Of a stretch of 64,000 bases of DNA, positions 1 through 64,000 are shown piece after piece. Source of the stretch: Sedimenticola thiotaurini (GTDB lineage Bacteria > Pseudomonadota > Gammaproteobacteria > Chromatiales > Chromatiaceae). The notes beneath the pieces are model-generated. The model searched no databases. It worked only from the letters and a program-made list of their open reading frames with translations, and had not been told where the DNA came from. Each line of letters opens with the position of its first letter. Position 1 is the stretch's first letter. Location: the NCBI RefSeq assembly GCF_001007875.1, contig NZ_CP011412.1, positions 1,240,001-1,304,000 on the forward strand. The letters run 5' to 3'. A program made the translations under genes and the position numbers.

Positions 1-744
1 GATGTTTTGCGGGGCCTGGCCACCAAGCCGGGATTCCGGGGCCGGGTGCTGCTGGGGCGGTTTCTCTATCTGCTGCCACCGTCTCCACTGGGATACCGAG
101 CGTTGCAATCCCATCCCGTACCAGAAGGCGTGCGGGACGCCTACACCACCGGACTCCGCGCCATGCTGGACTGGGAACTCGCCACCGATGAACACGGCGA
201 CAAATATCCCCACTTGCTGCGTCTGAGCAATGACGCCTACGCAGAGTGGTTCAACTTTGCCCAGGCTATCGAGGTACAGATGCAACCGGGTCGGGAGCTG
301 GAGCACTTCACCGACTGGGCGGACAAGGCGCCGGGCGCGGCAGCACGCCTGGCCGGGGTGCTACACGGCATCAAGCACGCCCATGGTGCGCCATGGGAGG
401 CAGACATCACCGCCGATACCATGACCGCTGCCCTGGAGATCATGGCCGTCATCACCCGCCACAGCCTGGCGGCACTGAACATGATGGGGGCCGATCCCAC
501 CATTGCCGCCGCCCGGCTGGTGTGGAGCTGGATCGAGCGGGGCCGACTGGACCGATTCACCGTGCGCCAAGCCTTCAACGCCCTGCGCGGTACCTTCCCA
601 CGCGTCGCCATGTTGCGCGATGCCTTGGAGGCGTTGGGAGAACGGGGCTATCTGGAGGTAATTGAACCGCCCCGTGACGGACCCGGCCGTCCTCCTTCGC
701 CCATGGTGCGGGTGCGACCGGAGATAGCGAGGGGTTGGCAATGA
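1..744 (+). CDS. DUF3987 primase/helicase-like protein, C-terminal part
   Basis: The reading frame is open from the first base, so the N-terminus lies outside the window and only about 247 C-terminal residues are seen. The segment (GRFLYLLPPSPLGYR near its start, then a helical region ending in a winged-helix-like tail, ALEALGERGYLEVIE) resembles the C-terminal half of DUF3987 proteins. These are primase/helicase-like replication proteins common in integrative elements and phage satellites. The stop overlaps the next start as ATGA, so the genes are translationally coupled. The catalytic part is not visible, so the call rests on family resemblance and on the mobile-element context. Confidence 0.7.
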   Translation, partial: DVLRGLATKPGFRGRVLLGRFLYLLPPSPLGYRALQSHPVPEGVRDAYTTGLRAMLDWELATDEHGDKYPHLLRLSNDAYAEWFNFAQAIEVQMQPGRELEHFTDWADKAPGAAARLAGVLHGIKHAHGAPWEADITADTMTAALEIMAVITRHSLAALNMMGADPTIAAARLVWSWIERGRLDRFTVRQAFNALRGTFPRVAMLRDALEALGERGYLEVIEPPRDGPGRPPSPMVRVRPEIARGWQ

Positions 745-1358
745 GCTGGCGCGAAATCCTCGGGGTAACTTCTTCGACCGAAGCACCCTATACGCACAAT
801 TCGCAGAATGCGCAAAAAACCGCTGAACTGGGGAATTGTGCGGATATTGCGAATTCTGCGTATAGGAATTCAGAACAGCAAAGCTCCAAGCTGCTGGAGT
901 CCCTGTCCGATGCTTGCCGGGGACTCGACATCACACCCACTGAGGTGAAGGAAGCACTGGCACCGGAAGACATCGAGGACTGGCACGCCGGTACAATCAG
1001 CGTCGAAACCATGGCCACCTTCGCCCACTCACTGGTGCAACGCAGGGAGATGAAGCAGGGCAAACGCCCCGACCACTACACCGAGCAAGCCAACTGCCAG
1101 CACTGCGGCCCGATCTGGTCATGGTTCTCCGGCGAAGTACTGGGCTGCCCCTGGTGCTGGAACCGTACGGCCGACAAGCCGATACCGCGTCCCTGCTCCG
1201 TCCGCTGCAGCGATTGCATCCACTTCGAGCGGATCGACCATCCGCACCTTGGCCACTGCGCCAAAGGAGAGCCGGAAGCTATCTCCGGATTGTGGGACAC
1301 GGACCGGCACTATTGCGAACGTTTTTTACCAAGTCCACAGCAGGCCAACAACAACTAA
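741..1358 (+). CDS. cysteine-rich accessory protein of an integrative element
   Basis: The 205-residue protein starts at the ATG inside the ATGA overlap with the DUF3987 gene; an in-frame TTG six bases upstream is less likely. The N-terminal third is low complexity and Asn/Gln/Ala-rich (HNSQNAQKTAELGN). The C-terminal half has several Cys pairs (CQHCG, CPWCW, CSVRCSDC, then a His/Cys pair), which suggests one or two structural zinc sites. Similar proteins follow DUF3987 genes in proteobacterial integrative elements. No enzymatic function is recognised. The N-terminal coding region contains an imperfect inverted repeat, reported separately. Confidence 0.65.
   Translation: MSWREILGVTSSTEAPYTHNSQNAQKTAELGNCADIANSAYRNSEQQSSKLLESLSDACRGLDITPTEVKEALAPEDIEDWHAGTISVETMATFAHSLVQRREMKQGKRPDHYTEQANCQHCGPIWSWFSGEVLGCPWCWNRTADKPIPRPCSVRCSDCIHFERIDHPHLGHCAKGEPEAISGLWDTDRHYCERFLPSPQQANNN
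787..866. repeat. imperfect inverted repeat inside a coding region
   Basis: Arms of about 27 bases at 787-813 and 840-866 are largely reverse complements: both begin, on their own strand, with CCTATACGCA and continue with AATTCGCA. The arms are separated by 26 bases. The repeat encodes the Asn/Gln/Ala-rich segment of the cysteine-rich protein. Confidence 0.75.
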
Positions 1359-1431
1359 CCACGGCCCGCAAGGGCCGAAACAAAAAGGTGGATTTCCCAA
1401 ATGATTTCGGTAAAAAATTCTGGAGGTGAAC

Positions 1432-2052
1432 ATGGGCGGTATGGGTAGCGGACGGCGCTGGTACACTGAGCAAAAAGCCACAATTGAGGATTATCGATGG
1501 CTGGATGTTCGATATTTAAAGCGGCATGATCTGCTACTCCCCGGGCGATCGTGCACTATAAATTGGAGCCGAAATGGAATAGTAAATGGCACAATCAAAT
1601 TATCTGCTGAGCCAGACCGCGTTATTCTGGATTATCGATATTGCCGAGAGAATGAAAAATGGATATCAATGCACTATCCAATCGGCTTAACTTGGACCAA
1701 GTGCAATATAGGTGGGAAACGCCCTTGGTTTTTATGCCCTGCACAAGGCTGCAACCGCCGTGCCGCTATTCTCTATCTTGGCTCCAACATTTTTGCATGT
1801 CGTCACTGCTATAATCTTTCATACACCAGCCAGGGGGAAACCTGGGATGAGCGTGCAGCACGGCGGGCGGATCGAATCCGCGACAAGCTGGGGTGGGAGC
1901 CGGGTTTCCTCAACGGTAACGGTTGGAAGCCCAAGGGGATGCACTGGAACACTTTCGAGCGGCTGACCACCCAGCACGATGCCTTCGTGCAGCTTTCATT
2001 GGCTGGGATAGCGGAACGGCTGAACCTGCTGGGGGAATCGCTAGATGATTAG
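1432..2052 (+). CDS. zinc-ribbon protein of an integrative element, function unknown
   Basis: The 206-residue protein starts at ATG 1432, five bases after a GGAGGT ribosome-binding site; the upstream in-frame GTG overlaps that site and was rejected. The N-terminus is a Gly-rich MGGMGSGRR motif. The middle contains a four-cysteine pattern (CPAQGC about 20 residues before CRHC) that looks like a zinc ribbon. The C-terminus is basic and Arg-rich (DERAARRADRIRDKLGW). Proteins of this type are recurrent cargo of proteobacterial integrative elements, and the position after the two preceding genes fits. A role in DNA binding is only inference. The first half is more AT-rich than its surroundings. 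Confidence 0.7.
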   Translation: MGGMGSGRRWYTEQKATIEDYRWLDVRYLKRHDLLLPGRSCTINWSRNGIVNGTIKLSAEPDRVILDYRYCRENEKWISMHYPIGLTWTKCNIGGKRPWFLCPAQGCNRRAAILYLGSNIFACRHCYNLSYTSQGETWDERAARRADRIRDKLGWEPGFLNGNGWKPKGMHWNTFERLTTQHDAFVQLSLAGIAERLNLLGESLDD

Positions 2053-2170
2053 ATGTAAGATGGCTTAAACAACCAGCGGCGACCTATTGGACACGGGGGC
2101 AACATTGGGGGCAACTGCGCATGAATAAAAAGAGATTACCCTTAACTAACGGTTGGTTACAAATACTTTT

Positions 2171-2188
2171 CGGTAGTCCCCGCCACCA
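2171..2188 (+). other. possible attachment site: tRNA-3'-end-like sequence
   Basis: The bases CGGTAGTCCCCGCCACCA end in CCA and are followed at once by a strong terminator, as expected for the 3' end of a tRNA or tmRNA gene. No tRNA body precedes them; instead there is the last gene of an integrative element. This is what an attL/attR site looks like when an element has integrated into a tRNA gene. The tRNA identity cannot be determined, and the other att copy lies outside the window. Confidence 0.45.
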
Positions 2189-2189
2189 C

Positions 2190-2217
2190 AAGGGTCGCTA
2201 ACCAGCGACCCTTTTTT
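2190..2217 (+). terminator. intrinsic terminator, copy 1 of a duplicated sequence
   Basis: A perfect 10-bp stem (AAGGGTCGCT with AGCGACCCTT) closes an AACC tetraloop and is followed by a T-run. The same 29-base sequence recurs at 3876-3904. Confidence 0.85.
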
Positions 2218-2414
2218 CTTGCCTGTAATTAAAGCTCCACTACTATGAACCGTCCCGCCTCCACATTCAGGATGGATGGGATTGGTCATGGCCACCCTCG
2301 TTCGTCTACCCAAACGCTATTCAAAGGCAAGTTGCATCGGGGTTATCAAGTGTTATATTGCCGGCCACTATCCATGCGTTACATTCGCCACGTGGTTTCC
2401 GACATTATTACCAG

Positions 2415-2624
2415 ATGAAAGACGAACCCGCCCTTGGATATCGACCTGTAGCGTTGGTCGCCGAGCAAGAACAGTTCCAGCTACTCACCATGGGCGATAG
2501 GGTGAACAAGACCATTGTGATCCAGAACCTTGAAATTCGATTTGCCGCCGTTGCCCCGGCAGCAACAGTAAAGGAAGTCCGGGAACAACGCTTACAGGTT
2601 CCTGGGGTGACCTATGCGGCTTAA
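2415..2624 (+). CDS. small hypothetical protein coupled to ADP-ribosylglycohydrolase
   Basis: This is a 69-residue frame starting at ATG 2415, with an in-frame TTG at 2358 as a less likely alternative. Its stop lies 8 bases inside the next gene, so the two overlap by 11 bases, which suggests translational coupling. There is no clear ribosome-binding site and no recognised domain. The sequence is unlike a membrane or secreted protein. It could be a small partner of the hydrolase, or the overlap may be fortuitous. Confidence 0.45.
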   Translation: MKDEPALGYRPVALVAEQEQFQLLTMGDRVNKTIVIQNLEIRFAAVAPAATVKEVREQRLQVPGVTYAA

Positions 2625-3552
2625 GCGCGCCCAGGGCTGTCTTCTGGGTCAACTTGCCGGAGATGCGCTCGGCAGCCTGGTGGAGTTCCAGACACCGGAG
2701 GAGATTAAACATCGTTATCCGAAAGGTGTTCGGGAACTGGCCGATGGTGGCACCTGGAATACCCTTGCCGGTCAGCCGACCGATGATTCGGAAATGGCGC
2801 TGCTGTTGGCCCGGATGCTGACAGAGCGTGGAACCTATGACCCTGATGCTGCGCTTCAGGCCTACCAATTCTGGCTCGACTCCAATCCCTTTGACTGCGG
2901 CCTGACCATCTCCGATGGTCTTCGGGGGTGTCCAAACGTAGATAGCGAGGCCAATGGAGCCATGATGCGGATCAGCCCCCTCGGCATCTTGGGAGCCAAC
3001 CACCCGCTGGAGAAAGTCAGTGACTGGGCCATGCAGGACGCCGGGCTGACGCACCCCAATCTGGTCTGTCTGCAGGCAAACGCTCTTTTCGCCATGGCGA
3101 TTGCGCATGCCATTACATCCGGCTGTGAGGCTGACACGCTCTACCAAAATATCAATCAGTGGGCTGCCGACCTGGCCGTTGACCCGATCCTGATGCACGC
3201 CATTACTAAAGCTGCCGCCGCACCTCCCGCCGACTACGTCCAGCAACAGGGCTGGGTATTGACCGCGTTTCGCAACGCCCTGTGGCAACTGCTTAATGCC
3301 CCGAGCTTTGAAGCGGGCGTCGTCGATACGGTGATGCGGGGTGGTGACACCGATACCAATGCGGCCATTTGCGGTGCGCTTTTGGGCGCGGTGTACGGCC
3401 TGGACGCCATACCCGCCCAATGGGTCGACCAGGTTCTGAACTGCCGCCCAAAAGCCGGACATCCCGGCGTCCATCGACCACGCCCCGAGTGTTTCTGGCC
3501 GGTGGATGCGTTGGAACTGGCGACGCAACTGATTTCAACAGGAACCCAGTAG
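2614..3552 (+). CDS. ADP-ribosylglycohydrolase family protein
   Basis: The 312-residue protein belongs to the DraG/ARH family, which removes ADP-ribose from proteins, nucleic acids or small molecules using a dinuclear Mg/Mn centre. The conserved metal-binding elements are present: GQLAGDALGSLVEF near residue 9, TDDSEMALLLAR near residue 53, and GDTDTNAAICGALLGA near residue 244. The length is normal for the family. No nif genes or DraT are nearby, so a nitrogenase role is not supported. The setting beside an integrative element, with two small coupled genes, fits a toxin-antidote or defence accessory role, but no ADP-ribosyltransferase is visible. The substrate is unknown. Confidence 0.88.
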   Translation: MRLKRAQGCLLGQLAGDALGSLVEFQTPEEIKHRYPKGVRELADGGTWNTLAGQPTDDSEMALLLARMLTERGTYDPDAALQAYQFWLDSNPFDCGLTISDGLRGCPNVDSEANGAMMRISPLGILGANHPLEKVSDWAMQDAGLTHPNLVCLQANALFAMAIAHAITSGCEADTLYQNINQWAADLAVDPILMHAITKAAAAPPADYVQQQGWVLTAFRNALWQLLNAPSFEAGVVDTVMRGGDTDTNAAICGALLGAVYGLDAIPAQWVDQVLNCRPKAGHPGVHRPRPECFWPVDALELATQLISTGTQ

Positions 3553-3562
3553 ACCGGCGGCA

Positions 3563-3850
3563 ATGACGCCAAACAAACCAGGATCACCACGTCTTGTGCC
3601 CCACGCCGCGAACGGCTGGGACGTCAACAAAGGCGGTGCGGCCCACAGCAACCGCCACTTCGATAAGAAACGGGATGCGGTCGATGCCGGGGTCAAGATC
3701 AGCCTGAACCAAGGCACCCAGCTCTACAACGGCAAGGACGGGAAGAATCCTGATCCCCGAAGGGATGATGCCCGGGTTCAATTTGAGCACCGTTTCGGAG
3801 ACAACCGACCTCCGGTGCCGGAAAATCTAGGGAAAAAATCATTTCTCTGA
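3563..3850 (+). CDS. DUF2188 domain protein
   Basis: The 95-residue protein starts 10 bases after the hydrolase stop and so is probably cotranscribed with it. Residues 10-70 match the DUF2188 pattern: a basic VPHAANGWDVNKGG start, a helix with regularly spaced basic and acidic residues, then a strand-turn (TQLYNGKDGK) and a charged tail. DUF2188 proteins are small, soluble and of unknown function. Nothing catalytic is visible. It is the last gene before the second copy of the duplicated terminator. Confidence 0.65.
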   Translation: MTPNKPGSPRLVPHAANGWDVNKGGAAHSNRHFDKKRDAVDAGVKISLNQGTQLYNGKDGKNPDPRRDDARVQFEHRFGDNRPPVPENLGKKSFL

Positions 3851-3878
3851 TCGGGTTGGAGCACCCTCCACATATCAC

Positions 3879-3904
3879 AAGGGTCGCTAACCAGCGACCC
3901 TTTT
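3879..3904 (+). terminator. intrinsic terminator, copy 2 of a duplicated sequence
   Basis: The stem and loop are identical to those at 2190-2217 (AAGGGTCGCT, loop AACC, AGCGACCCTT), followed by TTTT. The two copies share CACAAGGG at the 5' side but differ outside the 29 bases. This copy ends the ADP-ribosylglycohydrolase cassette. Confidence 0.85.
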
Positions 3905-3961
3905 CCCTTCCTGCCCAGAATCACCATACCCGATTAAGTCACCTGATACGGTACCCAACAG

Positions 3962-4336
3962 CTACAGATCGGTCCGGCAGTAAGACGGCTCCCCCGGCTT
4001 GATCATCAGCGGAGCCGTTAAGGGTGCGCCGTTGGTCTGGCAGACATTGACGTCCACTCGGAAACCGGCGGGATGGATTACGCCACCGGGACGCATACCT
4101 TTGCAGGTAAAGCCGGTCGCGCAATCGGGCCAACGGCCGGCGCTTGGATTGTAGTGTTCTATGGGTGAGTTACAGCAGCATCCCGCGCCGCTGCAGTTGG
4201 GGATGGTTGCTGTGGTGCTGGTTGGCGTTGTATGGAAGCAGCCAGTCAGGGTGGTGAGCATGAAAACGGCCAAGCCCCACCCCGCCATGGATCTACCCGA
4301 AACTGCGTATCCTGCACTATCAGTTGCTGCACACAT
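3962..4336 (-). CDS. cysteine-rich putative lipoprotein
   Basis: The 124-residue protein starts at an ATG preceded by a good GGAGGT site six bases upstream. A hydrophobic stretch (GWGLAVFMLTTLTGC) ends in a lipobox-like LTGC near residue 33, so the mature protein would be a lipoprotein of about 90 residues. The n-region before the hydrophobic stretch is unusually long; a second ATG at 4288 would give a more ordinary signal peptide but has no ribosome-binding site. The mature part has seven or eight cysteines, including CSGAGCCC, which suggests disulfides in the periplasm. No family is recognised. Confidence 0.55.
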   Translation of the reverse strand: MCAATDSAGYAVSGRSMAGWGLAVFMLTTLTGCFHTTPTSTTATIPNCSGAGCCCNSPIEHYNPSAGRWPDCATGFTCKGMRPGGVIHPAGFRVDVNVCQTNGAPLTAPLMIKPGEPSYCRTDL

Positions 4337-4763
4337 TTTCTGACCTCCCTGGGAGTGATGCCCGCCGACCCGGCCAGCCCGGTTTTTGCCCTGTATCCAC
4401 CCGAAGTTGGCCTGTAAACGGCGGGTTACAGGTAACTATAGCGTCTGATGGAGCTTGCCGATCTGGCCGCCACACCCTCAACTGTGGTAGCATCGCGCCC
4501 GTTTTACAGTTAAACAAAGCAGTCTGCAGGATCAAAAATCGGTTCACGAACGCGGGATCACGCTAAGATCATCACCACCCATGGGTGGTGTGCTCACCCA
4601 CTCCCTCTCCAGTTGATTTAAAAACCAGCCGATACTCCAGCGCCCCATGATGCCCATGGGCTGGCGCTGCCTGCACCCCGTAATTTGGCCATAGCGTCAG
4701 ACCAGGCGGCCTGTCAGAACGCCGCCAAAGGGATTCATTGACACAGGATTTTGGAAGTTGTTT
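4337..4763. other. intergenic region with an 18-bp palindrome
   Basis: No gene is supported here. The region separates the divergent lipoprotein and SulP genes and should hold both promoters. The one clear signal is the perfect palindrome CACCACCCATGGGTGGTG at 4573-4590. Confidence 0.5.
4573..4590. promoter_or_regulatory. 18-bp perfect palindrome, candidate operator
   Basis: CACCACCCATGGGTGGTG is self-complementary over its whole length and lies about 175 bases before the SulP start. With no loop and no T-run it is a poor terminator, so a binding site for a dimeric regulator is the better guess. The regulator is unknown. Confidence 0.4.
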
Positions 4764-6242
4764 ATGGTTGTGACATTCAGAAATAGCTGGCTCAGTAACA
4801 TCCGCGGTGACCTGTTGGCGGGTCTGGTGGTAGCGCTGGCCCTGATTCCCGAGGCGATCGCCTTCTCCATCATTGCTGGGGTCGATCCTAAAGTGGGCCT
4901 CTACGCCTCGTTCTGTATCGCGGTGGTGACCGCCTTTGTGGGCGGACGACCCGGCATGATCTCCGCCGCCACCGGTGCCATGGCGCTGGTGATGGTCACC
5001 CTGGTGCGGGAGCATGGTCTGGAGTACCTGCTGGCAGCAACCCTGCTCACCGGCCTGCTGCAGATCCTCGCCGGTTATCTCCGGCTGGGCTCCCTGATGC
5101 GCTTTGTCTCCCGCTCGGTGGTGACCGGTTTCGTCAACGCCCTGGCGATCCTGATCTTCATCGCCCAGTTGCCGGAGTTGACCAACGTCACCTGGCATGT
5201 CTACGCCATGACCGCCGGCGGGCTTGGCATCATCTATCTGTTCCCCTACCTCACCCGTGCCATCCCCTCACCCCTGGTGACCATTGTGGTGCTGACCGCC
5301 GTGGCTATTGGCCTGGATCTGGATATTCGCACCGTGGGAGACATGGGCCAGTTACCGGATACCCTGCCGGTTTTTCTCTGGCCGGACGTGCCACTGACCC
5401 TGGAAACCCTGACCATTATCCTTCCCTATTCCGCCTCGCTGGCGGTAGTGGGACTGCTGGAGTCCCTGATGACCGCCACCATCATTGACGACCTGACCGA
5501 TACCGGCAGCAACAAAAACCGCGAGTGTAAAGGCCAGGGTGTGGCCAATATCACCTCCGGCCTGTTGGGCGGCATGGCCGGTTGCGCCATGATCGGCCAG
5601 TCGGTGATCAATGTAAGATCGGGTGGCCGCACCCGGCTGTCCACCTTGACCGCCGGCGTGGCGCTGTTGCTGCTGGTGGTATTCCTGGGGGACTGGGTGG
5701 CACACATCCCGATGGCAGCACTGGTGGCGGTGATGATCATGGTCTCCATCGGCACCTTCAGCTGGGACTCTCTGCGCAATCTGAAGAAACACCCGCTCAG
5801 CACCAATATTGTCATGACCACCACGGTACTGGTGGTGGTGCTCACCCATAACCTCGCCTATGGCGTGTTTGTCGGGGTACTGCTGGCGGCTATGTTCTTC
5901 GCCAACAAAGTGGCCCAGTTCAAGCATGTACGGTCACAACTGAGCGAGGATGGTACGCTGCGTACTTACCAGGTAGTGGGCCAGGTGTTCTTCGCCTCGG
6001 CGGAAAAGTTTGTCGAGTTCTTTGACTTCAAGGAAGTGGTGGATAAAGTAGTCATCGACCTGCACCAGGCGCACTTCTGGGACATCACTGCGGTCGCGGC
6101 ACTGGACAAGGTAGTGCTCAAGTTCCGCCGCGAAGGGACCGAGGTGGAGCTGACCGGACTCAATGAAGCGAGTGCCACCGTGGTTGACCGATTCGCCGTG
6201 CACGACGATCCGACCGCCGTTGAAAAGCTGATGAACCATTGA
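4764..6242 (+). CDS. SulP family anion transporter with STAS domain
   Basis: The 492-residue inner-membrane protein starts at ATG 4764 with GGAAG six bases upstream; an in-frame TTG at 4758 was rejected. It has the SulP/SLC26 layout: an N-terminal signature ([19 protein letters not shown]), about 10-12 membrane segments up to roughly residue 385, then a short cytoplasmic STAS domain (residues 390-485). SulP carriers move sulfate, bicarbonate or other anions, often with Na+ or H+; the substrate cannot be read from sequence. In a sulfur oxidiser both sulfate export and bicarbonate uptake are plausible. A tandem UspA gene starts 15 bases after the stop, an arrangement often seen with SulP genes. 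Confidence 0.9.
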
Positions 6243-6257
6243 TCAAGGAGTACTCCG

Positions 6258-7100
6258 ATGACCCAAGTGATCGCCTGTATTGACGGCACCAATATCTCAC
6301 CGGCTGTTTGTGACTACGCCGTGTGGGCCAGCCTGCGGATTGATGCCCCATTGGAATTCCTTCATGTGCTGGACAAATCAGAGTACCCGACCGAGACCAA
6401 TCTCAGCGGTAACATCGGCCTGGGCAGCCGGGAAGCCCTGCTGGATGAACTGGCGGCACTGGATGAACAGCGGGGCAAACTGGCGCTGAAACAGGGCAAA
6501 CTGGTGCTGGAGGCGGCCCGGGAGCGGGCCATCTCCCAGGGCATGGCAACACCGGGCAGCCGGCAGCGCCACGGTAACCTGGTGGAGACACTGATCGAGA
6601 TGGAGTCCGATATCCGGCTGCTGATCATGGGCAAACATGATGACCACCTGAGCCAGCATATCGGCAGCCGCCTGGAGAACGTGGTGCGTACCCTGCACCG
6701 CCCGATCCTTATTACCACCGCCAGCTTCAAAGCCCCGCAACGGTTCATGATCGCCTTTGACGGCAGTCCCACTACCCGCAAGGGTGTGGAGATGGTGGCC
6801 GACAGCCCGCTGTTTAAGGGACTGCCCTGCCATCTGGTGATGGTGGGAACAGCGAGTGATTCGGCACAGGCCCAGCTCGATTGGGCCAGCACCACCCTTG
6901 AGGGAGCCGGCTTCCAGACTGAAGCCGAAATTCTGGACGGAGAGGTGGAACGGGTACTGTGTGACTACCGGGCCAACCACAACATCGACCTGCTGGTGAT
7001 GGGCGCCTATGGCCATTCGGTGATCCGCCGCTTTCTGGTCGGCAGCACCACCACCAACGTGATACGCAACGCCTCCGTGCCGGTACTTCTGCTACGTTAG
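6258..7100 (+). CDS. universal stress protein with two UspA domains
   Basis: The 280-residue protein starts eight bases after an AAGGAG site. It contains two UspA folds (about 1-150 and 155-280). The second keeps the nucleotide-binding signature [17 protein letters not shown], typical of ATP-binding UspA proteins; the first has a degenerate version ([13 protein letters not shown]). It is soluble and cytoplasmic. Its coupling to the SulP gene suggests that it modulates or senses the state of that transporter, but this is inferred from context only. It converges on the alpha-E gene, with stops 13 bases apart. Confidence 0.9.
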
Positions 7101-7113
7101 AGCGCGATAGGGA

Positions 7114-8034
7114 CTACTGGAAGTAGGTCTGGGTGATGGACTGGTGGAGTTCCGCCATACCAACCTGGAGTTCATCGATAAACTGGTGCAGTTCATCCTG
7201 CTGCAGAATCGCCTGGTCGGCACGCAACACCTTTTTGCCAACCTCGTTAAGCAGTGTAATGGCATCCTCATTGCGCGGCAGCCCCTGCAGACAACTCTTC
7301 ACCTGCAGCAGACAGTGGAAAAAAGAGCGGGGAAACTGCTTATCCTTGAGCAGGAACTTGAGCACATCCCGCCGCCGGACCCGCACCTGGATAGTGCGGC
7401 GATACATCTGATAAGCCGAGAGGGATTTGAGCACGCTCATCCACTGGATATTATCAAACGGGCTCAGGCCCTCGTGCTCCTCCAGCAGGTTGGCCGAGCG
7501 CACATCGATTATGCGGGTGGTCATCTCAGCCCGTTCCAGATTGCGTCCCATGCGCAGGATCTCGTAACCCACATCATGCAGCATGGTACCGGCCAGCAGA
7601 CCGGTCATGGTCTGGGTGCCCTGAACGATACGCTTGAGATAATCGTAACGACCCCGCTTCGAATAGCCACTGACGGCGTTGCTCTTAGCCATCAGGTAGA
7701 GGTCGTTGATCTGCTCCCACCCCTCCCGGGGAATGATGTCGCGGATAGTCCGGGCATTCTCCCGGGCCATCTGCAGTGACTGGATGATTGAGCAGGGACT
7801 CTTGGGATCGGCAATCAGAAACTTGAGGACGGTACGCTCATTGACCTCATCGTAGTGTTCCAGAAAATACTCCTCGGTGCCGAGGATCTCCATAATCGGC
7901 TGCCAACCCGGCTGCAGTCCCTTGGGCAGATCCAGCAACAGGTTGGTATTGACCATGATCAGACGCGCAGTATTTTCCGCACGTTCCACATAGCGGGCCA
8001 TCCAGTAGATATTTTCCGCCACCCGTGACAGCAT
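7114..8034 (-). CDS. alpha-E domain protein (DUF403)
   Basis: The 306-residue, largely helical protein has the alpha-E hallmark N-terminus MLSRVAENIYWMARYVERAE. It lies one base after the stop of the circularly permuted ATP-grasp gene and forms an operon with it. Alpha-E proteins nearly always accompany this kind of ATP-grasp enzyme, often with a transglutaminase-like protein and Anbu. Comparative genomics has linked the set to making or removing a peptide-like product. The biochemical role of alpha-E itself is unknown. No transglutaminase gene is present in this copy. Confidence 0.92.
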   Translation of the reverse strand: MLSRVAENIYWMARYVERAENTARLIMVNTNLLLDLPKGLQPGWQPIMEILGTEEYFLEHYDEVNERTVLKFLIADPKSPCSIIQSLQMARENARTIRDIIPREGWEQINDLYLMAKSNAVSGYSKRGRYDYLKRIVQGTQTMTGLLAGTMLHDVGYEILRMGRNLERAEMTTRIIDVRSANLLEEHEGLSPFDNIQWMSVLKSLSAYQMYRRTIQVRVRRRDVLKFLLKDKQFPRSFFHCLLQVKSCLQGLPRNEDAITLLNEVGKKVLRADQAILQQDELHQFIDELQVGMAELHQSITQTYFQ

Positions 8035-8035
8035 G

Positions 8036-9493
8036 TCAGCTTCCCTCGTCGTCCACGATCCAGGTGTCCTTGCTACCGCCGCCCTGGGATGAGTTCACAA
8101 CGATGGAACCCTTACGCATCGCGACCCGAGTCAACCCGCCGGTGGTGACATAGATGTCGTTGGGCGAACTGAGAATAAACGGCCGCAAATCGAGGTGCCG
8201 GGGTTCCGCCCGGTTCTTGACCAGGGTGGGTGCTGTGGACAGAGTCAGCATGGGCTGGGCGATATAGTTGCGCGAATCCTTGCGGATCAACTTCTTGAAC
8301 TGCTCCCGCTCTTTGACCGTAGCATGGGGGCCGATCAGCATGCCGTAACCGCCCGACTCATTGGCCGGCTTCACCACCAGTTCCGCGATATGCTCCAGCA
8401 CATATTCACGATCCTCCCGATCCACACACTTGTAGGTCGGCACGTTACCCATCAGTGGCTCCTCGTTCAGGTAGTAGCGGATAAATTCCGGTACAAAAGC
8501 GTACACCACCTTGTCGTCGGCAACACCTGCTCCGGGCGCATTGGCCAGCGCGACATTGCCCGCTTTCCAGGCCCGCATCAGCCCCGGTACCCCCAGGTAG
8601 GAGTCGGGATGGAACACTTCCGGATCCAGGAACAGGTCGTCGACACGCCGGTAGATCACATCCACCCGGGACAACCCTTCCACCGTGCGCATATAGACGC
8701 AATCATCCTGCTCCACCATCAGGTCACTCCCCTCCACCAACTCGGCACCCATCTGCTGGGCCAGGTAGGAGTGTTCAAAATAGGCGGAGTTATAGATGCC
8801 CGGCGTCAGAACCACGATCTCCGGCTGTTCGATCTGCCGGGGCGACAGGGCGGCAAGCATGTCGTAAAGCTTGGAGGGGTAATCATCCACCGGCAGGATA
8901 TTCTGATTTTCAAACAGGTCCGGGAAGACCCGTTTCATCACCTGACGGTTTTCCAGCATGTAGGAGACACCGGAAGGGACACGCAGATTGTCTTCCAGCA
9001 CATAGATTGTGCCATCTTTATCCCGGACCAGATCCGAGCCGCAGATGTGGGCCCAGATACCGCCCGGCGGATTGACTCCGATACACTGCTTACGAAAATT
9101 GACCGAGTTTTCCAGCAGACCGGCGGGAAACAGCCCCTCTTTGACAATTTGCTGGTCGTGGTAGATGTCGTCGATGAAACAGTTAAGGGCCCGGACCCGC
9201 TGTTTGAGGCCGGCTTCCACCTGCAACCATTCGGACTTCGCGATAACCCGGGGAATAATATCGAATGGCCAGGCCCGATCGATGGATCCCTCTTCCTCGC
9301 TATAGACAGTGAAGGTAATGCCCATCAGACTGATGGCCATGTCGGCGGCGGATTTGTACTCTTCAATCTCCCGGTCCGACAGATCCCGCAGATACTGGCA
9401 AAGCCCTGCCGCCGCCGGGCGTGGCTTCCCGGTTACGCGCATCAGTTCGTCGTAGAACCCCTTGACCCTGTAGCTGCCCCAACGAATAGTCAT
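8036..9493 (-). CDS. circularly permuted ATP-grasp protein
   Basis: The 485-residue protein has the fused DUF404/DUF407 architecture of circularly permuted ATP-grasp ligases (GVNPPGGIWAHICGSDLVRD, LRVPSGVSYMLENRQ, VVKPANESGGYGMLIGP). Such enzymes are expected to form amide bonds with ATP hydrolysis, probably on a peptide or amino acid, but the substrate is not known. It is the first gene of a two-gene operon with the alpha-E gene and diverges from Anbu across 139 bases. Length and conserved Asp/Glu/Lys residues look intact. Confidence 0.92.
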   Translation of the reverse strand: MTIRWGSYRVKGFYDELMRVTGKPRPAAAGLCQYLRDLSDREIEEYKSAADMAISLMGITFTVYSEEEGSIDRAWPFDIIPRVIAKSEWLQVEAGLKQRVRALNCFIDDIYHDQQIVKEGLFPAGLLENSVNFRKQCIGVNPPGGIWAHICGSDLVRDKDGTIYVLEDNLRVPSGVSYMLENRQVMKRVFPDLFENQNILPVDDYPSKLYDMLAALSPRQIEQPEIVVLTPGIYNSAYFEHSYLAQQMGAELVEGSDLMVEQDDCVYMRTVEGLSRVDVIYRRVDDLFLDPEVFHPDSYLGVPGLMRAWKAGNVALANAPGAGVADDKVVYAFVPEFIRYYLNEEPLMGNVPTYKCVDREDREYVLEHIAELVVKPANESGGYGMLIGPHATVKEREQFKKLIRKDSRNYIAQPMLTLSTAPTLVKNRAEPRHLDLRPFILSSPNDIYVTTGGLTRVAMRKGSIVVNSSQGGGSKDTWIVDDEGS

Positions 9494-9632
9494 ACGGTCT
9501 CTGCTATCTGTTGTTTGCCTTTACTCACAATAGCGTACTTCCAACGGGATCGCCAAGTAAATTCCCATGGGTATCAGCCAACAATCTGGTACTATTCCAG
9601 CCCGGTCCTGACTTATCCCTGGAGCCTATGGA

Positions 9633-10364
9633 ATGACCTACTGTATTGCAATCTGTGTCAACGACGGCATTGTGTTTGCGTCCGACTCGCGCAGTAATGC
9701 CGGTGTGGATTACATTCGTACCTGTTCAAAAATGCACCGATTCTGCTGGCCCGGGGACCGCGTTATCGTGCTGCTCTCCGCAGGCAACCTGGCGACTACC
9801 CAGGCGGTGGTGAACGCTATCCAGCGTGACCTGGACGATCCGGATGCCGAATTCAATCTGCTGAAAGCCAAGCACCTGTTCGACGTGGCGGACTATATCG
9901 GCGATCTGAGTCTGAAAGAGCAGCAGCACCACGGTCCGGCCCTGGAGAAGGGCGGCGGCAGTGCCGCAGCCAGCTTCATCCTGGGTGGACAGCTGTCGGG
10001 AAAGGAGCACGGCATCTACCTGATCTACCCGGAAGGGAACTACATTGCCGCTTCCACCGACACCCCCTATCTGCAGATCGGCGAGAACAAATATGGCAAG
10101 CCCATACTGGACCGGGTGATCACCGTAGAGTCCTCACTGAACAATGCAGCCCGCTGTGCACTGGTATCACTGGACTCCACCATGCGCAGTAACATCTCGG
10201 TCGGCCCTCCCTTTGAACTGGCCATGTATACCCGCGACAGCCTGGAGGAGCCCCGACAACTCTCTCTGAAACTGGCCTCCCCCTATTACAAATCGCTGCA
10301 GAAATCGTGGAATGACGGGCTGAAACGGGCATTTACCGATCTGCCGAAGTTTGATTGGGAATAG
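9633..10364 (+). CDS. Anbu proteasome-like Ntn peptidase
   Basis: The 243-residue protein is an Anbu (ancestral beta-subunit/BPH) member of the proteasome-HslV superfamily. It begins MTYCIAICVNDGIVFASDSR: removal of Met1 exposes Thr2 as the expected N-terminal nucleophile, and the ASDSR segment carries the conserved Asp. It starts eight bases after GGAG. Anbu subunits of other bacteria form an open helical ring rather than a closed barrel, and their substrates are unknown. The divergent ATP-grasp/alpha-E operon and the convergent metallopeptidase gene make this a compact Anbu locus. No HslU-type or other unfoldase is encoded nearby. Confidence 0.93.
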   Translation: MTYCIAICVNDGIVFASDSRSNAGVDYIRTCSKMHRFCWPGDRVIVLLSAGNLATTQAVVNAIQRDLDDPDAEFNLLKAKHLFDVADYIGDLSLKEQQHHGPALEKGGGSAAASFILGGQLSGKEHGIYLIYPEGNYIAASTDTPYLQIGENKYGKPILDRVITVESSLNNAARCALVSLDSTMRSNISVGPPFELAMYTRDSLEEPRQLSLKLASPYYKSLQKSWNDGLKRAFTDLPKFDWE

Positions 10365-10396
10365 GCCCCCACCCCGCTGACCGATGTACCGGACGG

Positions 10397-11476
10397 TTAC
10401 TGGCCCTTGTTGATCACCACGTCATGCACAAACGCCAGCTTTTCAATAATCACGTCCGTCAGCACAAAGGGATAGGCATCCGGCAGCCCCATGCTGCGGT
10501 TCACGTCATTCAGGGCGACGGTAAAATTACTCCACTCATTCACCAGCTCATTGATGGAGATCGAGGAGAGGTACTCCGCATGGAACTGTTGTCGGTTCGC
10601 CACATGGAGCGTTTTATCACCCAGATCAAAACCGTAATCCCGGGCCGTCTCCATGCTGTCGATCATATGCAGATAGTGTGCCCAGGTCTCCGCCCAGTCC
10701 TCCCAGGAGTGGGCGCTGGCGTAGCCGCTGATCCAGTTGGTCTGCCAGTTCGCCACCGGGCCGTTCATGTAATAGCCCTGCATCACATCGGAATAGCCGA
10801 TACGCTCGTCCCCAAACAGCTGCCGGAACGCCTCGATCCGGGGCGAGTTTTTCACTAAAACATCCCAGTAGTAGTGCCCCGACTCATGGCGAAAATGGCC
10901 CAGCAGGGTGCGATAGCTCTCCCCCATGTGGGCCCGGGTCAATTCACGGGCAACCGGGTCCGCCTCGGCAATGTTGAGCGTAATAACACCGTTTGTGTGC
11001 CCGGTAAACACCTGATTCTGTGGGACTTGTTCCTGTGCAAACTCGGAATAGCCCTGATCCTCCATCAGGTGAAAAGCGAGACCAAACTGGGGATTCTGCT
11101 CCCGGTTGACAATGGGCAGCTCCAGCCACATCAGGCTGTACAGCAGGCGCCGTTTGGCCTGCTCAATCAAACCCCAGAGCTTAAGATTGTTGGGATTACC
11201 CAGGTCGGGAATGATTTCCGAAAGCCGGCAGGAGAAGCAGTACGCATGGTTATCCGCTTCCGGCACCATCCAGTTGCAGACGTGGTGCTCGGTATAGTTG
11301 CGACACTTCCGATAGAGCGCCCCGTCAGCCGTGGCCCGCCAAAGCCCTTCCCCGGCCGGTTCCAGTGCGGAGAGTGTACGCCTGTCCGGCAGAAACCCCA
11401 GCTCATGTCCGCAGCTGACACAGAGGGAGTTTTCAAAATGCAGGCGCGAGCCGCATTGGCAGGTGTATGTCTTCAT
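10397..11476 (-). CDS. putative zinc-binding metallopeptidase with N-terminal zinc ribbon
   Basis: The 359-residue soluble protein has an N-terminal zinc ribbon (C7, C9, C19, C22), more Cys/His pairs at residues 58-83, and a metalloprotease motif HESGH at residues 197-201 inside HFRHESGHYYWD. A downstream Glu/Asp segment (YASAHSWEDWAETWAHYLH) could supply the third zinc ligand, as in the family annotated as putative zinc-binding metallopeptidases. It converges on Anbu, with stops 32 bases apart. This fits a second proteolytic arm of the same locus, but that is an inference. Confidence 0.85.
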   Translation of the reverse strand: MKTYTCQCGSRLHFENSLCVSCGHELGFLPDRRTLSALEPAGEGLWRATADGALYRKCRNYTEHHVCNWMVPEADNHAYCFSCRLSEIIPDLGNPNNLKLWGLIEQAKRRLLYSLMWLELPIVNREQNPQFGLAFHLMEDQGYSEFAQEQVPQNQVFTGHTNGVITLNIAEADPVARELTRAHMGESYRTLLGHFRHESGHYYWDVLVKNSPRIEAFRQLFGDERIGYSDVMQGYYMNGPVANWQTNWISGYASAHSWEDWAETWAHYLHMIDSMETARDYGFDLGDKTLHVANRQQFHAEYLSSISINELVNEWSNFTVALNDVNRSMGLPDAYPFVLTDVIIEKLAFVHDVVINKGQ

Positions 11477-11645
11477 AACTCAATTCCACGCATCTCATTA
11501 CCCTTGCAATACTCACTACCGTCCGGTTTTGGAGCCATCCGCCCGGGCCGTTGAACCGACAGATGGCGATCAATCACCATCGTCGGCCTGATTATGGTGA
11601 TGATCCACCTGCTGGCCGCCAGCACGCATGTCGACCAGCGCCCGG

Positions 11646-12896
11646 TTATTTTGCCTCGATGCGGGCCAACAGTTCAGCAAACTGCGCGGCGGCCGTATAC
11701 GGACTCCCGGCCAGCGCCTCTTTGAATTGGTGTCGCTGTGGCCGCTCCTGCCCGCTGTTGTGCAGCGTTTCGGCAGAGCCGGCCGACCCATGCTGATCAT
11801 TTGGCACCTGCAACTGGGGAGATTCCCGGTCATCAAACAGCGCGGCTTCATCGGCATCGTAGCGGGTCATCCATTCGCTCACCGCACGCCGGATAAACGC
11901 CTTTGACTCGCCTTGGTCCAGCTCGCCCAGCCGCTCCAGCACCTGCGCCTGCCAAGCCGCCACCTGCGTCGTTGTTAGCTGTGCCGAAGCGTCTTCAGCC
12001 ACTTGCGGCAGGGCAATCCCAAAGGGTTGATTCATCTCCTTCAGGTAGTGGCTGAATGTCTCGGCACCACCCCGCTGGTTCTGCAACAGCCGTATCAAGC
12101 GTTCGGCGATCACCCGGATACAGCGGCTGGCCAGGCACTCCGGCTTGCCAAGCAGTACCGGTTGCTGCTTACTGACTGAAAGCTGGACCTGCTGATCCTG
12201 TAATACATACCCCAGGTATCCCACCGGTAGTTGCAGATACTTCTCGGTCGCTTTTCTGAACCGTTTAAAGGCACTTCTGGCGGCGTGCAGATCGGTGGCC
12301 TGATTGATTACCACATAGACGGTACCACTGAATCCGTAGCGCTTGGCCATTTTCAGGAACGAAAAGGCGTCTGTGAGCGAAGTGGGCTCGGGCGTTATAA
12401 CCAGCACCGGACAGACAGCGGCGAGGAAAAAGCCCAGCTGTCCCGATCCAACACCGGCCGCGGAATCAACCAGGATCACATCATTCTGCTGTTCAATGTG
12501 GCGCAGGCCATCCAGCAGGCGCTCCTGCTGTTGCGATGACAACTCCAGAAACTCCGCAATACCACTGGCCGCGGGCACGATGTTAAGCCGTTCCGAAACC
12601 GATAACAGGATCTCCTCAATACGCCGCTCGCCACTCAGATATTCGCGCAGCGTCTGGCGCGGATTGATACCGAACAGAATATTGATATTGGCCAGATTGG
12701 TATCCGCATCAAACAGGCAGACCTGCTGGTTCATCTGGCCCAGGGCTATGCCCAGATTGGCGGACAGGGTACTTTTGCCGACACCACCTTTTCCGCTGGC
12801 GATCACAACCATTGTGTTAACCGGTTCACGTTTTGGAACTTCCACGCTATCACTTCTGCCAAGCGTGCCACAAATGGTTGCTAATTTGGTTTTCAT
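11646..12896 (-). CDS. MinD/ParA-family ATPase (FleN-like) with C-terminal extension
   Basis: The 416-residue protein has a deviant Walker A motif SGKGGVGKST at residues 34-43, the DADTNLANINILFG switch region and the VDSAAGVG Walker B-like segment, typical of MinD/FleN (FlhG) ATPases. Residues 1-270 are the ATPase; the last 140 residues form an extra helical, Gln/Ala-rich region not found in MinD. FleN-like proteins control flagellar number or polar localisation. No flagellar genes are in the window. The neighbouring divergent gene is an HDOD kinase, so a role in localising or gating that signalling system is possible. Confidence 0.85.
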   Translation of the reverse strand: MKTKLATICGTLGRSDSVEVPKREPVNTMVVIASGKGGVGKSTLSANLGIALGQMNQQVCLFDADTNLANINILFGINPRQTLREYLSGERRIEEILLSVSERLNIVPAASGIAEFLELSSQQQERLLDGLRHIEQQNDVILVDSAAGVGSGQLGFFLAAVCPVLVITPEPTSLTDAFSFLKMAKRYGFSGTVYVVINQATDLHAARSAFKRFRKATEKYLQLPVGYLGYVLQDQQVQLSVSKQQPVLLGKPECLASRCIRVIAERLIRLLQNQRGGAETFSHYLKEMNQPFGIALPQVAEDASAQLTTTQVAAWQAQVLERLGELDQGESKAFIRRAVSEWMTRYDADEAALFDDRESPQLQVPNDQHGSAGSAETLHNSGQERPQRHQFKEALAGSPYTAAAQFAELLARIEAK

Positions 12897-12970
12897 TTAT
12901 CCAGAAATCGTATGGAATTTCTTTTTATCTCATTGACTTATGATTGATAATTGGTGCAGGATGTAACGCC

Positions 12971-15097
12971 ATGAAAAAGGCAACGCCGCTATCTATCGAA
13001 AATCTCAACCTGGGAAGGCTCCCTTCTGTCCCGCAGGTACTACTCAGATTAATCGAAGCCTGCTATCAAGTCGATGTCAGTTTTCATACACTGGCGAATA
13101 TTATTCAGCAGGATAGCGGACTGACCGCCAGAATCACCGCTATTTGCAACTCCCCCGCCTATGCACAATGGAACGAAGACCGGGACTTCGAGCATCTCCT
13201 GGTGGTACTGGGGTTGAACAATGTCAAAACCATCGCGGTCGAGGCTGCGGTACAGCAGTTTTTCTCCCAGTTCAATATACAGACCGGGAAAAGCCTCGGT
13301 GCAGTCTGGTACAAATCGCTCTGGTGTGCCCATGCGGCAAAATCCCTCGCTGCCCTGACTGGCTACCAGTTCCCGGATGAGGCCTATCTGGCCGGTTTGC
13401 TGCACCGACTCGGACAGCTGGTCTTTCTGAGCAATCACCCCGAGGATTACAGCAAGTTACTGCTGAACACCTCTGGCGATAGCGCACTGGCGGAGCTGGA
13501 GCGGGAACAGTTCGGAGCCGCCTATCACGAAGTCGGTGCCCTGGTGATGCGGGAGTGGGAGCTGAAGTCCTTTATCAGTGATGCCCTGCTGTACCAGAAT
13601 GAACCGGCTGAACGGCTGCTGGAATCGCCACGCCTGGTACGCCTGATCAACTTCATCCATAAATTGTCTGATCCCAGTGAAGACCGGGACACACTCTATA
13701 AAGAAGCAGACCTGCTGTTTGGTCTGACACCGTCGGTAATAGATCATCTGCAAAAAGATATCGAAAAACAGGTGCAGAAGAGTGCCGACGGTCTTGGCAT
13801 CGAACTGAACCGGGATGGAGCAGGACAGATCGAAGTCCAGGTTGAAACCGAGGAGGTGCGACTGGAACTGGCCCGCCGGGTGCGTGAGTTTGCCCTGCTC
13901 AGCGGTATCAACCTGGAACCGGGAAAAGAGCAGGAACTGCAGGAGTTCCTCAACGCCGTTCTTATGGAGCTGCATATCCTGTTCGGCATGGATCACACCC
14001 TGTTATTCCTGGCAGATGGGGATAATCAGCACCTGCAGGCAGTAGCGGCTCCGTCAGTCAGCCACGCCCAGATGATGGAGTTCACCCTCCCCATACAGGA
14101 GGGGCGGAGCCGGGTCGCGCAGGCGCTGATTACCGGAGAGATCCAGATGCCGGTGAGTGCGGCAGACGCCAACCCGGTAGCCCTGATTGATCAACAACTG
14201 GCCCGTGCACTGGACAGGGACGGCCTGCTCTGTATTCCCCTGATCAGCGAAGCAAACCGCTTGGGTGTGATTGTGGCGGGTTGCCATGAATCAGAGTTCG
14301 AGCTGTCTTCGCACCAGCAGGAGTTTCTGCCTGTGTTCGCCGGCACCGTCGCCCGGACTATCGATACCCGACGGAACATTGAGCAACGCACCGGAGAACT
14401 GCTGGAAAATACCCGTCAATGGCACCAGCGCGAAGCAAGAAGCATTGTCCATGAGATCAACAATCCCCTGGGTATTATCAATAATTATCTGCACGTCCTG
14501 TCGGTCAAATTCAGCGACGATCCGGCCATTTCCGATCAACTGAAAATTGTCACGGAAGAGATACAGCGGGTTGGAGACATTGCGCTGCGGTTACGGGACA
14601 TAGACGACTCCAAGAATGCCGCCGCCCACTCAGTGGACGTCAATGGCGTTATTAATGACCTGGTTTCCCTGTTCGGAGACTCCTATTTCCAGACCCACAA
14701 GATCAGTGCACAACTGGATCTGGACAAAAATCTGCCGCCCATTCAGACCAGCCGGGCGGCCCTGAAACAGGTAGTGACCAACCTGATCAAAAATGCGGTC
14801 GAGGCCATGCAGGATGGCGGAGAGCTCTCCATCAGAACCCACGACCATATCAACATCGGAGGGCGTGAGTACGTTGAATTGAGTATTGGGGACACTGGTC
14901 CCGGTATCCCCCCGGAAATCATGGCAAAACTGTTCACACCGGTAGATAGCACCAAAGGCAACAACCACTCGGGTTTAGGATTAACCATCGTAAATAACCT
15001 TATTAATGAGCTGAAAGGGAGCATCAGTTGCAGAGGTCGCTCAGGAGGTGGAACTGAATTTCTAATCCACCTCCCTCGTCTTCTCGGGGACGAGTAA
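12971..15097 (+). CDS. HDOD-GAF-histidine kinase hybrid
   Basis: The 708-residue cytoplasmic protein starts at ATG 12971; an upstream TTG frame start was rejected. The order is an HDOD domain (about 15-215, LPSVPQVLLRLIEACYQ), a GAF-like domain (325-465), and a histidine-kinase core with phospho-acceptor H494 in SIVHEINNPLG plus an ATPase domain (DTGPGIPPEIM, GLGLTIVNN). There are no membrane segments, so the signal should be cytoplasmic. The next gene, 17 bases downstream, is a REC-PAS-GGDEF-EAL protein and is the obvious phosphotransfer partner. HDOD fused to a kinase is a relatively uncommon architecture; HDOD domains usually act as protein-interaction modules. Confidence 0.88.
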   Translation: MKKATPLSIENLNLGRLPSVPQVLLRLIEACYQVDVSFHTLANIIQQDSGLTARITAICNSPAYAQWNEDRDFEHLLVVLGLNNVKTIAVEAAVQQFFSQFNIQTGKSLGAVWYKSLWCAHAAKSLAALTGYQFPDEAYLAGLLHRLGQLVFLSNHPEDYSKLLLNTSGDSALAELEREQFGAAYHEVGALVMREWELKSFISDALLYQNEPAERLLESPRLVRLINFIHKLSDPSEDRDTLYKEADLLFGLTPSVIDHLQKDIEKQVQKSADGLGIELNRDGAGQIEVQVETEEVRLELARRVREFALLSGINLEPGKEQELQEFLNAVLMELHILFGMDHTLLFLADGDNQHLQAVAAPSVSHAQMMEFTLPIQEGRSRVAQALITGEIQMPVSAADANPVALIDQQLARALDRDGLLCIPLISEANRLGVIVAGCHESEFELSSHQQEFLPVFAGTVARTIDTRRNIEQRTGELLENTRQWHQREARSIVHEINNPLGIINNYLHVLSVKFSDDPAISDQLKIVTEEIQRVGDIALRLRDIDDSKNAAAHSVDVNGVINDLVSLFGDSYFQTHKISAQLDLDKNLPPIQTSRAALKQVVTNLIKNAVEAMQDGGELSIRTHDHINIGGREYVELSIGDTGPGIPPEIMAKLFTPVDSTKGNNHSGLGLTIVNNLINELKGSISCRGRSGGGTEFLIHLPRLLGDE

Positions 15098-15114
15098 CTG
15101 GAGGTATAAGAATA

Positions 15115-17328
15115 ATGAAGCCGACGGAATCCTGGCTGGGGAGTGATCTTGAACCCCAGTTACCCGGCGGGACCAGACAAGCATCCCAGGCTGAGCAACC
15201 CAAAATCCTGGTGGTGGACGATGAAGTGCGCATGCGGGAAAGCGTTCGTGATCTTCTCCGGGCCTATGGACATTCGAGTGTTATTGCCGCAAACGGTAAG
15301 ATCGCGCTGGAAATCCTGCGCCAACAATCGATTGAACTGATCCTGCTGGACCTGAATATGCCGGAGATCTCCGGGCTCGATTTCCTGGAGATGCTGAAGG
15401 CCGACTATCCCGATATCGATGTGGTCATCGTCAGTGGCGAAGCAACCTTCGCCAATGCCACCGAAGCCCTCCGGCAGGGAGTACACGACTTTCTGCGCAA
15501 ACCCTATAATCCAGTCGAACTGATCGGAATTATCGAAAAGGTTCTGAAAAAACGAAACCTCGAGCGGGACTTCAAACAGGTACACCAGCAACTCGAGGCC
15601 TCCGAATACCGTTATCGATTCATCGTCGACAACTCCCCCGACATCATCTACATGCTGGACGAAAACGGTCGGTTCTGTTTCGTCAATGATCGCATCAGCC
15701 AACTACTGGACTACCCGAAGGATGAACTGATTGGTCAGCACTACTCGGCAGTAGTGCATGAAGAGGATATCGAAAAGGCCAAATACGCCTTTGCCGAACG
15801 CCGCACCGGAGACCGGGCCAGCCGGAACGTTGAATTCAGACTGCGCTGCCGGGATAACGCCCAGGGCAGCCGCTATTTCGAGAGCCGCTCCGTCTCTATC
15901 GAACTGAATTCCATGGGGATCTACAGCAACAGTGACGACGGCGATAGCAAGCGTTACGTCGGCACCTATGGCGTAGCCCGGGACATCAGTGAGCGAAAAC
16001 GGGCGGAAGAGATCATCAACTTCCAGCTCTACCACGATCTGCTCACCCAGCTGCCCAACCGGGCACTGCTGCGGGACCGGCTCGGACTGGCCATCTCCCA
16101 GGCCAGGCGGAGTGGCAATCAACTGGCCCTGATGTACCTGGACATGGATCGATTCAAGGTCATCAACGACTCCCTCGGCCATGTAGCCGGCGACCAGCTG
16201 TTACAGACCGTGGCCAACCGGTTGCGCAACAGCCTGCGGGACAGCGACACCCTGGCCCGGGTGGGAGGTGATGAATTCAACCTGCTGGTACCGGAAGTCA
16301 CCGATAAGGAAGACGTGGCCCGACTGGTCGAGAAAGTTCTGAAAAATCTCAAAACGCCTATCTTCATTGATGGAGTCGAGGTGTTCGTCAGTTTCAGTAT
16401 TGGGATTGCACTCTATCCCGATGACGGCGAGACCATGGATACCCTGATCAAACATGCCGATATAGCCATGTACCATGTAAAACGTCGCGGCAAGGATGGC
16501 TACGAGTTCTTCTCCAGCAACATGAAGACCATGGTGGATCAACACCTGTCGCTGGATAGCGGTCTGCGACGAGCTATAGATGAAGAGCAGTTACATGTCT
16601 ATTTTCAGCCCCAGATTGACCTGCGCTCCGGTGAGATTTCCGGCATGGAGGCCCTGTTACGCTGGAAGCACCCGGAGGCCGGCTATATCAGCCCAACCGA
16701 GTTTATCCCGGTGGCGGAAGAAAACGGACTGATCAATGAGATCGGCCTGTGGGTACTGGATGCCGGCTGTGCCGAACTGAAAAAATGGCGTCAGGCCGGA
16801 CATAACCAGTTGAACCTGGCAGTCAATGTCTCCTCGAAACAGCTGGCGCAAGCCGATTTTGAACAGCAGGTTTTCAACACCCTGGAGAAGCATGGTATCC
16901 CCGGCTCCGCGCTGGAGTTGGAAATCACGGAAAATGTTCTGATCCAGGATATGGATCAGGTGATCAACAAGCTGCGGCAACTGCATGCCGCCGGTATCTG
17001 CATTGCGGTTGATGATTTCGGTATCGGCTACTCCTCACTGGGGTATCTGCAATCCCTACCGCTGAGCACACTAAAAATTGATCGCTCCTTTGTCAGTGGT
17101 ATCCGCGCCACTAACAACCGAAACTCCATCGTCACCGCCATCATCGCCATGGCCAAGGAGCTGGGCCTGAGGATCATCGCGGAAGGGGTGGAGACAGAGA
17201 GCCAGCATCAACAACTGAAACAGCTTGGCTGCCCCCATGCCCAGGGATTCCTGTTCAGCCGACCCATGCCCAAGGAACAGACCGCGCAGTTTCTGAACGG
17301 GGTCGAACTGCAGCAACAGCACAGCTGA
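15115..17328 (+). CDS. REC-PAS-GGDEF-EAL cyclic di-GMP regulator
   Basis: The 737-residue protein starts after a GGAGG site. The domains are a receiver (30-150, phospho-acceptor D79 in LLDLNMP), PAS (165-300), GGDEF (about 310-475, intact RVGGDEF) and EAL (490-735, intact EALLRW, DDFGIGYSSL and EGVE). Both diguanylate cyclase and phosphodiesterase residues are present, so the protein could make or break cyclic di-GMP, with the balance set by phosphorylation. Its likely partner is the HDOD-histidine kinase encoded immediately upstream in the same operon. Confidence 0.95.
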   Translation: MKPTESWLGSDLEPQLPGGTRQASQAEQPKILVVDDEVRMRESVRDLLRAYGHSSVIAANGKIALEILRQQSIELILLDLNMPEISGLDFLEMLKADYPDIDVVIVSGEATFANATEALRQGVHDFLRKPYNPVELIGIIEKVLKKRNLERDFKQVHQQLEASEYRYRFIVDNSPDIIYMLDENGRFCFVNDRISQLLDYPKDELIGQHYSAVVHEEDIEKAKYAFAERRTGDRASRNVEFRLRCRDNAQGSRYFESRSVSIELNSMGIYSNSDDGDSKRYVGTYGVARDISERKRAEEIINFQLYHDLLTQLPNRALLRDRLGLAISQARRSGNQLALMYLDMDRFKVINDSLGHVAGDQLLQTVANRLRNSLRDSDTLARVGGDEFNLLVPEVTDKEDVARLVEKVLKNLKTPIFIDGVEVFVSFSIGIALYPDDGETMDTLIKHADIAMYHVKRRGKDGYEFFSSNMKTMVDQHLSLDSGLRRAIDEEQLHVYFQPQIDLRSGEISGMEALLRWKHPEAGYISPTEFIPVAEENGLINEIGLWVLDAGCAELKKWRQAGHNQLNLAVNVSSKQLAQADFEQQVFNTLEKHGIPGSALELEITENVLIQDMDQVINKLRQLHAAGICIAVDDFGIGYSSLGYLQSLPLSTLKIDRSFVSGIRATNNRNSIVTAIIAMAKELGLRIIAEGVETESQHQQLKQLGCPHAQGFLFSRPMPKEQTAQFLNGVELQQQHS

Positions 17329-17560
17329 GAAACCACCGGCGACCGCCTGAAAACCGCACCCCAACTGTCTGCCCCGGCTCACTGGAGCAGACAGTGGTTC
17401 CCGTTCCAATAACCCCCCGCTCAAAATCCCCATTCACCCCGCGTAACCAGCAATATCCTCAAATTACTAATGGTTTACATTGAAACTATTTTCAGGGCAC
17501 CATCAGGAAATTCGTTGAAGGCCGAGTATAACGGTCTCTGATAACCCGTCAGGAGTACTG

Positions 17561-18751
17561 ATGCCTCACTCTCCATCCCATATAAAAGTCCTGTTTGCCG
17601 GCGTGATGAGCCTGATCCTGTCGCTGGGCATAGCGCGCTTCGCCTACACACCATTGCTACCTATCATGCAATCCCAGGCCGGCCTCGGGGACGCCTCCGG
17701 CGGCTGGCTGGCGACTTTCAACTACATGGGTTACATGGCCGGGGCACTGATCGCCGCCTCCATCAGCAACCTGCACCTGAAGGACACCCTCTACCGTATT
17801 GGCCTGATTCTGGCGCTGATCACCACGGCCGGGATGGGGCTTAGCGAAAACATCTGGATCTGGGGTGCGATGCGTTTTCTGGCCGGACTGAGCAGCGCAG
17901 CCGGGCTGTTAATCGGATCAGGCCTGATTCTGAACTGGCTGATCAGACATAACCACCGAATGGAACTGGGCATCCATTTCAGTGGCCTGGGCCTGGGTAT
18001 TGTATTGAGTGCGGTAGCCGTTGACCTGATGGCAGACCACCTCAGCTGGGATCAGCAGTGGCTGGCATTGACCCTGATCGGCGTCATCCTGTTTATCCCC
18101 GCCTGGGGCTGGCTGCCCCGGCCCGACAGCACGCCGTTCACCAACAGCGGTGTCAGGATGGAAGACGCTCCCCCCAGACGCAACTGGCTGATCATTCTGT
18201 TCAGCAGTTACTTCTGCGCCGGTTTCGGTTATGTGGTAAGCGCTACGTTTTTAGTGGTCATTGTGGAGTCAGAGCCCGCGCTGCAGGGTTATGGAGAGCT
18301 GGCCTGGCTGATGGTGGGCCTGGCGGCCGCACCCGCCTGCTTCATCTGGGACCGTATTGCCCGGAAGACCGGGGAGCTGAAAGCACTGGCCATCGCCTTC
18401 GGACTGCAGATTATCGGCATCATGCTCCCGACCCTGTTCGATGCCAGCCTGCAACTGGTGCTTTTCAGTGCCGCCCTGTACGGCGGCACCTTCATTGGCA
18501 TCGTGAGTTTAATGCTGACCATGATCGGAAAGTTCTACCCAACCAAACCGGCCAAACCCATGGGCAAGCTGACCCTGAGCTACGGTGTGGCCCAGATCAT
18601 CGCCCCGGCACTGGCAGGCACCTTGGCTGAAACGTCCGGCACCTACAACGGCTCACTCTATCTGGCTGCTATTATCATGAGTATTGGCCTGCTGCTGATC
18701 GGCTGGCTGGCATTCCGTGAAAATGCCCAGCTTCAGGTGGTCCCCGGCTGA
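17561..18751 (+). CDS. YbfB/YjiJ family MFS transporter
   Basis: The 396-residue inner-membrane protein has 12 predicted membrane segments and the family N-terminus SLGIARFAYTPLLPIMQ. It starts after AGGAG. YbfB/YjiJ transporters are poorly characterised major-facilitator carriers; the substrate is unknown. The gene stands alone, 232 bases after the cyclic di-GMP gene and 134 bases before the YpfJ-type peptidase, with no clear functional partner. Confidence 0.88.
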   Translation: MPHSPSHIKVLFAGVMSLILSLGIARFAYTPLLPIMQSQAGLGDASGGWLATFNYMGYMAGALIAASISNLHLKDTLYRIGLILALITTAGMGLSENIWIWGAMRFLAGLSSAAGLLIGSGLILNWLIRHNHRMELGIHFSGLGLGIVLSAVAVDLMADHLSWDQQWLALTLIGVILFIPAWGWLPRPDSTPFTNSGVRMEDAPPRRNWLIILFSSYFCAGFGYVVSATFLVVIVESEPALQGYGELAWLMVGLAAAPACFIWDRIARKTGELKALAIAFGLQIIGIMLPTLFDASLQLVLFSAALYGGTFIGIVSLMLTMIGKFYPTKPAKPMGKLTLSYGVAQIIAPALAGTLAETSGTYNGSLYLAAIIMSIGLLLIGWLAFRENAQLQVVPG

Positions 18752-18885
18752 ATCCCGCCGGATAGATTTAACAAAGGTTTACCATTACCCTCTACTGGCT
18801 GCCGCCCGATTAATGAGAAGCTGTCAGAATTGGTTAGCAGATGACCGACAGGTCACCCTCTTCTCGACACAAATGGAGCAACACA

Positions 18886-19800
18886 ATGCGTTGGCGGGGT
18901 CAGAAACAGAGCAGCAACGTCGAGGATCGCCGAGGCAGCAGCCGTCCGGCCATGGGCGGACTTGGCGGCGGCGGTGGCATGCTCAACCTGCTACCGACCA
19001 TATTCAAACTGTTTGGCTTTAAGGGTGGCGTGGTTGCCATCCTGGCGTTTGGTGCCTACGGCCTCTACACCGGCAACCTCGGCGGCATGCTGGGTAGCGG
19101 TGGCATCCAGTCCGTCGACTCCCAATCGGCAGGCCCTATCAAACAGACCGCCGCCGAACAGGAGCTGGTCAGCTTCGTATCCGTGGTGCTGGCGGATACC
19201 GAGACCACCTGGCATGCCCTGTTCCAACAGATGGGGGGCACCTACAAGGAGCCCAAACTGGTGCTTTTTCGGGATGTGGTCAAATCGGCCTGTGGCCTGG
19301 GCCAGGCCGCCAGTGGCCCCTTCTACTGTCCCGCAGACCAGCAGGTATATATCGATCTGAGTTTCTATGATGACCTGAAATCCCGCTTCAAGGCCCCCGG
19401 TGACTTCGCACAGGCCTATGTGATTGCCCACGAGGTGGGACACCATGTGCAGACCCTGTTGGGCATCTCCAGCAAAGTTCACGAAGCAAAACGTTCCCTC
19501 TCCAAGGTCGAGGCCAATAAACTGTCGGTGCGGCAGGAGCTGCAGGCAGACTGTTTTGCCGGTATCTGGGCACATCACGCAGACCGATCACGACAGCTGC
19601 TTGAGGAGGGTGACGCCGAAGAGGCCCTGACCGCAGCCAGCGCCATTGGCGATGACCGACTGCAGAAACAGACCCAGGGCCACGTAACGCCGGATTCATT
19701 CACCCACGGACGTTCGGCACAACGGGTCGCCTGGTTCAAGAAGGGGTTTCAGAGCGGCAATCTGAAGCTGTGCGACACCTTTTCCGCCAGTACACTGTAG
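18886..19800 (+). CDS. ypfJ: neutral zinc metallopeptidase, YpfJ type
   Basis: The 304-residue protein starts at ATG 18886, seven bases after GGAG; the longer frame from 18841 lacks such a site. It begins with the family's [17 protein letters not shown], followed by a Gly-rich linker, one hydrophobic membrane segment (residues 43-63) and a metallopeptidase domain with HEVGHH at residues 182-187. A downstream [15 protein letters not shown] provides the expected third ligand. The family (KPN_02809/YpfJ) is widespread but its substrates are unknown. The protein is probably membrane-anchored with the catalytic domain outside the cytoplasm. Confidence 0.93.
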
Positions 19801-19945
19801 TGCGGGCTCAATAGCTACCGTCCGGTCATATTGATAAACTTCACCAGCGCTTGTATCACTATCTCTTATTATTTGATTATCCCAGTTTTATGGTAGGTTA
19901 TTAGCAGACAGCGTATCTGCACTACTTTAAAACCAAGGGAGTACC

Positions 19946-20992
19946 ATGCGACCAGCCGCGATATCGGCCATCCTGGACCGTGAATACCTGAGTACCGAAC
20001 AAGGCCACCACACCCCCGTTATGCTCTGGGGTCCCCCGGGTGTCGGCAAGTCACAACTGGTCAGCCAGGTGGGTGACCGCCACCAGATACCGGTGATCGA
20101 TATACGCCTGTCACAGATGGAGCCAAGCGACCTGCGCGGTATTCCGTTCCGCAGTGGCGAACGGGTTGAATGGGCCGAACCGGCACTGCTGCCCCATGTC
20201 GATAGTCATGGCGAACGGGGTATTCTGTTTCTGGATGAGATCACCTCCGCTCCTCCCAGTGTCTCGGCCGCCGCCTATCAGCTGATTCTTGACCGACGCC
20301 TGGGGGAGTACGACGTACCGGAGGGCTGGGCCATATTTGCTGCCGGCAATCGCCAGGGTGACCGGGGGGTCACCTATACCATGCCGGCTCCACTGGCCAA
20401 CCGCTTTACCCACTTTGAGGTCGACACCCACCTGGACGATTGGGTCGCCTGGGCCTACGACAACGGCATCGACGAACGGGTGATCGCTTTTCTGCGTTTC
20501 CGCCCCGAGCGCCTGTTCGACTTTGATCCGGCCCACAACCCGGTGGCTTTCCCCACACCCCGCTCCTGGGAGTTCGCCCACCGTGGACTGCAGAAGTTTG
20601 GCGCTATGCCCGATCTGCTCTGCGACACTCTGCAGGCCTGTGTGGGGCCCGCTGCCGGTATCGAGTTGGCGGCGTTTGTCGACAACCTGGACAAGCTGCC
20701 CGACATCGATGCCATCCTGGCAGGTGACAACGCGCTGGTACCGAGTGAAATCGATCTGCAGTATGCGGTCGCCTCTGCCCTGGTGGCACGGGCGGTAAAG
20801 GCCCGGGGCAGCGCTGACGAGCAGCAGATCTATGGACGTATACTGGACTATGCCGGCAAGTTCCCCCAGCGGGAGATGGGCATCATGCTGGTTTCCGATA
20901 TGCACCGCGCTATCGGCCAGGATCTGTTCGGCGTGGCGGAGTTCGCCCCCTGGGCCGAGGCCGTGGCAGATGTCATGCTTTACGATCTCTGA
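19946..20992 (+). CDS. MoxR-type AAA+ ATPase
   Basis: The 348-residue protein has Walker A GPPGVGKS (29-36), Walker B GILFLDEI (about residues 91-98), and sensor-like AAGNRQ. It belongs to the MoxR AAA+ ATPases, which act as chaperones that mature or activate partner complexes, usually with a von Willebrand A (VWA) protein. The VWA partner starts 23 bases downstream, followed by a DsrS-like gene, so the three form one operon. In this sulfur-oxidation setting the target could be a sulfur-metabolism enzyme, but the sequence does not show which. Confidence 0.9.
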   Translation: MRPAAISAILDREYLSTEQGHHTPVMLWGPPGVGKSQLVSQVGDRHQIPVIDIRLSQMEPSDLRGIPFRSGERVEWAEPALLPHVDSHGERGILFLDEITSAPPSVSAAAYQLILDRRLGEYDVPEGWAIFAAGNRQGDRGVTYTMPAPLANRFTHFEVDTHLDDWVAWAYDNGIDERVIAFLRFRPERLFDFDPAHNPVAFPTPRSWEFAHRGLQKFGAMPDLLCDTLQACVGPAAGIELAAFVDNLDKLPDIDAILAGDNALVPSEIDLQYAVASALVARAVKARGSADEQQIYGRILDYAGKFPQREMGIMLVSDMHRAIGQDLFGVAEFAPWAEAVADVMLYDL

Positions 20993-21015
20993 CGGATAGG
21001 CGATACAGCCAGACG

Positions 21016-22278
21016 ATGAGTGAGATCGAAACAAAACTCAGCGCCGCCCGGACGCGACTGATCCTGGACAAACCCTTCCTGGGTGCCCTGGTATTGCGTC
21101 TGCCGATGCAAGAGGCCGACCCGACCTGGTGCCAGACCACCGCCACCGATGCGCGGACCTTTTACTACAACGCCGATTTCATCAATGCCCTGACCCTGGA
21201 GCAGACCCAGTTTGTGCTGGCTCACGAAGCGCTCCACTGCGGTCTGTCCCACTTCGCCCGCAGAATGCACCGGGACAAATACCGTTGGGATATCGCTTGT
21301 GATCTGGCCATCAACCCATTGCTGGTGGCCGAAAAGCTGGAGCCCTGCCCGGGCGCCCTCAATCTGGCCGAATTTGAGGGCATGACCGCCGAGGAGATCT
21401 ACCCCTGCATCGCTGAAAGCGATCAGATGAACACCCATGATCACCACATCTACGATCAGAACGACAGCAATCCCGGTGGCAACCCGGATAGCGGCGGTGG
21501 CCAGCCGGACGATCACCCCCCCTCTGAAAAAAACGCTGACCAGCCCCGGCCGCAACAGAGCGAATCGACCCAAACCGCCGGCGGCAACAAAACGGTGTCC
21601 GGTTCAAAGCCTGATGGTGCTCCACAACCTGAACCCCTGTCGCCAGGCGAGCGGGAACAACTGGCGGTGCAGTGGAGCCAGCGGTTAGCCGGGGCACACC
21701 AGCAGGCGATGCAGGCGGGCAAGATGGGGGGCGAACTGGGGCGCATGATCGGTCACCTGCTGCAACCCCAGCTGCCCTGGCGCATGCTGTTGGCCAAATA
21801 CATGACCGCCACCGCCCGGGAGGACTACAACTGGACCCGACCATCACGTCGGGAGGGCGACGCCATACTGCCGAGCCTGCGCAGCAACGAACTGAAAGTG
21901 GTGATCGGACTGGATACCAGCGGCTCCATCAGCCATGAAGAGATGCGCCAGTTCATATCTGAAATCGATGCCATCAAGGGGCAGGCCAATGCCCGCGTCA
22001 CCCTGCTCGCCTGCGATGCCGTGCTGGCCAGCGACGGCCCCTGGATTGCTGAACCCTGGGAGCCACTGCGGCTGCCACGGGAGTTCAAGGGTGGCGGTGA
22101 TACCGATTTCCGGCCGGTCTTTGAATGGGTCGAGCAGGAGGGGACCCACGCCGACCTGCTCATCTACTTTACCGATGCCCAGGGGGATTTTCCGCCCCAG
22201 GAGCCGGCCATACCGGTGATCTGGCTGATCAAGGGCAAGGCGGAGATCCCCTGGGGTCAACGCATTCAACTCAATTGA
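21016..22278 (+). CDS. VWA-like protein with N-terminal metallopeptidase-like domain (DUF2201)
   Basis: The 420-residue protein pairs a putative metallopeptidase domain (HEALHCGLSH with HExxH at residues 70-74) with a C-terminal VWA-like domain that keeps the MIDAS start GLDTSGSIS (near residue 297). Between them lies a disordered acidic and Gln/Pro-rich linker (about 140-215). This fusion is the standard partner of MoxR ATPases of this subgroup. It probably recognises the substrate in an ATPase-VWA chaperone pair. It starts 23 bases after the MoxR stop and precedes the DsrS-like gene by 14 bases. Confidence 0.9.
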   Translation: MSEIETKLSAARTRLILDKPFLGALVLRLPMQEADPTWCQTTATDARTFYYNADFINALTLEQTQFVLAHEALHCGLSHFARRMHRDKYRWDIACDLAINPLLVAEKLEPCPGALNLAEFEGMTAEEIYPCIAESDQMNTHDHHIYDQNDSNPGGNPDSGGGQPDDHPPSEKNADQPRPQQSESTQTAGGNKTVSGSKPDGAPQPEPLSPGEREQLAVQWSQRLAGAHQQAMQAGKMGGELGRMIGHLLQPQLPWRMLLAKYMTATAREDYNWTRPSRREGDAILPSLRSNELKVVIGLDTSGSISHEEMRQFISEIDAIKGQANARVTLLACDAVLASDGPWIAEPWEPLRLPREFKGGGDTDFRPVFEWVEQEGTHADLLIYFTDAQGDFPPQEPAIPVIWLIKGKAEIPWGQRIQLN

Positions 22279-22292
22279 GGAGTCCGGGTTAT

Positions 22293-23411
22293 ATGGACCT
22301 GACACACGAGGATCTTCTGCGTCTCAACGTTCTGGCTGTCAACGCCGACGCTATCCGCATTGATGAGAATCGCATGGAGGTGCTGGGCAAGAAGGGCGAC
22401 AAGCAGATGAAGGTCGCGCTGCACCCGGGCGGCAACCCGGATCGTTATCTGAAGAAAGTTCGGGAACTGCTGGCCGGCGCCGCATTAGGTTCCCCCGGTG
22501 GCTACCCGGTGTTTATTCAGCGCTGGACCCGCATGGGACAGGTGGAGAGTGCCCGGATGTCGAGCCTGTTGAAACTGGCCGAGCCGGAGGCGGTCATGGC
22601 GGTGGTCTGCTCCCCCGGCCTGAGCCACGAGCTGGCCTGCCTGGCCTGGTGGTGCGAACCTCAGGCCGAGTACGCCAGGCGGCTGCTGGAGCAGCCCGCT
22701 GTGGCAACAGGCCCGCTGGCCAAGGAACTGGCGGCATTTCTGGTCGAGCATCTCCCCTTTGAGACCGAACCCCAGCAGATGCTGGAGACCGTGCGCCTGG
22801 TACTCCAGCCGGGACTGATCGATGATGAGATGAAGCAGCGCCTCTGGAACCGGGGCCGCTCATCAAAGAGTTATCGGGTCGGATTTTTGGAAACCGTACC
22901 GGATCAACTGCCTGAGCCATTGCCGGCCCGATACGATCTGCCCGACCACCACCCTACCCTGCAGACACTGACCGCGGAGGGCAATCCCTATGCCGGCTTT
23001 CTGGAAAAACTGCTGGACCAGCGGGGACAGACTTTTGCCAACGCGGTAATTGACGTACTGACCCGGCCGGCCAACCAGGACGTGGTGAGTGCCCTGTTCC
23101 GGGCGGTGGGCAACTATTTCTCGGATATCCGCACTCACAAAGAGGAACTGCGCGAGCTGGAACAGATCGAGCAGGTGGTGGAGCAACTGATAACCGCTGA
23201 CGACGGTCCCCTCCTGCAACTGCGGAGCCGGCTGCCCGATCTGGAAACAGAGATCCGTTCCATGCTGTTCCTGGCACACATGGACGACAGTGTACTCACC
23301 CCAATTCTCAGTCTGACAGACGCAGTGGGCTCGGTAATGCGGAAGAAAATTCAACCGGTTTCACTGCCCATGGTGCAAAAATTCACCTGTCTGCTGGGTA
23401 GAAAACAGTAA
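22293..23411 (+). CDS. dsrS: DsrS-like sulfur oxidation protein
   Basis: The 372-residue soluble protein starts at ATG 22293 behind GAGGAG. From memory, the pattern MDLTHEDLLRLNVL, LGSPGGYPVFIQRWTRMGQ, EPEAVMAVVCSPGL and LPFETEPQQM matches DsrS, a cytoplasmic protein encoded at the end of the dsr cluster in purple sulfur bacteria. The role of DsrS is poorly defined. Here it is uncoupled from dsrAB in this window but lies with MoxR/VWA genes upstream and globule-protein genes downstream, which supports the call. Without an alignment the name is likely rather than certain. Confidence 0.65.
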   Translation: MDLTHEDLLRLNVLAVNADAIRIDENRMEVLGKKGDKQMKVALHPGGNPDRYLKKVRELLAGAALGSPGGYPVFIQRWTRMGQVESARMSSLLKLAEPEAVMAVVCSPGLSHELACLAWWCEPQAEYARRLLEQPAVATGPLAKELAAFLVEHLPFETEPQQMLETVRLVLQPGLIDDEMKQRLWNRGRSSKSYRVGFLETVPDQLPEPLPARYDLPDHHPTLQTLTAEGNPYAGFLEKLLDQRGQTFANAVIDVLTRPANQDVVSALFRAVGNYFSDIRTHKEELRELEQIEQVVEQLITADDGPLLQLRSRLPDLETEIRSMLFLAHMDDSVLTPILSLTDAVGSVMRKKIQPVSLPMVQKFTCLLGRKQ

Positions 23412-23597
23412 CATTTCACCAATAGTTCGCAGCAGGAAGAAACCAACCACCTGAAAATAAAGGGAATTATTATTTTCTCTGAAATAGTTATTTACTATTT
23501 TAGTATTTTCTTATATTCTGTTGCTCAGTTAAGGCGAGCTGTAGCGCTTTACAGGACGAAAAACAAACTTAATTAAGAAATATCAGGAGAGATACCC

Positions 23598-23972
23598 ATG
23601 AATAAATTTGCAAAAATCGCTGCCGTTGTCGCCATGTTGTCCGCTTCCGCCACTGCATCTGCCTGGTGGGGCGGTGGTCCCTGGAATGGCATGGGTGATG
23701 GTTTTGGTGACGGCACCGGTGATTTCAACATGAACTTCAGCGGTCGCAGCAATGCCTATACCCGTGGTAACGGCTATGGTTATGGCAATCCCTACTATGG
23801 TGGTTACGGCGCACCTTACGGTTATGGCGCTCCTTATGGTGCAGCCCCTTATGGTGCAGCTCCTTATGGCGCGGCCCCTTACGGTGCAGCTCCCTACGGT
23901 TACGGCGCACCGGCTCCTTACGGCTACCCGGCTCCTGCCGCACCGGTAGCTCCGCAGGCACCAGCTCAATAA
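23598..23972 (+). CDS. sulfur globule family protein
   Basis: The 124-residue protein has a signal peptide cleaved near ASA (residues 20-22) and a mature part very rich in Gly, Tyr, Pro and Ala. It includes four to five tandem copies of APYGA and several GYGxP turns. This composition and size match the structural proteins that coat periplasmic sulfur globules in purple sulfur bacteria and related symbionts. It follows a normal ribosome-binding site (AGGAG) and an AT-rich 186-base upstream region that probably holds a strong promoter. A paralogue follows at 24135. Repeat number may vary between strains. Confidence 0.82.
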
Positions 23973-24134
23973 CCGATCATCTGATGATCCAAGGATGTAA
24001 ACAGGCACAGGGACGTGCCGACTGTAGTATCCCCTTTAAGTGCTGTGCAGAGTCTCGGATTCCCAGGGTTCAACGGATGAACTCCGGGAAGATGAGCAAT
24101 GCCACTCTGCCAATAACCCGCCAAGGTTAATTCT

Positions 24135-24752
24135 ATGAAAATATCCAAAGTAATCGCTGCGATTGCCCTCACCGCCACCTGCATGACCGCCAGTGCCTGG
24201 TGGGGTGGAAACCCCTGGAACGGAAATGGATTCGGTAACGGTATGGGCGACGGTTCCGGCGACTTCAACATGAGCTTCCGTGGCCGTGGCAACATGTACG
24301 GTAACGGGAACGGTTATGGTTATAACGCCCCCTATTACGGCTATCCCTATGGTGCCGGCGCCTATCCCTATGCTCCGGGTCCGGCCGCTGCACCGCAGCC
24401 TTACATGACCCAGGAGCAGATGCAGGAGATGCAGGCACGGCATCAGGCCATGCGTGAGGCGATGCGCGCCCAGCGTCAACAGTTTCAGCCCTCAGCCCCG
24501 TACCAGCCCGGTTACGCCCGTCCCATGGCACCTTTCCACGGGAGCAATCCCGCTGCAGACGCACAACAGGAAGAGTGGATGAAGCAGATGGAAGCGCGCC
24601 GTGCCGAAATGCAGAAGCAACGGGACGCCTACCGCGCCGAGATGCAGAAACATATGGAGGCCCGTCGTGCCGAGGCACAGAAACAGATAGAAGCCCAGCA
24701 GGAAGCGATGCAACGCGGCATGCAGGAGCAGCCCAACAGCCCGCAGCAGTAA
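24135..24752 (+). CDS. sulfur globule family protein with coiled-coil extension
   Basis: The 205-residue protein shares with the upstream gene a signal peptide ending ASAWWGG, the DGSGDFNMSF segment and a Gly/Tyr/Pro-rich region up to about residue 90. Unlike it, the C-terminal half is a Met/Gln/Glu/Arg-rich helix (residues 95-125 and 150-200, repeats of MEARRAEMQKQ) that should form a coiled coil. This could mediate oligomerisation or attach the globule coat to another structure; that is an inference. Its stop is followed by a strong terminator. Confidence 0.8.
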   Translation: MKISKVIAAIALTATCMTASAWWGGNPWNGNGFGNGMGDGSGDFNMSFRGRGNMYGNGNGYGYNAPYYGYPYGAGAYPYAPGPAAAPQPYMTQEQMQEMQARHQAMREAMRAQRQQFQPSAPYQPGYARPMAPFHGSNPAADAQQEEWMKQMEARRAEMQKQRDAYRAEMQKHMEARRAEAQKQIEAQQEAMQRGMQEQPNSPQQ

Positions 24753-24760
24753 GTGAATGG

Positions 24761-24788
24761 CAGGATGGGCAAAATATTGCCCATCCTG
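24761..24788 (+). terminator. strong intrinsic terminator after the globule genes
   Basis: A perfect 12-bp stem (CAGGATGGGCAA with TTGCCCATCCTG) and AATA loop is followed by TATTT. It closes the sulfur block and could also act on the convergent gene ending at 24810. Confidence 0.85.
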
Positions 24789-24809
24789 TATTTCCACCTG
24801 GCTATCCCT

Positions 24810-25445
24810 TCAAGTACCCGTGCCCGTGCCTGATCTGTCGGCCGGTTCGCACTCATCCCACTGCCGACGCAGATGCTGCAACCGCTGGCGATAGGCCTCC
24901 GCATCGCCGTAATCGAAAAACTTCTCCACCAGATGATGGGGATCCGGGGTCCGCTGGGCATGCTTTATCGGGCACCAATACTGTTCGGTACGGGCACTGA
25001 TCTCTCTGCAATACTCCACTACCCCATTCCCGTAACTGCAGTAGAGGCAGTTCAGTTTCTCAATCGCGTTCAGATAGGAGAGCTGCAGTCGATCCACAGA
25101 GAGATAGTCCGCCCGACGTACCAGGGGAATGCCGTAGATCCTGAAGCAGGTGTGCTGGTAAACAGTGATCATCAGATCGAGCAGCGCCAGCGGTATGATC
25201 ACACTGTAGATGATCGGGGCAGACAACAGATGCCTGATCCTGGCACCACGCAGGTAACGCCACAGTCCCACCCGTTGCCGCCGGTGCAGGGCCCTGAAAC
25301 TCTGTTCAAAGCGGACCTTGCCCTGTTCAAGTGAGTAGTGGAACTGGCGCCGTTTCTCAATCAGCAGCTGGTCGATCTCCCGCTCAAGCTCTGTCTGCAG
25401 CTTCTGCAGACGTTCAAGGATCTCTTCCAGCTTCAGTTTTGTCAT
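24810..25445 (-). CDS. conserved membrane protein of unknown function
   Basis: The 211-residue protein starts at ATG 25445 with AGGGA five bases upstream; the longer open frame to 25700 is Arg-rich noise overlapping another gene. Residues 1-60 are a charged amphipathic helix or coiled coil (LEEILERLQKLQTELEREID). A hydrophobic segment at about 95-120 (APIIYSVIIPLALLDLMI) should span the membrane. The C-terminal part has a conserved YCSYGNGVVEYCREI pattern with paired cysteines. Similar proteins occur widely in marine gammaproteobacteria, but no function is known to me. Confidence 0.75.
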   Translation of the reverse strand: MTKLKLEEILERLQKLQTELEREIDQLLIEKRRQFHYSLEQGKVRFEQSFRALHRRQRVGLWRYLRGARIRHLLSAPIIYSVIIPLALLDLMITVYQHTCFRIYGIPLVRRADYLSVDRLQLSYLNAIEKLNCLYCSYGNGVVEYCREISARTEQYWCPIKHAQRTPDPHHLVEKFFDYGDAEAYRQRLQHLRRQWDECEPADRSGTGTGT

Positions 25446-25536
25446 GGTATTCCCTGCAGGGATAGGCGTTATCCGGGCTGGACAGTGTGACACAGAAATG
25501 CCCCGGTTAATATTCAACCTGCGAGGAACACCTCCC

Positions 25537-25854
25537 CTACAGGTGTCCGCTGATCTTGGCGTGCAACGGTTTGGTCTGCTCGAATTGCGCCTTCTGCTCC
25601 GGGGTGGCTTCCCGCTGGTATTTTGCCTTCCATTCGTCGTAGGGCATGCCGTAGATCGCCTCCAGCGCCTCGTCTTTCGTGAGCTCAATACCTCGGACAT
25701 CGGCCGCCGCCTTGTACCATTTGGACAGGCAATTGCGGCAGAAACCGGCCAGATTCATGATGTCGATATTCTGTACATCGGTCCGCTCTCGCAGATGGCC
25801 AACCAACCCCCGAAAAGCGGCCGCCTCCAATTTCATTCTGTCCAGCTCATTCAT
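25537..25854 (-). CDS. DUF1244 protein
   Basis: The 105-residue protein has a clear GGAGG site four bases before its ATG. The central IMNLAGFCRNCLSKWY motif, with a CxxC pair, is the signature of DUF1244, a small helical family widespread in proteobacteria and of unknown function. It is upstream of, and possibly cotranscribed with, the membrane protein at 24810, with a 91-base gap. Confidence 0.9.
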   Translation of the reverse strand: MNELDRMKLEAAAFRGLVGHLRERTDVQNIDIMNLAGFCRNCLSKWYKAAADVRGIELTKDEALEAIYGMPYDEWKAKYQREATPEQKAQFEQTKPLHAKISGHL

Positions 25855-26030
25855 AATGCCTCCAAGCTCCTGTTCCGATTGTGTAGCTCTAATCTATCCC
25901 TTTACGGGCTACCAGACAAAAGACAAACCACAGGGTTTTTATGGCAAAAACCCACAATCCCGTTCAGGTGGCATTCAGTCACCGGGCTTTATGCTTTAGC
26001 CGTACCCTGAAATCAGAGAGGAGAAACGGA

Positions 26031-26378
26031 ATGAAACTTTTAACCAGAACATTGATTATCGCATCCTTATCACTGGCAGCTGTCGCACAGGTTCAGGCGG
26101 CTGACCGCCACGGTAAGAGCGCTACTGCAAAACATCACGGCAGCCAGCATGAAGTTGTGAAGGTCACATGGACTGCCCGCCCGGTTGATCGGCGACACTA
26201 TACCGGCAAGAGTATCCACCACAATCAGCCGCGGCATCGCCCGCCATACAAACACTATCAACCACCTAAACAGTATCGCCCCCATCACCACAGACCAGCC
26301 CCTCCACGCTATTACAGCACACCGGGGTATCGACACCACTATGGTCGCTCTTCAGGCACCCTTATTCTTCGTTGGTAG
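26031..26378 (+). CDS. small secreted histidine-rich basic protein
   Basis: The 115-residue protein starts after AGGAG and has a signal peptide cleaved near VQAA (residues 20-24). The mature part is rich in His, Tyr, Pro and Arg (about one residue in five is His in places: KHYQPPKQYRPHHHRP). Such composition suggests metal binding or a periplasmic structural role, but no family is recognised. Its end overlaps the convergent PAP2 gene by 17 bases. Confidence 0.6.
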   Translation: MKLLTRTLIIASLSLAAVAQVQAADRHGKSATAKHHGSQHEVVKVTWTARPVDRRHYTGKSIHHNQPRHRPPYKHYQPPKQYRPHHHRPAPPRYYSTPGYRHHYGRSSGTLILRW

Positions 26379-27132
26379 TCATACTGACCACCGTCCCGGG
26401 TTGTTGCCATGACGTATTGGGAAACTGCAAATTTTCTTCTGGCACCGGAGACTTTTTTCTCAGGAAGAGAAACCAATACCAACCAAGACTGTTGAACCAG
26501 CAGATCGCGGCGGTCCATAGATCATGGGAGAAAAAATGGGCGCCGCGTATCTGCTGGGTAATACCGAACACCAGTCCCAGGCAGACGCCCACTGCCAAGC
26601 CATAAAATTTCCACCGGGGTCGCAGCAGGGCGAAGAAAAAGTAGAGTGCCAGGAAAGTATAACCGGCACTGGCGTGCCCGGCCGGAAAACACTTGCCATA
26701 TTTATACTCGCCAGCGTGGGCTTCAAACAGCCGCACGTAGGGGTGATCCCCCCCATAGCGCAACAGACTCCAGGGACAGTCAACATGGGTAAGATCCTTG
26801 CTTATACCCACTAATAGACCTGACAGGGGCATGACCAGGGCCAGATACCAGATCGCCCTGCGGTAGGGTCGCATGGAGTCGAGAAACTGGCTGACCACGG
26901 CAACCAGCAGCAGCACAATGCCAATCATCTTCACCAGCGCCTTGGCATCATCGTGCAGAATATCAGCCAACAGTGGATTTCCGCGCAGGGTCCAGCCCGC
27001 CCCACCCGCCTGGTAGATCAGATCGGCGATCTGCAGGTCCAGAGAGCTCACCTCCAGACAACCCGCCACTAAAGTAAACATCAGCAACGGCAGAACCAGA
27101 TGGTTGCGCATAAAATTGCCATTCTGCTGCAT
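26362..27132 (-). CDS. PAP2 family lipid phosphatase
   Basis: The 256-residue inner-membrane protein has about six membrane segments and the three PAP2 signatures in order: KDLTHVDCP, CFPAGHASAGY and GAHFFSHDLW. The catalytic His residues are present. PAP2 enzymes at this location dephosphorylate lipid phosphates such as lipid A, phosphatidylglycerol phosphate or undecaprenyl diphosphate. It overlaps the stop of the upstream LTA-synthase-like gene by one base (TAATG), so both are made together and probably act on related envelope lipids. Confidence 0.87.
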   Translation of the reverse strand: MQQNGNFMRNHLVLPLLMFTLVAGCLEVSSLDLQIADLIYQAGGAGWTLRGNPLLADILHDDAKALVKMIGIVLLLVAVVSQFLDSMRPYRRAIWYLALVMPLSGLLVGISKDLTHVDCPWSLLRYGGDHPYVRLFEAHAGEYKYGKCFPAGHASAGYTFLALYFFFALLRPRWKFYGLAVGVCLGLVFGITQQIRGAHFFSHDLWTAAICWFNSLGWYWFLFLRKKSPVPEENLQFPNTSWQQPGTVVSMTTNEE

Positions 27133-29063
27133 TACCGGGTGACCGTTGGGGAGTCCCAGGCATTCAGATGCTGGGAATAGATATAGCTGGCACCCTGATA
27201 GTAGGCGATGTCCCGTTCAATCTGGGTATCGGGTACAGCAACAGGGGCTTCAACGGGATCCGGACCCGTCGGGTCGATCTGTCGGGTCATACGCCGTTTC
27301 GGACTGAGTATGGAGAGTCGATTGTCGGCATAGAGCCCCAGCTTCTGATAGTTGCCGATCAGCGCCCGCTCATCCTGTGGCCGCATGGTGAGGATATTTT
27401 TGCCGAAAAAAGCAGACTCATAATCCATGTTCAACAGTGCCAGGAGCGTAGGAGCTACATCGATCTGGCTGGACAGGGCATCCACCTTTTGTGCAGCGAT
27501 ATGTTCCGGGCTGTAGATCAGCATGGGAATGTGATATTTCGGCACCGGCAGTGCCACCTTACCTGCGCTGCCGGAGGTGTGATCCGCCATGATTACAAAC
27601 AGAGTGTCCTGAAACCAGGGCTTTTTCCGCGCTTGCTCAATCATCTGTCCGATGGCCCAATCGGTGTATTTAACCGCACCGAAACGGCCACTGCCGGAGG
27701 GCATGTCGATCCGGCCATCCGGATAGGTGTAAGGCCGGTGATTGGTGGTGGTCATCAAGTGGAAGAAAAACGGCTTCTCCGCACTATAGGCGGCATCCGC
27801 CGCTTTGATGGCCTGGTTATACAGATCGTCATCCGCCATACCCCAGGCATTAGTGAAGCCCATCTCATCATCCGGTGTACTGGACTGGTCAATAATGCCG
27901 TAGCCGTTACCGGCAAAGAAGGCATTCATGTTTTCAAAATAGCCCCGCCCACCGTAGATGAACTCCACGTCATAGCCCTTCTGTTTCAGCACATTGCCGA
28001 TCGACCAAAGGTTTGTTTCATGCCCGATACGCTTGACGATGGAGCGCCCCGGGGTCGGCGGAATCGACAGGGTGACCGCCTCCAGCCCCCGGGTGGTGCG
28101 GGTGCCGGTGGCATACAGATTGGTAAACAGCATGGACTGCTCCGCCAGGCGATCCAGGTTTGGTGTCAGGTTCTCGGCATTGCCGAAAGTACCGAGGAAA
28201 TCGGCGCTCAGGCTCTCCACCATCACCAGGAAAATGTTGAGACGTCGTTCAGAACCCGGATTGTCTATAGGCCGACGAATATCAAAACTGGGGCTGTTCG
28301 CCTGCTGTGGACGAATCTCCTGTTGCAGCAGTTTGGCAGCGGTGGAGTCAGGGAGTGTCGGATAGAACTTGTAATAGTCCAGCTCGTTATTGCGGAAAGC
28401 GGCGATAAACTGGTAAGGGCCGTTGCTGGCCAGTTCATTCTGATAGCTGTTGGCGGAGAACTCGCGCAGATCCTGATTGACCAGAAGGAAGCTCAACACC
28501 GGGAGTAACAGCAGACCGCCCGCATAAGCCGCGCGGTGCCGGAAACTCTCCTGCACATCCAGGGCCGCACGTATCCTGCCGGATACCAACCAGTAGACCA
28601 GGGAACTGCCCACCAGAATGGCACCAAGATAGAGCGGCAGTGGATAGGACTCACGAATGTTATCGGTCACTTCACGCCGGTAAACCAGGTAATCCACCGA
28701 GATAAAGTTAAACCGTACGCTGAACTCATCCCAGAACAGCAGTTCCGCCACCAGAATGAAACCGAGACCGTAGAGGGTGGCAAAGATCGCCAGACGTACA
28801 ATTCCGCGATTCAGGGCGGTTATCCAGAACCGCTCGGGAATCAGCAGCAGATACAGGGTGACCGGTATCAGAGCGTAACTGTAGAATGCCAGGTCGTAAA
28901 TGAACCCCAGTAGATAGATCTTTAATAGTGCTATGATCGACAGATCGGTTTCCGGGAATACCGCCACCAGTAGCAGCGTCCGGGTTATAAAAAAGCAGAT
29001 CAGTGCGATCATGAACATCTGCCCGATCAGTGTATACCGGCTGTTGGCGAATCTCTCCTGCAT
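27132..29063 (-). CDS. LTA synthase-like phosphotransferase, alkaline-phosphatase fold
   Basis: The 643-residue protein has five N-terminal membrane segments (about 1-190) and a large periplasmic domain of the sulfatase/LTA synthase family (about 265-590). The metal ligand and nucleophile region is intact: MVESLSADFLGTFG, then ATGTRTTRGLEAV with the catalytic Thr, and MADHTSG. In Gram-negatives such enzymes move phosphoglycerol or phosphoethanolamine onto glucans or lipid A. Its operon with PAP2, and its divergence from a PmrA-type system with a PmrA-type box upstream, favour envelope modification. The exact donor and acceptor are unknown. Confidence 0.88.
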   Translation of the reverse strand: MQERFANSRYTLIGQMFMIALICFFITRTLLLVAVFPETDLSIIALLKIYLLGFIYDLAFYSYALIPVTLYLLLIPERFWITALNRGIVRLAIFATLYGLGFILVAELLFWDEFSVRFNFISVDYLVYRREVTDNIRESYPLPLYLGAILVGSSLVYWLVSGRIRAALDVQESFRHRAAYAGGLLLLPVLSFLLVNQDLREFSANSYQNELASNGPYQFIAAFRNNELDYYKFYPTLPDSTAAKLLQQEIRPQQANSPSFDIRRPIDNPGSERRLNIFLVMVESLSADFLGTFGNAENLTPNLDRLAEQSMLFTNLYATGTRTTRGLEAVTLSIPPTPGRSIVKRIGHETNLWSIGNVLKQKGYDVEFIYGGRGYFENMNAFFAGNGYGIIDQSSTPDDEMGFTNAWGMADDDLYNQAIKAADAAYSAEKPFFFHLMTTTNHRPYTYPDGRIDMPSGSGRFGAVKYTDWAIGQMIEQARKKPWFQDTLFVIMADHTSGSAGKVALPVPKYHIPMLIYSPEHIAAQKVDALSSQIDVAPTLLALLNMDYESAFFGKNILTMRPQDERALIGNYQKLGLYADNRLSILSPKRRMTRQIDPTGPDPVEAPVAVPDTQIERDIAYYQGASYIYSQHLNAWDSPTVTR

Positions 29064-29123
29064 AAAAACCTGTCCCCTGCTAAAAACCGTGGATCTATCA
29101 GGGGGGAAGACTACTTGGCAAAA

Positions 29124-29140
29124 ATTAAGGAAAACTTAAG
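29124..29140 (-). promoter_or_regulatory. PmrA/QseB-type box
   Basis: On the minus strand the sequence reads CTTAAG, five bases, CTTAAT, matching the PmrA-box pattern YTTAAK-N5-YTTAAK. It lies 60 bases upstream of the LTA-synthase-like gene start and 58 bases upstream of the response regulator, in the correct orientation for the former. Confidence 0.7.
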
Positions 29141-29197
29141 ACTGCCCCTGTTTGATAGGGGGTTCATTTTGCAATGCCAGCGGGATAACGGGCCGTT

Positions 29198-29872
29198 ATG
29201 CGGATATTATTGGTAGAGGATGATCAACTGTTGGGCGATGGACTCTGCGTCGGCCTGGAACAGATGGGTTATACCGTGGACTGGATATCCGACGGGTTCC
29301 AGGCGGAGCTTGCCCTGCAGGACCACAGTCTCGACCTGGCCATCCTGGACATCTCCCTGCCGGGACAGGATGGACTCACCCTGCTACGCAGGATACGCCA
29401 GCAGGACAACCCCATTCCGGTGCTGTTGCTCACTGCACGGGACAGTCTCAATGATCGTGTCATCGGACTCGATTCCGGTGCCGATGACTATCTACCCAAA
29501 CCGTTTGACCTGGAGGAGCTGGCGGCCCGTCTGCGGGCCATAGCCAGGCGCCGGGCCGGTCGTGGCACTCCCCTGCTCCGGCACGGAGCCATTACGCTCG
29601 ATCCGGCCGCTCGTACAGTCCATCTGAACGACCAACCGGTCTCCTGCACCTCCCGGGAGTATGCCATTCTGGAAACCCTGTTGCTGAACAGTGGCCAGGT
29701 ATTGTCACGACAGCGGCTGGAGGAGGCACTGTACGGTTGGGACGATGGCGTGGAGAGCAACGCCATCGAGGTGTACATCCACCACCTGCGTAAAAAACTG
29801 GGAAAATCCACCATTCAGACCGTGCGCGGAATCGGTTATATCATCCCAAAACAGGCCGGCCCGAATGGCTAG
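29198..29872 (+). CDS. OmpR-family response regulator, PmrA/QseB type
   Basis: The 224-residue protein has a receiver domain (1-115, phospho-acceptor D51, K near residue 101) and an OmpR/PhoB winged-helix domain (about 125-220, YIHHLRKKLG, TVRGIGYII). Among subfamilies it is closest to PmrA/QseB (short linker, RILLVEDDQLLGDGL). Its stop overlaps the kinase start by 8 bases. With a PmrA-type box in the divergent intergenic region, it most likely controls its own operon and the LTA-synthase-like/PAP2 operon. Confidence 0.92.
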   Translation: MRILLVEDDQLLGDGLCVGLEQMGYTVDWISDGFQAELALQDHSLDLAILDISLPGQDGLTLLRRIRQQDNPIPVLLLTARDSLNDRVIGLDSGADDYLPKPFDLEELAARLRAIARRRAGRGTPLLRHGAITLDPAARTVHLNDQPVSCTSREYAILETLLLNSGQVLSRQRLEEALYGWDDGVESNAIEVYIHHLRKKLGKSTIQTVRGIGYIIPKQAGPNG

Positions 29873-31271
29873 ACGGAGCTCCATCCGCAGGCGGTTGCTG
29901 CTGAGCCTGATCGGTCTGATCAGCATCACCTGGCTGGGGATTTTTGTCCTGGTCAACCGGGATGCCACCCACGAACTGGAAGAGATCTACGACGCCAGCC
30001 TGGCCCAGAACGCCCGGGTCCTGTTCGGACTGCTGCAACAGGAGATCCTGGAAGGCGAAGTGGAGATGATCCGCAAGATTGAGCTGGATCGTCACTTTCA
30101 ACACGCCTACGAACTGAATATCGCCTTTTCCGCCGTGCTGGACCGACTCATCATCCAGTCCAAAGATGCACCCGACTTCCTCACCAATCTGCCGGAAGGT
30201 TTCAGTGACTACCGGTTTGATGGCGAAAAATGGCGTGTCTTTACCCTGCGGGATTCACAGACCGGCCTGGTTGTCTACACGGCGCAAAAGCTGGAGGCGC
30301 GGGAAGAGCTGGTCTCCTATCTGATCAAAGATACGCTCTCCGTTATCGTGTTGATCATACCCCTGCTGGGTCTGTTTATCTGGCTCGGTGTCAGCCGCAG
30401 CCTGCAACCGCTGAACCAACTGGTGAAAGAGGCGGGAAGCATGGGGCCGCATGCGCTTCGACCGTTTGATATGGCGGACGCACCGACTGAAGTGGCGCCA
30501 CTGATCGGTGCCCTCAACCGGTTGCTGCAACGCCTCGCCCGAACCATTGAAAACGAGCGTCGTTTTACCGCCGATGCGGCCCATGAGTTGCGCACCCCGC
30601 TGGCCGGACTCAAGGTGCAGTTGCAGGTGGCACAACGTGCCACCGATGAACAACAACGCACTAAGGCGATGGGCAAGGCACTGGAAGGGATCGACCGCAC
30701 CACCCACCTGGTCAATCAGCTGCTGACCCTGGCGCGGGCTGACCGGGAGAGTGAAACCACACTGGCGTTCCAACCGGTCGATCTGGTCAGTTTGAGCAAG
30801 AGCGTGATCAACAGCCTGGAAGCGGATGCCGGACAACACCGGATCCGACTGACCATAGAGGCAGATGCGGATGAGTACCGGATCAGTGGCGATCCGACCA
30901 TGCTGCAGATCATGCTGCGCAATCTGCTGGAAAATGCCATTAAATACACACCGGTTCCGGGAACCGCCGGTATCCGGCTGATGGATGGTGACGGGCAACT
31001 CCGGCTGGAGGTGTGGGATTCCGGGGCCGGTATGTCCGAAAAAACCCTGGAGCTGATGTTTCAGCGCTTTCGGCGTGGTACACAGAGCGGCCCCAACGGC
31101 AGTGGCCTGGGGCTGTCGATTGTGAAGCGGATCGCAGAGCTCCATGGGGCCACCATCACGGTCAACCCCGCCGACAAGGCCAGCGGACAGCCATTCAGTA
31201 TCGGCATCCTGCTGCAAGCGGACTCCTCAGTTAACCGGGACAGGCAACCCGTTCACTCCGGCAATTCATAG
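29865..31271 (+). CDS. sensor histidine kinase, PmrB/QseC type
   Basis: The 468-residue protein starts at ATG 29865 inside the regulator's last codons; the longer open frame upstream is a shadow of that gene. It has two membrane segments (about 11-31 and 157-175) around a 125-residue periplasmic sensor, a HAMP region, HisKA with H240 in AAHELRTPLAGL, and an ATPase domain (GSGLGLSIVKRI). PmrB/QseC kinases sense metals, pH, antimicrobial peptides or catecholamines; the signal here is unknown. The end overlaps the convergent lysA gene by 19 bases. Confidence 0.93.
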   Translation: MARRSSIRRRLLLSLIGLISITWLGIFVLVNRDATHELEEIYDASLAQNARVLFGLLQQEILEGEVEMIRKIELDRHFQHAYELNIAFSAVLDRLIIQSKDAPDFLTNLPEGFSDYRFDGEKWRVFTLRDSQTGLVVYTAQKLEAREELVSYLIKDTLSVIVLIIPLLGLFIWLGVSRSLQPLNQLVKEAGSMGPHALRPFDMADAPTEVAPLIGALNRLLQRLARTIENERRFTADAAHELRTPLAGLKVQLQVAQRATDEQQRTKAMGKALEGIDRTTHLVNQLLTLARADRESETTLAFQPVDLVSLSKSVINSLEADAGQHRIRLTIEADADEYRISGDPTMLQIMLRNLLENAIKYTPVPGTAGIRLMDGDGQLRLEVWDSGAGMSEKTLELMFQRFRRGTQSGPNGSGLGLSIVKRIAELHGATITVNPADKASGQPFSIGILLQADSSVNRDRQPVHSGNS

Positions 31272-32578
31272 GCCATCAGGTCACGGTAGCTGACGGCCCT
31301 TCTGACCAGGGTATAGTGATCACCGGAGACCATTACTTCGGGGATAATATCCCGGCTGTTGTAGCCGGAGGCCATCACCGCCCCATAGGCACCAGCGTGC
31401 AGCAGGGCGACACGCTCTCCCGCAGCGATTTGCGGCAGACTGACCTGACGCAGAAAAGTGTCACTGCTTTCACAGACAGGTCCCACCACATGGCAGATCT
31501 CCGGCACCCCATCCGGCTCCTTCAGGGTGACCAGTTGGTGAGTAGCCTGGTACAGGGCCGGTCGTAACAGATCATTCATACCGGCATCCAGAATCAGAAA
31601 CGGTACCGGTTCCACCTCTTTGCGATAGACCACTTCACTCACCAGCAGCCCCGCTTCCGCCACCAGGGAACGCCCCGGCTCCACCGCGATCTGCACCGCC
31701 AGATCCCCCAGTTCCTGCTCCATTACAGCAGCAACTGCCCGGTAATCGAGACAGCGACCATCACCATAATCGATCCCGAAACCGCCCCCAAGGTCCAGGT
31801 GATTGATGGCGTGCCCCTGGGCCCGCATGTCGAACACCCACCTCCGCAGACGCCGGCAGGCGCGGCGATAGGGCTCCGGCTCCACGATCTGGGATCCGAT
31901 ATGCACCGCAAGGCCATGCAGTTGCAAACCGTCGCTGGCGGCGATCAGATTCAGGGCAGACGCCATCTGTTCAATGGGTATTCCGAATTTGCTGCCCTTC
32001 ACTCCGGTGGTGATATGCCGGTGGGTGGCCGCATCCACCTCGGGGTTGACCCGGATGGAGACATTGGCCGTGCATCCCCGGGTGCGGCACAGATCAGCCA
32101 ACTGCTCCAGCTCCGGGAGCGACTCCAGATTGAACTGGAAAATGCCGGCATCCAACGCGGCCAGCAGTTCCGCACGCCTTTTCCCGACGCCGGAGAAGAT
32201 AATGGTCCGGGGTTCAATTCCCGCCTGCAATGCACGAACCAGTTCACCCTCCGACACGATATCCGCACCCAGTCCCGCCTCCGCCATAAGCCCCAGCACC
32301 GCCAGGTTGCTGTTGGCCTTCACGGCATAGTGAATAGTGGCACCGATCGCTTCAAAGGCGGATTGGCACAACCCAATACGACCCCGGATTGCCGCCGCGG
32401 AGTAACAGTAGAACGGTGTACTCACCTTTTCCGCCATGCGATCCACGGGTACCGCCTCCATGCAAAGCTGTTGATTCTGGTAATGCCAGCTGGTTTCGTT
32501 GGGCACCGACGCGCTCCTCTGTTTGATCCCGCCGGCAAGTGGAGCCGCTGGCGGATAGTTGACGGGTGTGCTGCTCAT
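31253..32578 (-). CDS. lysA: diaminopimelate decarboxylase
   Basis: This 441-residue PLP enzyme makes lysine from meso-diaminopimelate. The PLP lysine is in HYAVKANSN, the Gly-rich phosphate loop is LDLGGGFGIDYG, and the C-terminal catalytic Cys and Tyr are in CESSDTF and GAYGAVMASGYN. The only ATG start adds about 35 residues before the usual YQNQQL start of the family. The ribosome-binding site is poor, so an internal GTG/TTG start remains possible. It diverges from an AsnC/Lrp regulator and lies near a LysE-family exporter, so lysine flux may be controlled locally. Confidence 0.93.
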   Translation of the reverse strand: MSSTPVNYPPAAPLAGGIKQRSASVPNETSWHYQNQQLCMEAVPVDRMAEKVSTPFYCYSAAAIRGRIGLCQSAFEAIGATIHYAVKANSNLAVLGLMAEAGLGADIVSEGELVRALQAGIEPRTIIFSGVGKRRAELLAALDAGIFQFNLESLPELEQLADLCRTRGCTANVSIRVNPEVDAATHRHITTGVKGSKFGIPIEQMASALNLIAASDGLQLHGLAVHIGSQIVEPEPYRRACRRLRRWVFDMRAQGHAINHLDLGGGFGIDYGDGRCLDYRAVAAVMEQELGDLAVQIAVEPGRSLVAEAGLLVSEVVYRKEVEPVPFLILDAGMNDLLRPALYQATHQLVTLKEPDGVPEICHVVGPVCESSDTFLRQVSLPQIAAGERVALLHAGAYGAVMASGYNSRDIIPEVMVSGDHYTLVRRAVSYRDLMAYELPE

Positions 32579-32721
32579 CTGGCGCCCATGCTACTGACGA
32601 CCAAGCCACAACACAGCTGTAAACAGGCCGGTTATTGACCGGTAAATGTCGGTTATTTCCGTGAAATCGCCTATCAGGAGAGTGCTGGACGGGAGCCCCC
32701 CGAACTCGCCATAATCGTGTA

Positions 32722-33141
32722 GTGGATAAATTCGACCAACAGATCATCAGCCGCCTGCAACAGAACGCCCGGGCATCGCTGGCCGCTATCGGGCGTGATA
32801 TCGGCCTCTCTCGCAGCGCGGTGGCAGAGCGGATACAACGCCTGGAAGCGCGGGGGATTATCCAGGGCTATACCCTCAAACTGGCGGAGAACGGCCGGCA
32901 AGCAGTTCAGGCCTACTTCCAGCTCAGCTTCTCCCCCTTCAAACTGGATGAGCTGCTACCGGCCATCCAGGCCATCCCGGAACTCCGCTCCGGACACGCC
33001 CTGAGTGGCGAGGTGGACCTGATCCTGTTTGCCGAAACCGATTCCATGGAGCGCCTGAATCAGATCCGTCGTGAACTGGAGCAACTGCCGGATCTGAAAA
33101 GATTGCTCACCTGTCCGGTGCTGCAATCAATCTCCCCGTAA
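32722..33141 (+). CDS. AsnC/Lrp-family transcriptional regulator
   Basis: The 139-residue protein probably starts at GTG 32722. It has an N-terminal winged helix (DKFDQQIISRLQQNARASLAAIGRDIG, in two parts at residues 2-28; ERIQRLEARGIIQGY) and a C-terminal RAM ligand-binding domain. The family senses amino acids. It diverges from lysA, 143 bases away, and sits before a LysE-type exporter, so lysine or another amino acid is a reasonable ligand. No ribosome-binding site is evident before the GTG. Confidence 0.88.
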   Translation: MDKFDQQIISRLQQNARASLAAIGRDIGLSRSAVAERIQRLEARGIIQGYTLKLAENGRQAVQAYFQLSFSPFKLDELLPAIQAIPELRSGHALSGEVDLILFAETDSMERLNQIRRELEQLPDLKRLLTCPVLQSISP

Positions 33142-33272
33142 CCGGCCGGTTCCGCGACAACAGCTGTAATCCACCATCCACTGCAACTATTCAGCGATTA
33201 ACAGGGCTGATTTTTCATCCGGTTGCAATCGCGTTAAGCTGAAAGCGTTCCTTGGCAACAGGCGGTGTTTTA

Positions 33273-33530
33273 ATGAAATTTCCCAGAACCCACGGTAACG
33301 ACCCGGCCAGTTCGGTGGTCAATAAACAGTATGCGGTGATCTACGCCCCCGGTAAGAAACGGGCCCGGTTTGCCGAGAACTGCGTGCAGATCGTGGACTC
33401 CTGCAGCAGCGCCATTGAGCAGGCCGAGGCAAAGGAGCAGCACTTTCCCGCCCTGGTGTACGGTCCCTCCCGTTCATCCGAAGGGTTCCGTCTCTACTAC
33501 CTGATTGAATGGCTTGAGGACGAGGTATAG
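33273..33530 (+). CDS. small conserved-looking hypothetical protein
   Basis: The 85-residue soluble protein starts at ATG 33273; an in-frame TTG at 33252 is an alternative. It is basic at the N-terminus and acidic at the end (LIEWLEDEV), with no membrane segment and no recognised domain. Codon use looks native. It converges on the LysE gene, with stops 3 bases apart. Confidence 0.55.
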   Translation: MKFPRTHGNDPASSVVNKQYAVIYAPGKKRARFAENCVQIVDSCSSAIEQAEAKEQHFPALVYGPSRSSEGFRLYYLIEWLEDEV

Positions 33531-33533
33531 CGG

Positions 33534-34181
33534 TCAGGAGTCAAAGCCGAGGCGAATACCGAACAGAACCATCACCGACCCGGTCAGGCTGTTAAAGCAG
33601 CGCCCCACCCGGGGGCGGGCCAGCCAGTTGGTTACCCGTCCCACCATCAGCACCAGCGCAAGCTGCCAGATATTGGCAATGACAAAGTGCAAGCCGGCCA
33701 GAAACAGGGACTTGGTCAGGGCCGGGTCGCCCGGCTGGATGAACTGGGGCAGAAACGCCATGTAGAAGATAGCGGTCTTGGGGTTCAGTATATTGGAGAG
33801 GAAGCCCTCCCGCAGGGAGGTCCAGGCGCTGACCTGCCGGTGCCGGATCTTTCCAGACTCCAGTTTCAGGCCCGCTTCCCCACGATAGGCGCTGTAGAGA
33901 CTCCTGGCTCCCAACCAGACCAGGTAACCGGCACCGGCCAGTTTGAGCAGGGAGAACATCAGGGCCGACTGCATCAGGATAAGGGAGATACCCCCGGCAG
34001 AGACCGCCGCATGCACGAATACCCCCATGCAGATGGCAAAACTGGTCAGTGCCCCATCCCTGAAGCCGCCGCGAACGCTGTTTCTGATCACCAGCAGGGT
34101 ATCCACCCCGGGTGCCACCGTGAGCAGGATAATGGCCACCAGATAGGCCCAGAGATAGGTATCAAAAAACATATAATTCAC
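33534..34181 (-). CDS. LysE/RhtB family amino-acid exporter
   Basis: The 215-residue inner-membrane protein has six membrane segments and the family signature VAPGVDTLLVIRNSVRGGFRDG near residues 23-44 (split here as VAPGVDTLLV and RNSVRGGFRDG). LysE/RhtB proteins export lysine, threonine, homoserine or related compounds. Its position near lysA and an AsnC regulator hints at lysine export under excess, but the sequence alone does not fix the substrate. Confidence 0.9.
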   Translation of the reverse strand: MNYMFFDTYLWAYLVAIILLTVAPGVDTLLVIRNSVRGGFRDGALTSFAICMGVFVHAAVSAGGISLILMQSALMFSLLKLAGAGYLVWLGARSLYSAYRGEAGLKLESGKIRHRQVSAWTSLREGFLSNILNPKTAIFYMAFLPQFIQPGDPALTKSLFLAGLHFVIANIWQLALVLMVGRVTNWLARPRVGRCFNSLTGSVMVLFGIRLGFDS

Positions 34182-34273
34182 TTTATATTCAATAGCTTAC
34201 AAAAATATAAGCAATAAATCATTCTAGCACGATTGAATCCGCCTGCTGAACTACTATCTGCAGTGGCCCTCCA

Positions 34274-34990
34274 TCAACCAAACAGTCGACCCGCCAATAG
34301 GGGCAGCACTGTCTCCACCCGGTAGATCCGCTCACCCAATGCCAGCGGCCGACAACCAGCCGCCTGCAACTTCTCCACCTCGTAGGAGATGAATCCACCC
34401 TCTGGTCCGACACAGACCAGCGCCGGTTGGCTCAAGGGCAACGGAGGATTACCGGCGCCACCAGTATAGGGGTGGGCCACCAGTGCGGCCCTGCCCGCCA
34501 CCAATCCGGGCAGTTCATCCTCCACAAACGGTTTAAAACGTTGCCGTATCTGCACCTGCGGCAGGCGGGTGTCTTTGGCCTGCTCCAATCCCCGCAGCAG
34601 GGCCTGGTGTATCTCATCCGGTGACAGCAGGGGGCTCTGCCAGTAGCTCTTCTCCACCCGATAACTGTTGATCAGGTAGAGCTGTTTGATGCCCAGTTCA
34701 GCCACCATACCCAGACAGCGACGCAACATCTTGGGACGGGGCAGTGCCAGCACCAGGATCAGGGGCAAGGGTTTGGGTGGCGTTTCATTCAGCATCAGGC
34801 GCAGTGTCGCCTGCTGGCCATCCAGGCGCAGAATTTCCGCCTGGCCCATCTCGCCATTGAGCAGTCCGGCTTTGAGACGATCCCCGGGGCAGGCGCGGTG
34901 AACATTCAGCAGATGTTGCAACCGATGATCGCGGATGATCGCAACGTCACTCTCCAGCAGATCCGCTTGATCGAGCAGCAGCAGATTCAT
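34274..34990 (-). CDS. rsmE: 16S rRNA m3U1498 methyltransferase
   Basis: The 238-residue SPOUT methyltransferase has an N-terminal PUA-like domain (1-70), LALPRPKMLRRCLGMVAELG, and the C-terminal knot motifs VCVGPEGGFISYEVE and LGERIYRVETVLP that bind SAM. RsmE methylates U1498 of 16S rRNA. The start lies only 3 bases after the stop of the cobalamin ATPase gene, so it is read as the last gene of the btu operon, an unusual operon partner. Confidence 0.9.
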   Translation of the reverse strand: MNLLLLDQADLLESDVAIIRDHRLQHLLNVHRACPGDRLKAGLLNGEMGQAEILRLDGQQATLRLMLNETPPKPLPLILVLALPRPKMLRRCLGMVAELGIKQLYLINSYRVEKSYWQSPLLSPDEIHQALLRGLEQAKDTRLPQVQIRQRFKPFVEDELPGLVAGRAALVAHPYTGGAGNPPLPLSQPALVCVGPEGGFISYEVEKLQAAGCRPLALGERIYRVETVLPLLAGRLFG

Positions 34991-34993
34991 TGT

Positions 34994-35773
34994 CTAGCGA
35001 CTCCGCTCCCAGGGCAGCTTCAGGGTCTCCGCAATCGACGTGGCAGCGCTGCTGAGGCGCACCCCGAAGGCGCGCGCCATGTTATCGCCGGTCAGGACCG
35101 ATTCCGGCGTTCCATCGGCCAGGGTTTCACCCGCCACTAACAGCATCAGCCGGTCACAGTAGTGGGCAGCCAGGCGCAGGTCATGCAGTACCACCACCAA
35201 CGATCCGCCTCTTTGGCAATAGCACTGCAACAGCGACATCACTTCAATCTGGTGGGCCAGATCAAGCGCCGCCACCGGCTCATCCGCCAGCAGCAGTTCC
35301 GGTTCCGCCACCAGGGCGCGGGCCAGCAGCACCCGGGAGCGCTCTCCGCCGGACAGAGTATCGAACTGCCGGGTGCGGAAATCGCTCAGGTCGGTCTCCG
35401 CCATCACCTGTTGAATGATCTCCTCATCCGCCTCACCCGGCCGTTGCCAGTCGGACAGATGGGGCAGACGGCCCAGAGAGACCAGCCGTTCCACACTCAT
35501 GGGCCAGTGGGCCGTACCGCTCTGGGCCAGATAGGCGACCCGTTTGGCCCGCTCTGCGGGGGACAACTGGAGATAGTCGCTCCGGCCCCAGAACAGACTG
35601 CCTGAAGCGGGCTTCAACAGACCGGCCAGTACCCGCAGCAGGGTGGTCTTACCCGCCCCGTTGGGTCCGATCAGACCGAGCATCTCACCCGCCTTGAGGT
35701 TGAAATCGACCCCCTTCAGCACAGATACCCCACCCAGGGATACCAGCAGATTTTCACCCTGCAGTCGATTCAT
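34994..35773 (-). CDS. btuD: cobalamin ABC transporter ATP-binding protein
   Basis: The 259-residue ATPase starts at the ATG that overlaps the permease stop (ATGA); the longer open frame upstream is a shadow of the permease gene. Walker A GPNGAGKT, signature LSGGERSR and Walker B LLLADEPVAALD are intact. It belongs to the iron-siderophore/B12 class. The cobalamin riboswitch on the neighbouring receptor gene fixes B12 as the likely substrate. The operon order is btuF-btuC-btuD-rsmE. Confidence 0.88.
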   Translation of the reverse strand: MNRLQGENLLVSLGGVSVLKGVDFNLKAGEMLGLIGPNGAGKTTLLRVLAGLLKPASGSLFWGRSDYLQLSPAERAKRVAYLAQSGTAHWPMSVERLVSLGRLPHLSDWQRPGEADEEIIQQVMAETDLSDFRTRQFDTLSGGERSRVLLARALVAEPELLLADEPVAALDLAHQIEVMSLLQCYCQRGGSLVVVLHDLRLAAHYCDRLMLLVAGETLADGTPESVLTGDNMARAFGVRLSSAATSIAETLKLPWERSR

Positions 35774-36777
35774 AGCTGATAGCGCCGACTTTTGATTATG
35801 AGATAGAGGAAAAACGGCGCCCCCACCAGGGAGGTCACCACCCCCACCTTGATATCGGTGCCAACCGGGAACAGCCGTGTAGTGATATCCGCCGCCAGCA
35901 GCAGTGCCGCACCACCCAGTGCGCTGCTCAGTAACAGTCGTGATGGCTGAAAGCCCACCAGGGGCCGCAGCAGATGGGGCACCACCAGGCCGACAAAACC
36001 GATTGAGCCGGTAATGGAGACCACCGAACCCACCGACAGGGCTACCGCCAGAAAGATACGCCAGCGCAGCCGGGTGAGTGAGATCCCCATGGTACTGGCG
36101 GTCTCCTCCCCCAGGGTCAAGGCATCCAGCGACCGGCCGGTACCCAGTAGCATGGCCCAGCCCAGCAGCACGCCGGGCAGCAGTATCCACAGATCGTGCA
36201 TGCTGTGATTGGCTATCGACCCCATCATCCAGAGCACGATCTCCCGCACCGCATAGGGGCTCGGTGCCAGGTTCAGCAGCAGGGAGATCATGGCCAGCGC
36301 CAGGGCGTTGATGGCAACACCGGCCAGGATCAGGGTCAGGGTACCGGCCTCCCGTCCCGCCATCAGGTAGACCAGGAAGGTAGCCAGCAGCGCCCCGGCC
36401 ATACCCCCCATAGGCACCGCCAGTGGCAACAGGGCCCCCATCCCGAAATAGAGCATGCCAACCGCCCCCAGAGCAGCTCCACTGGCACTGCCGATCAGCC
36501 CTGGACTGGCCAACGGATTCCGCAGCAGGCCCTGCATGGCGGCACCCGCCAGACCCAGGGTAGCCCCGGCAAACAGGGCGATCAGGGCACGGGGCAGACG
36601 GATCTCGGCGAAGATCAGGCCGAGCACGGTGGGCGTATCCAACAGACTCTCCCGGGCGGCCTGCAACACCGGCAGGGGATTGGAACCGAAGAACAGTGAA
36701 GCGACAAACAGCAGCGCCACCAACAGACCCAGCATCAGGACCAGCCTGCCATGCGGTATATTTATCGGGCGGTTCAC
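35770..36777 (-). CDS. btuC: cobalamin ABC transporter permease (FecCD family)
   Basis: The 335-residue protein has about ten membrane segments and the FecCD/BtuC family pattern (RLPRALIALFAGATLGLAGA, GLVVPHLLRPLVG). The start is a GTG that overlaps the binding-protein stop as GTGA. It forms the membrane channel with BtuD. Assignment to cobalamin rather than iron-siderophore rests on the linked riboswitch and btuB. Confidence 0.88.
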   Translation of the reverse strand: MNRPINIPHGRLVLMLGLLVALLFVASLFFGSNPLPVLQAARESLLDTPTVLGLIFAEIRLPRALIALFAGATLGLAGAAMQGLLRNPLASPGLIGSASGAALGAVGMLYFGMGALLPLAVPMGGMAGALLATFLVYLMAGREAGTLTLILAGVAINALALAMISLLLNLAPSPYAVREIVLWMMGSIANHSMHDLWILLPGVLLGWAMLLGTGRSLDALTLGEETASTMGISLTRLRWRIFLAVALSVGSVVSITGSIGFVGLVVPHLLRPLVGFQPSRLLLSSALGGAALLLAADITTRLFPVGTDIKVGVVTSLVGAPFFLYLIIKSRRYQL

Positions 36778-37598
36778 CTGGGCAGACTCCGGTGCAGTAT
36801 CTCCACCGCGTCAGCGATCATCGGACCGCCACAGATCCAGTAGCGGTAGGCCACCTCGATTGGCGCCCTGCCCTGGGTCAGCCGGCGCAGCACCGGATGT
36901 TCCAGCATCTGCTGTCCCCGGGAGTAAGTACCCGGTGAGTAAGAGGAGGTGAACAGTTGCACCGGCCTGGCCAGGATCAACCGCTCCATGTCAATGGCGC
37001 CATAGCCCACCACCCCCTCCTGAGCTGAGATATTTTCCCAGCCGGCCAGCTCCAGGGCCGCGTGCTGCAGCGTGTTCCGGCCACTGGTGTAACCGTTGGG
37101 CTGATAAAAAGCGCCGCGTGGCCTGACCTTGGGCCGTAACTGCTTTATACGATCCAGGCGCTGATCCATCGTCTGGATCATCTGCCGTCCTTCTGCTTCA
37201 CGGCCGATCAGGCGGGCAATCAGGCGGATATTGTGACGAACATCCTCAATACTGGATGAGAGGGCTAACTGTTCCACCCGGTAGCCCAGTTTTTTCAACA
37301 GGGCAATCAGCGGTCGATCGGTATAGGCGCCAGCCAGGATCAGGTCCGGCTTGAGGGCCAGGATCTCCTCCGCCTTGCCATGATTGACCGGATAATTGGC
37401 CGCCTGCACCGCCATGAAGGAGCTGTTGGCTTCCAGGGCCAGGTGGCTGACCGAGGCGATCTGCTCCGGCGCAGCCAGCATCAGCAGCAGTTGGTCGGTA
37501 CAGAGGTTGATGGAGACCACCCGGCCAGGCCGTTCGGCGCCACTGACAGCAACGGCAAACAACATCAAAAACAGAATAGTGAGTAGACGCCGATTCAA
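36774..37598 (-). CDS. btuF: periplasmic cobalamin-binding protein
   Basis: The 274-residue protein has a signal peptide (cleaved near VSGA, residue 20) and the type III binding-protein fold with RVVSINLCTDQLLLML and LKPDLILAGAYTDRP. It delivers substrate to BtuCD. It is first in the btuF-btuC-btuD-rsmE operon. Between it and btuB lies a terminator, so the operon probably has its own promoter after btuB or depends on readthrough. Confidence 0.86.
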   Translation of the reverse strand: MNRRLLTILFLMLFAVAVSGAERPGRVVSINLCTDQLLLMLAAPEQIASVSHLALEANSSFMAVQAANYPVNHGKAEEILALKPDLILAGAYTDRPLIALLKKLGYRVEQLALSSSIEDVRHNIRLIARLIGREAEGRQMIQTMDQRLDRIKQLRPKVRPRGAFYQPNGYTSGRNTLQHAALELAGWENISAQEGVVGYGAIDMERLILARPVQLFTSSYSPGTYSRGQQMLEHPVLRRLTQGRAPIEVAYRYWICGGPMIADAVEILHRSLPR

Positions 37599-37713
37599 AA
37601 CTGATTCCTGATTACCTGTCCCGACGGGTCAAGTCCGCCATCGCCAAAGCCAACCAAATTCCCTGGATCTCTATGACCGATACCCGCATCTTCCACCACG
37701 CCCGCGACTGACG

Positions 37714-37767
37714 ACTAAAAGCAGGATCGGGGCGTGCAACAACCCTGTTATTGCGCGCCCCGATCCT
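37714..37767 (-). terminator. long hairpin terminator after btuB
   Basis: A 15-bp nearly perfect stem (AGGATCGGGGCG at 37723 with its complement at 37753-37767) closes a 15-base loop. On the minus strand it is followed by TTTTAG. It separates btuB from the btuF operon. Confidence 0.75.
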
Positions 37768-37798
37768 GGTTCCGCCCTCGACTATCTAACCGGTCGGA

Positions 37799-39631
37799 CT
37801 ATTTTGGCACGTAATGGAGAGAAACAAACAGTTCCCGGCCGCCGGTATTATAAGTGCGGATGGTCTCATAGTCCCGGTCAAACAGATTGCTTATCTGCCC
37901 ACGCAGGGTCCACTCGCTGGTCAAATGCTGTGCCACCCGCAGATCCAGGGTACCGAAACCATCAGTGAGCAGCGTATTGTCCGTGTCACTGAAGCTGTGA
38001 CTGCGGGCATTGAACGTGGCGCCTACTTCGGTCCTGCCAAAGGCTCTGTCAATATCGATACGCAGGGACCGCTTGCTGCGATCGGTCAGCTGCTTACCGG
38101 TTATACGATTTCGCGGATCAAGCAGGGTCAGGTTGCCGCTTATCTCCCAGCCGGCCAGCTCTGTGGTCACCCCCGCCTCCATACCATTGATCCGGGCCCG
38201 GCCAATATTCTGTGGCTGATAGGTGAAGGGAGCCACCTCTACCCAATCGATCAGATCGTCGATATCGGTTCGAAACAGATTGATGTTCCATCTGCCCCAG
38301 GACGGCTTGCCACGCAGAGACAACTCCAAGCTTTCCGACTCTTCCGGGGTCAGGTTGGGATTACCGTTGGATCCCCAGGGATCCTGGTAATAGAGATCAT
38401 TGAATGTGGGAGCACGAAAGCCGGTTCCGTAGGAAGCTACCAGCCGGAGGGTTTCGGTTAACTCCCGTCCCAGGGAGATGCTGCCGGTGTTGTAGGTCCC
38501 GAACGATTCATTGTCATCATGCCGAAGCCCGATGCTGATATCATTGCGCCCGAACTCCCGCTGGTACTGGGCAAATACCGCCTTGTTATCCCGCTCGTTT
38601 ACGCTGTAGTTACTGGTGCCGGCCACCTCGTCCCGCAGGTAATCAAAACCGAATGTCAGAATGCTCTCCTCACCCAGAGCCACATCATTCTGCCAGGTAA
38701 ACTGACGGCGTTTAGTATTGAAGAACGAGTTGAAAACATCATTCACATAGCTGGTCATTTCGTCTCGACTTTCGCCGACTGAAAGCGATATATCCCAAAT
38801 ATCATTGGGCGAATATTCCAGCTTGCCGTTCAACGACTGCTGTATCGACTCGGAGTCGTAGAAATTGGCCGGTCCCCAGGCGCTGTCATACTCATTTTCA
38901 CCCTTGGCCCGCAGGGCACTGACCGTGAGCTTCAGCCCGTTGGAAAAACGGTAGCCCAGATGGCCGGAAAAAGCCCGGTTATCGTAACCGTCGTCATCCG
39001 GATTATTGTTTTTCAGGGCACTGAATCCATCAGTATGCAGATCAGACAGGTTAAAACCGTACTCCAGGTTATGCTGGCTGCCGTTTACCCCAAGGGCCAG
39101 ACGACGGGTATTGTGCGAACCGTACTCCGCATCAGCATTTATCTGGGTTCCGGACTGCACTCGCTTGGTAAAGATCTGTATCACCCCACCCATGGCATCG
39201 GCACCGTAGAGTTGGGAGCGGGGTCCCCGGACGATCTCAATGCGCTCAACCTGAGCCAGCGGAATATCCTGAAAACTGACCGTTCCCAGGGTAGCCGAGC
39301 CGATACGGACACCATCGATCAACACCAAAACCTGGTTGGAGTTGGTGCCCCGTAACCGGATTGAGGTTGTCTTGCCCAGCCCCCCGTTATTGCTCATGCT
39401 GAGTCCCTGGATGCCATCCAGCAACTGGGTAATATCCCGGGCCTGACTCTTTTCAATCTCCGTTCGGGTCAACACCGTCACTGACGCCAGGGTCTCATCA
39501 ACCGTTTGAGACATTCGAGAGGCGGTCACGTTGATGGTATTTATTGAAGTGGCTGCCTGAGCAAGCGCAATAGGCGATAGCAGGCAAAGTGTGGATAGAA
39601 CGGCTGGTGAATAAGGTTTCTTGCAGGTCAT
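37799..39631 (-). CDS. btuB: TonB-dependent cobalamin receptor
   Basis: The 610-residue outer-membrane protein starts at ATG 39631 with GGAGAGG upstream; the open frame to 39751 is leader sequence. It has a signal peptide ending ALAQA, a TonB box-like INVTASR, a plug domain (50-165, RLRGTNSNQVLVLIDGVR) and a 22-strand barrel. The riboswitch about 200 bases upstream identifies it as BtuB, the B12 receptor. The final strand ends LFVSLHYVPK, with a C-terminal lysine instead of the usual Phe/Trp. Confidence 0.93.
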   Translation of the reverse strand: MTCKKPYSPAVLSTLCLLSPIALAQAATSINTINVTASRMSQTVDETLASVTVLTRTEIEKSQARDITQLLDGIQGLSMSNNGGLGKTTSIRLRGTNSNQVLVLIDGVRIGSATLGTVSFQDIPLAQVERIEIVRGPRSQLYGADAMGGVIQIFTKRVQSGTQINADAEYGSHNTRRLALGVNGSQHNLEYGFNLSDLHTDGFSALKNNNPDDDGYDNRAFSGHLGYRFSNGLKLTVSALRAKGENEYDSAWGPANFYDSESIQQSLNGKLEYSPNDIWDISLSVGESRDEMTSYVNDVFNSFFNTKRRQFTWQNDVALGEESILTFGFDYLRDEVAGTSNYSVNERDNKAVFAQYQREFGRNDISIGLRHDDNESFGTYNTGSISLGRELTETLRLVASYGTGFRAPTFNDLYYQDPWGSNGNPNLTPEESESLELSLRGKPSWGRWNINLFRTDIDDLIDWVEVAPFTYQPQNIGRARINGMEAGVTTELAGWEISGNLTLLDPRNRITGKQLTDRSKRSLRIDIDRAFGRTEVGATFNARSHSFSDTDNTLLTDGFGTLDLRVAQHLTSEWTLRGQISNLFDRDYETIRTYNTGGRELFVSLHYVPK

Positions 39632-39837
39632 TACAGGCCTCTCCGTTACTCCACTGCGGGAGTGCATTCTAAAGACAATGCAGGACGGAAAAAGACTTGC
39701 GAGTGATGGGAATGCCTTACCCGGGCATGGCCACAGCGGGACTGCATACAAGCACAGGTTTTTCCGACCTGCGTGGATGCGTCAGCTAACGGAAGACCGC
39801 TCTACTGAATACCCCGTTCGGTAGAAATGCGACGCGT

Positions 39838-40012
39838 GAAAGGCAGGTTTCCTGACTTGCAGATCATTACCCGGTATCGCCTTCCCAATCATCGGACCAG
39901 TGGCGTAATGAGACCGGACTACTTGCTTACAGTTGCGAGGACAGTCAAGGAGTTGCCTGGATGAGGCGCACCTTAGTTCCCTATTAACCCGTAGCGGGCA
40001 CCTTTCAGAGGC
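39838..40012 (-). promoter_or_regulatory. cobalamin riboswitch
   Basis: On the minus strand the conserved elements appear in order: AATAGGGAACTAAGGTG (GGGAA at 39981-39977), the B12 box GCCACTGG at 39904-39897, GGGAAGGCG, and the closing AAGTCAGGAAACCTGCCT. This is the standard AdoCbl class-I layout. It should repress btuB when cobalamin is plentiful. The 200 bases between aptamer and start have no obvious terminator, so control of translation is more likely. Confidence 0.93.
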
Positions 40013-40020
40013 GGCCATTT

Positions 40021-40374
40021 TAATCCATACATGAAAATCCACAAGGGATTTATCCCCCTATTCACAAGTTAAACAGCGGTGCCTGGAAATTAAGGCCGAG
40101 CAGAGCCCAGCAGAAGTGGTTAATTTCCCAACAAAGGGGTTATGGATACAAACAGGTACACCTGGAGCCATCATCTGCGAAGCGATTACAGATCTTACCC
40201 AGCCAGCGATGTTATCATCGGGCGACCGGCGGTCGGCACGGAACAGCCGATATGGCCCATACCAGCGGAGATGGAGAGCTCTGATCCGGATCATCTGCCG
40301 GTACACCCAACTGCCGCCGATAAAGCGGCTTTATTCCATAAAACATGCGCTTATCCCGTGCAGGTAATAACGTC
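40021..40374. other. intergenic region between btuB leader and tag
   Basis: No gene is supported. It should hold the promoter for the btuB riboswitch transcript (near 40020-40080) and for tag. A 116-residue frame from 40142 overlaps tag and lacks a ribosome-binding site, so it was rejected. Confidence 0.45.
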
Positions 40375-40956
40375 ATGCCAAGCAACATTCAACGCTGTGG
40401 TTGGGCCGGATCAGATCCCCTTTATCAGCAGTATCACGACCGGGAGTGGGGCGTGCCCTGCCGGGATGACCGAACCCTGTTTGAGTTCCTGATTCTGGAG
40501 GGCGCCCAGGCTGGTCTGTCCTGGATTACCATACTGCGCAAGCGGGACCACTATCGAAAGGTGTACGACCAGTTCAATCCACAGAAGGTCGCCCGCTATA
40601 ACGCCAGCAAAGTGGAGCAACTGCTGGCCGATCCCGGCATCGTCCGTAACCGCCTGAAAGTGATGGCAAGCATCACCAATGCAAAACTGTTCCTGGATAT
40701 TCAGGCCGAATACGGTGACTTTGCCAGCTTCATCTGGCGCTTTGTGGACGATGAACCGATCATCAACCACTGGCCATCACTGCAGCAGCTTCCGGCCACC
40801 ACACCCGAGTCGGATGCCATGTCCCGGGAGTTGAAACGGCGCGGGTTCAAGTTCGTCGGCAGCACCATCTGTTACGCCTACATGCAGGCCATCGGCATGG
40901 TCAATGACCACACCCTGGACTGTTTCCGGCATCGGGAACTGTTGGACTCCGCCTGA
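40375..40956 (+). CDS. tag: DNA-3-methyladenine glycosylase I
   Basis: This 193-residue base-excision enzyme removes 3-methyladenine. It starts at ATG 40375. The family motifs are clear: RCGWAGSDPLYQQYHDREWG, where the Cys and later His residues bind zinc, EGAQAGLSWITIL with the catalytic Glu, and FVGSTICYAYMQAIG. Single gene; a bidirectional terminator follows. Confidence 0.94.
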   Translation: MPSNIQRCGWAGSDPLYQQYHDREWGVPCRDDRTLFEFLILEGAQAGLSWITILRKRDHYRKVYDQFNPQKVARYNASKVEQLLADPGIVRNRLKVMASITNAKLFLDIQAEYGDFASFIWRFVDDEPIINHWPSLQQLPATTPESDAMSRELKRRGFKFVGSTICYAYMQAIGMVNDHTLDCFRHRELLDSA

Positions 40957-41010
40957 ACCAGCAGACGCGGCCGGGGTAAAAACCGGGGCGGACTCCAACC
41001 CAAACAACAA

Positions 41011-41043
41011 AAAAGGGGTGCCCTTGCGGACACCCCTTTTTTT
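41011..41043. terminator. bidirectional terminator between tag and tRNA-Pro
   Basis: AAAAGGGGTG and CACCCCTTTT form a 10-bp stem with A- and T-runs on both sides. It can end tag on the plus strand and the tRNA-Pro transcript on the minus strand. Confidence 0.88.
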
Positions 41044-41047
41044 CGTT

Positions 41048-41124
41048 TGGTCGGGCGGACAGGATTTGAACCTGCGACCACTTGTCCCCCAGACAAGCAC
41101 GCTACCAGACTGCGCCACCGCCCG
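41048..41124 (-). tRNA. tRNA-Pro (GGG)
   Basis: A complete 77-base cloverleaf with acceptor CGGGCGG pairing CCGCCCG, anticodon stem CTTGT/ACAAG, anticodon GGG, T-loop GGTTCAAATCC and an encoded CCA. Confidence 0.95.
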
Positions 41125-41177
41125 AAACTGAGCGCGCATACTAGGCGGTATGCACACTGTTGTCAATGCTGCAGGAA

Positions 41178-41537
41178 TCAGCGTTTGAGGATCTGCAACA
41201 CCTCTTCCAGTTCCGCACGCAGCTGCCGGGCGATCTGGTGACTCTGATCCTGATCCTCCTTGGCCCCCTCTCCAGAGAGCTGCTGACGCGCTCCACCAAT
41301 AGTAAAGCCCTGATCGTACAGAAGACTGCGTATCTGGCGGATCATCAATACATCATGGCGCTGATAATAGCGGCGATTACCACGCCGCTTGATCGGCTTC
41401 AGCTGACTGAATTCCTGCTCCCAGTAGCGCAGCACATGTGGCTTCACACCACACAGCTCACTCACCTCACCGATGGTAAAGTAGCGTTTGCCGGGTATCG
41501 CCGGCAGATCGGCAGTATTACTGCTTGCTTCCAGCAT
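41178..41537 (-). CDS. MerR-family transcriptional regulator
   Basis: The 119-residue protein has a MerR winged-helix domain ([27 protein letters not shown], seen in parts from residue 17) and a short helical tail. It overlaps ihfA by 20 bases and is the usual last gene of the pheST-ihfA operon in gammaproteobacteria. Its target is unknown. Confidence 0.93.
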
Positions 41538-41817
41538 AAGCTTCTACCCTCGCCTTCAGTTTTTGACCCGGGCGGAACGTCACCACCCTGCGCGCTGAAA
41601 TTGGGATCTCCTCCCCGGTCTTCGGATTTCTGCCAGGGCGCTCTTTCTTTTCACGCAGATCAAAATTTCCGAAACCGGACAATTTAACCTGTGAGCCCTC
41701 CTGTAGGGAAATGCGCACTTTCTCAAAAAACATTTCAACCATCTCCTTGGCCTCCCGTTTGTTCAGGCCAAGTTCATCAAAAAGTTTTTCGGCAAGATCC
41801 GCCTTGGTCAAAGCCAT
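41518..41817 (-). CDS. ihfA: integration host factor alpha subunit
   Basis: The 99-residue DNA-bending protein begins [20 protein letters not shown] and contains [20 protein letters not shown], including the proline that intercalates into DNA. It pairs with IhfB encoded elsewhere. It starts 3 bases after pheT. Confidence 0.96.
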
Positions 41818-41820
41818 ATC

Positions 41821-44199
41821 TCAATCTCTCAGTTGTGCATTGTAGCGTTCGACAAGCGCGGCGACTATCTGCGCCATTACACGCTCCACATTTTCATCGG
41901 TAAGAGTGTGGGAACTTTCCTGTAAAATCAAGCCCAAAGCGAGACTTTTTCGTCCTGAGTCTACCTTTTCACCAGTATAGACATCAAAAATCAGAATTTC
42001 TCTCAGAATTTCCGGTACCGATTCACGAATAGTCTGTCGAATCTGGTCAAAACCGACCGCCTGATCCACCACGATGGCGATATCACGCCGGATCGAAGGG
42101 TACTTGGAGAGTGGCTTGAAGGCAGGCAAGCGGCCTTCCATCAGCCGGTTCAGGCCGATCTCGAACAGATAGACCCCGGAAGAGAGATCCAGTTTCTGTT
42201 CCAGTTGCGGGTGCAGTTTACCGATCCAGCCGACCTGCTCATCCCCCCGGGTGATCCGGGCGCTCTGCCCCGGATGCAGTGCATTGTGGGTCTCCGCCTG
42301 GAACCGAAATTCGTCTGCACAACTGGTCAGGGCGAACAACGCCTCCAGATCGGCCTTCAGATCGAAGAAATCCACGTTTCGCTCAGGAGCGGCCCAACTT
42401 TCCGGCTGCAGAGCCCCGGAAACCAGACCAGCAAGCATCAATTCCTGTTTAATATCATCATCTTGCTTAATAAACCTAAGACCGGACTCGAATATTCTTA
42501 CCCGGGATTGCTGACGTGACTGGTTATACATGGCCGTCTGTAGCAGACCAGCCCAGAGGGTGGTGCGCATGATCGACATATCGGAGGATATCGGGTTAGC
42601 CAGTTCTACTGTGCCATGCGCCGGGTCGATGAGGTCATGCATCCCGCGACTGATGAAGCTGTAGGTGATCGCTTCCTGGTAATCCCGATCCACCAGTAAC
42701 TGCTTGGCCCGACGCAGACTGAATGCCACTTCCGGTTCGGACTGCATGGCGGTAGCCGCTGAATTGCGCCGGGTCGGTATCCGGGTATAACCGTAGATCC
42801 GACCCACCTCCTCGATCAGGTCCTCCTCGATGCTGATGTCGAAACGGCAACTGGGGGCAGTCACCTTCCAGCCCTCCGCTACCGGCTCCAGTTGCATCTC
42901 CAGGCGGGTCAGGATGTCGCTGATGGTGTCATCATCAATCTCCAGGCCCAGCACCCTGGCCACCCGGGCACGGCGCAGCAGGATCTCCGGACGCGCCTCT
43001 ATAAGGGACTCATCGGCCGACTCCACCACCGGCCCGGGCTCACCCCCGGTAATGGCCAGTAGCAGCTGGGTGGCCCGCTCTATGGCACGGCGTTGAAGCT
43101 GCGGGTCAACACCCCGCTCGAAGCGGTGGGATGAATCGGTGTGCAGGCCGTAGCTGCGCGCCTTCCCGGCGATCATGGTGGGGGCGAAAAATGCACTCTC
43201 CAGCAGCACATCCCGACTGCTGTCACTGACGCCCGAATGCTCACCACCCATGATGCCGGCAATGGCGACCGGCTTGGCCTGGTCAGCGATCACCAGGGTA
43301 TCGCTGCGCAGGGTGATCTCCTGACCATCCAGCAACACCAGTTTCTCGCCCTCTTCCGCCATGCGGACCCGGATGCCACCTTCCAGTTCAGCCAGGTCGA
43401 AGCCATGCATCGGCTGCCCCAGCTCCAGCATGACGTAGTTGGTCACGTCGACCACCGGGCTGATGGGACGCAGGTCGCTGCGGCGCAGCCGCTCCTGCAT
43501 CCAGAGTGGCGTCTGGGCCGCCGGATCGATATTTTTGATCACCCGACACAGATAGCGGGGACAGCCCTGAGGCGCCTCCAGGGAGACCGGGAACCGTTCA
43601 TCATTCACAGCCTCCACCGGCTCCATGGCGGGTGGTGTAACCGGGGTACGGTTGATCACACCGACTTCCCGGGCGATACCGGCCAGACCCAGACAATCAC
43701 CCCGATCCGGCGTCAGATCCACGTCGATCGCCTGGTCGTTCAGGTCGAGATAGGTTCTGAAATCATCCCCCACCGGGGCATCTGCCGGCAACGGCAGTAT
43801 GCCATCAGAGGAGGCTGCCAGGCCCAGTTCCGAGGCGGAGCAGATCATGCCCTGGGACTCCAGTCCGCGCAGCTTGGCCCGTTTGATCTTGAAATTGCCC
43901 GGCAGCACGGCACCGATCACCGCAACCGGCACCTTCAGGCCGGCCGCCACGTTGGGCGCACCACAGATGATCTGCAACGGATCACCGCTGCCCACATTCA
44001 CCGTACAGAGGCTCAGTTTGTCCGCATTGGGGTGCTGCTCCCGGGTCAACACCTCACCCACCAGCACACCTTCAAATTCGCCGGCCACCGGCTCGACCGA
44101 ATCCACTTCCAGCCCCGCCATGCTGAGCTGGTCAGCCAGTTCAGTGGTCGAAACGGCTGGGTTTACCCACTCACGCAACCAGGCTTCACTGAATTTCAT
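41821..44199 (-). CDS. pheT: phenylalanyl-tRNA synthetase beta subunit
   Basis: The 792-residue subunit has an N-terminal tRNA-binding domain (residues 39-150), the B3/B4 editing domain, B5 (about 400-475), the catalytic-like core, and a C-terminal FDX-ACB domain beginning SKYPSIRRDIAIVVDQ. It forms an alpha2-beta2 enzyme with PheS, encoded 84 bases upstream. Confidence 0.97.
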   Translation of the reverse strand: MKFSEAWLREWVNPAVSTTELADQLSMAGLEVDSVEPVAGEFEGVLVGEVLTREQHPNADKLSLCTVNVGSGDPLQIICGAPNVAAGLKVPVAVIGAVLPGNFKIKRAKLRGLESQGMICSASELGLAASSDGILPLPADAPVGDDFRTYLDLNDQAIDVDLTPDRGDCLGLAGIAREVGVINRTPVTPPAMEPVEAVNDERFPVSLEAPQGCPRYLCRVIKNIDPAAQTPLWMQERLRRSDLRPISPVVDVTNYVMLELGQPMHGFDLAELEGGIRVRMAEEGEKLVLLDGQEITLRSDTLVIADQAKPVAIAGIMGGEHSGVSDSSRDVLLESAFFAPTMIAGKARSYGLHTDSSHRFERGVDPQLQRRAIERATQLLLAITGGEPGPVVESADESLIEARPEILLRRARVARVLGLEIDDDTISDILTRLEMQLEPVAEGWKVTAPSCRFDISIEEDLIEEVGRIYGYTRIPTRRNSAATAMQSEPEVAFSLRRAKQLLVDRDYQEAITYSFISRGMHDLIDPAHGTVELANPISSDMSIMRTTLWAGLLQTAMYNQSRQQSRVRIFESGLRFIKQDDDIKQELMLAGLVSGALQPESWAAPERNVDFFDLKADLEALFALTSCADEFRFQAETHNALHPGQSARITRGDEQVGWIGKLHPQLEQKLDLSSGVYLFEIGLNRLMEGRLPAFKPLSKYPSIRRDIAIVVDQAVGFDQIRQTIRESVPEILREILIFDVYTGEKVDSGRKSLALGLILQESSHTLTDENVERVMAQIVAALVERYNAQLRD

Positions 44200-44283
44200 A
44201 ATCTCTTATCCAATCCTAAGGGGCGCCTACTGCGCTCCGAATATCGCGAATGACCCGACATGGGGCCGGGTCCGGAAGATCAC

Positions 44284-45456
<1,173 letters not shown>

Positions 45457-45459
45457 CTA

Positions 45460-45819
45460 TCAGCTGGAGAGACTGGCCTTGGCCTGTTCTGCCAGGGCGC
45501 TAAACGCCGGCTTGTCAAAAATAGCTAGATCGGCCAGCATCTTGCGGTCGATCTCCACACCGGCTTTCTTCAGGCCGTTGATCATACGGCTGTAAGAGAG
45601 TCCGTTGGCGCGGGCACCGGCGTTGATACGGGCAATCCAGAGGGCACGAAACTGCCGTTTCTTCTGGCGACGATCACGGTAGGAATACTGGCCGGCCTTG
45701 ATCACCGCCTGTTTGGCTACGCGATAGACCTTACGACGGGCGCCATAATAACCTTTGGCCGCTTTAAGCACTTTTTTGTGTCGGGCGTGTGCTTGTACAC
45801 CACGTTTTACGCGAGGCAT
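45460..45819 (-). CDS. rplT: 50S ribosomal protein L20
   Basis: The 119-residue basic protein begins [19 protein letters not shown] and contains [19 protein letters not shown]. It is needed for early 50S assembly and in many bacteria also represses its own operon. It lies 20 bases after rpmI. Confidence 0.97.
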
Positions 45820-45839
45820 CTGTTCAGTCTCCTATCGGC

Positions 45840-46037
45840 TCAGGCGTACGGAATCATGCGACGTGCTACGGCCACGTCAGCTTTGTGCAGCTGTGAGGGG
45901 CAACGCAGCTGACGCTTACGCTTGGTGCTCTTTTTCGTCAGGATATGACGACGGTGGGACTTGCCACGCTTGATAGCGCCGTTGCCGGTTACCTTGAACC
46001 GTTTGGCAGCGCCGCGATTTGTCTTGATCTTTGGCAT
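45840..46037 (-). CDS. rpmI: 50S ribosomal protein L35
   Basis: The 65-residue basic protein begins [15 protein letters not shown] and contains [15 protein letters not shown]. Order infC-rpmI-rplT is conserved. It starts about 105 bases after infC. Confidence 0.97.
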
Positions 46038-46142
46038 TACTTGTAACTCCGCTATTTAATCCGCCGATCGGGGCCTCTGCCCAGCACCTGCGTGGTACCG
46101 GCATCAACCTGTCTCGATCTTTGGATCTCGATTTTAAGATAC

Positions 46143-46658
46143 TTACTTTTTGGGACGCAGAACCATCACCATCTGCCGGCCTTCCATCTGAGGTTGCTGT
46201 TCGACTTCACCGTATTCAGCCAGATCTGTCTCAACACGTTTCAGCAACTCCAGACCGAGTTCCCGATGGGCATGTTCACGACCGCGGAACCGCATGGTTA
46301 CCTTGGTCTTGTCCCCGTCATTCAGGAAACGTATCAGGTTGCGTAGTTTGACCTGATAATCCCCCTCACCAGTCCCTGGCCTGAATTTGATCTCCTTAAC
46401 CTGCGCCTGCTTCTGCTTTTTCTTGGCCGCTGATTTCTGCTTTTTTGCCTCAAAAACATATTTGCCGTAGTCCATGACACGGCAGACAGGCGGTTCCGCA
46501 TTGGGCTGAATCTCGACCAGATCGAGATTACTCTCTGCGGCGACACCCATGGCTTCTTCCAGCGGGACAATACCGACCTGCTCGCCATCGGCGCCGATCA
46601 AACGGACTTCACGGACGTCGATTTCATCGTTCATCCGGTTTCTTTTTGGTGCAGCGAT
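46143..46658 (-). CDS. infC: translation initiation factor IF-3
   Basis: The protein is 171 residues if it starts at the AUC codon at 46658. That codon lies eight bases after a strong GGAGGA site and gives the expected N-terminus [13 protein letters not shown]. The first ATG (46634) has no ribosome-binding site and would remove the conserved KRNR segment. The N-domain, linker and C-domain ([24 protein letters not shown]) are intact. A rare AUU/AUC start is known in infC and lets IF-3 regulate its own synthesis. Confidence 0.95.
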
Positions 46659-46693
46659 AACTCAGTTCCTCCAGAGAACCTAAGCTTACCAAC

Positions 46694-46720
46694 ACAAAAA
46701 GCACCGATAACCGGTGCTTT
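46694..46720 (-). terminator. hairpin between thrS and infC
   Basis: On the minus strand AAAGCACCG and CGGTGCTTT form a 9-bp stem followed by TTGTGTT. Outer sequences (GGCTTACCA and TGGTAAGCTT) extend the stem. It may cause partial termination before infC. Confidence 0.65.
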
Positions 46721-46734
46721 CAACTGGTAAGCCT

Positions 46735-48645
46735 TTATTTTGAACGGCGGCTGATTTCGTCCCGCATGCGCTGCGCGAACGCCTCGACGGTCATGCTGCC
46801 AAGATCTTCGCCGCCCCGTGTACGTACGGCCACTGTTCCCTCTTCCATCTCGCGGTCGCCCACTACCAACAGGTAGGGAACTTTTGCCAGAGTATGTTCG
46901 CGAATTTTAAAGCCGATCTTCTCGTTTCTCAAGTCTATTTGTACCCGGAACCCCTGATTATCCAGCATTTCGGATACTTTTTTCACATAATCGGCCTGCC
47001 GGTCGGTAATATCCATAATTACCGCCTGATTCGGCGCCAGCCAGAGCGGCAACGCGCCCGCCGACTCCTCCAGCAGAATCCCGATAAAACGCTCCAGCGA
47101 ACCGAGAATAGCCCGGTGTAACATGACCGGCACCTGGCGACTGTTATCATCCGCTATATAGCTGGCATCCAGCCGCCCCGGCATGGAGAAATCGACCTGC
47201 ATGGTGCCGCACTGCCAGACCCGACCAAGGCAATCCCGCAGGGAGAAGTCGATCTTGGGTCCATAAAAGGCTCCCTCGCCCGGCTGTAGCTGCCAATCCA
47301 GCCCCTTAGCGTTCAACGCCTGCTCCAGGGCGCTTTCCGCCTTGTCCCAGACTGCGTCACTGCCCACCCGCTTCTCAGGGCGGGTAGAGAGAGCAATCTG
47401 GATATCAGTAAAGCCGAAATCGGCATAGACCTCGAACAGCAGATCCACGAAGGCCGAGACCTCATCCTGGATCTGATCCTCGGTACAGAAGATATGGGCA
47501 TCATCCTGGACAAAATTGCGCACCCGCATCAGGCCATGCAGGGTGCCACTCGCCTCGTTACGGTGACAGGAGCCAAATTCGGCCAGACGCAGTGGCAGGT
47601 CACGATAGCTTTTCAGCCCCTGGTTGAACACCTGCACATGGCAGGGGCAGTTCATCGGCTTGATGGCAAAATCCCGCTCTTCCGCTTTGGTGGTAAACAT
47701 ATCCTCCCGGTACTTGTCCCAGTGACCGGATTTTTCCCACAAACTGCGATCCACGATCTGCGGTGTACGGATCTCTTTGTAGCCGGCCTTGCGGATCTTC
47801 CCGCGGATGTACTGTTCCACTTCCCGGTAGATGGTCCAGCCATTGGGGTGCCAGAACACCATGCCGGGGGCCTCTTCCTGCAGATGAAACAGATCCTGGG
47901 CCTTGCCCAGCTTGCGATGATCCCGCTTCTCCGCCTCTTCCAGGCGATGCAGATAGGCCTTCAACTCCTTCTTGTCCCGCCAGGCAGTGCCGTACACCCG
48001 CTGCAGCATCTCGTTGTCCGAGTTACCGCGCCAGTAGGCACCCGCCAGTTTCATCAGTTTAAATGCCTTCAACTGCCCGGTACGGGCGACATGGGGACCC
48101 CGACACAGATCGGTGAAATCGCCCTGGGTATAGAGCGACAGCTCTTCGTTGGCCGGAATCGACTCGATAATCTCCGCCTTGTACTGCTCCCCCATGTCAC
48201 GGAACAGTTTGACTGCCTCGTCCCGGGACATAACCGACCGGGTGACCGGGATATCGGCCTTGACCAACTCCTTCATCCGCGCCTCGATCGCCTTCAGGTC
48301 GTCCGGCGTGAAGGGGCGCTCATAGGAGAAGTCGTAATAGAACCCATCCTCGATGGTGGGGCCGATGGTGACCTGGGCGGTGGGGAACAGCTGTTTCACC
48401 GCCTGGGCCAGCAGGTGGGCAGTAGAGTGACGGATCACCTCCACGCCTTCAGCGTCCCGATCGGTAATAATCGCCAGCCGGCTATCCTGCTCAATCAGAA
48501 AAGAGGTATCCACCAGTTGATCATCGACACGCCCGGCCAGTGCAGCCTTGGCCAGGCCCGGTCCGATAGAGGCAGCTACATCATGTACGGAAACGGGGTT
48601 ATCAAAGCTCCGCTGGGAGCCGTCGGGGAGGGTAATGACAGGCAT
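46735..48645 (-). CDS. thrS: threonyl-tRNA synthetase
   Basis: The 636-residue enzyme has a TGS domain (1-60), an editing domain with [16 protein letters not shown], a class II catalytic core with zinc ligands in [10 protein letters not shown] and [16 protein letters not shown], and a C-terminal anticodon-binding domain. It begins the thrS-infC-rpmI-rplT-pheST-ihfA run. Confidence 0.97.
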
Positions 48646-48719
48646 TTTATTCTCTCTCTCAGTGGTGACCCATACGAGAGGCCACGTGAATTACAACGGA
48701 TCAAAACGATCCATGAGAA

Positions 48720-48740
48720 GCGGCCTGCCGGGCAGGCCGC
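48720..48740. promoter_or_regulatory. 10-bp inverted repeat in the thrS leader
   Basis: GCGGCCTGCC and GGCAGGCCGC are separated by a single G. This would form a stable hairpin in the thrS 5' leader, about 75 bases before the start. A role in thrS control is possible but not shown. Confidence 0.4.
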
Positions 48741-48889
48741 AAGGATTAACACAGGTTTCAGTCGTGTGGTCGCGCTTCCTGCTTTTCACTCACCCCGTGT
48801 ACCGGGGCAGACAGACTGCTGACTAACCGATCTTATAACCCTGATCACTGCTTTACTGTGCAGATTTCGTCCCTTCATGGACGAAAGAA

Positions 48890-48915
48890 AAAGCCCCCGC
48901 ATGAACGGGGGCTTT
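48890..48915 (-). terminator. terminator of tRNA-Val
   Basis: AAAGCCCCCG and CGGGGGCTTT form a 10-bp stem with a six-base loop. On the minus strand it is followed by TTTCTTTCG. Confidence 0.88.
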
Positions 48916-48923
48916 CCCGGTGT

Positions 48924-49000
48924 TGGTAGGCGCGATCGGATTCGAACCAACGACCCCTACCATGTCAAGGTAGTGCTCTAACCAACTGAGCTACGCGCCT
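48924..49000 (-). tRNA. tRNA-Val (GAC)
   Basis: A complete 77-base cloverleaf with acceptor AGGCGCG/CGCGCCT, anticodon stem CTACC/GGTAG, anticodon GAC, T-loop GGTTCGAATCC and encoded CCA. Confidence 0.95.
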
Positions 49001-49167
49001 GTAAAAGAGGGCGCATAATACACGGCCACCGACCGCTTATGCAAGCAGCAAAAACCGTTTCGGACAGAAAAAAATGTTGGCGGGGGGTTGACCCCTAGAC
49101 AGCACTCGGTTGACTTCCCCCGGAATAGGGGCTAAAACCCGCTCTCTTTACCATCTGGAGTGGTTTT

Positions 49168-49923
49168 GTGCAGCAAATTCGGCGCGTCTGGTACCCCCTG
49201 CCCTTTTTCCTCTGCCATCTGTTCGCGCTGTTGCTTTTTGGTAGCTGGCTGTTTGAACCGACCCGGGCACTCTGGGACGCCCTGGACAACCAACTTTTCT
49301 TCCTGCTCAACGGCCTGCTGGCCGATGGCGACTGGCAGGTCGGCTTCTGGGCTGCACTCAATACCAAGACTGCCGATGTGGTGGTGGGGCTGGGTATGAT
49401 CCTGTTCTTCTTTCTGTTTATCTTCAGCGGTCCCAGAACTCTGCGTATCGAGCGCCTCAGCATGTTTGGCGTCATGTCCTTCATTATCCTGCTGAGCCAG
49501 AGTGAATTACTGAGCCTCTACAAGGAGTTACTGGCGATGCAGCGGTTCAGCCCGTCGCTGGTACTGGAGCCGGCCTACCGGTTGAGTGAACTGGTGCCCC
49601 ATATCAAGGCCAAGGACTTCTCTTATGGCAGCTTTCCGGGTGACCACGGAATCGTCACCCTGATCTGGGTCGGCTCTGTCTGGTTCTTCGCCCGCTGGCG
49701 TTGGGGCCTGACAGCGGCATTGATCGGCGCCCTGATCCTGCTGCCGCGCATGGTGGCCGGTGCTCACTGGCTGACCGACAACCTGGTGGGCTCCAGCTTG
49801 CCGGTATTGCTGCTGCTGGCCTGGGTGCTCTTCACACCGATCGGCTACTATCTGCAGCGCCTGGGGGTCCGGATACTGAAATTCATACTGCCGGCAAGTT
49901 GGGGAACCAGCCCTCAGACCTGA
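49168..49923 (+). CDS. PAP2 family membrane phosphatase
   Basis: The 251-residue protein starts at GTG 49168, seven bases after GGAG. It has six membrane segments, KAKDFSYGSFPGDHG and AGAHWLTDNLVGS as PAP2 motifs 2 and 3, so the catalytic His residues are present. The substrate is probably a lipid phosphate or diphosphate. It converges on uvrB, with stops 4 bases apart. It is the second PAP2 gene in the window and is not closely similar to the one at 26362. Confidence 0.85.
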   Translation: MQQIRRVWYPLPFFLCHLFALLLFGSWLFEPTRALWDALDNQLFFLLNGLLADGDWQVGFWAALNTKTADVVVGLGMILFFFLFIFSGPRTLRIERLSMFGVMSFIILLSQSELLSLYKELLAMQRFSPSLVLEPAYRLSELVPHIKAKDFSYGSFPGDHGIVTLIWVGSVWFFARWRWGLTAALIGALILLPRMVAGAHWLTDNLVGSSLPVLLLLAWVLFTPIGYYLQRLGVRILKFILPASWGTSPQT

Positions 49924-49927
49924 CCGG

Positions 49928-51934
49928 TCAAGCCAGCAACCCCTTGTCTTTCAGCGACTTGATCTGATCGCGTATCCTGGCGGCCTCCTCAAACTCCAGA
50001 TCCCGGGCATGCTGGTACATCTGCTTCTCCAGTGCCTGGATACGCTTGGCCATCTGTTTAGGCGACAGGGAACCGTACTCCGTCTCCTCCTCCGCCACCC
50101 TGGCATAGCGCTTGGCCGACATCGGGCCGCCCGCCCGGGCACCTTCCAGAATATCGGCCACCGATTTGGTGATGCTCTGGGGTGTGATTCCGTGTGCCAG
50201 GTTATGGGCAACCTGCTTCTCCCGGCGCCGGTTGGTCTCATCGAGCGCCCGCTGCATGGAGCCGGTTATGCGATCAGCATAGAGGATCGCCTTGCCGTTG
50301 ACGTTACGCGCGGCCCGGCCGATGGTCTGGATCAGCGCCCCCTCGGAACGCAGGAAACCCTCTTTGTCCGCATCCAGGATCGCCACCAGGGAGACTTCCG
50401 GCATATCCAACCCTTCACGCAGCAGATTGATACCCACCAGTACATCAAACTCGCCAAGCCGCAGATCACGGATAATCTCAACCCGCTCAACCGTATCGAT
50501 ATCCGAGTGCAGATAGCGGACCCGGATGCCGTGGTCATTCAGATAATCGGTCAGATCTTCGGCCATCCGCTTGGTCAGGGTGGTAACCAGCACCCGCTCG
50601 TTCACCGCGATACGCAGATTGATTTCTGACAACAGATCATCCACCTGGCTGCCGGCCGGACGTACTTCCAGTTCCGGGTCCACCAGGCCGGTAGGACGGA
50701 CCACCTGCTCAATCACCGCCCCGGAGTGCTCCAGCTCATAGTCGCGTGGAGTGGCCGATACATAGATGGTCTGGGGGGAGCGCTGCTCGAACTCCTCAAA
50801 GCGCAGTGGCCGGTTATCCAGGGCCGAGGGGAGCCGGAAACCGTACTCCACCAGGGTCTCCTTGCGCGAACGATCGCCGCGGAACATGCCGCCGACCTGG
50901 GGAATGGAGACATGGCTTTCATCCACCACCAGCAGGGCGTTATCCGGCAGATAATCAAACAGGGTAGGCGGCGCCTCCCCCGCCTCGCGACCGGAGAGAT
51001 AACGGGAGTAGTTCTCGATGCCGGAGCAGTAGCCCAACTCCAGGATCATCTCGATATCGAAGCGGGTGCGCTGCTCCAGTCGCTGCGCCTCCACCAGCTT
51101 GTTGGCGTCCCGCAACTGCTCCAGCCGCTCCTTCAGCTCCAGCTTGATCTTCTCCACCGCTTCCAGCAGGGTGACGCGCTCGGTCACATAGTGGGACTTG
51201 GGATAGACGGTATAACGGGGCACCTTGCGCAGGATCTCGCCGGTAAGCGGGTCAAACAGTGCTATTGATTCCACCTCGCCGTCAAACAGCTCCAGGCGTA
51301 CAGCCTCGCCATCCGACTCAGCCGGATAGATATCGATCAGTTCCCCCCGCACCCGGTAGGTGGCGCGGTGCAGTTCCACATCGTTGCGGGTGTACTGCAA
51401 CTCCGCCAGACGGCGCACGATATCCCGCTGATCCAGCTGATCGCCCCGTACCAGGTGGAGCACCATGCTCAGGTAGGAACGGGGATCACCCAGACCATAG
51501 ATACAGGAGACGGTGGTGACAATAATAGTGTCCGGCCGCTCCAGCAGTGCCTTGGTGGCAGAAAGTCGCATCTGCTCGATGTGGTCATTGATCGAGGCAT
51601 CCTTTTCAATGAACGTATCTGAAGATGGAACATAAGCCTCAGGCTGGAAATAGTCATAGTAGGAGACGAAGTATTCCACCGAATTGTGTGGAAAGAACTC
51701 TTTCATCTCCCCATACAACTGCGCGGCCAGGGTCTTGTTGTGCACCAGGATCAGGGTGGGGCGCTGCAGCTCCTGGATCACGTTGGCGATGGTAAAGGTC
51801 TTGCCCGAACCGGTTACACCGAGCAGCGTCAGTCCTGCCTCACCATCCCGAATCCCCTCAATCAGCTGGCGAATAGCCTCCGGTTGATCACCGGCGGGCT
51901 GGAAATCTGAGACTAGTTGGAACGCCTTGGCCAT
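49928..51934 (-). CDS. uvrB: excinuclease ABC subunit B
   Basis: The 668-residue helicase-like damage-verification subunit starts at [11 protein letters not shown] (an upstream TTG would add three residues). It has Walker A GVTGSGKT, the DNA-inserting hairpin region [12 protein letters not shown], helicase motifs (GRAARN) and the C-terminal UVR motif that binds UvrC. No LexA-type box was seen upstream. Confidence 0.97.
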
Positions 51935-52161
51935 ATCTATCAATAATTACCGGTTAACAATGGAACCCAAAAAAACCGCCGCGCCCTGTCCGAACGGGGT
52001 TGAACGAACCGCCGACAAGCGATCGGCCGCCAGGAGTTAAATTCAGAAATATCCTACCCGGGCTTCACAACAATCTTATCCATTCCCCAAATTTATCGGG
52101 GTAAATTCAGCTCCGCATGGCGCAATGGAATTGTGCCACATCCCGACATAGGAGTGTCATC

Positions 52162-52719
52162 ATGAAAACCCATACGAATGGGCTTTCCCGTCACTGTGGA
52201 GGGCTCACCCTGCTGGAGTTACTTACCACGCTGGCCATCGCCAGCATCACCCTATCGCTGGCGATACCGGCTATGGGGGCACTGATTGGAACCAACACCC
52301 GGGCCAGTTCAATCAACACCATGATCAGCCATCTGCAGCTGGGCCGCAGTGAGGCGATCACCCGTGGCAAAGACACCATTCTCTGCCCCAGCCAGAACGG
52401 CCAGGACTGCCTCGACAGCACCGTCTGGGAGCAGGGTTACATCCTGGTGGAAGACAGCAACAATAGCAACGCTGTCGATAACGGCGACCAGTTGATTCGC
52501 CACGTTCAGCAACCGGATGACCGGATCACCATCCGCTCTACCCCGGGCCGCAAACGTATCCTGTTCAACCCGCGAGGCATGTCACCGGGTTACAACCTGA
52601 CCCTGAGTTTCTGCGATCAGCGACAAGCGGTTGAGCCACGGGCAATCATTCTCTCCAACACCGGACGACCTCGCCTGTCATCCACCAAACCCGACGGTTC
52701 AGCAATCGACTGTCCCTGA
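52162..52719 (+). CDS. GspH/FimT-type pseudopilin
   Basis: The 185-residue protein starts after AGGAG. It has a type IV prepilin leader cleaved before LTLLELL in GGLTLLELLTTLAIAS and a globular domain with two cysteines at residues about 72-80 and further ones near the end. Minor pseudopilins of this class prime type IV pilus or type II secretion assembly. No other pilus genes are nearby. It is followed by tRNA-Asn. Confidence 0.9.
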   Translation: MKTHTNGLSRHCGGLTLLELLTTLAIASITLSLAIPAMGALIGTNTRASSINTMISHLQLGRSEAITRGKDTILCPSQNGQDCLDSTVWEQGYILVEDSNNSNAVDNGDQLIRHVQQPDDRITIRSTPGRKRILFNPRGMSPGYNLTLSFCDQRQAVEPRAIILSNTGRPRLSSTKPDGSAIDCP

Positions 52720-52821
52720 TAATCCGCTCCGAATCCGGGTGTGATGTGGTAAATGAAAACTTTTTTCCGTCCACTCTTGACCCCACCGGAATAGGTGATT
52801 AGTATACGCGCCTCGACACAT

Positions 52822-52897
52822 TCCTCGGTAGCTCAGTTGGTAGAGCGGGTGACTGTTAATCACTAGGTCGGCGGTTCGAGCCCGTCCCGAGGAGCCA
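52822..52897 (+). tRNA. tRNA-Asn (GTT)
   Basis: A complete 76-base cloverleaf with acceptor TCCTCGG/CCGAGGA, anticodon GTT in CTGTTAAT, T-loop GGTTCGAGCC and encoded CCA. Confidence 0.96.
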
Positions 52898-52903
52898 TAT
52901 TTT

Positions 52904-52940
52904 AAAAGGGTTAGCGACTTAGCGGTCACTAACCCTTTTT
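52904..52940 (+). terminator. terminator of tRNA-Asn
   Basis: GGGTTAG at 52908 and CTAACCC at 52929 form the stem, flanked by A- and T-runs. It may also serve the convergent WD40 gene. Confidence 0.8.
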
Positions 52941-52994
52941 CTTTGTTGAACGTTTTTTTGCGCCCCGGGCGACGCTTTTCCAACCGGCTTCGGA

Positions 52995-53981
52995 TCACCA
53001 GTTCCTACCTACCCGCTGGGGCCGATAGGGCTTGTTCAGATCGTACAAGCGGATGCTCTCATCATCACTGCCACTGGCGACAAACCGGCCATCGGGACTG
53101 AAGCGTACCGCCGCACCGCAGAGCCGATGCCCCTGCAATCTCCGCAACACTTTCCCCCCATCCGTCGTCACCAGGCGCAGATTGGCATCGGTATGTCGTC
53201 CGAGACTGATCAGTCGATCACCAGCGGGGTGGTAGTCGATGGAGGTGACCGCCCCCCAGTGTTCGGTTGTCTGAGCCCGGATGCCACCGGTGGCCAGATC
53301 CCAGTAGAAGATCCTGTACCAGGCACCGGCAGCCAGTTCCCGGTCATCCGGAGAAAAACGCAGCTCCAGAGCAGTGCCCGAGGGAGACTCCAGTTGCCGG
53401 ATCTCTGTCAGGTTAGAATCGAACAGCCGTACCCGCCGATCGTCGGTGGAGACTGCCAGCCGCTCACCGGCATGATCGCTGGCCAATGCCACCACCTCGG
53501 AGCCGAGTTCCCGTTGCCCCTGCCCCGTGAGATCGGGATAGCTCAGGGTGACCACCCGACCATCCTCATAACCGGCCACAACCAAATGCGCCCCGGCCAG
53601 GTAGGCCAGCGAAGTGAGCCCGGATGACGTTTCATGCTGATGCAGAATCCGCTTGTCGGCCAGATCAGAAATAACAATCAAGCCCGATTCGTCGGCGCTC
53701 AACAGTTGCCCACCAGGGAGCCAGGCCAGCCCCCGGACCGGTTTATCGTGCCACTTGAACCTGCCAAGCAACTCGCCGGCCGGCACCGACCAGACCGCCA
53801 GATCGCCCTGGAATCCGGCTGAAGCGATACGTGTACCGGTGGGCTCAAACGCCAGCCGGGTGATACCGAACAGGTGGCCATTGGTAATATTGAGATCGGG
53901 CGGCTGGGCCGGTTTCAGCCCGGCACAACCAGCAAGCAACAGGGTTAACAACAACATCAGACTGGTCGCAACAGTGCGCAT
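52995..53981 (-). CDS. WD40-repeat lipoprotein
   Basis: The 328-residue protein has a lipobox LLAGC at residues 15-19, followed by seven WD40 repeats (for example ITRLAFEPTGTRIASAG, AVRFSPDGRFVASGSDDE), enough for one complete seven-bladed propeller. As a lipoprotein it should face the periplasm. Such propellers are scaffolds for protein complexes. No partner is encoded next to it; the next gene upstream, an FG-GAP protein, is a second beta-propeller-type protein. Confidence 0.85.
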   Translation of the reverse strand: MRTVATSLMLLLTLLLAGCAGLKPAQPPDLNITNGHLFGITRLAFEPTGTRIASAGFQGDLAVWSVPAGELLGRFKWHDKPVRGLAWLPGGQLLSADESGLIVISDLADKRILHQHETSSGLTSLAYLAGAHLVVAGYEDGRVVTLSYPDLTGQGQRELGSEVVALASDHAGERLAVSTDDRRVRLFDSNLTEIRQLESPSGTALELRFSPDDRELAAGAWYRIFYWDLATGGIRAQTTEHWGAVTSIDYHPAGDRLISLGRHTDANLRLVTTDGGKVLRRLQGHRLCGAAVRFSPDGRFVASGSDDESIRLYDLNKPYRPQRVGRNW

Positions 53982-54136
53982 AACTCATCCGGTTCGTTCC
54001 ATAGCCGATCATGGTCGGCTTCTTCTAAAGCACTACCCAATTCACCTTATCAAGACAGTGGGCAACAGGGCATAACGATTCATTGATCAGCGGGATTCCC
54101 CTGCACAATGATCCATCCGGGGCGGGCTGCAACTTG

Positions 54137-55027
54137 TCAGGGCAACAACAGCTCTATCTGCCGTCCATCGGCCAGGCCGTAACGCAGATCCTGATCCCCA
54201 TCCCCGTCCAGATCCACAATCTCCAGGGCGGTGACGATGGGACTACTATGGGACAGCTTACGGACCTCCTGCAACGCCCCATCCACTATGGATATAAACC
54301 GCAGCTCGCGGAAGCCGGGGGCCGGGACCACCAGATCGGGGATGTCGTCACCATCCAGATCCAGCACCGCCGACTGTCCCAGCAGGCTCGAACCGATGCG
54401 GTGATTGGAGAAGCCGGCCATCCGATATGCCGGCACCAGCCGGTCACCGTCCCGTTTATAGAGCGTCAGAACGCCACCGATATGGGGAGTGACCACCGCC
54501 GCCAGTTCGACGCTACCATCCCGGTCAAAATCACCCGTGCCAACCGGATTCAGCCAGCGGTGTGCCAGGCCGATGGGCGCCGATTCCGCCAGGATCTCCA
54601 GGCCCTGCGGCGTGCTCTTTAACGCTACCAACGCGGCGCCCCGCTCCAGATAACTGCGCACCAGCACAAGCTCATCCTCGCCGTCCCCATCCAGATCGGC
54701 CAGGCGGGGATAACGATCCTCAAAAACCGAACCATCCGGGAGCCGGAGCGTCTGGCGTTCACCGGAGGCCCGCTCTACCCTCACCCCCGACGCCTCAATC
54801 CCATCCCCCAGGATAGCGTGATCATAGCGGCCGGTGGGAAACACCAGCCAGGCCCGGCTCACTGCCCCCGTTCCCACGCTGGCCACCCCATCCGGCAGTG
54901 CCTCGGGGTCGTCTGTACCGGTCCCTACTGATTCCATATCCATCGCCTGGTCGGCGGGCACATAGCGCAGCTCAAACGCCAGCAGAGGTTGGCAGACAGC
55001 AAATAGCAGCAGGAAAATTCTGATCAT
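54137..55027 (-). CDS. FG-GAP/VCBS repeat protein, secreted
   Basis: The 296-residue protein has a signal peptide ending PLLAF (residue 18) and four calcium-loop repeats (DLDGDGEDE, DFDRDGSVE, DLDGDDIPD, DLDGDGDQD), as in integrin-like FG-GAP propellers. It probably acts in the periplasm or at the surface in binding. Its ATG overlaps the stop of the DUF2835 gene (ATGA). Confidence 0.85.
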   Translation of the reverse strand: MIRIFLLLFAVCQPLLAFELRYVPADQAMDMESVGTGTDDPEALPDGVASVGTGAVSRAWLVFPTGRYDHAILGDGIEASGVRVERASGERQTLRLPDGSVFEDRYPRLADLDGDGEDELVLVRSYLERGAALVALKSTPQGLEILAESAPIGLAHRWLNPVGTGDFDRDGSVELAAVVTPHIGGVLTLYKRDGDRLVPAYRMAGFSNHRIGSSLLGQSAVLDLDGDDIPDLVVPAPGFRELRFISIVDGALQEVRKLSHSSPIVTALEIVDLDGDGDQDLRYGLADGRQIELLLP

Positions 55028-55242
55028 AGACGTCTCAATTCAATCAATTTGCCATTGGCATCCAGCAACAGCTCAAAACGCCCGGAAACCCCGGCGGCGG
55101 TGACGAAAGGGCGGAAGTGTTTAGCCGGCAGCTGAATGGTCCGCCCATCCTCGCCCCGCACGATAACCGCGCTGGCCACACCCCGATAGTAGCGCAGGAA
55201 AGTGTCGGCGCTGATATCAATACTGAATCGGTGGCGTTGCAT
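55024..55242 (-). CDS. DUF2835 protein
   Basis: The 72-residue protein starts at ATG 55242; the open frame further upstream overlaps the CBS gene. The pattern ISADTFLRYYRG, RTIQLPAKHFRPF and GRFELLLDANGKLIELRRL is DUF2835, a small family of unknown function common in gammaproteobacteria. It overlaps the FG-GAP gene as ATGA and follows the CBS gene by 7 bases. Confidence 0.88.
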   Translation of the reverse strand: MQRHRFSIDISADTFLRYYRGVASAVIVRGEDGRTIQLPAKHFRPFVTAAGVSGRFELLLDANGKLIELRRL

Positions 55243-55249
55243 TTGGCGG

Positions 55250-55669
55250 TTATCGTTGCTGATCCAGACCAAGGAAGATGCCGTCCAGTACCAGCAGTTT
55301 GGGGCTGATAACACCCAGCATCTGTCCCTTCTCCACCACCAGAGCCCGGATCAGATCAAAGCGGGCAAACAGACGGGAGCAGTAGCGTATATCCATCTCG
55401 GGATCCACGTAAACCGCCGGCTTGGTCATCACTTCATACACATTGACCCGTTTGGGCGGTCGGTCCACGGCCAGTACCTGCCGGGCGATATCCGACACCA
55501 GCACCAGGCCATACTCATCATCTTCGTGGCGCCGGTTCACCACCAGAAAGGATGCTCCAAGCTCCTTCATCATCAGCAGCGCCTGGTAAACGGTGGCACT
55601 CCCTTCGATCAGGCCGAACCCGGTATCCATTATGTCCCTCACACGGACATGGGGGAGTGCCTTACTCAT
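55250..55669 (-). CDS. CBS-domain protein
   Basis: The 139-residue protein starts at ATG 55669, with a GGAGAG site. It consists of two CBS motifs (VRVRDIMDTGFGLIEG, VYEVMTKPAVYVDPEMD) forming one Bateman module, which usually binds adenine nucleotides. It is the first gene of the CBS-DUF2835-FG-GAP operon. No catalytic domain is attached. Confidence 0.9.
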   Translation of the reverse strand: MSKALPHVRVRDIMDTGFGLIEGSATVYQALLMMKELGASFLVVNRRHEDDEYGLVLVSDIARQVLAVDRPPKRVNVYEVMTKPAVYVDPEMDIRYCSRLFARFDLIRALVVEKGQMLGVISPKLLVLDGIFLGLDQQR

Positions 55670-55802
55670 GTTGCTCTCCTCGATGACAGGCGATGCCACC
55701 ATCAATCAGGCTGAACAATCCCAGCCAGCAGGCATGACGATTTGTCCCACATTATCATCCAACTCCCGGGGCATCTCCAGGAAACAGCAACCGGGAACAG
55801 GA

Positions 55803-56396
55803 TCAGCGGCGCCTGGTCCAGACCTTCTCTGCCACCAGCATGACCCGGTCCCGCCAGCCCTGCTCCCTATCCCCGAGCAGACGCTCTTCCCGGTAGACCC
55901 GCACCTTCAGGGCGGGAAACAGCGTCAGCAGTTCATTGTCATCCAGGCGGTAGTGGGGTGAAGATGGCCCCGCATCGGTTACAGCAGCGCGGCTGTAGGT
56001 CTGGTAATAGAGCAGCCCCCCCGGTTTCAGGGCGGCGGCAATAGCCCTGGCCAGGCTCCGCTCCAGGAAATAGCTGACCAGAATCAGATTGAAACTGCCC
56101 GGTTCCGGTGGCTGCGCAATCACATCCCGGACTGCCGTACGGATATCGAGTCCGGCCTGCTGCGCCGCCTGATTCAACCGCTCGATGGCAACCGGGGAGA
56201 GATCCCAGGCGGTCACATCGAATCCCGCCCTGGCCATGTAGAGCGCATTGGCACCACGACCACAGGCCAGATCCAGTGCCTGGCCGCCTGGGCTGGCCAG
56301 ATGGATATTCTGCTCCAGCACGTCAGCCACCTGCCCCAGACTCTCCGCCTCGGCATGACGCCGGTTCCACATATCGAGCAACGCCTTATCCTGCAT
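55803..56396 (-). CDS. SAM-dependent methyltransferase
   Basis: The 197-residue class I methyltransferase has SAM motif I DLACGRGANALYMARAG and a downstream LILVSYFLER. It starts at ATG 56396, four bases after the metZ stop, so it is cotranscribed with metZ. The fold is of the TehB/thiopurine methyltransferase kind. The pairing suggests a sulfur- or SAM-linked role, but the substrate is not evident. Confidence 0.85.
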   Translation of the reverse strand: MQDKALLDMWNRRHAEAESLGQVADVLEQNIHLASPGGQALDLACGRGANALYMARAGFDVTAWDLSPVAIERLNQAAQQAGLDIRTAVRDVIAQPPEPGSFNLILVSYFLERSLARAIAAALKPGGLLYYQTYSRAAVTDAGPSSPHYRLDDNELLTLFPALKVRVYREERLLGDREQGWRDRVMLVAEKVWTRRR

Positions 56397-56400
56397 GGAA

Positions 56401-57585
56401 CTACCCGCCCAAACCGGTGGCCAGGTCACGCTGGATATCCTCGATATCCTCCAACCCCACCGCAATACGCAACAGCCCCTCTTCGATGCCGGCCGAACGG
56501 CGCTCCTCATCTGTAAGCTTGCCGTGGGTGGTGGTGGCCGGGTGGGTAATGGTGGTCTTGGTATCCCCCAGGTTGGCGGTAATGGAGATCATCCGGGTAG
56601 CATCGATCAGGCGCCAGGCCTGCTCTCGCCCACCCTTCACCACAAACGAGAGCATGCCACCGGCGGCCTTCTGCTGACGCTGCGCCAGGTCGTGTTGCGG
56701 GTGGCTGGGGAGTCCGGGGTAATAGACCCGTTCAACCGCCGCCTGCTGCTCCAGCCAGCGGGCCAGGGCCAGTGCATTCTCGGAATGGGCCAGCATACGC
56801 AGACGCAGGGTCTCCAATCCTTTCAGGAACACCCAGGCATTGAATGGACTCATGGTCGGGCCCGCAGTACGCAGGAAACCGAACACCTCCTCCCCCACCC
56901 GCTTGGCATCGCCCACTACGGCACCGCCGACACAACGCCCCTGCCCATCCAGGTACTTGGTGGCGGAATGAATCACGATATCCGCCCCCAACGCCAACGG
57001 TTGCTGCAGGGCCGGAGTGCAGAAACAGTTGTCCACCACCAGCAACAGACCATGGGAGTGGGCCAGATCCGCCAGGACCGCTATATCGCCCAGTTCAGTG
57101 AGTGGATTGGACGGGGTCTCGGCGTACAGCAGACGGGTATTGGGACCAATCGCCGCCTCCCAGGCGGCCAGATCGTTCAACGGTACATAACTGGTCGTGA
57201 TGCCCATTCTGGACAGGTACTTGTTGAACAGGGCATTGGTGGCGCCGAAAATGCTGCGGGATGAGACGATGTGATCTCCCGATTGCAACAGCGCCATGCA
57301 GGTGGAGAGAATTGCCGACATACCGGAGGCGGTGGCAACACAGGCTTCGCCCCCTTCCAGGGCGGCCAGACGCTGTTCAAAACAGGTCACGGTCGGATTG
57401 GTGAAACGGGAGTAGATGTTACCCGGCTCATCACCGCTGAATCGGGCCGCCGCCTCGGCAGCACTCTGAAACACAAAGCTGGAGGTGGTGAATATGGGTT
57501 CGGAATGTTCGCCCTCGGCGGTGCGGTTGTGTCCGGCCCTGATCGCTCGTGTCGCCAAGCCCCACTCGTCTTTCGCCTGTGCCAT
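56401..57585 (-). CDS. metZ: O-succinylhomoserine sulfhydrylase
   Basis: The 394-residue PLP enzyme of the Cys/Met family makes homocysteine directly from O-succinylhomoserine and sulfide. The PLP lysine lies in HSATKYLDGQGR. The ARAGHNRTAEGEHSEPIFTTSS start (residues 16-37, in parts) and length match MetZ rather than MetB. Its leader carries a SAM-II-like riboswitch and a terminator/antiterminator pair, so expression should fall when SAM is abundant. The methyltransferase gene follows in the same operon. Confidence 0.9.
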   Translation of the reverse strand: MAQAKDEWGLATRAIRAGHNRTAEGEHSEPIFTTSSFVFQSAAEAAARFSGDEPGNIYSRFTNPTVTCFEQRLAALEGGEACVATASGMSAILSTCMALLQSGDHIVSSRSIFGATNALFNKYLSRMGITTSYVPLNDLAAWEAAIGPNTRLLYAETPSNPLTELGDIAVLADLAHSHGLLLVVDNCFCTPALQQPLALGADIVIHSATKYLDGQGRCVGGAVVGDAKRVGEEVFGFLRTAGPTMSPFNAWVFLKGLETLRLRMLAHSENALALARWLEQQAAVERVYYPGLPSHPQHDLAQRQQKAAGGMLSFVVKGGREQAWRLIDATRMISITANLGDTKTTITHPATTTHGKLTDEERRSAGIEEGLLRIAVGLEDIEDIQRDLATGLGG

Positions 57586-57602
57586 TTAGGGATACCTTTA
57601 CT

Positions 57603-57659
57603 GGAATAAAAAAACAGCGGGCATGAAAAAACCCGCCTGGCCGCACAGCCAAAGCAGGT
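57603..57659 (-). terminator. metZ leader terminator with competing antiterminator
   Basis: On the minus strand GCGGG (57636-57632) and CCCGC (57621-57617) form a terminator followed by TGTTTTTTTATT. An upstream ACCTGCTT (57659-57652) can instead pair with AGGCGGGT (57638-57631), blocking the terminator stem. The U-run ends about 20 bases before the metZ start. Confidence 0.7.
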
Positions 57660-57718
57660 GTTCCTCGCTTTAGCCGCATTTTTATAGCGCCCGCAATCTG
57701 AGATAAATCGGCGCTCCC
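57660..57718 (-). promoter_or_regulatory. SAM-II-like riboswitch upstream of metZ
   Basis: On the minus strand a perfect 6-bp helix AGCGCC/GGCGCT (57715-57710 with 57691-57686) encloses a loop starting GATTTAT and containing ATTGC. It is followed by ATAAAAATG and GCTAAAGC (57674-57667). Order, helix length and the conserved loop and 3' segment match my recollection of the SAM-II pseudoknot aptamer. SAM-II is best known from alphaproteobacteria. Position before a methionine gene and a terminator supports the call. Confidence 0.75.
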
Positions 57719-57772
57719 GCAAAGACTAGGCTGTCCGCTGGAGAGTGTCAAGCTGTTGCAGATGGGTCGGGG

Positions 57773-58243
57773 TCACTCAAACAGTTCGAGATATTCGCCA
57801 TAGCCCTCCGCCTCCAGTGATTCCCGCGGAATAAAGCGCAGTGAGGCAGAATTGATACAGTAACGCAACCCGGTGGGGGCCGGGCCATCTGGGAACAGGT
57901 GACCAAGATGGGAGTCGCCGTTTTTGCTGCGTACCTCGATGCGCTCCATGAACAGCTTATTATCCTTGCGTTCCACGATATGGGCCGGATCCACCGGTCG
58001 GGTGAAACTGGGCCAACCGGTGCCGGAATCAAACTTGTCCCGGGAAGAGAACAGCGGCTCGCCACTCACCACGTCCACATAGAGTCCGTCCCGTTTTTCA
58101 TCCCAGAACTCATTCTGGAACGGCCGTTCGGTTCCCTCCTGCTGAGTCACCTGGTACTGGAGATCGGTCAGGCGTCCGCGCAGATCGTCATCCGTGGGGC
58201 GTTCAAAGGGGGATGTTTTTTTGCTCGGGTTTTCACTGGACAT
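57773..58243 (-). CDS. msrB: methionine-R-sulfoxide reductase B
   Basis: The 156-residue enzyme repairs methionine-R-sulfoxide. The catalytic C129 is in [13 protein letters not shown], with SGTGWPSF and HLGHLFPDG also present. The two CxxC pairs that bind structural zinc in many MsrB proteins are missing, so it is the zinc-free form. A resolving cysteine is not obvious, since C129 is the only cysteine. Confidence 0.94.
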
Positions 58244-58546
58244 ACTGTTCTCCTGGAATCTGTCTGATAGCTATAGCTCAATCACCGGCCAATAAAAACC
58301 TGATAATTGTGGGGTTCCAGCTTCGCCACCAGGCGATAATCATTTCGAACTGACAACAAAAACCCCTTGGATTTCAAGTTATATAGACCTTACTCAATAA
58401 AATTCAATCGGTTACATCTGCGACTATCGGTAACTGTCAAACTATCAATGGGTTAATTGTGTTATCTCTCGTTAATTGCTTGTTGCTGCACCGCATTATC
58501 GAGGGTACTGTAGTGCCCCTTCGAGACATACCGGCGAGTTATAGTT
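58244..58546. other. intergenic region between msrB and phaZ
   Basis: A 303-base AT-rich stretch between divergent genes. It should contain both promoters; no operator, repeat or gene was recognised. Confidence 0.5.
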
Positions 58547-59707
58547 ATGCTTTACAACCTCCACGCCATGGGCGCTTTCTGGGCCCGTTCGGTCAATTTC
58601 TATGCTTTTATCAATGCCGCGTTAACCAAAGACAATCCCTGGTTAAAACAGTGGCATGCGGCGAGCCGCCTGCTGGAACGCTATACCCGTCCCTACTCCC
58701 GTCCCGCCTTCGACCTGGATATCGAAGAGCAGGTCGTGATCCGCAACCCGTTCGGAGATCTGCTGCGCTTCGGCACCCCGGATCCAACCAAACCCAATCT
58801 GCTCATGGTCGCTCCCATGTCCGGTCACTACGCCACCCTGTTGCGGGGCACCGTCCGGGAGTTCATGCACGACCACAACGTCTACATCACCGACTGGCAC
58901 GACGCCGGCAGCGTTCCGTTGTCAGAAGGTCGCTTTACCCTGGACACCTATGTGAACTATCTGCGTCAGTACATCCGCTACTTCGACGGTGATGTGCACC
59001 TGATGGCGGTCTGCCAGCCCTCGGTCCCGGCCATGGCGGCTGTCGCCCTGATGTCGGAAGACCAGGAACAGGTACCCCGCAGCATGATCCTGATGGGTGG
59101 CCCTGTGGATACCCGCAAGACCCCGACCGAAGTGAACGATTTTGCCGAGAACCGTGACCTGAACTGGTTCAAGCGCCACACCATTCACACGGTGCCGATG
59201 AATCGTCGCGGTGCCGGTCGCAGCGTCTATCCCGGCTTCCTGCAGCTGGCCGGTTTCCTCTCCATGAACCTGGACCGGCACATCTCGGCCCATCACGACT
59301 ACTTTGATCACCTGGTCTCAGGTGATGGAGACAGCGCAGCCCAGCACGAGGCATTTTACGACGAGTATCTGGCTGTCATGGATCTGGACGCCCCTTTCTA
59401 CCTGGAGACGATCCAGAAGGTTTTCCTGGAACACCATCTGCCGAAAGGGATCCTGGAGTGCAACGGCAGGCTGGTAAAACCGGAGCTGATCAAGGATACC
59501 GCCCTGATGACCATCGAAGGGGAGCTGGACGATATCACCGGTCCGGGGCAGACCCAGGCGGCGCACAAGCTCTGTCCGGCGGCGCCACTGCACGAGCATC
59601 TGACCCAGCCAAGCGTCGGCCACTACGGCATCTTCAATGGCCGCCGCTTCCGCGAGGAGATCGCACCCCGGATTCGCGCCTTTATCAACCAGGTCGATGA
59701 CAACTAG
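58547..59707 (+). CDS. phaZ: intracellular polyhydroxyalkanoate depolymerase
   Basis: This 386-residue alpha/beta hydrolase mobilises stored poly-3-hydroxybutyrate. The nucleophile is Cys156 in MAVCQPSV, as in intracellular PHB depolymerases, with the motif LLMVAPMSGHYATLLRG for the oxyanion region and the His in SVGHYGIFNGRRF near the end. It has no signal peptide, so it acts in the cytoplasm. A terminator follows. The organism presumably stores PHB, although no synthase gene is in the window. Confidence 0.93.
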   Translation: MLYNLHAMGAFWARSVNFYAFINAALTKDNPWLKQWHAASRLLERYTRPYSRPAFDLDIEEQVVIRNPFGDLLRFGTPDPTKPNLLMVAPMSGHYATLLRGTVREFMHDHNVYITDWHDAGSVPLSEGRFTLDTYVNYLRQYIRYFDGDVHLMAVCQPSVPAMAAVALMSEDQEQVPRSMILMGGPVDTRKTPTEVNDFAENRDLNWFKRHTIHTVPMNRRGAGRSVYPGFLQLAGFLSMNLDRHISAHHDYFDHLVSGDGDSAAQHEAFYDEYLAVMDLDAPFYLETIQKVFLEHHLPKGILECNGRLVKPELIKDTALMTIEGELDDITGPGQTQAAHKLCPAAPLHEHLTQPSVGHYGIFNGRRFREEIAPRIRAFINQVDDN

Positions 59708-60372
59708 GCAGTTCCCTGGTGGAAACCCGCCACCGAATCTAAACCGACAATTCCAGGGTGGGCACCATCTCCGTGCCCACCTTTCCATATCATCCTCACC
59801 TGCATCCCGACCTAACAGTCCACCCGCCTGTGCTTGGAAAAGCACGCCATCCAGTTCCATTAACTTCGTCTTGACCCCTGTCTGAACAGCCGCTAACGGG
59901 CCACTGCTACCGTCCCCGGATGAACATGCCGGCAACGGATCGGTGCCGGCCCCGGCCCAGGGGCAGTCCCGTTAAACTTGACGCATTTACTAAGGTATTT
60001 TATCGTCTGACTGTAACGCGCCTCACCCAGGCCGTTACCAAGCACTGATAGGAGGCCCCAAAAGGGCCTCGATCAGCCCGAACCGACCGGTCCGGGCAGC
60101 AACCAAAAGCGGCGACCCCGCGTTGGAGAACTGAAAAATGATAAATGCCACATCCACCCGGTGGACCTGTCCACCCGACCATCCCTACCACCCATCCAGT
60201 TACGCGGCCTCTCCCGGCCAATCCGCACCGATCAGCTAGCCGCAACGTCTGATCGATTTAAACAGGCCGCACGACCAAGGTGCAGCGGTTCACGCCGTTG
60301 CCTGGTATCTGATCGTCGGCGACTGACTCTATCGGGCCACCGGGCCCGAAGCAGGCCTTGGGAGATCCTCAT
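59708..60372. other. long intergenic region before the oxidoreductase gene
   Basis: 665 bases without a credible gene. They hold the phaZ terminator (59757-59784) and two other small hairpins (GTGCTT/AAGCAC at 59830-59845 and GAGGCCC/GGGCCTC at 60052-60070). The length suggests a long 5' leader or regulatory region for the downstream operon. Confidence 0.5.
59757..59784 (+). terminator. terminator of phaZ
   Basis: GGTGGGCAC and GTGCCCACC form a perfect 9-bp stem with a 7-base loop, followed by TTT. Confidence 0.75.
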
Positions 60373-63300
60373 ATGGCATTGGCTGATATCAAACTCGATG
60401 ACAAGTACACCCTGGACACTGGTCGTGTCTACCTGACCGGCGTTCAGGCCCTTACCCGTCTGCCGATGCTGCAGCAGCAGCGCGACCAGCAGGCCGGTCT
60501 CAATACCGCCGGCTTCATTTCAGGCTACCGCGGATCCCCCCTGGGCGGTCTGGACAAGGAGCTCTGGAAAGCAGGCAAATACCTGGATCAACACCACATC
60601 AACTTCCAGCCCGGATTGAATGAAGATATGGCGGCTACTGCTGTCTGGGGCACCCAGCAGGTCAATCTGTTTGAAGGGGCCCGCTATGACGGCGTGTTCA
60701 GCATGTGGTACGGCAAGGGGCCGGGCATTGATCGCTCCGGTGACGTGTTCAAACACGCCAATGCGGCCGGCACTTCGCCCCATGGCGGCGTGCTGGTTAT
60801 CGCCGGGGATGACCACAACAGCAAATCCTCCACCCTGCCGCACCAGACCGAGTACGCCTTTATGGACGCCATGATCCCGGTGCTGAATCCGGCCGGAGTC
60901 CAGGAGATTCTGGATTACGGGCAGATCGGCTGGGCACTGTCCCGCTACTCCGGCTGCTGGGTAGCGCTGAAGACCATTGCCGAAACCGTCGACACCTCCG
61001 CCTCGGTATCCATCGATCCCAAGCGGGTGCAGATCACCATCCCGGACGACTATGAACTGCCGGAGGGCGGACTGAATATCCGTTGGCCCCACACACCGCT
61101 GGAACAGGAGAGCCTGCAACATCGACATCGGCTCTACGCCGCCCTAGCCTTCGCCCGGGTCAACAAGCTGAACCGGATCGTCATCGACACCCCCACCCCC
61201 AGGCTGGGCATCGCCACCACCGGCAAATCCTACCTGGATGTGATGCAGGCGCTGGAGGATCTGGGAATCACTCCGACCATGGCGGCGCAGATCGGCATCC
61301 GCCTGTACAAGATCGGCATGAGCTGGCCCCTGGAGCGCGAAGGAGTGAGACAGTTCGCCGAGGGGCTGGATGAGATCCTGGTGGTGGAGGAGAAACGCGG
61401 CCTGATCGAAAACCAGATCAAGGAGCAGCTGTACAACTGGAAGGAGGCCGTCCGACCAAAGATCGTGGGTAAGTTCGACGAGTCCAACCAGTGGCTGCTG
61501 CCTTCCGCCGGGGAGCTGACACCAGCCCGCATCGCCCGGGTGATCGCCGCCCGGATAGAGCGTTTCCACCAGAGCGAAGTGATCGAGAAGCGACTCCACT
61601 TCCTGCAGAAAAAGGAGGCGGAACTGGCCCTGCCCCGGGTCACCCTGGATCGGGTACCCCACTTCTGCTCCGGCTGTCCCCACAACACCTCCACCCTGCT
61701 GCCTGAAGGGAGCCGGGCCACCGGGGGTATCGGCTGTCACTACATGGCCACCTGGATGGATCGCGGCACCGACACCTTTACCCAGATGGGGGGCGAAGGT
61801 GTACCCTGGATCGGCCAGGCCCCGTTCACCGACACCCCACACATCTTCGCCAACCTGGGTGAAGGCACCTACTTCCACTCCGGTGTGCTGGCGATCCGCG
61901 CCGCCCTGGCGGCCAATGTGAATATCACCTACAAGATCCTCTATAACGACGCGGTGGCCATGACCGGTGGCCAGCCGGTGGACGGCAGCTTCAGCGTCCA
62001 GCAGCTGAGCCGACAACTGGCGGCGGAAGGGGTGAAACGGATCGCCCTGGTCAGCGACGATCCGGACAAGTTCAAGGACCGCACCGAGTTTGCGCCGGAC
62101 ACCACGTTTGATCACCGGGACAACCTGGAAAAAGTGCAGCGCGAGCTACGTGAAACCCCGGGGGTGTCGGTGCTGATCTACGAACAGACCTGTGCCGCCG
62201 AGAAGCGGCGACGGCGCAAGCGGGGGCTGCTGAATGATCCCAAGGTACGTCCCTTTATCAACAGCGCCATCTGCGAGAACTGCGGCGACTGCAGCACCCA
62301 GTCCAACTGCCTGTCGATCATTCCGGTGGAGACCGAGTTCGGTCGCAAACGGGCCATCGATCAATCCTCCTGTAACAAGGACATGCGTTGTGTGGAGGGT
62401 TACTGCCCCAGTTTCGTCACCGTGCACGGCGGCCAGCTGAAACGGGTCGCCAGCCAGCCGGACGGACTGGAGTGGCCCGATCTGCCTCTCCCTGAACTGC
62501 CCGGCCTGGAGCGTCCGCACAACATCCTGCTGACCGGGATCGGCGGCACCGGCGTGGTGACCATCGGCGCCCTGCTTGGCATGGCGGCCCACATCGACGG
62601 CCGCGGCGTCACGGTGCTGGACATGACCGGCCTGGCCCAGAAATACGGTGCCGTGGTGAGTCACATCCGAATTGCCGTAAAACCTGAGGATATCCACGCC
62701 ATGCGCATTGCCGCCGGTCAGGCGGACACCCTGCTGGCCTGCGATCTGGCGGTGGCCACCGGTTTCGAAGCCATGGCCAAGCTGAACCCGGAACGGACCG
62801 ATGCGGTGATCAACAGCCACCAGGCCATGACTTCGGGATTCATCAAACAGAAGGATCTCACTTTCCCGGCCCCGGCCCTGGAGGCCCAACTGGAGAAGAC
62901 CACCCGGCATGCCCAGTTCATCAATGCCAGCCAGCTGGCGGAGTCCCTGCTCGGGGATGCCATCGGCGCCAACCTGTTCATGGTGGGTTTCGCCTGGCAG
63001 AAGGGCTATCTGCCCCTCTCCCTGGAGGCGCTCAAAAAGGCCATCGAACTGAATGGCGTGTCGATCCAGGACAACCTGCGCGCCCTGCTCTGGGGCCGCC
63101 GTGCGGCGGTCGATCTGGAGGCGGTACAGCAGCTGGCCGCGCCGGACAAGCCGGCCGTTGCAGCCCCCAAAACCCTGGATGAGCTGATCGCTCACCGCAG
63201 CCAACACCTGACCGATCACCAGAACGCCGCCTACGCCAGACGCTATCGCCAGCTGGTGGAGCGGGTGCGGGAGCGGGAGCAGGTGCTTGGACTGAGTGGC

Positions 63301-63825
63301 CTGACTGAGGCCGTAGCGGAGAACTATGCCCGCCTGCTCGCCTACAAGGACGAATACGAGGTGGCCCGACTCTACAGCGACCGCGCATTCAGGGAACAGA
63401 TCGCCAACCAGTTCGAAGGCGACTTCCACCTGGAATTCCATTTCGATCCGCCAATCCTGTCGAAGGCTGACCCGGAAACCGGCAAACACCGGAAGCGCCG
63501 GTTTGGCCCCTGGATGCTGAAAATGCTGGGACTGCTGCGACACCTGAAGGTGTTACGCGGCAGTCGCCTGGATCCGTTCGGCAACAATCCCGACCGGCAG
63601 CTGGAACGGGCACTGATCGAGGATTACGAAACCACCCTGGAGACACTGCTCTCTGGGCTGAACAGGGATAACCTGGAGACCGCCATCGCTTTGGCTCGAC
63701 TACCGGAGGAGATTCGTGGTTTCGGCCATGTCAAACAGGCCGCAGCCGAGCAGGCCGCAATCCGACAGCAGGCACTGCTTAACCAATTGCTGGGAAACAC
63801 GCTGGAAGCACAGCAGGCCGCGTGA
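60373..63825 (+). CDS. fused indolepyruvate ferredoxin oxidoreductase family protein
   Basis: The 1150-residue enzyme starts at ATG 60373, eight bases after GGAG. It fuses the subunits of a thiamine-dependent 2-ketoacid oxidoreductase: an N-terminal TPP/ketoacid region (GYRGSPLGGLDKEL, GGIGCHYMATWM), a 4Fe-4S segment (CENCGDCSTQSNCL) and a C-terminal gamma-like domain (GIGGTGVVTIGALLG). It should convert aryl- or branched-chain 2-ketoacids to acyl-CoA with ferredoxin reduction. The next gene is a Leu/Phe-type dehydrogenase that supplies such ketoacids. Confidence 0.93.
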   Translation: MALADIKLDDKYTLDTGRVYLTGVQALTRLPMLQQQRDQQAGLNTAGFISGYRGSPLGGLDKELWKAGKYLDQHHINFQPGLNEDMAATAVWGTQQVNLFEGARYDGVFSMWYGKGPGIDRSGDVFKHANAAGTSPHGGVLVIAGDDHNSKSSTLPHQTEYAFMDAMIPVLNPAGVQEILDYGQIGWALSRYSGCWVALKTIAETVDTSASVSIDPKRVQITIPDDYELPEGGLNIRWPHTPLEQESLQHRHRLYAALAFARVNKLNRIVIDTPTPRLGIATTGKSYLDVMQALEDLGITPTMAAQIGIRLYKIGMSWPLEREGVRQFAEGLDEILVVEEKRGLIENQIKEQLYNWKEAVRPKIVGKFDESNQWLLPSAGELTPARIARVIAARIERFHQSEVIEKRLHFLQKKEAELALPRVTLDRVPHFCSGCPHNTSTLLPEGSRATGGIGCHYMATWMDRGTDTFTQMGGEGVPWIGQAPFTDTPHIFANLGEGTYFHSGVLAIRAALAANVNITYKILYNDAVAMTGGQPVDGSFSVQQLSRQLAAEGVKRIALVSDDPDKFKDRTEFAPDTTFDHRDNLEKVQRELRETPGVSVLIYEQTCAAEKRRRRKRGLLNDPKVRPFINSAICENCGDCSTQSNCLSIIPVETEFGRKRAIDQSSCNKDMRCVEGYCPSFVTVHGGQLKRVASQPDGLEWPDLPLPELPGLERPHNILLTGIGGTGVVTIGALLGMAAHIDGRGVTVLDMTGLAQKYGAVVSHIRIAVKPEDIHAMRIAAGQADTLLACDLAVATGFEAMAKLNPERTDAVINSHQAMTSGFIKQKDLTFPAPALEAQLEKTTRHAQFINASQLAESLLGDAIGANLFMVGFAWQKGYLPLSLEALKKAIELNGVSIQDNLRALLWGRRAAVDLEAVQQLAAPDKPAVAAPKTLDELIAHRSQHLTDHQNAAYARRYRQLVERVREREQVLGLSGLTEAVAENYARLLAYKDEYEVARLYSDRAFREQIANQFEGDFHLEFHFDPPILSKADPETGKHRKRRFGPWMLKMLGLLRHLKVLRGSRLDPFGNNPDRQLERALIEDYETTLETLLSGLNRDNLETAIALARLPEEIRGFGHVKQAAAEQAAIRQQALLNQLLGNTLEAQQAA

Positions 63826-63860
63826 CAACAACCCTGACAAAAAACAAAGGACAATAAGCA

Positions 63861-64000
63861 ATGAAACTGTTTAGCCATCACGAATTCGACAACCATGAAC
63901 AGGTGGTTTTCTGCCATGACAAAACATCGGGGCTGAAGGCCATTATCGCCATCCATAACACTCACCGGGGACCGGCCCTGGGCGGCTGCCGTATGTATCC
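63861..64000 (+). CDS. Glu/Leu/Phe/Val dehydrogenase, N-terminal part
   Basis: Only the first 46 residues are in the window. The segment [17 protein letters not shown], then [20 protein letters not shown], is the N-terminus of leucine/phenylalanine/valine dehydrogenases; the GPALGGCR strand is conserved. It follows the ketoacid oxidoreductase by 35 bases. The products would be 2-ketoacids for that enzyme. Confidence 0.9.

Follow-up and report, generated by a model that had tools for sequence, protein, structure and literature searches.

A divergent SAM-II-type leader RNA upstream of metZ, very probably a transcriptional OFF switch, with relatives before many methionine genes

Between msrB (57773–58243; TIGR00357) and metZ in the window (the whole stretch of 64,000 nucleotides that we analysed) lies a leader on the minus strand. 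The regulated gene, metZ (56401–57585, minus strand), encodes an O-succinylhomoserine sulfhydrylase of 394 amino acids, and its match to NF006003 at 708 bits (cut-off 522) confirms the target named by a sequence-only reading of this DNA, which had also placed the element correctly at 57603–57718. The whole element occupies 57715–57626 of the minus strand, with the promoter on one side and metZ on the other. The putative promoter combines a −35 hexamer that is the exact consensus (TTGACA, 57746–57751, minus strand) with a −10 hexamer, TAGTCT (57723–57728, minus strand), which lies 17 bases further on and 7 bases before helix P1. Only three of the six bases of TAGTCT agree with TATAAT. It is the commonest −10 sequence at that place among the leaders we collected (10 leaders), and at the same place 57 of 95 leaders score 9 or more out of 12 as promoters, versus 12 of 1900 shuffled sequences. 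A general promoter scan of the leader detected no promoter. Elsewhere in the window, a Cobalamin riboswitch (RF00174, 108.5 bits) occupies 39825–40020 of the minus strand.

The aptamer comprises 55 bases (57715–57661; all features of the leader lie on the minus strand). Its helix P1 consists of six pairs between AGCGCC (57710–57715) and GGCGCU (57686–57691), and is backed by the pairing and covariation counts given below. P1 is followed by the core loop L1, GAUUUA (57704–57709), of which GAUUU is also found in the consensus of RF00521, the Rfam family SAM_alpha, or SAM-II; the loop sequence GATTTA...ATTGC spans 57709–57693. It contains CUC (57700–57702), the 5′ strand of a distal pseudoknot helix whose 3′ strand is GAG (57664–57666), and the core pseudoknot strand UUGC (57693–57696). 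Linker L3 (AUAAAAAUGCG, 57675–57685), which holds an additional hairpin in Burkholderia- and Legionella-type relatives, leads to the core GCUAA (57670–57674), the partner of UUGC, with its U unpaired; we take this register, UUGC/GC(U)AA, to be that of the SAM-II crystal structure. The core letters of SAM-II (GAUUU, UUGC and GCUAAA) are thus all present, and the SAM-II-like layout of the earlier reading stands, with its six-pair P1, its GATTTA...ATTGC loop and its segment GCTAAAGC (57674–57667) in place.

Downstream, the leader can form two mutually exclusive structures. The 5′ strand of an antiterminator (GCGGCUAAAGC-G-AGG, 57663–57677) overlaps the 3′ strand of the aptamer, and its 3′ strand (CCUGCUUUGGCUGU, 57645–57658) overlaps the 5′ arm of a terminator hairpin (57630–57659, −16.5 kcal/mol) with a run of six U read in the sequence at 57626–57631. 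An antiterminator of eight pairs (GCUAAAGC/GCUUUGGC) with a competing terminator had already been proposed; we recovered both, the eight pairs extending to 14 (57677–57663/57658–57645) at −20.2 kcal/mol, a value that none of 200 shuffled arms equalled. The minimum-energy fold of the leader contains P1 and the antiterminator, and because the antiterminator outweighs the terminator, the ligand-free default would be read-through. A second hairpin (57616–57637, −12.2 kcal/mol, a stability matched by none of 200 shuffles) pairs the 3′ arm of the terminator with GCCCGC past the U-run and is followed by seven U (57614–57608). By eye, L030 and L038, both near relatives, lack this second U-run, and a hairpin between the 3′ arm and the bases past the U-run reached 0.05 in only 21 of 87 leaders.

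Across the leaders the terminator is general and the antiterminator is less so. A hairpin of −9 kcal/mol or stabler followed by a U-run was present in 87 of 95 leaders. The same criterion picked out 53 of 475 sequences shuffled by dinucleotide and 3 of the 94 stretches taken 400 bases downstream. Pairing between the 3′ strand of the aptamer and the 5′ arm of the terminator passed at 0.05 in 58 of these 87 leaders (47 at 0.01), with a mean over the 87 of −13.1 kcal/mol versus −7.0 kcal/mol for shuffled arms. The remaining 29 leaders, including all seven metX leaders covered, failed this test at 0.05, as did several leaders from outside the class. The antiterminator detail is therefore not general, and the switch must be wired differently in the metX leaders and in several leaders outside the class.

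How firmly the element can be assigned to SAM-II depends on the model used. When the leader and its flanks (57560–57780, 221 bases) were searched against 4227 Rfam families with permissive filters, RF00521 was the sole SAM-riboswitch family to match at E ≤ 10, scoring 25.5 bits (E 4.7e-4) across the full length of the model, below its gathering score of 36 bits. At gathering scores Rfam reported no SAM-II in the window, and RF00521 found nothing over the whole genome at E ≤ 0.001. A score near 25 bits is not specific, because two loci in which our script found no core score higher (L026, 26.5 bits; L041, 26.2 bits). In the 147 genomes of the window's order RF00521 matched 78 at E ≤ 1 and exceeded its cut-off in 3, and because it also matched 7 of 14 control genomes at E ≤ 1, it counts only at better scores. 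The sequences fetched with RF00521 revealed one strongly conserved leader. We built two models of such leaders. R2 consists of 26 leaders that share no rank below class with the window and that were found by way of another Rfam family, RF02424; it takes 26 of the 30 RF02424 leaders, leaving out L056 (identical to L054), L069, L071 and L079. In the window R2 has a single match, the element itself (66.8 bits, E 1.3e-16), with a runner-up at 7.7 bits (E 1.6). The covariance-model check proposed with the sequence-only reading thus gave a sub-threshold score with RF00521 and a firm match with R2. We rejected a chance resemblance, given this E value from a model built without the window's order. The second model, R1, gives the leader 74.3 bits, a score that is partly circular because R1 contains the window; R2 is the clean test.

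R1 was built from an alignment (A1) of 65 of 68 distinct leaders, in which the window replaced the identical L030, L034 and L066 were shortened manually at their ends, and L069, L071 and L079 were omitted for their long L3. The A1 leaders had been chosen by a pattern that fixes part of the inner P1 pairs, which favours P1. ATTT, TTGC and GCTAAA, and with them both strands of the core pseudoknot, are invariant in 65 of 65 leaders; the first G of GAUUUA is A in some. The pseudoknotted SAM-II structure leaves 94.7% of cells in A1 paired, versus 39.2–56.5% in six versions slid along the alignment. In the same alignment, 26 cells changed on both sides (shuffled mean 12.1), and the covariation score was 0.119 as against 0.075, a value that 0 of 500 shuffles reached. 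Three pairs showed double changes, a number not above shuffles (305 of 500 reach three); double changes occurred in two of the three pairs of the distal helix. Of the long distal P2a helix we tested three pairs in A1, and the third formed in 41 of the 65 leaders.

We recounted the pairs in 108 rows from 95 loci, using ATTT, TTGC and GCTAA alone as anchors and excluding pattern-fetched loci, whose inclusion had biased an earlier count of 159 rows: a pattern fixing complementary P1 arms had supplied 80 of at least 120 stretches. In the recount, which keeps nine rows with fewer than four of the five inner P1 pairs (some rows being out of register), five of the six P1 pairs exceeded all 500 shuffles. 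The outer pair was formed in 69.4% of rows (best shuffle 56.5%), P1.2 in 96.3% (86.1%), P1.4 in 92.6% (88.9%), P1.5 in 98.1% (91.7%; CG 98, GC 5 and UA 3) and P1.6 in 98.1% (94.4%), whereas P1.3 was not above shuffles (91.7% versus 94.4%). The models that fetched these loci score P1, so that its covariation is favoured. Distal pairs 2 (84.3% versus 69.4% in the best shuffle) and 3 (66.7% versus 60.2%) also exceeded shuffles; distal pair 1 did not, owing to too little variation. P1.5 is U-A in Burkholderia- and Legionella-type leaders and C-G in most others. Those leaders were fetched with a pattern fixing both P1 arms, so that the change exists and its frequency cannot be read from them; the same U-A double change occurs independently of that pattern in L098, L101 and L110. 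The core pseudoknot pairs UUGC/GC(U)AA never vary, so they gain no proof from covariation and rest on the known structure. By nested folding, the aptamer was no stabler than shuffles (z 0.62) and the whole leader slightly stabler (z −1.38; 18 of 200 as stable), values that leave out the pseudoknot because such folds omit pseudoknots. At the level of sequence, these comparisons demonstrate the anatomy and conservation of the leader, the covariation of P1 and the distal helix, the exclusive pairings, the promoter-like site and the target gene.

R1 has two matches in the window's own genome, one before metZ and one before metK (C1:2116841–2116895, plus strand). In the extracted metK locus the leader lies at L031 1542–1596, and an SAH riboswitch (RF01057) follows metK at L031 2915–2993. 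At E ≤ 1e-4, R1 matched 46 of the 147 order genomes, 32 of which had supplied R1 sequences, and had no match in the other 101; in the class it matched 178 of 369 genomes and 130 of 272 genera (27 of the 178 being training genomes), and at a looser E ≤ 0.01 it matched 101 of 398 phylum genomes. RF00521 exceeded its cut-off in 30 of the 369 class genomes and reached E ≤ 1e-4 in 94. The sequence-only reading had called SAM-II rarely reported in gammaproteobacteria, and this agrees with its description as sporadic there, perhaps by horizontal transfer, by Barrick and Breaker (2007, PMC2258182); the element itself, at 178 of 369 class genomes, is common.

Judged by the best-matching reference protein, the gene that follows is metZ in 112 of 179 leaders, metK in 24, metN in 14, metX in 8, metF in 2 and metY in 2, 162 in all, and none of these in 17; the tallied loci are the best matches of our searches, not a random sample. 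Ten of 189 loci went uncounted for lack of a core by pattern (L026, L041, L045–L050, L100 and L130), of which L026, L041 and L045–L050 are RF00521 matches of 20.9–26.5 bits. L077 was tallied as 'other', though its start reads as metK, and the metN reference protein scores 371.9 bits with TIGR02314, below the cut-off of 499.7. The repressor MetJ was not found in the window's genome and occurred in 1 of 171 class genomes, itself without an R1 match; one genome is too few to contrast MetJ with SAM-II.

Some leaders depart from this arrangement. In Legionella and its kin (L122, L141, L152, L159, L173, L176–L178, L180, L182 and L189), an aptamer with an AT-rich L3, which is a hairpin in those folded, and by eye without a terminator precedes an ABC ATPase resembling the one in L122, whose nearest family is MetN (TIGR02314, 371.9 bits, again below 499.7). 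A leader at L074 1530–1585 (plus strand), in which the script found no terminator, stands before an open frame that by eye is LysR/CysB-like. Tandem copies occur at L002, L008, L017, L021, L053, L054, L056, L067 and L236–L256, where the first aptamer has a terminator and the second lies near the start codon, by eye without one; genome G392 has ten matches forming five tandem pairs, and G503 has six matches. By our test, seven of the first eight of these loci have no methionine gene next to them. Seven of ten proteins near tandem copies matched nothing in Pfam, the others being one MoxR-type AAA protein, one HD domain and one weak ACT domain; PADLOC gave two weak matches, both to one protein, and NCBIfam matched none of the three proteins searched. 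In four loci of another class of the same phylum (L083, L086, L089 and L097), an R1-type leader with a terminator is followed by a second SAM-II-like motif near the start codon, and the next gene by best match is metZ-type in L086 and metY-type in L089 and L097. Tandem SAM-II riboswitches with mixed platforms have been described (PMC9481103).

Two RNAs described under other names appear to belong with these leaders. Named Burkholderia, Paraburkholderia and Caballeronia metZ leaders carry the core and a small extra hairpin in L3. In Burkholderia-type metZ leaders RF02424, the Rfam entry 'Burkholderia sRNA Bp2_Cand287_SIPHT', scores 199.7 bits (L133 5710–5882), 141.3 bits (L113 638–815) and 101.6 bits (L112 3898–4104), above its cut-off of 70, and in two Cupriavidus loci it scores 50.9 and 39.1 bits. 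In all five RF02424 lies on the strand opposite the core; in a separate search of seven such loci it matched five, also on the opposite strand. None of the 30 loci fetched with RF02424 (L051–L080) reaches the cut-off. In the eight loci searched together, the first five above among them and three from Legionellaceae, RF00521 found nothing at E ≤ 0.5. Bp2_Cand287 had already been placed upstream of methionine genes and proposed as a cis element (PMC3521395). The other RNA is the metXZ element of Leyn et al. (2014), who reported SAM_alpha only from Rhizobiales and Rhodobacterales and a novel pseudoknotted RNA with terminators before betaproteobacterial metX or metZ (PMC4239095). Both that element and the window's stand before metX or metZ and have a terminator, and the published pseudoknot, between regions 1–4 and 2–6, is alike; the one was published as novel, and we equate the two from its description. 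The metX leaders of L099 and L102–L108, recovered by R1, agree with this description and come from genomes that, judging by the gene, would be betaproteobacterial. Gene and layout agree, and the metXZ element as described is very likely a SAM-II-type RNA. RF02424 and, by inference, metXZ look like the same RNA as the metZ leader. The former, filed as an sRNA gene, covers the same DNA segment in Burkholderia-type leaders from the opposite strand and has no match in the window's leader. In the open-access literature that we searched we found no paper linking RF02424 or metXZ to SAM-II.

By its core, pseudoknot, covariation and gene context, all read from sequence, the metZ leader is a divergent, homologous variant of SAM-II with a short distal helix, and the copy in the window is typical of this variant. 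SAM-II as first described (RF00521; Corbino et al. 2005, PMC1273637) likewise combines P1 with an H-type pseudoknot and the core GAUUU/UUGC/GCUAAA, and lies before methionine genes, in many cases with putative intrinsic terminators. The window's element differs in scoring below the RF00521 cut-off and in having about three CUC/GAG pairs in place of a GGCC-rich helix, and elements of its type are widespread in GTDB Gammaproteobacteria and also precede metK and metN. A short distal helix has precedent: P2a has 5 bp in 60% of SAM-II RNAs and only two pairs in the crystallised metX SAM-II (PMC6061858). In Sinorhizobium meliloti, metZ has a SAM-II aptamer with a predicted SAM-dependent terminator, and its RNA levels are SAM-dependent (PMC9373788); that leader is alphaproteobacterial, and we liken it to the window's from its description, not from an alignment. 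Because Sinorhizobium already provides a metZ leader that joins SAM-II to a predicted terminator, we regard the window's element as a divergent variant of a known riboswitch type.

We consider it highly probable that the metZ leader is a SAM-II-type riboswitch acting as an OFF switch of transcription; its RNA very probably senses S-adenosylmethionine (SAM) and halts transcription when SAM is plentiful. We infer three things: the start of transcription and, from the SAM-II family, the ligand and the direction of switching. The RNA would start immediately upstream of P1. At low SAM the 3′ strand of the aptamer (GCGGCUAAAGC-AGG) would pair with CCUGCUUUGGCUGU and occupy the terminator's 5′ arm, letting polymerase read through into metZ. 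At high SAM the ligand would stabilise the pseudoknot (UUGC/GC(U)AA plus CUC/GAG), which would sequester GCUAA(AGC)GAG and take GCUAAAGCGAG from the antiterminator; the freed CCUGCUUUGGC could then form the terminator with its six U, and metZ would not be transcribed.

Several other readings deserve weighing against this switch. The aptamer might bind SAM and act chiefly on translation or RNA stability beside a constitutive terminator, as in S. meliloti metA, where no SAM control is predicted for the terminator that follows the SAM-II aptamer and a GAGG serves translation at a distance (PMC9373788). GAGG is also present in the window's pseudoknot strand (57666–57663), 77 bases before the metZ start, and 29 of 87 leaders have no significant antiterminator; the window's own antiterminator, however, with 14 pairs at −20.2 kcal/mol, overlaps aptamer and terminator alike, and we think this reading improbable. 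A different pathway ligand for the pseudoknot, for instance SAH or methionine, is more improbable still: the subgroup does diverge from the tested alphaproteobacterial RNAs and lacks the GGCC-rich distal helix that RF00521 has in its consensus, yet it retains the core letters AUUU, UUGC and GCUAAA, and SAH has a riboswitch of its own after metK in the window's genome (RF01057, 53.8 bits). Moreover, repression by SAM is classic for metK, metZ, metX and metN.

The label of RF02424 (Bp2_287) would instead make the locus a trans-acting or antisense small RNA and not a metZ riboswitch. RF02424 does match the opposite strand of such leaders, and an RT-PCR product was reported from B. pseudomallei, but oligo(dT) served as the primer in that RT-PCR, and its authors propose a methionine-gene cis element (PMC3521395). 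The SAM-II core stands opposite RF02424 in all 30 loci fetched with it, a methionine gene lies downstream on the core strand in 24 of the 30 (genes were searched on that strand), the U-run and promoter agree with the metZ strand, and RF02424 has no match to the window's leader on either strand at E ≤ 10. We rejected an opposite-strand sRNA on the position of the core in the relatives' loci and give it very little probability. Equally slight is the chance that the leader is a SAM-V riboswitch, a structurally similar class that shares the binding core and likewise has a short distal helix; SAM-V is translational and has a P3 (PMC6061858), whereas the window's leader has a terminator, and we rejected this class because the SAM_V model has no match there at E ≤ 10.

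If the metZ leader is a SAM-II-type transcription switch, its mechanism is ordinary for the class, and the news is its breadth and two mis-filed orphans. SAM-II has been placed in alpha-, beta- and gammaproteobacteria (Meyer 2009, PMC2704228), terminators have been noted in alpha- and betaproteobacteria (Barrick and Breaker 2007, PMC2258182), and PMC12452182, PMC13273304 and PMC5352136 gave nothing to the contrary. We think it likely that one SAM-II-type switch is a widespread SAM sensor of methionine genes in beta- and gammaproteobacteria without MetJ, that models of alphaproteobacterial origin miss most of its copies, and that metXZ and Bp2_287, the latter filed on the wrong strand in Rfam, are the same RNA. 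If so, Rfam could replace the wrong-strand sRNA entry, and an orphan regulatory RNA would gain a ligand. The window itself would be annotated as carrying a SAM-repressed metZ. More broadly, the element provides a candidate SAM sensor and transcription switch for about half of the sampled genera of the class (130 of 272), and would account for the control of metZ, metK, metX and metN in lineages without MetJ.
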